Translations under genes and position numbers: made by a program
The notes under the pieces: generated by a model
The model's database searches: none
The model's input: only the letters and a program-made list of their open reading frames with translations
Told to the model about the DNA's origin: nothing
Shown here: piece after piece, positions 1 through 33,713 of the stretch
How positions within the stretch are numbered: the stretch's first letter is position 1
How the letters are laid out: every line of letters starts with the position of its first letter
Source of the DNA: Emcibacter sp.
GTDB taxonomy: Bacteria; Pseudomonadota; Alphaproteobacteria; Sphingomonadales; Emcibacteraceae
Length of the DNA: 33,713 bases
Assembly (NCBI GenBank): GCA_026982375.1
Contig: JALSHF010000009.1
Span: 1 to 33,713 of the forward strand
Direction: 5' to 3'

Positions 1-1700
1 ATTTAAAAGACCTTGGTCAAATGGTCGCGCGGGAAATTGAAAAACATGGCGGCATTGCCAAGGAATTCAATACGATTGCCGTGGATGACGGGATTGCCAT
101 GGGGCATGATGGCATGCTTTATTCCCTGCCCAGCCGCGAAATTATCGCCGATAGCGTAGAATATATGGTCCAGGCCCATTGCGCGGATGCAATGATCTGT
201 ATTTCCAACTGTGACAAAATCACCCCCGGCATGTTAATGGCGGCGCTCCGGTTGAATATCCCGGCAGTTTTTGTCTCCGGCGGGCCCATGGAAGCCGGCA
301 AGACAAGCAGCGTAAATCATAAACTGGACCTTGTGGATGCCATTATCATGGGCGTTGACCCAACGGTAAGTGATGAGATTGTTGAAGAGGTCGAGCGCGA
401 GGCCTGCCCCACTTGCGGATCATGTTCCGGCATGTTTACCGCCAACAGCATGAATTGCCTGACAGAGGTTTTGGGGCTGTCTTTGCCCGGCAATGGCACG
501 TTGCTCGCCACCCACGCCGACAGAAAAGAGCTGTTTCTAAAGGCCGCAAGAACCATCACCAAAAATACCAAAGCCTATTATGAAGATAATGACAATTCTG
601 TTCTGCCAAGGTCCATTGCAAGTTTCAAAGCCTTTGAAAATGCCATAACACTTGATATTGCTATGGGTGGGTCGACCAATACCGTGCTTCACTTACTCGC
701 CGCAGCGCAGGAGGCGGAAGTTGACTTCACCATGAATGATATTGACCGATTATCGAAAACAGTGCCCAATATCTGCAAACTGGCCCCGGCCACTCAGGAA
801 TATCATATGGAAGATGCCCACCGGGCGGGCGGCATCATGAGCATTCTGGGGGAATTGGAAAAAGGCGGCCTTCTCCACCGCGACTGCGGCACTGTCAGTG
901 GCAGCAGCATCGCGGAACTCATTCAGAAATATGATATTACCCGAACGAGCGATGATGACATATTGACCTATTTCAGGGCCGCGCCGGGCGGCGTTAGAAC
1001 CACAGAGGCCTTCTCTCAAAACCGCCGGTATACGACCCTTGACCTTGACCGAAAAGCCGGCTGCATTCGTTCCGTGGAAAACGCCTATAGCCAAGACGGC
1101 GGGCTGGCCGTTCTTCAGGGTAATATCGCCCTTGATGGCTGCATTGTTAAAACCGCCGGCGTGGACGATGATAATTTAACCTTCACCGGCCCCGCCCGCC
1201 TGTACGAAAGTCAGGAGGATGCCGTTAAAGGCATCACAACCGGCCAAGTGCAGGCCGGAGACGTCGTCATCATTCGTTATGAAGGCCCCAAAGGCGGCCC
1301 CGGTATGCAGGAAATGCTCTATCCCACGTCATATTTAAAAGCCATGGGGCTGGGCAGCAAATGCGCGCTGGTCACGGACGGGCGTTTTTCCGGCGGCACA
1401 TCTGGCTTAAGTATTGGTCATGTCTCACCCGAGGCGGCTTCCGGCGGGGCGATTGCACTGGTTGAAAACGGGGACGTGATTGACATTGATATTCCCCGCA
1501 GGGTCATCCGTATCGACATTTCCGATCAGGAACTGGCGACACGCCGAAAACTCATGAATGCCAAGGGAGAAAACGGCTGGAAACCAACGGCTCCCCGCCC
1601 CCGAAAAGTTTCAAAAGCCTTGCAGGCCTACGCCTTGATGGCAACATCCGCTGACAAGGGAGCGATCAGAGATATTTCCAATCTGAGGACCCCAACCTAG
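1..1700 (+). CDS. ilvD: Dihydroxy-acid dehydratase, 5'-truncated by the window edge
   Basis: Catalyses dehydration of 2,3-dihydroxy-3-methylbutanoate or -pentanoate to the 2-oxo acid in valine, isoleucine and leucine synthesis. The reading frame is open from base 3, and the residues before the first internal Met (LKDLGQ) match the family, so the true start lies upstream of the window; about 60 N-terminal residues appear to be missing against a usual length near 615. Visible family marks are the iron-sulfur cysteines in [10 protein letters not shown] and [11 protein letters not shown], the [11 protein letters not shown] stretch and the C-terminal [20 protein letters not shown] block. It ends five bases from the end of a convergent gene. 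This is ordinary housekeeping and the identification is secure. Confidence 0.96.
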
Positions 1701-1705
1701 AGTAT

Positions 1706-2065
1706 TTACCAATCAGAAACATTTAAGGCGCGGGAAAGATGTTTGGCTATCTGATGATTACTTTGGCCAGACTTCTTTAAGCTATACAGGCCTTTTTCAT
1801 ATTCTTCTTTGGCCTTATCAGGATCATTTTGCCTTTTATACATCGTGCCAAGCTTATAATGGGCATAAGCGACTGTAACCGAGGGCTTGGATGAGTTTAT
1901 GATCTTCCGATATATTTTTTTGGCGTCTTCATATTGCTCAAGGACAACCATTTTATCGGCAATCACAATATGATCAGATTGCCCAAAAGCCAAAGCCTGT
2001 TGAGCCACCCCGAAGAAAAATGATGCCCCTAAAAATGCTATGCTAAAGTTACGCCATACTCTCAT
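1706..2065 (-). CDS. Small exported TPR-like protein of unknown function
   Basis: A 119-residue protein. It begins with a short basic segment and a hydrophobic stretch ending in QQALAFG, which looks like a signal peptide cleaved near residue 26, so it is probably periplasmic. The mature part carries about two helix-turn-helix repeats of TPR character (EQYEDAKKIYRKII, then YAHYKLGTMYKRQNDPDKAKEEYEKG). TPR units usually mediate protein contacts, but nothing indicates the partner. It is monocistronic and convergent with ilvD, with a weak ribosome site upstream of its ATG. I do not recognise a named family. Confidence 0.7.
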   Translation of the reverse strand: MRVWRNFSIAFLGASFFFGVAQQALAFGQSDHIVIADKMVVLEQYEDAKKIYRKIINSSKPSVTVAYAHYKLGTMYKRQNDPDKAKEEYEKGLYSLKKSGQSNHQIAKHLSRALNVSDW

Positions 2066-2248
2066 TTATTCATCTGCCTGTTTAATAGTTACTATTGGTT
2101 ATTTTTACAATTTAAGCTTTTATAGTGCTTAATATTTTATGAGCAATTAAAAAATGGAAGATTTTAATTCAAAAAATGTTAAATTAAGTCTTAAATTCCA
2201 TCAATCATTGAACTTTTGTAATAATTAACATAAGAATCTGAATATAAA

Positions 2249-4513
2249 ATGAATGATAACTCATATCCTGAATCATATGGCAAGTCGCCTTCATTAATGC
2301 GTGCGGCCTATCTGTTGTTAACCCTATTGATTCTTATGTATCCTCCCCATGCCTTTGCCAAGGAAACCATAGAGAATGACCCCCCGAAGAAAAGCCTTAA
2401 GCCCAAAATAGGCCTTGTCTTAAGCGGCGGCGGCGCGCGGGGCGCTGCCCATATCGGGGTGTTAAAAATATTGGAAGAGATGGATATTGCCGTAGATATG
2501 ATCGCAGGCACCAGTATGGGCGCCCTGGTGGGCGGTCTTTATGCCTCTGGTTACACCGCCGCTGAAATTGAGCAAATTGTCCATGACATTGACTGGCAAA
2601 ATATATTTGACGACCGCACTGAGCGCAAGGATATGCAATTCCGCCATAAAAGGTCTGACGATGACCGGCTCATGGATTTCAAACTCGGGTTTAAAGGTGG
2701 AAAAATCGCTTTCCCAAAGGGATTGATTAAAGGTCAGAAACTTCTGCTACAGTTAAAACAACGCACTTATCCGGTTCAGAATATCAAAAATTTTGACGAT
2801 CTGCCCATTCGTTTTCGGGCCGTCGCCACCGACATAGAAACGGGAAAGGCCGCCATATTAAAAAAAGGCGATCTGGGGCTTGCCCTGTTTGCCAGCATGT
2901 CAATACCGGCTCTCTTGCCGCCGGTAGAACTGGATGGCCGCCTGCTGATCGATGGCAGTGTGGCCAACAATGTGCCCATTGATATTGTTCGGAATATGGG
3001 AGCAGATTTTATCATTGTGGTTGATGTGGGCAGTCCTCTTCTGACAAAGAATGACATAACATCTGTCTTAAGCGTAACAGACCAGTTAATCCGCCTTCTG
3101 GGCCATAATAATTCTGTGCGCCAGATAGACGCTCTGAAAAAATCGAAGCTTGGTCATATCATTATCCGTCCGGATTTAGCCGATTTAACAAATGGCGACT
3201 TTATGAAGATAACCGAAGCCATTCCCAAAGGTGCCATCGCCGCCCGCAAATTTAAAACAGAATTGAGCCAATATGCCAATACGAACAATATACAATTGGT
3301 CACGAATAAATTACCCCCTGTCATAGAATTTGTCCGTATCGAAAATGATACTGATCTATCCGATCAAATGATATTACGGCATCTCGAGATTAAAACAGGC
3401 TTGCCTCTATCGCCTGAAGAACTTAATAAAAAAATAGCCAAAGTATATGGTCTGGAAGCATTTGAACGCATTTCCTATGACCTCATTACCGAGGATGGGA
3501 AAACAGGTGTCCTGATTAAAGCAAAGGCAAGCTCCATTGGTAAAAACCACATTCGTTTCGGACTATTATTATCCGATAATATAAAAGGCGACAGCAGCTA
3601 TAGCCTGCTGTCCAGCCTGACAATGACTGAAGTGAATGACCTTGGCGCGGAACTGCGGTTTGATGTGGAAACCGGGGAAAATCTATTGCTCGCCGGAGAA
3701 TATTATCAACCGCTTAACATCGTTTCCAATCTGTTCATTTCAGGGAAGGCTTCCATCGGTGCGAACAATAGTTCAGTCTTTGAAGATGGCATTATCACAG
3801 AGGAATTGCGCATTTCTGCAATCGATTTTAGTGGCTTTGGCGGTTTGTTACTGGGGACATGGGGAGAGGTTAAAGTCGGCATGAGCCGTCAATGGATCAA
3901 AATTCGTGAAAATGATGGAAGCTTTTCTTTCTTTAGCGGGGAAAAATTTATTTCTACGGCCATGATTGCCCAATTAAACGTTGACACATTTGACCGTATC
4001 AGCTTCCCCAAAGATGGGCTCAGGCTGTCCATAACCTATTACGGTGCCCGAAAAATTCTAGGCGGCAATAATGAATTTAATCTTTTTCAGGCGGGCGGAC
4101 GGTATGTCAAAAGTTTCGGTAAAAACACCTTTGATTTTGCCCTTGCAGCAGGGGCAACTTTCAGCCGCGACGGCCAAGTGCCTTCTGCCTTTTCAATGGG
4201 GGGTTTTCAATTTATGTCTGGCCTCGCGAGGAGACAGCTTAGCGGGGCCTTCCTCGGTTACGGGGCAATCCGTTATCACAGGCAATTAACAAAAGAGCAG
4301 CTTAATGTTATAGATTTCCCCATTTATATCGGCGCGTCAGTCGAAACAGGGAATGTTTGGGATAATAAGAATGACGTGAATTTTCAGTCATTAATTTTTG
4401 CCGGCAGTATCTTTCTTGGCATAGATAGTCCCATTGGGCCCATATATTTCGGATTTGGTATGACAGACCGTAATGAGCAATCCCTGCATTTCTCACTAGG
4501 GCAATCTTTTTAA
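2249..4513 (+). CDS. Patatin-like phospholipase with C-terminal BamA-type beta-barrel (PlpD-like)
   Basis: A 754-residue protein that resembles type Vd secretion proteins: a lipid acyl hydrolase attached to its own outer-membrane barrel. A signal sequence ends near PPHAFA (about residue 37). The patatin domain covers about residues 52-350 with the oxyanion loop GGGARG (60-65), the nucleophile elbow GTSMG (Ser89) and the catalytic Asp235 in IDGS. A POTRA-like segment (about 360-430) precedes a beta-strand-rich region that ends in Phe, as expected for Bam-dependent insertion. The start could also be the Met at residue 17, which leaves a more conventional signal peptide; no strong ribosome site decides between them. 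It stands alone between AT-rich gaps. The activity call rests on the intact Ser-Asp dyad; substrate and secretion are inferred. Confidence 0.9.
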   Translation: MNDNSYPESYGKSPSLMRAAYLLLTLLILMYPPHAFAKETIENDPPKKSLKPKIGLVLSGGGARGAAHIGVLKILEEMDIAVDMIAGTSMGALVGGLYASGYTAAEIEQIVHDIDWQNIFDDRTERKDMQFRHKRSDDDRLMDFKLGFKGGKIAFPKGLIKGQKLLLQLKQRTYPVQNIKNFDDLPIRFRAVATDIETGKAAILKKGDLGLALFASMSIPALLPPVELDGRLLIDGSVANNVPIDIVRNMGADFIIVVDVGSPLLTKNDITSVLSVTDQLIRLLGHNNSVRQIDALKKSKLGHIIIRPDLADLTNGDFMKITEAIPKGAIAARKFKTELSQYANTNNIQLVTNKLPPVIEFVRIENDTDLSDQMILRHLEIKTGLPLSPEELNKKIAKVYGLEAFERISYDLITEDGKTGVLIKAKASSIGKNHIRFGLLLSDNIKGDSSYSLLSSLTMTEVNDLGAELRFDVETGENLLLAGEYYQPLNIVSNLFISGKASIGANNSSVFEDGIITEELRISAIDFSGFGGLLLGTWGEVKVGMSRQWIKIRENDGSFSFFSGEKFISTAMIAQLNVDTFDRISFPKDGLRLSITYYGARKILGGNNEFNLFQAGGRYVKSFGKNTFDFALAAGATFSRDGQVPSAFSMGGFQFMSGLARRQLSGAFLGYGAIRYHRQLTKEQLNVIDFPIYIGASVETGNVWDNKNDVNFQSLIFAGSIFLGIDSPIGPIYFGFGMTDRNEQSLHFSLGQSF

Positions 4514-4880
4514 TTCACAGAACTGTAGAATCAGCCTTTAGAGCAATGTCAGACCTGTTTAATCCGCGGTTTTTAAGAATAAGCTCCCTCACCATTTTCC
4601 CTTAACATCTTTAATAAGGCTCGTGTAATAATTGACTTACATCATACTTAAATCCTTGTGAATGCCTTATAGTTTATCAATTAAAATGCATCTCCATATT
4701 AATTTAATACATTAATTATATTCATTAAAACACTGCAGTTACTAAGTTTTTTTTATTTTATAGAAAATTTTTTATTGCTATAACATGCATTTTTTATTAA
4801 CTTAACGAATGGTCGGTTAATTAATTTTACAGATCAAAATCAAGGATATTTAACGAAACAGCCCGCCCAAGGAGAAAGAT
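4514..4880. other. AT-rich intergenic region upstream of the aromatic operon
   Basis: This 367-bp gap holds no convincing gene. It is much richer in A and T than its neighbours and includes long T and A runs around 4741-4800. It should contain the promoter of the operon starting at 4881; a TATAAC hexamer at 4779-4784 is a possible -10 element, but no good -35 was found at normal spacing. The inverted repeat at 4802-4820 lies just downstream. I see no obvious intrinsic terminator for the upstream patatin gene. Confidence 0.5.
4802..4820. promoter_or_regulatory. Candidate operator: TTAAC-N9-GTTAA inverted repeat
   Basis: The arms TTAAC (4802-4806) and GTTAA (4816-4820) are exact reverse complements separated by nine bases. 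The inner part GGTCGGTT resembles half-sites used by some TetR-family regulators of CoA-ester catabolism, which is only a resemblance. The repeat lies 18 bp downstream of a TATAAC hexamer and about 60 bp before the had start codon, a normal place for a repressor site. No regulator gene is present in the window. Confidence 0.3.
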
Positions 4881-5951
4881 ATGTCGCCAATAGAAGCATG
4901 GGGAATGTTTTTTACCAGCAAAGGCAAACCGCTTGAAAAACGCCGCTTTCTCATTGATAATATTTCCGATGAGCATGTGGTGGTAAAAGTTGCCGGATGC
5001 GGTCTTTGCCATACGGATCTGGGATTTATATCCGGCGACGTCGCCACCAAACATGACCTGCCTTTGATTCTTGGCCATGAGATTAGCGGCACAGTGGAAG
5101 TTGCCGGAAAAAATTATCAAAATCTTCTGGGCAAAAAAGTCATCATTCCGGCGGTTCTGCCTTGCGGGGAATGCGCGCTGTGCGCAGCTGGGCGCGACAA
5201 TATCTGCCAGCATCAATTAATGCCGGGCAATGACTTTGACGGCGGTTTTGCCAGCCATATCAAAGTCCCTGCCCGCTTCCTGTGTGAGCTGCCTGATGAC
5301 CTTGGGGATTTCAAACTGCAGGATATGTCTGTCATCGCCGATGCCATCACGACGCCCTATCAATCCATGATCCGCAGCGGTTTAAAGAAGGGTGATCTGG
5401 CTATCGTCATTGGCACTGGCGGCGTTGGATTATATATGGCGCAGCATGCCCATAACAGGGGCGCGACCGTCATTGCCCTGGATATTGACGAGACAAAAAT
5501 AAAAACCGCCAAACAACAGGGCGCTGATTTTGGCCTCTGCACCGCAGGCATGGACAGCCGCGATATTAAAAGCCATATCCGCGCGCTGGTCAAGGAACAT
5601 AAGCTGCCCAAATATCAATGGAAGATATATGAAACAAGCGGATCAGCAGCGGGGCAGAATGTGGCTTTTTCTTTGTTAAATTTTGCCGGAACTCTGGGCG
5701 TCATTGGCTTCACCATGGCCAAGCTGGAATTACGCCTGAGCAATATCATGGCCTTTGACGCTGATATATTTGGCAATTGGGGCTGTAGTCCAAAATATTA
5801 CCCGGCGGTCGTCGATGGAGTTTTGGACGGCAGCATCAACCTGCTGGATAATATAGTTGAATATCCATTATCCCAATTAAACGATGTTATCACACTGGCC
5901 AACGCCCATAAATTGAGCCGCCGCGCCATTATGGTTCCAGATCAGGAATAA
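4881..5951 (+). CDS. had: 6-hydroxycyclohex-1-ene-1-carbonyl-CoA dehydrogenase
   Basis: Zinc-type medium-chain dehydrogenase that oxidises 6-hydroxycyclohex-1-ene-1-carbonyl-CoA to the 6-oxo compound with NAD+, the step between Dch and Oah in anaerobic benzoyl-CoA degradation. The 356 residues show the catalytic zinc region (GCGLCHTD with Cys40, then GHE with His66 and Glu67), the four structural-zinc cysteines 95, 98, 101 and 109, and the nucleotide loop GTGGVG. The ribosome site AAGGAG sits ten bases before the ATG. It is the first gene of the long operon and overlaps dch by one base (TAATG). The assignment over generic alcohol dehydrogenases rests on overall similarity to Thauera-type Had and on its neighbours. 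Confidence 0.9.
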   Translation: MSPIEAWGMFFTSKGKPLEKRRFLIDNISDEHVVVKVAGCGLCHTDLGFISGDVATKHDLPLILGHEISGTVEVAGKNYQNLLGKKVIIPAVLPCGECALCAAGRDNICQHQLMPGNDFDGGFASHIKVPARFLCELPDDLGDFKLQDMSVIADAITTPYQSMIRSGLKKGDLAIVIGTGGVGLYMAQHAHNRGATVIALDIDETKIKTAKQQGADFGLCTAGMDSRDIKSHIRALVKEHKLPKYQWKIYETSGSAAGQNVAFSLLNFAGTLGVIGFTMAKLELRLSNIMAFDADIFGNWGCSPKYYPAVVDGVLDGSINLLDNIVEYPLSQLNDVITLANAHKLSRRAIMVPDQE

Positions 5952-6733
5952 TGAAAATGACCTATCAAACTCTTGAAATAATTGAAAAATATGACCGTCA
6001 GGTTATTGAAATAGCCCTCATTGAGCCGCCGGCGAATATCCTGACCAAAGCCATGATGGCGGAAATCAGAAATTTCCTGAAGGATGACCTGAATAACCCG
6101 AACCGGAAAATTATAATTTTTACCGGGGCCGGAAATCATTTCAGTTTTGGGGCAAGCGTTGAAGAACATACCGCCGAAATGGTGGATGACATGCTGCCCG
6201 GCTTTCATTTGATGATCGGCGATATTCTGTCCCACCCCGTTCCGACCCTGGCGAAAGTATCCGGCCTGTGTCTTGGCGGCGGTTTTGAGCTGGCCATTGC
6301 CTGCGGCATGATATTTGCGGATGAGAAATCAAAATATGCGGTGCCGGAAATCCAGCTTGGGGTCTTCCCGCCGGTTGCGGCGGCCCTGCTTCCTTTTCTC
6401 GGCAATGGCGTCATGGCGGTGCATATGCTGCTGTCGGGTGCCAAAGTTACCGCGCGGGAAATGCAGGACGCCGGCCTCATTAACCACATCACCAAGGGCG
6501 GCGAATTAGATCAGTTTGTTGATGAATATCTCGAGCAGAATATCCTTCCCCATAGCGCCAGCAGTTTGCGATTTGCCAATAGGGCCGTACGGATGAGCAT
6601 AAACACCCACTACCGTCAACATATCTGCGACCTTGAACGGTTATATCTGAATGAATTGATGAACAGCCATGATGCCGCCGAAGGCATTAATGCTTTTCTC
6701 GCGAAAAAGCCGCCCCTGTGGAAAAATATTTAA
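5951..6733 (+). CDS. dch: Cyclohexa-1,5-diene-1-carbonyl-CoA hydratase
   Basis: A crotonase-fold enzyme that adds water to the cyclic dienoyl-CoA made by benzoyl-CoA reductase, giving 6-hydroxycyclohex-1-ene-1-carbonyl-CoA. The 260 residues match the family length. The oxyanion and catalytic segments are intact: HFSFGASVEEH, GLCLGGGFELAIAC (first Glu) and VPEIQLGVFPP (second Glu). Its start codon overlaps the had stop in TAATG, so the two are translationally coupled, and the product of Dch is the substrate of Had. The next gene follows after a 73-bp gap containing a short tandem repeat. Confidence 0.92.
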   Translation: MKMTYQTLEIIEKYDRQVIEIALIEPPANILTKAMMAEIRNFLKDDLNNPNRKIIIFTGAGNHFSFGASVEEHTAEMVDDMLPGFHLMIGDILSHPVPTLAKVSGLCLGGGFELAIACGMIFADEKSKYAVPEIQLGVFPPVAAALLPFLGNGVMAVHMLLSGAKVTAREMQDAGLINHITKGGELDQFVDEYLEQNILPHSASSLRFANRAVRMSINTHYRQHICDLERLYLNELMNSHDAAEGINAFLAKKPPLWKNI

Positions 6734-6743
6734 ACCCCAAAGA

Positions 6744-6776
6744 CCAAATAAGAGCCAAATAAGAGCCAAATAAGAG
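6744..6776. repeat. Three exact 11-bp tandem repeats between dch and the ligase gene
   Basis: The unit CCAAATAAGAG occurs three times head to tail (6744-6754, 6755-6765, 6766-6776) without a mismatch. It lies in the only sizeable gap within the had operon and immediately before the region that should hold the ribosome site of the ligase gene. Exact identity suggests recent slippage. No coding or protein-binding role can be shown. Confidence 0.9.
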
Positions 6777-6806
6777 AAAGAAAAACAGAGATAGAAAGTA
6801 TTGGTC

Positions 6807-8558
6807 ATGAATATTTTAAAATCTGATATTGAGCTCGGAGAATTCACGCCCAATGTCGGGGTTATGTTTCTCAACAACAGGGATATCTATACATCAGCAC
6901 CAGCTTTCGCAGAACGCCGTTCTGGTGACTATAAATATTGGTCATGGTCTGAATTAACCCGGGATATAATTTCTCTTTCCGCCCATTTGCTCCGCAGCGG
7001 CCTTGACCCCGAAGATGACAAGCTGAGCCGGGTTATATTCATTGCGGGCAATACATACCGCAGACTGGTGACTGAAATGGCTGTCATGAGCTGCGGACTG
7101 GTGAGCGTGCCAATTTTCGCCAAATATCCGGCGGGCTTAATGGAAGAGCTGATCAAATTTTCCGAAGGTGCCATGCTGGTCAGTGACGACCCGCAAAAAA
7201 TAGCATCCTTAAAGGCGGACTGCCTGCCTGAAAGATTGCTTCTGTTATCTCCAAAGACAGAAGGCGGCAATAGCGTCATCAAAGAGCTTACCTTCTTTGA
7301 TGACGCCGTTGCCCATGAAACAACCCCGCAAACAGTTGATAATATAGAGAAAATTTTCCAGAATGTCGCCCCGTCCCAATTGGCGATGATCATGTATACA
7401 TCTGGCACCAGCGGCTTTCCCAAGGGTGTCCAGCTTCATCATAATAATATCATGAGCCAGCAAAAGGCATTGGAATTATTATGGCAGCCCGAGCCCAAAA
7501 TGCGGTTTCTATGCTATCTGCCATGGCACCATAGTTTTGGCGGCCTGTTTGAACGGTTTTTTGCGCTTCATTCTGGCGGTTGCCTTGCCATTGATGACAG
7601 CTTTGGCAAGGATATCGACCGATTGCTTGAAAATTTCGCCGAGATCAAACCCCATGTCTATTTCAGTGTTCCTGTGATCTATCAGGCTATTATCGGCAAG
7701 ATTCTCACATCTGAAAAAGCCGAAAAAGATTTCTTCCATGACGATCTGAAATTTATTTTTACCGCTGCGGCCCCCTTGCCGCTCAGCACCTCTGACGTTT
7801 TTCGCAAAAAAAATATCCCTGTCCTCGAGGCATGGGGACTGACTGAAACATCGCCCTGCTGCACATTAACCGATTTCAGCATGGACCGGATTCCGGGTAT
7901 TGTCGGCTTTCCCATTCCGGGCGTTGAGCTTACCCTTGGCGCAGATAACGAGCTTCTTGTGCGCGGCGCAAATGTCATGAGCGGTTATTTCCATAACGAG
8001 ACGGCCACCCAAAAAGCCCTCACCAAAGACGGCTGGTTCCATACCGGCGACATTGGCGACATTACGCCGGACGGGGTTAAAATAATCTCCCGCAAGGAAA
8101 GAATGTTTAAGCTGAGCAACGGCGAGAAATTATTTCCCTCCAATATTGAGGAAAATGTCTGCCGGCGCTGTAAATTTGTTAAATATGCCTATGTTTTTGG
8201 CTCCGGGCAGAAAAATCCCTTCATGCTCATATTCCCGAATTCAGAATTGATGGCGGCCAGCCTGCGCAACCAGATGGATGATCCGGTGTGCAAATTCCCC
8301 GGCGATTGTCAAAGCCTGTCACACTGCTTGTCCAGCTGCGTGGAAGAGATCAATAACTATCAATTAACCGGTTTTGAGCGTATCGGCAAAGCATTGGTCC
8401 TGCAGCGGGAATTAACATTGGAAGAGAATGAATTAACCCCGTCCTTTAAACTTATTCCCCGGCGGATAGAAGAAAAATACAAGCCTTATATCGATGCCAT
8501 GCAAGCGGAAGATTATGACAATCTTCCGCCAGATGCCTTTGTAATTGAATTGGAGTAG
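6807..8558 (+). CDS. AMP-forming acyl- or aryl-CoA ligase
   Basis: Adenylate-forming enzyme that activates a carboxylic acid with ATP and joins it to CoA. The P-loop-like motif YTSGTSGFPKG falls near residue 200, the acyl-adenylate motif EAWGLTETSP near 342-351, GWFHTGD near 410 and the LSNGEKLFPSNIE region near 437. These details look more like fatty-acid-type ligases (FadD/FAA group) than the usual benzoate-CoA ligases, which are shorter. A TTG six bases upstream also opens the frame, but the ATG at 6807 is the better start. An unusual cysteine-bearing stretch (CKFPGDCQSLSHCLSSC) precedes the C-terminal end. Three bases separate it from the next gene. Its operon position suggests activation of an aromatic or alicyclic acid; the substrate cannot be read from sequence. 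Confidence 0.82.
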   Translation: MNILKSDIELGEFTPNVGVMFLNNRDIYTSAPAFAERRSGDYKYWSWSELTRDIISLSAHLLRSGLDPEDDKLSRVIFIAGNTYRRLVTEMAVMSCGLVSVPIFAKYPAGLMEELIKFSEGAMLVSDDPQKIASLKADCLPERLLLLSPKTEGGNSVIKELTFFDDAVAHETTPQTVDNIEKIFQNVAPSQLAMIMYTSGTSGFPKGVQLHHNNIMSQQKALELLWQPEPKMRFLCYLPWHHSFGGLFERFFALHSGGCLAIDDSFGKDIDRLLENFAEIKPHVYFSVPVIYQAIIGKILTSEKAEKDFFHDDLKFIFTAAAPLPLSTSDVFRKKNIPVLEAWGLTETSPCCTLTDFSMDRIPGIVGFPIPGVELTLGADNELLVRGANVMSGYFHNETATQKALTKDGWFHTGDIGDITPDGVKIISRKERMFKLSNGEKLFPSNIEENVCRRCKFVKYAYVFGSGQKNPFMLIFPNSELMAASLRNQMDDPVCKFPGDCQSLSHCLSSCVEEINNYQLTGFERIGKALVLQRELTLEENELTPSFKLIPRRIEEKYKPYIDAMQAEDYDNLPPDAFVIELE

Positions 8559-8561
8559 CCT

Positions 8562-9488
8562 ATGAAAACCCATTATGGCATCATTGGATTTGGTCCCGTT
8601 GGCCGCGTTTTCGCCGCCCATCTTCTGCAGGCCGGGCACCGGGTCTCTGTTTTATACCGCAACCCGAATGTTGCCATTGCCCTGCGCGGGCACCCCTTGG
8701 GTATCGAAGGTGAACTTACGGCCACAGCGCAGGTAACAGATCTTTATTCCGATCTGCAGGATTTTCTTGATACGGGTATGAAAGTAATCCTGATCTGCAC
8801 GAAAAGCGCGGATTCATTAGCCCTGTTAAAAAAAATCAAAACAATGAACTACCGGGAAGATATCATCTTCTTATCCTGCCAGAATGGTCTGGATACCGAA
8901 CATCAAATCAGCGACATCTTTGGTCCCGGGCATACCCTTCGCATGTCAGTAAATATGGGCTGCGGGAAATCATCTGAAAATATGGTACGGGTCAGCTTTT
9001 CCATGCGGCATTATTTATCTTTAATGCCGGATATTGACGCGGCCCTCATCCATCAAATCGCCGCTGATTTCACCAACAGCGGGCTGGATCTTGAAGTGCG
9101 CGCGGATTACCGGACTGAGGTCTTTAAAAAAGCTCTGCTCAATTCGTCCCTTGGCAGCCTGTGCGCCCTCACCCGCAAAACCATGAGCAATGTCATGCGC
9201 CGCGCGTATATGCGAAAAATGGTGGCCCAGATTGTTGGCGAAGGCATCCGCATCGCACAGGCCATGAATATCCAGATCACGGATGATTTTCTGGAGGATG
9301 CCCTCAGCTATCTTGAGAAAGGCGGTAATCACAAGCCATCCATATTAATTGACATCGAGAATAACAAGGTCACCGAAAATGAATATATGTGCGGAAAATT
9401 AAACCATTATGCCGAACAATACGGGGTCGAGGTAACCCTGATCCCGATCATCTATAATCTCATCAAAACCACTGAAAGTCCAAAATGA
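8562..9488 (+). CDS. PanE/ApbA-family 2-oxoacid reductase
   Basis: A 308-residue NAD(P)H-dependent oxidoreductase of the ketopantoate reductase family. It shows an N-terminal Rossmann loop (IIGFGPVGRVFAAHL), the ICTKSAD strand, the QNGLD segment and a C-terminal helical domain with the FKKALLNSS block containing the family lysine. Ketopantoate reductase itself serves coenzyme A synthesis, but family members also reduce other 2-oxo acids to 2-hydroxy acids. Because it lies inside a catabolic operon, three bases after the ligase and overlapping the next start by four bases (ATGA), a catabolic 2-oxoacid or 2-hydroxyacid role is more likely than pantothenate synthesis. The substrate is unknown. 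Confidence 0.8.
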   Translation: MKTHYGIIGFGPVGRVFAAHLLQAGHRVSVLYRNPNVAIALRGHPLGIEGELTATAQVTDLYSDLQDFLDTGMKVILICTKSADSLALLKKIKTMNYREDIIFLSCQNGLDTEHQISDIFGPGHTLRMSVNMGCGKSSENMVRVSFSMRHYLSLMPDIDAALIHQIAADFTNSGLDLEVRADYRTEVFKKALLNSSLGSLCALTRKTMSNVMRRAYMRKMVAQIVGEGIRIAQAMNIQITDDFLEDALSYLEKGGNHKPSILIDIENNKVTENEYMCGKLNHYAEQYGVEVTLIPIIYNLIKTTESPK

Positions 9489-11473
9489 ATAGAATTAAAG
9501 CCATAGGCGTGGTTGGCGCCGGAACTATGGGGGCGGCCATTGCCCAGCATTTTCTGATGAAAAACCTGTCCGTAACCCTTTTGGATCAATCGGAAGACAG
9601 CATAAAACGCGGCCAGAAAACCATCTCGGACTCTTTGAAAGAGGCCATGAAACGCCGGATCATCAGCGAACAGGAGTTTGATAAAATCATGTCAAACCTG
9701 ACCTGCACCACCGATCAATCGGCGCTCAAGGGTGCGGATCTGGTGGTCGAGGCCATTTTCGAGGATTTGGCCGTTAAGCAGGCCCTGTTCAGCGCCCTTG
9801 AAGCCATCCTGCGCCCTGACTGCATCCTTGCGTCCAATACGTCATCTTTTCTGATCAAAGATATTGCAAAGGGCGCAGCGCACCCTGAACGTATTATCGG
9901 GGTTCATTATTTTTATCATGCGGCAAAGAATAAACTGGTGGAAATAATTCCCGGCCCCAAAACCGACGAGGCACTTGTTACCGATCTGGTGAATTTTTAT
10001 GGTTACTATGGCAAAATCCCCATCATCGTCAAGGACGCCCCGGGCTTTGCCATTAATCGCTTCTTTGTGCCCTGGCTCAATGAGGCGGCCCGCCTGCTCG
10101 AAGAAGGCTGCGGCAGCATTAAATTCATTGATGACGTCGCACGGAAAGTTTTTGGCATCGGCATGGGGCCTTTCGCCCTGATGAATGCCACAGGCGTTCC
10201 CATCGCCATGCATGCCGCCGATGGTCTGGCCTCAAAGCTTGGGGATTTTTATAAACCGGCCCAAATACTCATCTCACAAGTGGACTCTGGCAAGCTATGG
10301 GATGAAACGGACATTACGATCCTTAATAACGGCGCCAATGACGAAGAAAAAGTCACGTCTCGCCTGCTGGCCTCTGCCCTTGGCATTGCCGCCCAAATGG
10401 TCAGCGAAGGCGTGGTGGATGCCACATCCAGTGACCTTGGCACCCGCGCGGGACTACGCTGGCCTATGGGGCCATTTGAACTGATGAATAAAATTGGTGT
10501 TGATAAAGTCGGCACAATGGTGAAGAATTTATTTTCAGTATGGGACATGCCACTACCTGAATTTGCATTTGACGGAACAGATGCGGTTACCCTCGAATGG
10601 GTGCGCGCGGAAACCCGGGGCGACACAGGGTTTATTATCTTTAATCTGCCCGACCGAATGAATGCCCTTGGCGAAATTGTGGTCAGCCAATTAGATGAAT
10701 GTTTTTCCAGACTCGATCAAGACCCAGCCCTCAAACGCCTATTTATTTTGGGGCAAGGCAAGGCCTTTGTCGCCGGCGCGGACATTAAATTCTTCCTGGA
10801 TGGCATCGCATCAAATGACTTGGATCGCATACAGACATTCACCGAATTTGGTCAGAGGGTTTTGACTAAAATTCAAAATTCCCAAAAAGACACCTGCGCC
10901 TTTGTTGATGGTTTGACATTGGGCGGCGGATTGGAACTGGCCCTCGCCTGTGATTATCGCATTGGGACAAAAAACACCGTCATGGCCTTTCCGGAAACCG
11001 GCATTGGCATATATCCCGGCCTTGGCGGCACCCAGCGTACAAGCCGGCTGATCGGCAAAGGCATGGCAAAATTTCTGATAGCCACAGGGCAGTTTCTAGA
11101 TACTGAAAAAGCCAGCCAATATGGCTTGCTTGATCAGGTCATTGATCCCCTTTATGATTTTCATGATTTGGCCGATATCTCCCTTGATAAAAAACAGGCC
11201 GGTAAAATTGACCAAAGCGAGATTGAGGCTCTCTTTGCCGATTTTGACGGCAGCTTCACCGCCGATCACCCTTTTTCTAAAGTCTTGTCTCGCAAGGCCC
11301 CCATCGCCCTTGCCACCGCCATGAAGCTTATAGATGACGGCGCAGAAATGAGCCTTGAGGATGGCCTCAAACTCGAACTTGGCGGACTGAAAGAAATCTT
11401 CTCCACCCGCGATGCCGCCCATGGCCTGAGCAGTGTGATCGAAGGTTTCAAACCAGAATTTACGGGGGAATAG
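9485..11473 (+). CDS. Fused 3-hydroxyacyl-CoA dehydrogenase / enoyl-CoA hydratase (dehydrogenase first)
   Basis: A 662-residue bifunctional beta-oxidation protein. The N-terminal dehydrogenase has the NAD loop GVVGAGTMG (8-16), SNTSS (117-121), catalytic His141 and Glu153 at the usual 12-residue spacing, and C-terminal helical domains to about residue 350. The crotonase domain follows (about 375-570) with Glu484 in GGGLELALACD and Glu504 in FPETGIGIYPG, the expected 20 residues apart. Both active sites therefore look functional. FadB and FadJ have the opposite order, hydratase first. The usual HFFNPV segment is replaced by HYFYHAAKN. It could oxidise 3-hydroxypimelyl-CoA from ring cleavage, or shorten an aryl side chain upstream of benzoyl-CoA. 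The start overlaps the preceding stop (ATGA). Confidence 0.9.
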   Translation: MNRIKAIGVVGAGTMGAAIAQHFLMKNLSVTLLDQSEDSIKRGQKTISDSLKEAMKRRIISEQEFDKIMSNLTCTTDQSALKGADLVVEAIFEDLAVKQALFSALEAILRPDCILASNTSSFLIKDIAKGAAHPERIIGVHYFYHAAKNKLVEIIPGPKTDEALVTDLVNFYGYYGKIPIIVKDAPGFAINRFFVPWLNEAARLLEEGCGSIKFIDDVARKVFGIGMGPFALMNATGVPIAMHAADGLASKLGDFYKPAQILISQVDSGKLWDETDITILNNGANDEEKVTSRLLASALGIAAQMVSEGVVDATSSDLGTRAGLRWPMGPFELMNKIGVDKVGTMVKNLFSVWDMPLPEFAFDGTDAVTLEWVRAETRGDTGFIIFNLPDRMNALGEIVVSQLDECFSRLDQDPALKRLFILGQGKAFVAGADIKFFLDGIASNDLDRIQTFTEFGQRVLTKIQNSQKDTCAFVDGLTLGGGLELALACDYRIGTKNTVMAFPETGIGIYPGLGGTQRTSRLIGKGMAKFLIATGQFLDTEKASQYGLLDQVIDPLYDFHDLADISLDKKQAGKIDQSEIEALFADFDGSFTADHPFSKVLSRKAPIALATAMKLIDDGAEMSLEDGLKLELGGLKEIFSTRDAAHGLSSVIEGFKPEFTGE

Positions 11474-11476
11474 ACC

Positions 11477-12226
11477 ATGTCAAACCGCCTTCAGAATAAA
11501 GTTGCCATCATCACCGGAGCCGGGCAAGGCATCGGCGCGGCCATCAGCAGGCGGCTCGCCCGGGAGGGGGCAAACATTGTCCTCGTGGATATTAATGCGG
11601 ATTGCGTCAAAAGCCTTGCCCATGAACTTGGCACTGAATCATTGGCAATCGCAGCGGATATCTCCAAAAAAGACCATGTTCTAGCTATGGTAGAACAAGC
11701 CAGAGAGGCTTTTGGCAGCATAGATATTCTGGTCAATAACGCGGGGATTATTCGCGATGGTTTTCTGAGCCGCCTCAGTGAAGATGACTGGGACAAGGTC
11801 ATGGATGTGAATTTGAAAGGGCCGTTCCTATGCTGTCAGGCAGTCTTTGATATCATGAAGGCCCAAAATAGCGGCAAGATCGTCAATATTGTTTCCCGCT
11901 CGTGGCTTGGTAATATCGGACAGGCCAATTATTCCGCCAGCAAAGGGGGGCTGGTCAGCCTGACCCGTACTTTGGCTCTGGAGCTGGCCAGATTCCAGAT
12001 TAATGTCAATGCGGTTGCTCCCGGCCTGATCGAAACACCCATGACAAAAAACATGCCTGAAGAGGCCCTTGCCCGGCTGCTGCGCATGCAGCCGACGGGA
12101 AAAATGGGTTCGGTTGATGATATTGCCGCCGCCGTTGCTTTTCTGTCCTCTGGTGACAGTGCCTTTATCAACGGGCAGATTTTACATGTGGACGGCGGGA
12201 AAAGCTGTGGACTTTTATCTTTGTAA
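11477..12226 (+). CDS. Short-chain dehydrogenase/reductase, FabG-like
   Basis: A 249-residue classical SDR. Visible marks are the cofactor loop TGAGQGIG (13-20), Asp38 after the second strand (LVDIN), which favours NAD+ over NADP+, NNAG (87-90), the active-site Tyr152 and Lys156 in ANYSASK, and Ser140 or Ser142 in the spaced serine position. Relative to FabG the serine-tyrosine loop appears one residue shorter. It sits three bases after the HADH/ECH fusion and three before the iron-sulfur subunit gene, so it belongs to the operon. A role as a hydroxyacyl-CoA or alicyclic alcohol dehydrogenase is plausible; the substrate is not evident. Confidence 0.85.
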   Translation: MSNRLQNKVAIITGAGQGIGAAISRRLAREGANIVLVDINADCVKSLAHELGTESLAIAADISKKDHVLAMVEQAREAFGSIDILVNNAGIIRDGFLSRLSEDDWDKVMDVNLKGPFLCCQAVFDIMKAQNSGKIVNIVSRSWLGNIGQANYSASKGGLVSLTRTLALELARFQINVNAVAPGLIETPMTKNMPEEALARLLRMQPTGKMGSVDDIAAAVAFLSSGDSAFINGQILHVDGGKSCGLLSL

Positions 12227-12229
12227 AGA

Positions 12230-12727
12230 ATGAGAATGGTGATGAAGCTACTGAATTTAACCATCAATGGACGGGATATTACCAAGGCGGTTTCGCCCGG
12301 CATGACATTGCTGGATTTCCTGCGGGACGAGCTGAATTTAACCGGCACAAAGAACGGTTGCGATAAAGGCGCCTGCGGCTGTTGCAGCGTTATGATTGAC
12401 GGCAAACCCATGCTGTCCTGCCTTATGCCGGCCCTGGAAGCCGAAGGGGCCGTCATCACCACCATCGAAGGCATCGCAAAGGGTAACAACCTTCATCCCG
12501 TGCAAGAAGCGATGATAGAAATGGGCGCAATCCAATGCGGTTTCTGCACGCCTGCCATGGTGATTAACGGCGTTCATATGCTGGCGGAAAACAACAATCC
12601 CGGCAATGATGAGGTCAAGGAATGCATATCCGCCACCGTCTGCCGCTGCACGGGCTATAACAGCATCGAAAAAGCCATGCATCTTGCCGCTTCAAAAATG
12701 AGAGAGGCGGCCCGTGATGGATCATAA
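12230..12727 (+). CDS. 4-hydroxybenzoyl-CoA reductase-like [2Fe-2S] subunit
   Basis: Small electron-transfer subunit (165 residues) of a xanthine-oxidase-family molybdenum enzyme, equivalent to HcrC. Cys44, 49, 52 and 64 form the plant-type [2Fe-2S] site, and Cys103, 106, 138 and 140 (QCGFCTPA and VCRCTGY) form the second site near the molybdopterin. All eight ligands are present. The first ATG is three bases after the SDR stop; a later in-frame ATG at 12242 is possible. It overlaps the large-subunit gene by 11 bp. The subunit alone does not fix the substrate; the assignment to the Hcr group depends on the medium subunit described below. Confidence 0.9.
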   Translation: MRMVMKLLNLTINGRDITKAVSPGMTLLDFLRDELNLTGTKNGCDKGACGCCSVMIDGKPMLSCLMPALEAEGAVITTIEGIAKGNNLHPVQEAMIEMGAIQCGFCTPAMVINGVHMLAENNNPGNDEVKECISATVCRCTGYNSIEKAMHLAASKMREAARDGS

Positions 12728-15152
12728 AATGACAGATGGAACCAACGGTTATCCGGGTAAAGGCTACAAAGTCATTGGCAAACCGGTTCCGCTCATTGAT
12801 TCCCGCGCAAAAGTAATGGGACAGGCACTTTATACCGATGATATTCGCCTGCATAATCCCCTGATCATAAAAATTCTGCGCTCGCCCTGCGCCAGTGCGA
12901 ATATTCTGTCTGTGGACAGCTCGGCGGCATTGGCCCTAAGCGGCGTTAAGGGCGTTTTAACGGGCGCTGATTTCAAGAATAGCTTTGGGGTATTAAGCAT
13001 CAGCAAGGACGAACCCGCCATTGCCCGTGACAGGGTGCGTTATATGGGCGAGCCTGTGGCGGCCGTGGCGGCTGAAACTTCTGAAATCGCCGCACGCGCC
13101 CTGCGGCTGATCAAGGTTGACTATGAAATAACCGACGGCGTCTTTAACAGTAAAGAGGCCTTGAAACCCACAGACCAGCCCCTGCACCCCGAATTAAACA
13201 AGAAAAACAACCTGCATAAAGAAATATTGCAGGAGTTTGGCGATCTGGATCAAGGCTTTGCAGATGCCGATGTGGTGGTTAAAAAACGCTTTCGTTTTGC
13301 CTCGATCAATCATGGCTTTACCGAACCCCATGCCACGCAGGTTAGCATAGATAACAACGGCAATATTACGGTATATTCCGCAACGCAGGTGCCCCATTAT
13401 CTGCATATGGCCATGGCCGAAGTCCTGGAGATACCAGAGCATAATATCCGTGTGATAAAGCCCCATCTGGGCGGCGGGTTTGGCGGCAAGAGTGATCCCT
13501 TCCCCCATGAAATGATCGCCGCGAAATTCGCCCTTGATTCCGGGCGCAATGTAAAGATTAAATTCGATCGCGAAGAAGTCTTCTTCAGCCACCACGGACG
13601 ACATCAAACCGACCTGACCATGACGCTGGGCTATAGCCGCGAAAAAGGCATCACGGCCATTGACCTTGATACCCTGATCGATGGCGGCGCCTATGGCAGC
13701 TTTGGTATTGTCACCACTTATTACAACGGCGTACTGTTGCAGGGGCCGTATAAACTGCCCAATTTCCGCTTTCATGTGCAGCGTTTATATACCAACAAGC
13801 CCATGTGCGGTGCCATGCGCGGCCACGGCGGCGTTAATCCGCGCTTTGCCAGTGAAGTCTTGCTGGATATGGCCTGCGCAGAACTCGGCCTTGATCCGGC
13901 AGAGAGCCGCCTTAACATGATTCATAAGGAAAATACCCTCACCACCAATGAATTCCGTGTCACATCTGTTGGTTTGCATAATGGATTAACAGAATCCATT
14001 AAACGCACCAGATGGAAAGAAAAACATGGCAAACTGCCGTTTGGCAAGGGCATTGGTGTGGCGTGTGGTTTTTTTATATCCGGCAGCGCCTTGCCCATTC
14101 ACTGGAACAAGCTTCCCGCCTCTACCGTGCGTATGACCATAGATTATGACGGCGGCGTGACGGTCTATTCCGGCGCGGCAGACATTGGACAAGGCAGCGA
14201 TACCATGCTGGCCCAGATGGCCGCCGAAGTCCTGGGGCAGCCTTTGGAAAATATCAAGATCATCAGCGCCGATACCAGAACCACCCCGGTCGATCTTGGC
14301 AGTTACAGTTCCCGCGTGACCTTCATGGCGGGCAATGCCAGCCGCAATGCGGCCATTCGAATGCGGCGCATTCTCATTGAGGCGGCCTGTGAATTGCTCG
14401 AAATGATTCCACCAAAATATGACAGGCCGGACGCCCCCGATAATTTTTTCCGTCAGGGCGGGCGCAAGCCCGATTTTGAGCAAGGGTTTCTCGGGCCAAA
14501 CCCGGATTATACCGATGGTTTTATCATTGAGGACGGCCTGATCCGGTCAAAGCAGCATAACGCCAGCGTGACCTATCTTGACGCCGTGGCAAAGGCCCTT
14601 GAATTTGGCGGCATTCTGCAAACCAGCGGCACATACCGCGCGCCGAAACTGGGCGGCAAGTTTAAAGGGGCCGGCGCGGGTCTCAGCCCAAGCTACAGCT
14701 TTACCGCCTTCATTGTCGAAGTAACTGTGGATCCTGAAACCGGCTTTATCAAAGTGGATAAAGCGACCTGCGCCCATGATTGTGGTTTTCCCTTAAACCC
14801 GCTTACGGTCAGGGGCCAGATCGAAGGCTGCATTCATATGGGGCTGGGTCAGGCCCTGATGGAGGAAATGGTCTATGATAATGGCGCGACGCAAAATCCC
14901 TCATTTCTGGACTATAAAATCCCCTCCGCGTTTGAACAGCCCGAGGTGGATATTGTCCCCGCCTATAGTGATGACAGTGAGGGGCCGTTCGGGGCAAAAG
15001 AGGCCGGTGAAGGCATTCTGGCCCCCGTCATTCCGGCCATTGCCAATGCGGTTTATGATGCGGTTGGTATCCGCCTTACCCAATTGCCCATGCGCCCTGA
15101 CCGCGTGCTGGCCGCCCTTGCCAAAGCAAAAGATAAAGAGGCCGCAAAATGA
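12717..15152 (+). CDS. 4-hydroxybenzoyl-CoA reductase-like molybdopterin subunit
   Basis: Catalytic subunit (811 residues from the ATG; a GTG one codon earlier is also open) of a xanthine-oxidase-family enzyme, HcrA-like. Molybdopterin-binding marks are GGGFGGKSDP near residue 253, GAMRGHGG near 365, DIGQGSDTMLAQ near 490 and the active-site Glu in FGAKEAGEG near the C-terminus. HcrA uses low-potential electrons to remove the para hydroxyl from 4-hydroxybenzoyl-CoA, giving benzoyl-CoA. That product would feed straight into the BcrCBAD pathway encoded in the same window. It is longer than I expect for HcrA (about 770), with extra sequence around residues 560-620. Its end overlaps the FAD-subunit start (ATGA). 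Confidence 0.85.
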   Translation: MDHKMTDGTNGYPGKGYKVIGKPVPLIDSRAKVMGQALYTDDIRLHNPLIIKILRSPCASANILSVDSSAALALSGVKGVLTGADFKNSFGVLSISKDEPAIARDRVRYMGEPVAAVAAETSEIAARALRLIKVDYEITDGVFNSKEALKPTDQPLHPELNKKNNLHKEILQEFGDLDQGFADADVVVKKRFRFASINHGFTEPHATQVSIDNNGNITVYSATQVPHYLHMAMAEVLEIPEHNIRVIKPHLGGGFGGKSDPFPHEMIAAKFALDSGRNVKIKFDREEVFFSHHGRHQTDLTMTLGYSREKGITAIDLDTLIDGGAYGSFGIVTTYYNGVLLQGPYKLPNFRFHVQRLYTNKPMCGAMRGHGGVNPRFASEVLLDMACAELGLDPAESRLNMIHKENTLTTNEFRVTSVGLHNGLTESIKRTRWKEKHGKLPFGKGIGVACGFFISGSALPIHWNKLPASTVRMTIDYDGGVTVYSGAADIGQGSDTMLAQMAAEVLGQPLENIKIISADTRTTPVDLGSYSSRVTFMAGNASRNAAIRMRRILIEAACELLEMIPPKYDRPDAPDNFFRQGGRKPDFEQGFLGPNPDYTDGFIIEDGLIRSKQHNASVTYLDAVAKALEFGGILQTSGTYRAPKLGGKFKGAGAGLSPSYSFTAFIVEVTVDPETGFIKVDKATCAHDCGFPLNPLTVRGQIEGCIHMGLGQALMEEMVYDNGATQNPSFLDYKIPSAFEQPEVDIVPAYSDDSEGPFGAKEAGEGILAPVIPAIANAVYDAVGIRLTQLPMRPDRVLAALAKAKDKEAAK

Positions 15153-16144
15153 CCGCTCTTGATAAAGAATTTGATTTTGCCCGGCCCAAAACCATTGAGC
15201 AGCTCTGTAATCTGGTTCGGGAATGCCAGCATGAGGATCGCCATTTTATTTTTTCTGCGGGCGCGACTGACATTATGCCCCATCTGAAATCTGAAATATT
15301 ATCGCCAGATATTGTGATCAGCCTGACAGCTCTGCACGCATTAAATACTATAGAAAAGCGCGGTAATCATATTATTATCGGGACCCTGACATCGCTCAGT
15401 GACCTCAGCAAAAATAATCATATTCAGCAACATCTGCCCGCATTGGGCGGGGCCGCCCATAAAGTGGCCAGCCCGCAAATTCGCAACCGGGCCACCATCG
15501 GCGGCAATATCATGGTCGAGAATCGCTGCATTTATATCAATCAGAGCCGCCTTAACCGGCAAAGCCACAGCCCTTGCTTCAAAGCCGATGGTAATATCTG
15601 TCATCTTGTCAAGAGCATAAAGCGCGGCGATGATATTCTGTGTCAGGCCCGTTTTGTATCAGATACCGCGCCCCTATTATTATTACAGGGCTCAACCCTT
15701 GATATCATCGGCCCGGCGGGGCCACGAGAGATCAAACTGGCAGATCTTTACTTAAATGACGGCATGGAAAGTAAAAGCCTTATGCGCGGCGAAATTATCA
15801 CCCATATTAAAGTGAAAATTCCTGAAAATTCTGCCAGTCATTATGAAAAACTGACCATCCGAAATGCCTTGGATTTTCCCGCATTGGGCGTTGCTGTGCT
15901 GCGGCGCGGCAATGGGGACATTTCGGTGGCCCTGACCGGCCTGAACACACGGCCCGGCGTTTTTCATGCAACGCGCGAAAATTATGAAACATTTGATGAC
16001 ATGATTGTGGATATTTGCCAAAAAGCAAGTGACTTCACAGTGACCTATCAGCAGGATTTTTTCCCGCGCGGTTACCGGAAAAATATGATCCCTGTGTTTA
16101 TTCGGCGCGGCATCAACAAAATACTGGAAGGCGCAAAATCATGA
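15149..16144 (+). CDS. 4-hydroxybenzoyl-CoA reductase-like FAD subunit with extra [4Fe-4S] site
   Basis: Medium subunit (331 residues) of the molybdenum enzyme, HcrB-like. FAD-binding segments are FSAGATDIMP (about 35-44) and RNRATIGGNIM (about 112-122). Directly after these comes an insertion with Cys127, 143, 151 and 165. Hcr-type reductases are known to differ from xanthine oxidase by exactly such an insertion, which binds an additional low-potential [4Fe-4S] cluster; the first two spacings (16 and 8) agree with what I recall of the Thauera enzyme, while the last is longer. This is the best evidence that the enzyme works as a reductase rather than an oxidase. It overlaps both neighbours through ATGA junctions. 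Confidence 0.87.
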   Translation: MTALDKEFDFARPKTIEQLCNLVRECQHEDRHFIFSAGATDIMPHLKSEILSPDIVISLTALHALNTIEKRGNHIIIGTLTSLSDLSKNNHIQQHLPALGGAAHKVASPQIRNRATIGGNIMVENRCIYINQSRLNRQSHSPCFKADGNICHLVKSIKRGDDILCQARFVSDTAPLLLLQGSTLDIIGPAGPREIKLADLYLNDGMESKSLMRGEIITHIKVKIPENSASHYEKLTIRNALDFPALGVAVLRRGNGDISVALTGLNTRPGVFHATRENYETFDDMIVDICQKASDFTVTYQQDFFPRGYRKNMIPVFIRRGINKILEGAKS

Positions 16145-17319
16145 GCAATGTGATGAAAGAATATTTTCTGGATCTGGACAGAGCCGCAAAAGACCCCGCG
16201 CGCAAAGTGGCCTGGTGCACATCTGTCGGCCCCGCCGAAATACTTCGGGCCATGGGGTTTGAGGTATTTTTTCCCGAGAATCACGGGGCCATGCTGGGCG
16301 CAACACGGGTCTGTATGGAGACAATCCCCGTGGCCAATGCCCATGGCTATTCACCGGAAATATGCAGCTATCTGACCTCTGATATCGGGGCCTATATAAA
16401 GGGGATCACGCCGCTGACCAAAGCCTTTGGCATCGAAGAAATTCCCCGCCCCGATGTGCTGGTCTATAATACCAACCAATGCAAAGATGTGATGCATTGG
16501 TTCGAATATTATGCCTCAGAATTTAGCGCGCCCATCTTTGGTATTCACCCGCCCACTAACCTGCCAGAGATAAAGCCGGAATATATTGATGATGTGGCCC
16601 GGCAGTTTGAAGCGTTAATTCATTTCCTGGAACCCGTCATTGGTCATCCAATGAATAGAGAAAGTTTAAAGACCACCGTTGCCCTGTCTCTGGAGGCGAC
16701 AAATCTTTGGTCTGAGGTTTTAAATCTGGCGCAGGCCGTGCCCAGCCCGATGACTTTTTTCGACAGCACAATTTATATGGGCCCGATCGTGGTCTTGCGC
16801 GGCACCGAAATCGCTGTGAAATATTACAAGGACTTGCTCGGCGAACTAAAAGAAAAAATACAGGAGAATCATGCCGCCGTACCAGAGGAGAATAAACGCA
16901 TCTATTGGGACGGCATGCCCGTTTGGGGGCGGCTGCGGGATCAATCCAATATCTTCAAGGAAAACAAGGCCTGCGTCGTTGCCTCAACCTATTGCAACAG
17001 CTGGATATTTTCTGATTTTGATCCAGAAGACCCTCTGCCCAGCATGGCCAGGGCCTATATCAAGATTTTCATCAACCGCAATGATCAATATAAAGAGGAT
17101 TATATTGAAAGGATGGTCAGGGATTTCAAGATTGACGGTGTTATTTTCATGGCCGCCCGAACCTGCCCCAACAACAGCAATTCCTCTTACAATCTGCCGC
17201 GAAAACTAAAGGATAAAGGCATTCCCACCATCATCATTGACGGCGATTTATGTGATCTGCGCTGTTATTCAGATGAACAATCAACCACCCTGATCGAAGC
17301 TTTTCTGGAGACCATATAA
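16141..17319 (+). CDS. Single-subunit HgdB/BcrB-like iron-sulfur protein (2-hydroxyacyl-CoA dehydratase / DCCP superfamily)
   Basis: A 392-residue member of the superfamily containing BcrB/BcrC, the 2-hydroxyacyl-CoA dehydratase subunits and double-cubane cluster proteins. It aligns by eye with BcrB of this window: Cys75 (PEICSY), Cys114 (NTNQCKD) and Cys342 (ARTCPNNS) correspond to BcrB Cys95, Cys130 and Cys372, the presumed ligands of one cluster. It also has Cys26, 58, 278, 285, 371 and 375, enough for a second cubane. There is no partner alpha or beta subunit, only the activator gene that follows, the arrangement of E. coli YjiM/YjiL and of DCCP with its reductase. The start overlaps the Hcr-like FAD subunit stop (ATGA) and the end overlaps the activator start (TAATG). 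Its substrate is unknown. Confidence 0.85.
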   Translation: MSNVMKEYFLDLDRAAKDPARKVAWCTSVGPAEILRAMGFEVFFPENHGAMLGATRVCMETIPVANAHGYSPEICSYLTSDIGAYIKGITPLTKAFGIEEIPRPDVLVYNTNQCKDVMHWFEYYASEFSAPIFGIHPPTNLPEIKPEYIDDVARQFEALIHFLEPVIGHPMNRESLKTTVALSLEATNLWSEVLNLAQAVPSPMTFFDSTIYMGPIVVLRGTEIAVKYYKDLLGELKEKIQENHAAVPEENKRIYWDGMPVWGRLRDQSNIFKENKACVVASTYCNSWIFSDFDPEDPLPSMARAYIKIFINRNDQYKEDYIERMVRDFKIDGVIFMAARTCPNNSNSSYNLPRKLKDKGIPTIIIDGDLCDLRCYSDEQSTTLIEAFLETI

Positions 17320-18140
17320 TGGACGGAACTGAGGAAATTTATTGGGGAGTGGATTGCGGCAGTTCGGAAATCAAGGTTGTCGCCTTGGACGGACAAGGTA
17401 ATATCCTGCTTAAACGCAAAAAAAAGACCCTCTTTCCCTTGCAGGATCATGTGCGCCAGGCGCTCACCGGAGAGGATCTCACACCCTTCTCATCCGATGT
17501 CAGCGGGGACATTAAAGCTGGCCATAAAATAATCGCCACCGGCTATGGCCGCAAATATATCAGTTTCGCTCATGACGCCCTGACCGAAATCAAAGCTCAT
17601 TTCATCGGCGTTCAAAAACAATGTGACCTGAAAGATGCCTATAGCATCATTGATATTGGCGGGCAGGATTCCAAAGTCATTGCCGCCCGCAACAATAAAG
17701 TCGATCAATTTGTCATCAACCGCAAATGCGCGGCGGGCACCGGCGCTTATATCGAGGAGCTGGGTCATCGGCTCGAAGTTCCGCTAAAGGATATGACAGA
17801 GCTGGCGCGAAACAATGACAAGGCGTTATCTCTTAACAGCTTTTGCACGGTATTTTCCGGTCAGGAAGTCATCAAAACATTGATGAATGGCGAGCGGATC
17901 GAAAATATCATTTATGCGCTTTATAGTTCCGTCGTCAAAAGAGTGATGGAAATGACCGCCATTACCACGGATATAGTTGTTTTTTCCGGCGGCGTTCTTG
18001 AATTTCATCCGGAACTGGTCAATATGTTCGCCAGAAAACTAGAAGAGAATAATGCCAATATAACCTGCATCCTCTCCCCCAATGCCCAATATTGCGGCGC
18101 GATTGGCGCGGCAGAATATGGGTTTAAGTCATCAGAATAA
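17319..18140 (+). CDS. ATPase activator of the HgdB/BcrB-like protein (HgdC/BcrA-D family)
   Basis: A 273-residue ASKHA-fold ATPase that should transfer single electrons at very low potential to the preceding protein while hydrolysing ATP. Phosphate-binding loops are DCGSSEIK (about 12-19) and DIGGQDSK (about 112-119). Cys137 in KCAAGTGAY and Cys176 in NSFCTVFSG are spaced 39 apart, the spacing of the two cysteines that in HgdC-type homodimers together hold one bridging [4Fe-4S] cluster. It is closer in form to homodimeric activators than to the BcrA/BcrD heterodimer found downstream. It overlaps the preceding stop codon by one base and is the last gene of the operon; 83 bp separate it from galE. 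Confidence 0.88.
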   Translation: MDGTEEIYWGVDCGSSEIKVVALDGQGNILLKRKKKTLFPLQDHVRQALTGEDLTPFSSDVSGDIKAGHKIIATGYGRKYISFAHDALTEIKAHFIGVQKQCDLKDAYSIIDIGGQDSKVIAARNNKVDQFVINRKCAAGTGAYIEELGHRLEVPLKDMTELARNNDKALSLNSFCTVFSGQEVIKTLMNGERIENIIYALYSSVVKRVMEMTAITTDIVVFSGGVLEFHPELVNMFARKLEENNANITCILSPNAQYCGAIGAAEYGFKSSE

Positions 18141-18180
18141 ATTCAAGATTCTTGTTCTTTGTTAATTTATCTGTAAAACT

Positions 18181-18201
18181 TGTCCCTTAAGTATAAGGAC
18201 A
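18181..18201. other. Small inverted repeat before galE
   Basis: TGTCC(C)TTA and TAAGGACA form a short stem around AGTA, with one unpaired C. It lies between the activator gene and galE and ends about 20 bases before the galE ATG. No T-run follows, so it is a weak terminator candidate, and it may equally be an operator or a leader hairpin. Confidence 0.3.
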
Positions 18202-18223
18202 GGAAGATAAAAACGGAATATTC

Positions 18224-19246
18224 ATGAAAATATTGGTCACAGGCGGTTCAGGATATATTGGCAGTCATACCGTGCTTGAGCTTTTACAGGCTGGGCATGA
18301 TGTGACCGTCATTGATAACCTATCCAATTCCTGCACCGAACCCCTGCACCGGGTGAAGAATATTACCGGCAAAAACAATCTGGCCTTCCATGAAATGGAC
18401 ATTCTGGATCGCGGGGGACTGGAAAATATATTTTCCGCCGAAAAATTTGATGCCGTCATTCATTTCGCCGGATTAAAGGCCGTGGGCGAGTCTGTTGCGC
18501 AACCCCTGACCTATTATCAGAATAATGTGGTCGGCAGTGTGACGCTTTTTCAGGTGATGGGCAAATATGACGTACGCAATCTGGTTTTTAGTTCATCCGC
18601 CACAGTTTACGGCGACCCCGCAAGCCTGCCCATCCGCGAAGATTTTCCCACGGGCGGCACCACAAATCCTTACGGCACATCCAAACTCATGATCGAAAAT
18701 ATTCTGGCCGATATGGCCCTTGCGGACCCAAGGTGGAATATTGCGCGGCTGCGTTATTTTAACCCTGCCGGAGCCCATGACAGCGGTTTGATCGGCGAAG
18801 ACCCGAATGATATTCCCAATAATCTGATGCCGTTCATTTCTCAGGTGGCCATTGGCAAGCTAAAAGAATTATCAATTTATGGCGATGACTATCCCACGAA
18901 GGACGGCACAGGCGTGCGGGATTATATCCATGTGGTTGATCTGGCCCTTGGTCATTTAAAGGCCCTGGAGAAGCTTGTCACCAATCCGGGGCTGGTGACC
19001 TATAACCTTGGGACTGGCGTGGGTTATAGTGTTCTTGAAATGATCAAGGCATTTGAAGAAGTCAATGATATTAAAATACCAATAAAAATCGCGCCGCGCC
19101 GCGCCGGCGATATCGCCGCCTGTTTCGCAGACCCCGCCCTTGCCAAACAAGAGCTTAACTGGACAGCCAGCCGGAATTTGCGCGATATGGTGCGTCATGC
19201 ATGGAACTGGCAATCCCAAAATCCGGATGGCTATAAAGCCAAATAG
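18224..19246 (+). CDS. galE: UDP-glucose 4-epimerase
   Basis: A 340-residue extended SDR, the usual length, which interconverts UDP-glucose and UDP-galactose for surface polysaccharide or galactose metabolism. It shows the NAD loop [10 protein letters not shown] at the N-terminus, the [10 protein letters not shown] segment, the serine of [10 protein letters not shown], the Tyr-x3-Lys pair in NPYGTSK, and the [12 protein letters not shown] and [18 protein letters not shown] blocks that distinguish GalE from other epimerases. It has no functional link with the preceding aromatic operon and probably has its own promoter in the 83-bp gap. A MITE-like element begins six bases after its stop codon. 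Confidence 0.95.
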
Positions 19247-19251
19247 GTCTG

Positions 19252-19518
19252 CTAGAGCACCCTGCGTTTATATACGGCCATTTGATGGAGTCAAAACAAG
19301 TCATCAGCCAGGCGCGTTGCGCCGGGAGATGTGGGTCATCTGTCAAGCAACGCAACGACGCTGATGACTTGTTCTGGCCCACCGAAGGCCGGGTTCTTTT
19401 GTCTTATGGCTACGTTGAGCTTTTTATCCGATGCCTCGCATCGCATTGCAAAGCTCGCCTTGCCATAAAACAAAATCATCCCGGTCAAATGGCCGTATAT
19501 AAACGCAGGGTGCTCTAG
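19252..19518. mobile_element. MITE-like element with perfect 34-bp terminal inverted repeats
   Basis: Bases 19252-19285 are the exact reverse complement of 19485-19518. Both ends start with CTAG, which fits insertion into a CTAG target with TA duplication as in the IS630/Tc1 group; the mobile part would then be 19255-19515 (261 bp). No transposase reading frame is present. The interior can fold further: AACAAGTCATCAGC pairs exactly with GCTGATGACTTGTT, and a near-perfect pair surrounds TTTTGTCTTATGGC and GCCATAAAACAAAA. The element lies between the convergent ends of galE and ridA, and its right end supplies the ridA stop codon. Its transcript would be strongly structured, so it could act as a two-way terminator. 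Confidence 0.88.
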
Positions 19519-19901
19519 ACAACCGCCGTGGCTTCTATCTCAAGCTTTGCGCCATGCTCGATCAATCCGGCAACCTGAATCAATGACATCACCGGATAAA
19601 CATGGCCCATGACGTCCCGGTAAACCGCGCCAATTTCTTTTTGCTTATCAAGATATTCCTGTTTATGGGTGACAAACCATGTCATGCGCACGATATGTTC
19701 CGGCCCCGCATTGCCTTCTTTCAATATGGCGAGAATATTTTTCAAGGCCTGTCTGATTTGATCTTCAATTGCATCCGACTCAAATTCTTCATTTTCGTTC
19801 CAGCCCACTTGTCCGGCAACAAAAATCATTTCACCTTTGATTTTAATGCCATTTGAATAGCCTTTCGGACGCGGCCAGTTTGGTGGTTGTAAAATTTCCA
19901 T
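19515..19901 (-). CDS. RidA/YjgF-family protein lacking the catalytic arginine
   Basis: A 128-residue member of the Rid family, whose archetype RidA hydrolyses reactive enamine/imine intermediates. The frame can open at a TTG 11 codons upstream, but GGAGAG nine bases before the ATG at 19901 favours the shorter form, which has the family length. The family core is present (MIFVAGQVGW, VRMTWFVT, EIEATAVV). In classical RidA the motif PARS carries the catalytic Arg105; here the same place reads PVMS with Met105. It is therefore probably one of the Rid subfamilies without deaminase activity, or acts on another ligand. It is the last gene of the korA-korB-ridA operon, 52 bases after korB. Confidence 0.85.
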   Translation of the reverse strand: MEILQPPNWPRPKGYSNGIKIKGEMIFVAGQVGWNENEEFESDAIEDQIRQALKNILAILKEGNAGPEHIVRMTWFVTHKQEYLDKQKEIGAVYRDVMGHVYPVMSLIQVAGLIEHGAKLEIEATAVV

Positions 19902-19953
19902 ATTTCTATTCTCTCCATAATACAGGGGCCCCAAAGCACACTATACTCTGTGC

Positions 19954-20787
19954 TCAGACCTCAAATTGTTTTTGAATTTCCGCAATATCACCCTTTTCCG
20001 CGCCGCATGAAAAACCATATGGCTTACGATGTCCGCGATATAAAACGCCGGTATTAAAGCCATCATCAGACATCAGCCTGCGCGCGGCCCGTGCGGGATC
20101 ATCTGTCTCGTCAACCACCGCCTTGTGAACCCGCTTTTTCCAGGCCTTCTGATCTGGCCGAAAAGTAACGCAGGGGCTTAATATCTGTATGAAGGAAAAA
20201 CCGGGATGCTCTATGGCATCTGCGATAATGCTGGCCGTTCCCCTGACATCGCCGGAAAAAGTCCGCGCGATAAAATTGGCCCCGGACGCCAGGGCAATCA
20301 CCAGCGGATGAAAGGGCGACAATCCCGTCCCCCCGGGCGATAAGGCACTATCCCAGCTTGGGTCTGTGGTTGGCGATGGCTGGCCTTTGGTCATGCCGTA
20401 AACTTCATTATCCATGACGATATAAGTCATATTGGCATTGCGCCGGCAGGCATGCAGGAAATGATTGCCGCCAATGGAAAAGCCGTCACCATCACCGCCC
20501 GCCGCGATCACCGTAAGGTCGGGCCGCGCCACTTTAACGCCGGTGGCCACCGCTAGGCCCCGCCCGTGAATGGTATGAAAACCATAAGTATTGGTATAGG
20601 CAGGTATGCGCGAAGAACAGCCAATCCCCGATATTACAGCAACATTTTCCGGGGCCAGTTTCAATTTGGCCAAAGCCTGCGTGACCGATAACAACACATG
20701 ATAATCCCCGCAGCCTGAACACCATACCGGTTTCAAGTCGGATTTATAATCACTGGCTTTAAGCTTTGGGGGCGCACATTCATTCAT
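19954..20787 (-). CDS. korB: 2-oxoglutarate:ferredoxin oxidoreductase, beta subunit
   Basis: TPP-binding subunit (277 residues) of the enzyme that oxidises 2-oxoglutarate to succinyl-CoA and reduces ferredoxin. Cys23 and Cys26 (WCSGCGDY), Cys57 (GIGCSSR) and Cys206 (LSPCVTF) are in the positions that ligate the [4Fe-4S] cluster. The TPP/Mg motif starts at GGDGDGFSIGGNHF and continues to the Asn in MDNEVYGMTKGQ. A TTG start four codons earlier is possible, but the ATG at 20787 is preceded by GGAGAG and overlaps the korA stop as ATGA, so it is preferred. In Thauera-type benzoate degraders this enzyme regenerates the reduced ferredoxin used by benzoyl-CoA reductase. Confidence 0.92.
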   Translation of the reverse strand: MNECAPPKLKASDYKSDLKPVWCSGCGDYHVLLSVTQALAKLKLAPENVAVISGIGCSSRIPAYTNTYGFHTIHGRGLAVATGVKVARPDLTVIAAGGDGDGFSIGGNHFLHACRRNANMTYIVMDNEVYGMTKGQPSPTTDPSWDSALSPGGTGLSPFHPLVIALASGANFIARTFSGDVRGTASIIADAIEHPGFSFIQILSPCVTFRPDQKAWKKRVHKAVVDETDDPARAARRLMSDDGFNTGVLYRGHRKPYGFSCGAEKGDIAEIQKQFEV

Positions 20788-22526
20788 TGAACTCTCCAAT
20801 TTTTAATCATATCCACAATTTCTCCGGGTCTGATGATCAAAGGCCCCGCCCGGCGAAATGACCTGACCTCACCCGGCATGTCATAATTTGCCCTGAGAAG
20901 TTTCAGAAATTGGCCGGAATGGCTTTGTTCAACAACCAATATTCGTTTCGCGCCATCAAGCGCCGCATCAAATTGTGCCGGTACCGCAGGAGAAAGCAGA
21001 CGCATCGCGACAAGCCTAACATTGATGCCCTGATCTTTCAGGCGCTCTATCCCCTCCCGAACCGCATTTGTGGTTGATCCCCAGGTGAGAATAACAAATG
21101 CGCTATCCTTTTCACCTTCCACATCAGCCCAATGATCACCGTAATTAAATTCTGCGATTTTACGGTCACGTTTATCCATCTGATCCCTGTGGTCCTCCAT
21201 CAGGGTAGAGGGCAGCCCCTTTGGATTATGTTCCAACCCATCGGCGGTATATTGCCCGCGCGGGGTTCCCGGCAGGGTCATGGGCGAAACGCCGCTCGCG
21301 GTCACCGCATAACGCCTGAAATCCTCTGTCGGTTCTGTTTCCACAAGACGCTGGGCCATGAAGGCAATATTTGCCGGGGGATCAATCACCGCGCTGGCCT
21401 GCCCCATGAACTGATCGGACAGCATAATGACCGCCGTCTGCATGGCCTCGGCCAGATGTACGCTCCATTGAGTCGTGAAAATACAATCTTCAACCGACGT
21501 TGCCGCCGCGACAATATGGGGCGCATCCCCGTGAAGGCCATAAACCGCAATATTCAAATCCGTCTGTTCTGATTTAGTCGGGATACCCGTCGATGGGCCG
21601 CCGCGCATGACATTAACCACGACAACCGGCGTTTCCGATGCCACCGCAAGGCCGATGCCTTCCATCATCAAGGACAGGCCCGGGCCTGACGTTGCCGTCA
21701 AAGATGGCTTGCCGCCAAATGAGGCACCAATGATCATATTGATGGAAGCCAGTTCATCTTCCGCTTGCACCAATGTGCCGCCCATTTTTGGCAGATTGGG
21801 CGACATCCATTCCAGGACTTCTGTCGCAGGCGTTATGGGATAGGCCGCAACAAACCTGATCCCGCCGCGCAAGGCCCCAAAGCCTGCGGCCTGATTTCCG
21901 CTGATCAACCAGCGTGCCGCGTTATCACTTTCTATAAAAGACACTTTAACAGGGGAGGTAACATCTTTTGCCGCCAGATACCCTGCCTGAACCGCTTGCC
22001 AACTTGTCGCCGCTGCGGCCTCGCCCTTCTTCGCAAGTTTCTTGGTGATAATTTTATGGATGGGTTTTTCCGAAAGGCCAATTAACGCCGCGACAAACCC
22101 AAGAATCACCATATTGGGCCTGCCATCCTCAATGGTATCGGCGAGTGCCGCAATGGGCAATTCAACAACGCGTGCGCCCGAAGCCAGAAGTATTTCCGGA
22201 ATATCACCTGCCGCAGGGTCTGTGATAATCAAGCTGTCCCGGCCAAGGGGAACTTCGGCGGCAAAACGCTCTGCCCCCTTCCAATCCACCGCCACAATGA
22301 TATCAAATATATCATCTACGCAATGAACGGGCTTATTGCCCAGCCTGAGCAAAGCCGCCGCCTCACCGCCTCTGATCTGCGGCCCGACAGTGCGGGTCAT
22401 CAGACCATAAAGACCGGCTTTTGTCGCGGCCTCAAGCAGCATGGAACCAGATGTCATGACCCCTGCACCACCGCTGCCAACCATAGCCAAAGAAACAAAT
22501 CTATTTTTAGAATTGGGCGGCATCAT
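20784..22526 (-). CDS. korA: 2-oxoglutarate:ferredoxin oxidoreductase, fused gamma-alpha subunit
   Basis: A 580-residue subunit in which the gamma domain (about residues 10-190, starting GSGGAGVMTSG) precedes the alpha domain (from about 215, with YPITPATEVLEWM, the conserved pyrimidine-binding segment). The middle has SGPGLSLMMEGIGLA, and the C-terminal part has the EQSHSGQF motif of the family. The ribosome site GAAGGA precedes a tandem ATGATG start. With KorB it forms the CoA-dependent, ferredoxin-reducing enzyme that supplies electrons for ring reduction. The operon is transcribed away from oah-bcr, with the repeat tract and both promoters between them. Pyruvate or another 2-oxoacid as substrate cannot be excluded by sequence alone, but the context favours 2-oxoglutarate. 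Confidence 0.92.
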   Translation of the reverse strand: MMPPNSKNRFVSLAMVGSGGAGVMTSGSMLLEAATKAGLYGLMTRTVGPQIRGGEAAALLRLGNKPVHCVDDIFDIIVAVDWKGAERFAAEVPLGRDSLIITDPAAGDIPEILLASGARVVELPIAALADTIEDGRPNMVILGFVAALIGLSEKPIHKIITKKLAKKGEAAAATSWQAVQAGYLAAKDVTSPVKVSFIESDNAARWLISGNQAAGFGALRGGIRFVAAYPITPATEVLEWMSPNLPKMGGTLVQAEDELASINMIIGASFGGKPSLTATSGPGLSLMMEGIGLAVASETPVVVVNVMRGGPSTGIPTKSEQTDLNIAVYGLHGDAPHIVAAATSVEDCIFTTQWSVHLAEAMQTAVIMLSDQFMGQASAVIDPPANIAFMAQRLVETEPTEDFRRYAVTASGVSPMTLPGTPRGQYTADGLEHNPKGLPSTLMEDHRDQMDKRDRKIAEFNYGDHWADVEGEKDSAFVILTWGSTTNAVREGIERLKDQGINVRLVAMRLLSPAVPAQFDAALDGAKRILVVEQSHSGQFLKLLRANYDMPGEVRSFRRAGPLIIRPGEIVDMIKNWRVQ

Positions 22527-22601
22527 TAATTCCTTCTTTTTTCAACTTCCACAGTTTTTTACCAATCAAATACCCACTGCCAAGAAATGAGATATTTATT
22601 C

Positions 22602-22991
22602 TTTTTGGATTACGCAGAGGCGCCGCTAGGGCTGCGCTCTTGTTTTTGGATTACGCTCAAGCGCCGCTAAAGGCTGCGCTCCCCCTTGGTCGCTAAGTCG
22701 TCGCGTATGCTCCTTCTGTTTTTTTGGATTACGCTCAAGCGCCGCTAAAGGCTGCGCTCCCCCTTGGTCGCTAAGTCGCGAGGGCTCCTGTTTTTTTGGA
22801 TTACGCTCAGGCGCCGCTAAAGGCTGCGCTCCCGCTTGGTCGCTAAGTCGTCGCGTATGCTCCTTCTGTTTTTTTGGATTACGCTCAGGCGCCGCTAGGG
22901 GCTGCGCTCCCGCTTGGTCGCTAAGTCGCGAGGGCTCCTGTTTCTTTAGATTACGCCCAGGTGCCGCTGGGGGCTGCGTAAGCTCCTTCTG
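22602..22991. repeat. Alternating tandem repeats, units of about 72 and 76-78 bp
   Basis: Four full units are at 22643-22718, 22719-22790, 22791-22868 and 22869-22940, with partial units at both ends (22602-22642 and 22941-22991). Each opens with a T-run and GGATTACGC, contains GCGCCGCTA and GGCTGCGCTCC, and ends either in TCGCGTATGCTCCTTCTG (long form) or CGAGGGCTCCTG (short form). The forms alternate, so the higher-order unit is about 148-150 bp. The units abut with no unique sequence between them. The tract lies between korA and the oah promoter region. One strand stays open for 125 codons (see the separate entry). Confidence 0.92.
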
Positions 22992-23003
22992 TTTCTCCTT
23001 CAT
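22626..23003 (-). CDS. Doubtful 125-residue repetitive, charged protein encoded by the repeat tract
   Basis: The minus strand of the tandem repeats is open from an ATG at 23003. The product would be an internally repeated, hydrophilic, disordered protein with units built on RLSDQ(A/G)GAQPLAA and ERNPKKQ, joined alternately by EPS or KEHTR. The two main unit lengths, 72 and 78, are multiples of three, which keeps the frame. GGAAGAG lies a few bases before the ATG and could serve as ribosome site. No domain, signal peptide or membrane segment is visible. The frame may be a by-product of a GC-rich DNA repeat; I rate coding as possible but unproven. Confidence 0.3.
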   Translation of the reverse strand: MKEKQKELTQPPAAPGRNLKKQEPSRLSDQAGAQPLAAPERNPKKQKEHTRRLSDQAGAQPLAAPERNPKKQEPSRLSDQGGAQPLAALERNPKKQKEHTRRLSDQGGAQPLAALERNPKTRAQP

Positions 23004-23245
23004 TTTCTCTTCCCGGGGCGGGCCATCAAAAAACTATTGTTACTATTCTTGATTTCAGGCCTTGACCTTTAATTCGGTATTGTGGTACTTAATTACTACT
23101 TTAATGAGTCTTTGCCGCTTCGTCAACTCCTGAAAATAGATAATTTCAGTTATTCAACGAAAAAAGCGCAAAGAATAAATAGCGGTTATGAAATAGGAAA
23201 ACCCTGGCTCATAACGATTTAATAAATCCAAAGGAGCTTAAGCTA
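23004..23245 (+). promoter_or_regulatory. Upstream region of the oah-bcr operon with an inverted repeat
   Basis: This 242-bp stretch has no gene and should carry the promoter of oah-bcrCBAD-fdx. GTTATGA (23185-23191) and TCATAAC (23209-23215) are exact reverse complements with 17 bases between them and lie about 30 bases before the start codon. This is a possible regulator site; its sequence differs from the inverted repeat upstream of had. No FNR-type TTGAT-N4-ATCAA site was found. The ribosome site AAGGAG is nine bases before the oah ATG. Confidence 0.4.
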
Positions 23246-24349
23246 ATGCCATCTGCCGGTCTGGAAAATCATAATTTAGTAAGTGAAATTGACACCTCGG
23301 GCGTTATCCTTGAGAAACGCCCAGCCAAAACACCTGATGGGAATATTGTAGAAGGCCTTTATAATTACTGGATCACGCTGAATAATCCGGCCCAATATAA
23401 TTCCTATACAACAGACATGGTCAAAGCCCTTATTTTAGCCTTCCGGGAAGCAAGCAACGCCCGTGATGTGGTGGCCGTGGTTTTCACCGGAGCCGGCGAC
23501 AAAGCATTCTGCACGGGCGGAAACACCAAGGAATATGCGGAATATTACGCTGGAAACCCTCAGGAATACCGGCAATATATGCGTCTGTTCAATGATATGG
23601 TTTCCGCAATTTTAGGCTGTGACAAACCGGTTATTTGCCGGGTGAATGGCATGCGTATCGGCGGCGGCCAGGAAATCGGCATGGCGTGCGATTTTTCAAT
23701 CACCCATGACCTTGCCAAATTTGGGCAAGCGGGCCCCAAACATGGTTCGGCCCCCATTGGCGGCGCAACGGACTTTCTGCCTGTCATGGTCGGCTGCGAG
23801 CAGGCCATGGTATCCGGAACCCTGTGTGAGCCCTGGTCAGCCCATAAGGCCTACCGTATGGGTATCGTGTGCGATATTGTCCCTGCCCTGAAAATAGAGG
23901 GTGAGTTCATTGCCAACCCGCTTGTGATTACCGATCAATATCTGGATCAATATGGCAAAATCATTATGGGCGAATCCAAAAGCGGGGAGGCTTTGGCCCG
24001 CGGCAAAGAAACGCTGAAGGCCGGCGATATTGATCTGTCACTACTGGATCAAAAGATTGATGACATATGCTCTAAATTCATCACCACCTTCCCAGATTGC
24101 ATGACCAAAACATTGGAAGAATTGCGCAAGCCCAAAATTAATGTCTGGAATGCCAATAAAGAAAATTCACGGGCATGGCTTGCCCTGAACATGATGACAG
24201 AAGCCCGCGCGGGTTTCCGGGCCTTTAATGAACCTGTTGGCCGCGAGCGCGAGATCGATTTTATCGCTCTGAGGCAAGCATTGGCGGCGGGGCAGCCCTG
24301 GACACCCGAATTTACTGAAAGCCTGATGCCTGCCAACCGAAAGAAATAA
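23246..24349 (+). CDS. oah: 6-oxocyclohex-1-ene-1-carbonyl-CoA hydrolase
   Basis: Ring-opening hydrolase of the benzoyl-CoA pathway: it adds water to 6-oxocyclohex-1-ene-1-carbonyl-CoA and cleaves the ring to 3-hydroxypimelyl-CoA. It is a crotonase-fold protein but, at 367 residues, is longer than ordinary hydratases, as expected for Oah/BamA. Visible segments are the oxyanion region CTGGNTKEYAEYY, then RIGGGQEIGMACDFS with a conserved Glu, and AGPKHGSAPIGGATDFLP, typical of this group. It opens the operon with a clear AAGGAG ribosome site. It takes the product of Had, whose gene lies in the other operon. A short tandem duplication lies between it and bcrC. Confidence 0.94.
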   Translation: MPSAGLENHNLVSEIDTSGVILEKRPAKTPDGNIVEGLYNYWITLNNPAQYNSYTTDMVKALILAFREASNARDVVAVVFTGAGDKAFCTGGNTKEYAEYYAGNPQEYRQYMRLFNDMVSAILGCDKPVICRVNGMRIGGGQEIGMACDFSITHDLAKFGQAGPKHGSAPIGGATDFLPVMVGCEQAMVSGTLCEPWSAHKAYRMGIVCDIVPALKIEGEFIANPLVITDQYLDQYGKIIMGESKSGEALARGKETLKAGDIDLSLLDQKIDDICSKFITTFPDCMTKTLEELRKPKINVWNANKENSRAWLALNMMTEARAGFRAFNEPVGREREIDFIALRQALAAGQPWTPEFTESLMPANRKK

Positions 24350-24352
24350 GGG

Positions 24353-24382
24353 CGAAAAAAGTAACGACGAAAAAAGTAAGGA
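24353..24382. repeat. Near-exact 15-bp tandem duplication between oah and bcrC
   Basis: CGAAAAAAGTAACGA (24353-24367) is followed directly by CGAAAAAAGTAAGGA (24368-24382), with one mismatch. The mismatch in the second copy creates AAGGAG, which serves as the ribosome site of bcrC. The gap is otherwise empty. Confidence 0.85.
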
Positions 24383-24392
24383 GATTTGAGAC

Positions 24393-25556
24393 ATGGCTAC
24401 GAGAGAAGAAATCACCAACCGCTGTCAGGCTCTTTATGATGATCTGGATTTTACAGCGGCCCGCACGTGGAAAGAAGCGAAGCCGGGACGGCATGTCATT
24501 GGCTATTTGCCCATGTATGTCCCGCGCGAAATCATCCATGCGGCCGGCATGATGCCCCTTGGCATATTGGGGGGCGGCGATCAGCTGGAAGTCATTCAGG
24601 GGGATGCTTATTATCAAAGCTATATCTGCCGCATCCCCCGCTCTACCATCGAACTTCTGCTTACGAACCGGCTTGATTTTGTCGATGGCATGCTGTTCCC
24701 GAGTATTTGTGATGTGATCCGTAATCTATCGGGCATGTGGAAATTATTGCGCCCGGATGTTTATGCCCATTATTTCGATGTGCCTCAAAATTATATGAAA
24801 GATGTGGGCGGTGAATTTTACATTCATGAACTGAACGTCTTAAAAGAGGATTTGGAAAAAATCAGCGGCAATAAAGTGACCAATGACGCCTTAAAAAATT
24901 CCATTGAACTCTATAATGAAAATCGCAGGTTAACCCGCGAGCTTTATAAATTCAGAGCAGACAAGCCCTGGCTTGCCCCGTCCTCAGAAGTTTACCTGAT
25001 CAATCGGGCGGGTATGGTGATCCCTGTTGAAGATCATAATATCCTCATCAAAGACTATATTGAGGCCGCAAGACAGGAAGACCGGCCAAAGCGGGATAAC
25101 AGCCGTGTTGTTATTTCCGGCTCTTTCTGTGAACAGCCCCCTATTAACCTGATCAAATCCATTGAAATGTCAGGCTGCTATGTGGTGGATGATGACTATA
25201 TGCTGGTCAATCGCTGGTTTACCAAGCCCGTACCCACGGACGGCGACCCCATACAGGCGTTGTCTTATACCTTCCTCGAAGCATCGGTAAAAATGCCGTC
25301 CTGTTTTGAGCCAAACGAAGATATCAAAGGGCAGTTTCTGGTCGATCTTGTTCGGGAAAATAATGCAGAAGGCGTCATCTTTGCCGCCGCCAGCTTCTGC
25401 GATCCGGCGCTTTTGGAACGACCCATCCTGCAAGACGTCTTAAATCAGGTCGACATCCCCCATGTCAGCTTCAAATATGCTGAAAATACCGGACAGATGC
25501 AGCCAATTCGCGAACAGGCAGGAACATTTGCCGATTCGATCAAGCTATGGAGTTAA
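24393..25556 (+). CDS. bcrC: Benzoyl-CoA reductase subunit C
   Basis: One of the two catalytic subunits of the ATP-dependent class I benzoyl-CoA reductase, which transfers two electrons to the aromatic ring. The 387 residues match the family. Cys79 (YICRIPRS), Cys106 (PSICDVIR) and Cys336 (ASFCDPAL) are the likely ligands of its [4Fe-4S] cluster, in the superfamily pattern shared with 2-hydroxyacyl-CoA dehydratases. The order bcrC-bcrB-bcrA-bcrD is that of Thauera and of badDEFG in Rhodopseudomonas. A ribosome site AAGGAG is 11 bases before the ATG. Four bases separate it from bcrB. Confidence 0.95.
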   Translation: MATREEITNRCQALYDDLDFTAARTWKEAKPGRHVIGYLPMYVPREIIHAAGMMPLGILGGGDQLEVIQGDAYYQSYICRIPRSTIELLLTNRLDFVDGMLFPSICDVIRNLSGMWKLLRPDVYAHYFDVPQNYMKDVGGEFYIHELNVLKEDLEKISGNKVTNDALKNSIELYNENRRLTRELYKFRADKPWLAPSSEVYLINRAGMVIPVEDHNILIKDYIEAARQEDRPKRDNSRVVISGSFCEQPPINLIKSIEMSGCYVVDDDYMLVNRWFTKPVPTDGDPIQALSYTFLEASVKMPSCFEPNEDIKGQFLVDLVRENNAEGVIFAAASFCDPALLERPILQDVLNQVDIPHVSFKYAENTGQMQPIREQAGTFADSIKLWS

Positions 25557-25560
25557 AAAA

Positions 25561-26856
25561 ATGAACGCCCCCCAAAGAAAGCCATCCACCGACGTACAAA
25601 AAGATGCCTCTATGGCCAAACAAAAGGCCATGATCGACGGTAATTTTGACCGGCTTGGCAATGTGAAAAATACTGGCGAGAAAGTCTCTTATACTTTTGT
25701 GCCCGGAAATCTGAATGAACTGATCATGTGTTTCGACATGGTGGGTAATTATCCCGAGATCAACGCCATTCAAAACGGTCTGCGCAAGAAATCAGGCGGC
25801 ATGATTATGGAGGCCGAGAAATGGGGCCATTCAGAAGATGTCTGCACCTATGTCAAAGCCGATATCGGCATGATGCGCAAAGGCAATATTGGCCCCACTG
25901 GCCAGCCTATTCCGGAACCGGATATCTTAATGCTCAGCTATACCGGCTGCTATACCTTCCTGAAATGGTTTGAGCTTCTGCGCCATGACTATAAATGCGA
26001 AACCGCCATGCTGCATGTGCCCTATACCGGCGACGGGGTTATTACCAAGGCCATGACCGACTATGTGGTCAAGCAGTTAAAAGAAGAAGTCATCCCCAAA
26101 TATGAAAAAGTCAGCGGCGTAAAATTTGATATTGATCGCCTAAGGGAAAATCTGGCCCATTCCGCCAAGGCAGAAGATGATTTTGTCTGGGTTCTGGAAT
26201 CCGCCAAGAACAAACCCTCCCCCATTGATGCCTATTTTGGCGGCATCTACTATATCGGGCCAATTTTTACGGCCTTCAGGGGAACAGATCTTGCGGTGGA
26301 TTATTACAAAACCCTGCGGGAGGAGATCGAAGAACGGATTCGCAAAGGCCAGGGACCGATCACGCCTGAAGGTGAAATGAAGAATGAGAAATACCGCATC
26401 GTCACCGAAGGGCCGCCCAATTACACCAGTATGCGCGAATTCTGGAAAATGTTCTATGACGAAGGCGCGGTTGTCGTGGCCAGCACCTATACCAAGGTGG
26501 GCGGCACCTATGATTTTGGTTTCCGTCATGACCCCTCCCGTCCTTTGGAGAGCCTGGCTGAATATTGCATGCATTGTTACACCAATCGTAACCTGCCTGA
26601 GCGCACGCGGATGCTCGAAACTTACATCAATGATTATGAGGCAGACGGCCTTTTGATCAATTCCATCAAAAGCTGCAACAGCTTTGCCGCCGGAGAATTA
26701 ATGATGATGCGCGAAGTGGAAAAACGCACCGGCAAGCCCGCCGCCTTTGTTGAAACCGATCTGGTTGATCCGCGCTATTTCTCGGCGGCCAATGTCAAGA
26801 ACAGGCTGGAAAGCTATTTCCAGATGATTGATCAAAAACGTCGCGCAGGCGCGTAA
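25561..26856 (+). CDS. bcrB: Benzoyl-CoA reductase subunit B
   Basis: Second catalytic subunit of benzoyl-CoA reductase. The frame is open from further upstream inside bcrC, but the ATG at 25561, preceded by GGAG overlapping the end of bcrC, gives 431 residues, near the family length of about 438. Cys95 ([10 protein letters not shown]), Cys130 (SYTGCYTF) and Cys372 (IKSCNSF) are the likely cluster ligands. The segment [19 protein letters not shown] is strongly shared with the orphan protein at 16141-17319, so the two are paralogous at superfamily level. It is followed by bcrA after 40 bases. Confidence 0.95.
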
Positions 26857-26896
26857 AAAGACGCGTAGAGATGGCACGCAAGAAAAGGATAATAAT

Positions 26897-28213
26897 ATGA
26901 AATGTTTTATTGGAATTGATCTTGGCTCGACAACGACCAAGGCGGTTGTCATGAATGAGAATCAAGAGATCATTGGACGGGGCATTACCAATTCCCGCTC
27001 CAATTATGACACGGCCAGCGCCGTGTCCAAGCAGGAAGCGATGATTGACACCCGTTTTACCTTGCTGCGTAATAATCTGGATGACAACGAGAAATTGCGC
27101 GATAATCAGGATGTCTTTTTACATGATCTGGAACGCAATTTCCGCCGTGAGCAATTTGTTGAACAATTAGATGACCTGCAGAATACTTGCCTGAGCAATG
27201 CAGAAGGCGAGCGATTTGATGACGTGCGCTCTGTCCTCACTCAGGTATTATCAGATGTCTTTGACAAATTGCGTCACGAATCACTTGCGCTTTATGCCAA
27301 GGGGGCGACACGCAAATCTGACTTTTTTCGTGATATTGCCGGCGGGCGTTTTCTGAGCCTTTCAGAGGAAATCTCCAAAGAAGCCGGAATCAACTATGAT
27401 TTTGCCCTGAATGTCTATGACAAATCCATCATACAAGTGGAAAACAGACCGCCCGCAGGGAATCTCGAAGGAAAATTTCTGAATGGCTTGAAAAACCTGA
27501 CCAGAGAATCTCCGGAACTGGGCATTCGTTTCGAAGATGTGCAGGATCCTGTTAAAAAGGCGCTGGCTGTAGAACTGGAAGAAACATTTGTCGTCGGCAC
27601 CGGTTATGGCCGTGTGCGCCTGCCCTTCCCGAAAGAACATATCCGTTCAGAAATTCTCTGTCATGGCCTCGGCGCTCATATGATGTATGCGGGCACCCGA
27701 ACCGTGCTTGATATTGGCGGTCAGGACACCAAGGCCATTCAGGTTGACCCCAACGGCGTTGTCGATAATTTTCAGATGAATGACCGCTGCGCGGCGGGCT
27801 GTGGGCGCTACCTTGGTTATATTGCGGATGAGATGAATATGGGCCTGCATGAGCTTGGGCCCATTGCCATGAAATCAACCAAGGCGGTCAAGATCAACTC
27901 CACCTGCACAGTTTTTGCCGGCGCGGAATTGCGGGACAGGCTTGCTCTTGGCGAAAAGCGCGAAGATATTCTGGCCGGACTGCATCGGTCAATCATCCTG
28001 CGGGCCATGTCAATCATTGCCAGATCCGGCGGCATCAGTGATCAGTTCACCTTCACAGGCGGCGTGGCCAAAAACGAAGCCGCCGTTAAAGCCTTGAGGG
28101 AACTGGTCAAGGAAAACTATGGCGACGTAACCATCAATATTGACCCCGAATCAATTTATACCGGTGCGCTCGGGGGGGCTGAATTCGCCCGCCGCGCCGT
28201 AATGGAGGCTTAA
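26897..28213 (+). CDS. bcrA: Benzoyl-CoA reductase ATPase subunit A
   Basis: ATPase and electron-activating subunit. With BcrD it hydrolyses ATP and passes electrons from ferredoxin to the BcrBC site. The ATG at 26897, preceded by AAAAGGA, gives 438 residues, the known BcrA length, with [13 protein letters not shown] as the first phosphate loop; an upstream in-frame extension overlapping bcrB is unlikely. The second loop is [10 protein letters not shown]. Cysteines in [13 protein letters not shown] and [11 protein letters not shown] supply ligands for the [4Fe-4S] cluster shared with BcrD. The long insertion after the first loop (about residues 30-240) is what distinguishes BcrA from the shorter BcrD-type subunits. 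Confidence 0.95.
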
Positions 28214-28214
28214 A

Positions 28215-29057
28215 ATGGCATTAACAGTAGGCATTGATGTAGGCACAGGCGCGGTTAAGACAGCCCTGTTTGAAATCAACGGCGATAAGATCACCTGGAT
28301 TGACCGGCAAACAGACCGGATCAGAAATCGGCAGCCTTTTACCCTCGCGGAAAATGCCTTTGATTATCTTTTGGAGAAAAATGGCTATACCCGCGATGAT
28401 ATGGATTATATAGCAACAACCGGCGATGCGGAAAGCATCCCCTATTCAACCGGGCATTTCTATTCCATGACCACCCATGCCCGGGGGGCACTTTATCTTA
28501 ATCCGGATGCCCGTTCCCTCCTGGATATAGGGGCCTTGAATGGCAAGGCCATCAGCATGAATGACAAGGGTAAAGTTCTGAAATATAAAATGACCAGCCA
28601 ATGCGCGTCCGGCTCCGGCCAGTTCCTTGAGAATATCGCAAGATATCTTGGCATTGGTCAGGATGAGATTGGCGGGCTGAGCAAACAGGCCGATGATCCG
28701 GAGGTGGTATCCGGCATCTGCGCCGTTCTCGCCGAAACCGATGTGATTAACATGGTGTCCCGCAGTATTTCTGCGGCGAATATTCTGAAAGGCATTCATA
28801 TTTCCATGGCAGGCCGTTTGGTCAAGCTTTTAAAATCATTGAAAGTTACCGAAGGCGTTGTCATGTGTACCGGCGGCCTTGCTCTTGATAGCGGCTTGGT
28901 GCTGGCCCTTAATGAAGCCATGGCAAGAAGCAAAATGGATATGCCTGTGGTATCCCACGAAGATTCCATTTATGCCGGCGCTATTGGTGCCGCCATATGG
29001 GGCGCATTCAGACATGAGAAACTTAGAGAACTTGAAAATATGGCTAAAGCCTCTTAA
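28215..29057 (+). CDS. bcrD: Benzoyl-CoA reductase ATPase subunit D
   Basis: Partner of BcrA in the activating half of benzoyl-CoA reductase. The 280 residues agree with the family. It has the loop GIDVGTGAVKTALF at the N-terminus, DIGALNGKAI in place of the more common DIGGQD, and cysteines in SQCASGSGQFLEN and SGICAVLAET that complete the bridging cluster. It starts one base after the bcrA stop, so translation is probably coupled. The ferredoxin gene follows after 34 bases. Confidence 0.95.
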   Translation: MALTVGIDVGTGAVKTALFEINGDKITWIDRQTDRIRNRQPFTLAENAFDYLLEKNGYTRDDMDYIATTGDAESIPYSTGHFYSMTTHARGALYLNPDARSLLDIGALNGKAISMNDKGKVLKYKMTSQCASGSGQFLENIARYLGIGQDEIGGLSKQADDPEVVSGICAVLAETDVINMVSRSISAANILKGIHISMAGRLVKLLKSLKVTEGVVMCTGGLALDSGLVLALNEAMARSKMDMPVVSHEDSIYAGAIGAAIWGAFRHEKLRELENMAKAS

Positions 29058-29091
29058 TTGACCCATAGATTAAAAGCGAAAGGAAAATATC

Positions 29092-29334
29092 ATGGCCTTA
29101 ATGATCGTGGAAGCTTGCACCGCATGTGATGCCTGCGAACCCGTATGCCCAAACGAAGCCATTACAGAAGGTGATCCAATGTATAAAATTGATCCCTTCA
29201 AATGCACAGAATGTGTCGGCGCAGATGACGAGCCGCAGTGCGTTCTTGTCTGTCCGGAGGAATGTATCATCCCCAACCCGGACTTCAAGGAAAGCGAGGA
29301 CGAGCTTCAGGCAAAATATGATGCCTTAAATTAA
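29092..29334 (+). CDS. 2[4Fe-4S] ferredoxin, electron donor to benzoyl-CoA reductase
   Basis: An 80-residue ferredoxin with CTACDACEPVCP and CTECVGADDEPQCVLVCP. The eight-residue loop inside the second motif and the C-terminal extension place it in the Allochromatium-like type known from benzoate-degrading clusters. It should be reduced by KorAB and oxidised by BcrCBAD, and could also serve the Hcr-like enzyme. A clear ribosome site AAAGGA precedes it. Its stop codon lies inside the first unit of a 12-bp tandem repeat. Confidence 0.94.
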   Translation: MALMIVEACTACDACEPVCPNEAITEGDPMYKIDPFKCTECVGADDEPQCVLVCPEECIIPNPDFKESEDELQAKYDALN

Positions 29335-29376
29335 TCCCTGAATTAATCCCTGAATTGATCTCCGAATTAATTCATG
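29329..29376. repeat. Four 12-bp tandem repeats at the end of the bcr operon
   Basis: Units AATTAATCCCTG (29329-29340 and 29341-29352, identical), AATTGATCTCCG (29353-29364) and AATTAATTCATG (29365-29376) lie head to tail. The first contains the ferredoxin stop codon. The fourth includes the palindrome GAATTAATTC with the preceding base. No T-run follows, so it is not an evident intrinsic terminator. Confidence 0.8.
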
Positions 29377-29465
29377 AACTAAATAGTATTTTCTTAAATC
29401 GTTACAATTTGTAAAGAATTTAAGTGAATACTAATATACATGTCTAAACTATAGGAGTATGTTCA

Positions 29466-29627
29466 TTGGATTATATCATTCTGGAAGATTTTGAAATTAG
29501 CCGCCTTCAGCAAAAAGTGAATAATCAGATTCAAAAAGGCTACCAGCCTGTTGGCGGCATCGCGACTGCCGCTCAAAAAGATGGATTTATCGAATATATT
29601 CAAGGTATGATCAAATCTGATGCTTAA
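29466..29627 (+). CDS. DUF1737-like miniprotein with TTG start
   Basis: A 53-residue protein beginning at TTG, eight bases after AGGAG. The sequence DYIILEDFEISRLQQKVNNQ followed by GYQPVGGIA is the pattern of DUF1737, a small soluble domain of unknown function (a short strand, an amphipathic helix, then a G-W/Y-x-P-x-G-G turn). An ATG seven bases upstream is in another frame and soon stops. It is between the bcr operon and the thermonuclease gene and may be monocistronic. Function is unknown. Confidence 0.7.
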   Translation: MDYIILEDFEISRLQQKVNNQIQKGYQPVGGIATAAQKDGFIEYIQGMIKSDA

Positions 29628-29643
29628 TCAAATGATCATATGA

Positions 29644-30225
29644 ATGAAAAATATTCTAAAATTTCGTAAGATTCGTAAGAACAGAAAATGGATAAGGGAC
29701 GGCGTAATCACGGTCATCGTGTCTATTGCCGCCGGCCTGTCCCTGGCTTTATTCCCCCAATTCGGCCCCACCACAAAGGTAAAACAACCGACAGTTTCCA
29801 ATATTGGTGACAGCAGCCAGAATATTAAGGGCAAGGCCATTGTCCTTGATGGTGATACCCTTAAAATAGAGGGAATATCTATTCGCCTTCATGGTATTGA
29901 CGCCCCTGAAACGCGCCAGAATTGCTGGAAAAATGACAAGGAATACCCCTGCGGGCGTGTCTCGACAATTTTCTTGAAACGGCTTATCAATGGTCAAACC
30001 GTAACCTGTGAAATCATGGATACAGATGCCTATGGACGCAAGGTCGGCAAATGTTCTATCGCCGGAAATATCGATATAAATGCCGAAATGGTTCTAAGCG
30101 GAAATGCCATAGCCTACCTGTATTTTTCCTATGATTATGCGGATCAACAAGCACAAGCCAAAATTCAGAAAAGAGGAATATGGGCCGGACGCTTTATGGA
30201 ACCCTATCTATTCAGACGGCTTTAG
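29644..30225 (+). CDS. Membrane-anchored thermonuclease-family (SNase) protein
   Basis: A 193-residue protein with a very basic N-terminus, one membrane segment (about residues 20-40) and a staphylococcal-nuclease domain (about 60-190) that should face the periplasm. Active-site residues are visible: Asp and Asp-Thr in LDGDTL, Arg and Glu in IRLHGIDAPET, and Arg in AYGRKVG. It also has cysteine pairs (NCWKNDKEYPCG; VTCEI and GKCSI) that could form disulfides outside the cytoplasm. It would degrade DNA or RNA with Ca2+ in the envelope space. Its end overlaps the convergent GNAT gene by 14 bases. Confidence 0.88.
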   Translation: MKNILKFRKIRKNRKWIRDGVITVIVSIAAGLSLALFPQFGPTTKVKQPTVSNIGDSSQNIKGKAIVLDGDTLKIEGISIRLHGIDAPETRQNCWKNDKEYPCGRVSTIFLKRLINGQTVTCEIMDTDAYGRKVGKCSIAGNIDINAEMVLSGNAIAYLYFSYDYADQQAQAKIQKRGIWAGRFMEPYLFRRL

Positions 30226-31201
30226 GGCGTTTTTTTTTGCAGAGCGATAAACTCTGGGCAGGCTCAAAGCCGTTGCTCTGCAAGAAACCCGTCAAAGCCA
30301 GTTGTGTTACGCCAACCTCTGTTCGAACCTCATCCGTTCTAAGAACAGCCAGATTAGCCATAAGCTGTGACATCAAGGCACTGCCCACATTATTATGAGC
30401 ATACGCCGGGTCCACTCCTAAGCTATCAATAATCGCAGATGGCTCGGCCCGGCCAAATTCACCGAAATCCACCCGCACCATGATAAAGCCCACCACATGA
30501 TCATCACATTCCGCGACTAGCGACACGCGAATACCAGATTCGGTCAATATTTCTTCCATCTTACGATCGTAATATGGCGTCCGGTCAAACCCCATGATTT
30601 TACGGTCTATTTTAATGATTGCCGCCAGATCTTCTTGCGTCAGGCTGCGGCAGGGAATTTTATCCCGAGATAAGGCAGCACTGGCATCACCTGATGGATC
30701 ACTGAAGTCCATCTCCTGATTTTCATCTTCTTCGGCTATTTTGCGGTCTAAATAATTCACGTCACGCCGATAAATAACCCGGGGCGCAAGGTCAAAGCCA
30801 GAGGCCCCGAAAAAATTTAACACAGGCCTGTCAGGCCAATCCGCCTGACTGCGAATTTCATGTATATTCTTCTCACGGATTATTCTGGTCAATTCATCCA
30901 TCAATTGATGACCAACGCCATTTCCCTGGGCATCCTGTCTGACCCCGATGTCATCCAATACAGCAACCGTATCGCTGTCGCCAAATTCACCCGTTTGCAG
31001 ACGCGCAAGAAGATAACCCATAAGGCCCATTTCATTCTCATAGGCAATATAAATAAAATCCTTTGGATATTTTAGCGCCGCCTTGATGCGCTTTTCAAAG
31101 AAATCTTTTCGGGATCGGCCCGTATTTCTTTCATCAATTTCGATCACCTGCGCCAAATCTTCAGCGGTCAGCATTCTTATATTCTCAGTTACATTGGTCA
31201 T
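30212..31201 (-). CDS. Protein with two GNAT acetyltransferase domains
   Basis: A 329-residue protein with two GNAT folds in tandem (about residues 8-150 and 178-320). The acetyl-CoA loop is recognisable in the first domain (GVRQDAQGNGVGHQLMDEL) and in weaker form in the second (GVDPAYAHNNVGSALMSQL). A charged linker (about 155-175) joins them. The target is unknown. The last codons run through a stretch of nine A residues on the coding strand, so the C-terminus KKKRPKAV is sensitive to slippage or sequencing error. It starts nine bases after the hemerythrin gene stop and so probably belongs to the same minus-strand transcript. Confidence 0.83.
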   Translation of the reverse strand: MTNVTENIRMLTAEDLAQVIEIDERNTGRSRKDFFEKRIKAALKYPKDFIYIAYENEMGLMGYLLARLQTGEFGDSDTVAVLDDIGVRQDAQGNGVGHQLMDELTRIIREKNIHEIRSQADWPDRPVLNFFGASGFDLAPRVIYRRDVNYLDRKIAEEDENQEMDFSDPSGDASAALSRDKIPCRSLTQEDLAAIIKIDRKIMGFDRTPYYDRKMEEILTESGIRVSLVAECDDHVVGFIMVRVDFGEFGRAEPSAIIDSLGVDPAYAHNNVGSALMSQLMANLAVLRTDEVRTEVGVTQLALTGFLQSNGFEPAQSLSLCKKKRPKAV

Positions 31202-31210
31202 TCTTCCTCC

Positions 31211-31717
31211 TCAGCGCATCTCGGAATATGTCATCATTAATTGGGCATCGGTATCCTCTTCCAGAATATCCTCCAGCATAGGCAGCAGAGCCATCTCCTC
31301 TTTTTGAATGTGGGAAATCATTCGTTCAATCAATTCGACGCCTCTCTCGCGAAATTGCCCCCATGAAGCATCGTTGAACCCGTCCGAGCGGGCCATTTTT
31401 GCCAGTTCGGACAGCAGATTCCCCAGCGGCAATATCACCCTGTGCTCACCCGTCAGGATTGAGCTGATCGGGCTATCCCCCATGGCCCCGAGCAAGGGAA
31501 AAAGTTTTTCTTCCTCAAAGCTGAAGTGGTTTGTCACATCACAGGCCACTAGGTTGATAATATCGCCCAATAATTCGGTAATTTCCGCGTTATCGTCCGG
31601 CGGCGCTTTCTTTGGGCCATATTTCCGGAATATCACCTCCAGCCGTTCAAGCGTGCTGATTGTGGCAAGATGTTCTTCGTGAAGGGTTCGGGTAATCTGT
31701 CGATCAAATGAAAACAT
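31211..31717 (-). CDS. Hemerythrin HHE-domain protein
   Basis: A 168-residue helical protein with the ligand pattern for a non-haem di-iron site: HEEH near residue 14, HFSFEEEKLFP near 63, EHR near 90 and HIQKEEMALLP near 135. Such proteins sense or bind O2 or NO, or help repair iron-sulfur centres (the YtfE/DnrN type). The N-terminal cysteine motif typical of full-length YtfE is absent. It lies downstream of a membrane protein and a DUF2249 protein on the same strand, a combination common in denitrification or NO-stress loci. A palindrome sits just before its start. Confidence 0.88.
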   Translation of the reverse strand: MFSFDRQITRTLHEEHLATISTLERLEVIFRKYGPKKAPPDDNAEITELLGDIINLVACDVTNHFSFEEEKLFPLLGAMGDSPISSILTGEHRVILPLGNLLSELAKMARSDGFNDASWGQFRERGVELIERMISHIQKEEMALLPMLEDILEEDTDAQLMMTYSEMR

Positions 31718-31738
31718 AGGACTTGCTTCTCTTAAAAT

Positions 31739-31760
31739 GGTATTTACGTACTGTAATACC
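31739..31760 (-). promoter_or_regulatory. Candidate operator upstream of the hemerythrin gene
   Basis: GGTATT (31739-31744) and AATACC (31755-31760) are exact reverse complements around a centre containing GTAC, giving a 22-bp imperfect palindrome. It lies 21 bases before the hemerythrin ATG. The size and AT-rich halves are compatible with an NsrR-like NO-responsive repressor site, but this identification is inference. Confidence 0.4.
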
Positions 31761-31813
31761 TATTATATATTAAATCAATCTAAATCTCTATAATAAATAT
31801 AGCTGCCCCAAGC

Positions 31814-33082
31814 TTATTCCCCTCGAAAAGATGCCAGATGACGGATAATATACAACAGATATATCAGCAATCCCATCGCCCCGGCAAAGCCCAGTACCGC
31901 CCCTGCCCTGATCACCATCTCCCAATCCAGCATAACCCCAAGCATCACAGCAAAAAGACCGCCCAAATGGCCAATGACATTCACCGTCAACAGACGCTCA
32001 TCCGCCATGGCAGACGTCAGCATGGGCACGCCGCCATTTCCGGAACTATGCATGCTGGCCAAAAAGGGAATTATACGCTGCAAAACCCCCACCAGAAAGG
32101 TCAGCAACCAGCCAATGATCGCCCCGGCCGCAAATAATATATGGCCGGTTTCAGGCCAATATCCCGCCGCACCAACGCCCCCCCAAATGACCGAGGCCAG
32201 CAACATAACCCAGGAAATGCGGATCAGGATAAAAGGCAGGCCCAGACGTTTTCGCATTCGGGCCTTATAAACCCGGGCCATGGCAAAAACATAAAGGCCC
32301 GAGCCAAAAAGTATAAAGGCAATCCCGACCATGACAAGCCAATCAAGATATATATTTACGCCGATTAAAATCCCGATCAATCCCGTTATATTGCCGCCAA
32401 CAGACCATCGCCCAAGCCCTTCCGGCGGGGCCGGTGACAAGGCGAACATGGGGATAAGAATATACGAAAATCCCATGGCAAGCAGACTCATAAAACCAAA
32501 GACAGCTAAAATAAAATGGCTCACCGCCAAGGCAAAATGATCCGCCATAAAGCCATGCGCGCCATTAACAATCAGGAGAATACCAAGAGCCAGCAACCCC
32601 ACAAGACACAGCATGGCCGCCCAGCAATGGGCCATGATCGCCGTCATATCAGTGACCCCCCATATATTATGGATAATCAGCCCGCAAAATATCAAAAGAC
32701 CGGCGCCCGTCAAACCTGCCCCCATTAACATGCCCAAATACCAGCTTGTATACATGGCGCAGATAAGCAGGAAAACCCCCGGAATATAAAACCATGATAC
32801 GAGGCGGCATAGCCAAAACCCTTTGAAGGCCTTGCGCGTTGCCACAGAAAGAAGCTGTAATGACGCGCCGATGACGGTCATGGAAAGCACCCCTAATGTT
32901 GCCATATGAATAACGCTTAGAATAGGCCCGCCGCCGATCATATAGCTCGTCACATCCTGCGCGCTGACAAATAAAGCCGCCCAGAACAGCGCATAGAATA
33001 TCACAGCAACCGTAAAAAACCGAAAAGGGATCGAAGGCGGCAAAAGGCGGCCTGCCGCCCCTGATAGAAAATTTGCACTCAT
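31814..33082 (-). CDS. Polytopic membrane protein with intramembrane histidines
   Basis: A 422-residue protein with about 12 predicted membrane helices. Histidines recur within helices (SVIHMATLG, IMAHCWAAML, DHFALAVSHFILA, PFLASMHSSG, NVIGHLGG), as in haem- or metal-binding families such as NnrS and haem-copper oxidase subunit I relatives. I cannot prove membership of either. It overlaps the DUF2249 gene stop (TAATG) and is followed by the hemerythrin gene after about 100 bases. The set suggests a function in NO or denitrification-linked metabolism. Confidence 0.75.
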   Translation of the reverse strand: MSANFLSGAAGRLLPPSIPFRFFTVAVIFYALFWAALFVSAQDVTSYMIGGGPILSVIHMATLGVLSMTVIGASLQLLSVATRKAFKGFWLCRLVSWFYIPGVFLLICAMYTSWYLGMLMGAGLTGAGLLIFCGLIIHNIWGVTDMTAIMAHCWAAMLCLVGLLALGILLIVNGAHGFMADHFALAVSHFILAVFGFMSLLAMGFSYILIPMFALSPAPPEGLGRWSVGGNITGLIGILIGVNIYLDWLVMVGIAFILFGSGLYVFAMARVYKARMRKRLGLPFILIRISWVMLLASVIWGGVGAAGYWPETGHILFAAGAIIGWLLTFLVGVLQRIIPFLASMHSSGNGGVPMLTSAMADERLLTVNVIGHLGGLFAVMLGVMLDWEMVIRAGAVLGFAGAMGLLIYLLYIIRHLASFRGE

Positions 33083-33675
33083 TATACTGGCTCATCTTTC
33101 ACTATTTTAACCAATAGCCCATCGCCATCCTTGCGGATTATTTCCGCATGCCACTGACGGCCCGCAAGCTCAGGGTAAAGATAGACGGGGTCACGGTTTA
33201 ACCATACGGTAAAAGCCTCCCCTATTTCCCTGAAGCCCGCAGTTCCCTCAATCATTTTAAGCACGGCAATTATGGGATCAGGCGGCGTTAATTTGCGCAA
33301 ATCCATTTCCAGGATGCCGCCGCGCCAAAGCACAGGAAAATCTGGCAAATCGGGAAAATCCGGCATTTTCTGCACATCATGCTTTTTGAAATATATTTGC
33401 CAATGCTGACCAGATCGTTGTAGCGCATAATTATCATACCCCTTACCGGCCAGCAACCGGCGCAGCGGCACGGGGTCGAACGGGGCCTCAATAGATAATA
33501 TGGCTTCGGGCGACATTTTCTTAACCTGGGAGAGAATCTCTGCCAATGGATCAATGTCCGCCGCCAGGATCGGGCGCACATCAAGAGCAATTATTTGCTC
33601 TGGCAGTATGCCGCAAAGCCAGTCCGGCATGGTCGTTTGCTCTTTCCCGGGTTTCTCCACCAGTGTTAATTCCAC
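33082..33675 (-). CDS. Protein with two DUF2249-like domains
   Basis: A 197-residue soluble protein whose two halves each resemble DUF2249: strand I(I)ALDVRPI, a helix and SIEAPFDPVPLRRLLAGKGYDNY in the first, and LEMDLRKLTPPDPIIAVLKM with VYLYPELAGRQWHAEII in the second. DUF2249 is related to the TusA-like fold and is often encoded next to hemerythrin and NnrS-like proteins in denitrifiers; its biochemical role is unknown. The start is given as the GTG at 33675; an ATG 15 codons downstream is an alternative. It overlaps the membrane-protein start by one base, so the two are coupled. Confidence 0.75.
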   Translation of the reverse strand: MELTLVEKPGKEQTTMPDWLCGILPEQIIALDVRPILAADIDPLAEILSQVKKMSPEAILSIEAPFDPVPLRRLLAGKGYDNYALQRSGQHWQIYFKKHDVQKMPDFPDLPDFPVLWRGGILEMDLRKLTPPDPIIAVLKMIEGTAGFREIGEAFTVWLNRDPVYLYPELAGRQWHAEIIRKDGDGLLVKIVKDEPV

Positions 33676-33713
33676 TCATTAATCTTATCCTTAACAATAG
33701 CTTGAAGGTAACA

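Follow-up and report, generated by a model that had tools for sequence, protein, structure and literature searches.

A tandem array whose two unit forms alternate regularly and whose minus strand stays open in one frame raises the question of whether it encodes a repeat protein or is a piece of repetitive DNA that happens to be open. Such an array lies in the window, namely the whole 33,713-nucleotide stretch analysed here (Emcibacter sp., assembly GCA_026982375.1, contig JALSHF010000009.1), and a sequence-only reading of it had left two possibilities, either a dispersed DNA family or, beside the bcr promoter, a disordered repeat protein that varies in length. Based on comparisons of the genome that holds the window (G000, 2.63 Mb) with two congeners that carry the same family, the sister species G009 and G006, the genome of which is 85% complete, we propose that the tract is most probably not a protein gene and that a small non-autonomous mobile element, inserted long ago and since decayed, has here been expanded in tandem in its interior.

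The array at 22602-22990 consists of a 41-bp partial unit, four units in the order 78-72-78-72 bp and a truncated unit (Table 1), with spacings between repeat copies of 41, 78, 72, 78 and 72. Tandem Repeats Finder reported 22643-22968 with a period of 150 bp (94% matches, the best score) and with a period of 78 bp too. Between the long units 1 and 3 there are 2 mismatches, and between the short units 2 and 4 there are 4, in both cases with no gap, and a long unit aligned to a short one (unit 1 to unit 2) shows 2 mismatches and 6 gap columns. An alternating tract of two unit forms, as first read from the letters, is thus what the array is, and duplication of a pair describes it fairly, as the 150-bp pairs 22643-22792 and 22793-22942 are 96% identical. 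The tract had been drawn as far as 23003; the repeats are indeed there, and they end at about 22990, the ATG at 23003 belonging to the decayed right end of the element described below. Several other origins of the array were considered. A CRISPR was dropped because the units are contiguous and have no spacers, an assembly artefact is unlikely because an array stands at the same locus in three separately assembled genomes (G000, G006 and G009), a plasmid origin was rejected with no match in a plasmid collection, and for viral carriage the exact core and exact left-end patterns gave 0 matches in viral contigs.

Table 1. Positions in the window of the array, its units, the open frame and the flanking features
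Feature	Positions	Strand	Basis
Partial repeat unit, 41 bp	22602..22642	+	repeat spacing, Tandem Repeats Finder
Unit 1, long, 78 bp	22643..22720	+	repeat spacing, unit alignment
Unit 2, short, 72 bp	22721..22792	+	repeat spacing, unit alignment
Unit 3, long, 78 bp	22793..22870	+	repeat spacing, unit alignment
Unit 4, short, 72 bp	22871..22942	+	repeat spacing, unit alignment
Unit 5, truncated, 48 bp as cut	22943..22990	+	repeat spacing, unit alignment
Incidental 125-codon open frame, not a gene on present evidence	22626..23003	-	ORF; no Pfam match
Decayed left end of the host element	22565..22607	+	local alignment score 46; mean of 100 shuffles 17, none as high
Decayed right end, with the ATG and a purine-rich stretch	22995..23029	+	local alignment score 32; mean of 100 shuffles 18, none as high
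Conserved promoter/operator-like block between divergent kor and oah, outside the array	23062..23110	.	10-genome genus alignment

On the minus strand the array neighbours kor, the alpha and beta subunits of a 2-oxoacid:acceptor oxidoreductase, and on the plus strand it neighbours oah, a 6-oxocyclohex-1-ene-1-carbonyl-CoA hydratase, with bcrC and bcrB for benzoyl-CoA reductase subunits C and B (all by NCBIfam). The divergent kor/oah order occurs in 10 of the 10 genus genomes aligned. With gene starts derived by tblastn and G007 left out, the kor-oah gap measures about 719 bp in G000, about 744 bp in G006 and about 633 bp in G009, all of which hold the array, and 197-353 bp in seven other genus members, which are without it. 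The 49-base conserved block is almost invariant across the 10 aligned genomes and identical in loci from 8 genomes, and it may be a site for a regulator of anaerobic benzoate degradation. The earlier placement of the array next to the bcr promoter is right as to position, the promoter-like block itself lying outside the array. The array is situated between kor and this block, and if transcription of kor began within the block, its 5′ leader would include the array. Scanning for a promoter consensus gave a single match in the kor direction, at 23126-23098, which is weak and compares with 0.6 expected by chance; the chances that the kor transcript carries the array in its 5′ leader appear about even, and any effect would be modest at most.

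Some further observations concern the rest of the window. At 25462-25556 the bcrB frame as listed begins within bcrC and the family match starts from residue 45, so that the true start of bcrB is probably further downstream than listed. Other short tandem repeats are found at 6740-6776 (period 11), 24338-24379 (period 15) and 29329-29382 (period 12). Positions 1-416, where the contig starts, match one region of G006 contig C101, and the end of contig C204 matches an overlapping part of that region, so that the two contigs are probably adjacent in G000.

The open frame itself is real, being 125 amino acids long with an ATG, and it invites the reading of the tract as a small translated gene, or as an upstream ORF within the leader of kor, that would encode a disordered repeat protein varying in length. 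The frame runs open through four units; its G009 orthologue (L078) is open for 122 codons from the same ATG, at a locus that holds ambiguous bases; the unit spacings at the kor/oah locus are divisible by 3 in G000 (3/3) and in G009 (3/3); three further arrays have a TTG-started ORF across 79-83% of their length; and the weak promoter-like match would place the frame in the kor leader. However, the G006 orthologue (L096) keeps the ATG and closes six codons later, with none of its four spacings divisible by 3, and outside the window locus the spacings are multiples of 3 in just 7 of 39. Apart from the window there are 25 arrays of at least 140 bp, and in 23 of them all minus frames are interrupted by a stop; the other two are L078 and L065, a two-unit copy. 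For this count, 31 of the 39 copies not classed as young, and no young ones, were translated (L075, L086, the second L092 array, L094, L098, L100, L104 and L105 were omitted), and 26 were of at least 140 bp; these include the window, which has a single stop in its frame, 24 bases in from the edge of the array, and which was excluded from the 25. Ambiguous bases occur in L078, L081 and L083. The frame is therefore not kept across copies and orthologues in the way that marks a protein-coding repeat, and no Pfam match was found for the 125-codon frame up to E = 1.

The apparent gene start fares no better, as both the ATG and the purine-rich stretch that had been taken for a plausible ribosome site lie in the decayed right end of the element, for which most intact copies read ATTGAAGGAG. 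Moreover, the frame survives the gain or loss of a whole 72-bp unit, so that selection is not required for it to be open in two sister species, and multiples of 3 at one locus are inherited as whole units come and go. The open frame would then be a by-product, both unit lengths here being multiples of 3 and the decayed right end contributing an ATG. The genome-wide search for frame-breaking copies of the unit, named beforehand as the check on coding, did find such copies. Hence a repeat-protein gene is rejected on the frame tests and the absence of a Pfam match, and a translated tract appears very improbable.

The other possibility, a dispersed DNA family, is supported. The 150-bp pair has 22 matches in G000, in 16 places on 14 contigs with the window included, and the core pattern with up to 3 mismatches occurs at 30 places of this genome, its reversed control at 0. 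In a search of 40 genomes including G000, matches came from four, namely G000, G006 (41), G009 (26) and G031, a member of another family of the order with 16 matches that share a core of 25-32 bases; the 13 other genus genomes, several of them just 62-77% complete, gave no match to the family. Two of the 16 places in G000, L069 on C160 and L070 on C87, share nearly the same flanking sequence, which may reflect a duplication or a single locus that was assembled twice.

Altogether 51 copies were labelled, of which 12 were classed as young; among the remaining 39, some are single-unit (the G006 copy at C94:6563 is not among the 51). With a simple ORF caller, 46 of the 51 overlap no ORF of at least 80 aa, and the other 5 overlap short ORFs of 80-149 aa that are mostly repeat sequence. 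For the 33 non-young copies whose neighbours could be scored on both sides, the neighbouring genes are convergent in 12 cases, unidirectional in 17 and divergent in 4, three of the last being the kor/oah locus in three genomes; since many loci are orthologues of each other, these neighbour and ORF counts are not independent. The units are mostly 69-78 bp long and stand head to tail, all matched units of an array on one strand. Twelve orthologous sets were picked by eye, of which set G, cut by a contig end, was excluded, and unit number differs in 7 of the 11 usable sets, for example 4, 4 and 5 at the kor/oah locus and 1/2/5, 4/2 or 3/4 at others, with no difference in sets C, D, J and K (by the counting rule, L084 has one unit, two by eye, and a partial unit is counted in L078 and not in the window). 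The variable length that had been supposed is thus found between species.

What is dispersed is more than the unit. In G000, G006 and G009 there are 11 intact copies, each with a single unit between hairpin-bearing ends, nine of them 147-150 bp and two 165-166 bp long. Compared with the intact copy L088, seven of the other ten are 92-98% identical and three 80-87%, and because of these three, not all intact copies are recent. They begin with TCTCGCAGGGGA and end with GGGGATGTTTAT or close variants, the two ends not being inverted repeats of each other. The left-end pattern, allowing up to 3 mismatches, finds exactly the 11 intact copies in 16 genus genomes and nothing in 13 of these genomes. 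When a composite of two near-identical copies was folded as DNA, one end formed a hairpin and the other a branched hairpin with an 8-bp closing stem (z = -3.12 for either strand, with 1 of 200 shuffles folding as well). The ends can also be recognised in other copies at p ≤ 0.02 against shuffles, the right end in 28 and the left end in 14 of the 35 compared (taken from the 39 copies, with 100 mononucleotide shuffles each; L086, the second L092 array, L094 and L098 were omitted for contig ends), and the window passes for both. Judged by these alignments, the window array is part of the element and is flanked by decayed versions of its intact ends.

Insertion is documented by empty sites. The G000 copy on C212 is missing at the matching place in G009 and G006, the empty site reading CTCATTGAAG and the filled one CTCA[element]TTGAAG; the G006 copy on C101 has no counterpart in G009, where the empty site reads GATTCATTCAAAAA and the filled one GATTCA[element]TTCAAAAA, nor in G000, where the flank is slightly different. 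At neither of these sites is the target duplicated. The third site, L074, lacks the element in G009 and G006 and is not clean, as the flanks differ, so two of the three orthologous empty sites are clean, both without target-site duplication; for the L088 insertion no orthologous site was found. Read on the minus strand, TTNAA immediately precedes the element in 10 of the 11 intact copies, compared with 234 of 20,688 background positions (1.1%), and a T follows in 11 of 11. This target motif can pair partly with TTGAA just inside the closing stem, from which we infer that such pairing may choose the target. At the kor/oah locus, the insertion is present in G000, G006 and G009 and not in the seven other genus members. 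For three intact copies an orthologous place exists in relatives, and in every case the relatives lack the copy, which fits insertion first and expansion later.

Based on these findings, the history of the tract could be as follows. The intact form, mostly about 148 bp long with a hairpin end, one unit, a branched-hairpin end and no terminal inverted repeats, would insert next to TTNAA on the minus strand without target-site duplication, as palindrome-associated elements do that are moved by Y1 transposases of the single-strand IS200/IS605 type. Once inserted, the element would gain or lose interior units through slippage or unequal crossing-over, and at the kor/oah locus duplication of a 150-bp pair would have given the order 78-72-78-72. 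Mobilisation of the Y1 type is rather likely, and expansion by slippage or recombination is very probable. The mini-element reading is weakened by one unclean empty site in three and the lack of an orthologous site for L088, by a left end recognised in the minority of copies compared, by the divergence of three of the intact copies and by equal unit numbers in four orthologous sets, as well as by two points of the mobilisation taken up below, the transposase and the pairing with the target.

Among described systems, the element resembles most features of the PATEs of Haloquadratum walsbyi, which, in the parts of their description drawn on here, have no terminal inverted repeats, palindromes near both ends and no target duplication, are too short for a transposase, and show a conserved terminal oligonucleotide and lineage-specific insertions (PMC3119063). 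Likewise, the Emcibacter element has no terminal inverted repeats and palindromes near both ends, the hairpins being taken from one composite copy; it left no target-site duplication at two of three orthologous empty sites, the third (L074) being unclean; at 147-166 bp its intact copies are too short to encode a transposase; and it also has a conserved terminal oligonucleotide and lineage-specific insertions. This likeness is one of described features, and the differences are that the host here is a bacterium, that the interior unit expands in tandem, and that ends related to those of an IS200/IS605-type transposon were found neither at six Y1 loci nor with the left-end pattern, which finds the 11 short copies only. 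The element can therefore be called PATE-like and not a proven PATE, as no IS200/IS605-type relative with the same ends was found.

The six loci concerned come from searches for Y1_Tnp, which gave 3 matches in G000, 3 in G009, 0 in G006 (85% complete) and 0 in G031. None of the six in G000 and G009 shares a convincing end with the element, and the best match, 21 bases at 86% (E 0.027), falls in an A-rich interior stretch; with weak matches only, a transposase partner among these loci was rejected. Nor does the repeat flank a REP-associated tyrosine transposase gene at any of the six, as an RAYT-mobilised REP would, and the terminal inverted repeats together with target duplication that define a classical MITE were not found in the element. 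With IS200/IS605 members, as far as the sections of the two papers that treat their ends describe them, it shares subterminal hairpins and a short conserved target motif at one end (PMC6006769; PMC8266576). However, the element has no transposase gene, and its proposed target-pairing partner is 3′ of the closing stem, unlike the IS200/IS605 guide, which the same sections place 5′ of the hairpin foot (PMC8266576; PMC6006769).

Whether the unit could have a role of its own was considered from the wider distribution of its core. In a species-level genome collection the exact 24-base core occurs in 49 stretches, all labelled Alphaproteobacteria or taxa within, 36 of them from three genomes that appear to be G006, G009 and G031, and 13 from nine other genomes. 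Allowing up to 2 mismatches, it is found in 4 of 396 genomes of the order, with one match in all for the reversed control, and a sequence model of the core matched 9 of 386 genomes of the class, namely G000, G500 with 11 matches, G680 with 7, G707 with 5 and five genomes with one weak match each. Head-to-tail arrays occur in other lineages as well, with three cores spaced by 120 bp in Hyphomicrobiales bacterium OFTM97 (L128, 2390-2653) and a diverged core repeated every 88 bp in G707 (L211, locus positions about 1300-1500). By eye, the ORF directly downstream of the L211 array seems to resemble the nitrilase family. In G031, loci L110-L122 are dispersed repeats of about 100 bp that hold the core with variable hairpins on either side. 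In the core alignment, the rows of which were chosen for the exact 24-base core with one exception, so that the core is invariant by construction, the adjacent stems seem to show compensatory changes from one lineage to another. No description of the core was found in the open-licence literature, in the texts of which core pieces of 15 to 17 bases are absent.

This sharing of the core with other Alphaproteobacteria would suit a structured regulatory RNA or a protein-binding repeat acting in the control of kor/oah or at transcript 3′ ends, a role that has been suggested for other extragenic palindromes, with copy number tuning expression, and so would the place of the array in the kor/oah divergent region and the non-young copies between convergent (12/33) or divergent (4/33) genes. 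However, seven congeners have the same kor/oah block without the array, the core is patchy in both order and class (in the latter, five of the nine matched genomes by a single weak match), and the window pair folded as RNA does no better than shuffles (z = -0.13). A known RNA family was rejected, as Rfam gave no match in the window at gathering scores. A regulatory repeat of this kind is accordingly unlikely.

The interior core with possible hairpins, mostly intergenic and in Alphaproteobacteria, could also make the tract a tandem cluster of the CGTC-tagged extragenic palindromes (REPs) of that class, which the parts of the survey cited here report in all alphaproteobacterial orders, with grouped elements rare except for large clusters in Neisseriae and Wolbachia (PMC3733652). 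In common with these, the units here are short intergenic repeats of Alphaproteobacteria for which no dedicated transposase is known. According to the same parts, however, CGTC-tagged REPs have stems of 8-9 bp and form mainly head-to-head dimers, head-to-tail ones being negligible, and no dedicated transposase is named for them there as known (PMC3733652). Here, no head-to-head dimers are seen, as the units of each array are on one strand; they are mostly 69-78 bp long, run head to tail and are enclosed in an element with separate ends of its own, so that a CGTC-REP cluster is quite unlikely.

More tentatively, the core might be an undescribed, patchy family of structured alphaproteobacterial repeats, which here would ride in a PATE-like element that chooses its target by pairing of TTNAA with the internal TTGAA, and which would have undergone independent head-to-tail amplification in at least three lineages, mostly as 69-78 bp units in this genus, at 120 bp in Hyphomicrobiales bacterium OFTM97 and at 88 bp in G707. 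This is possible though doubtful; if true, it would be the core itself that moves or that drives the multiplication of its copies.

Porphyromonas gingivalis, a bacterium of a different phylum from the Emcibacter host, provides an earlier example of a minisatellite enclosed in a mobile mini-element. The element there, BrickBuilt, is set out in the portion of its description used here as a minisatellite inside a MITE, with a 23-nt unit and a constant leader and tail (PMC4596501). The two are alike in organisation, each being a tandem repeat enclosed by constant ends in multiple intergenic copies, and they differ in unit length, 23 nt there and mostly 69-78 bp here, and in that the tandem repeat is part of BrickBuilt as described, whereas the intact Emcibacter copies are single-unit. 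Therefore, the Emcibacter case is ordinary in its cause and nevertheless instructive, as it shows a way in which a bacterial minisatellite can originate, wherein a one-unit mini-element inserts and its interior expands into an array that mimics a repeat-protein gene. Such arrays can mislead gene callers. As the same loci can be compared in three species, nature offers here a small series in which insertion, decay and changes in unit number can be followed, and the core shared with other Alphaproteobacteria makes what mobilises such repeats there a testable question.
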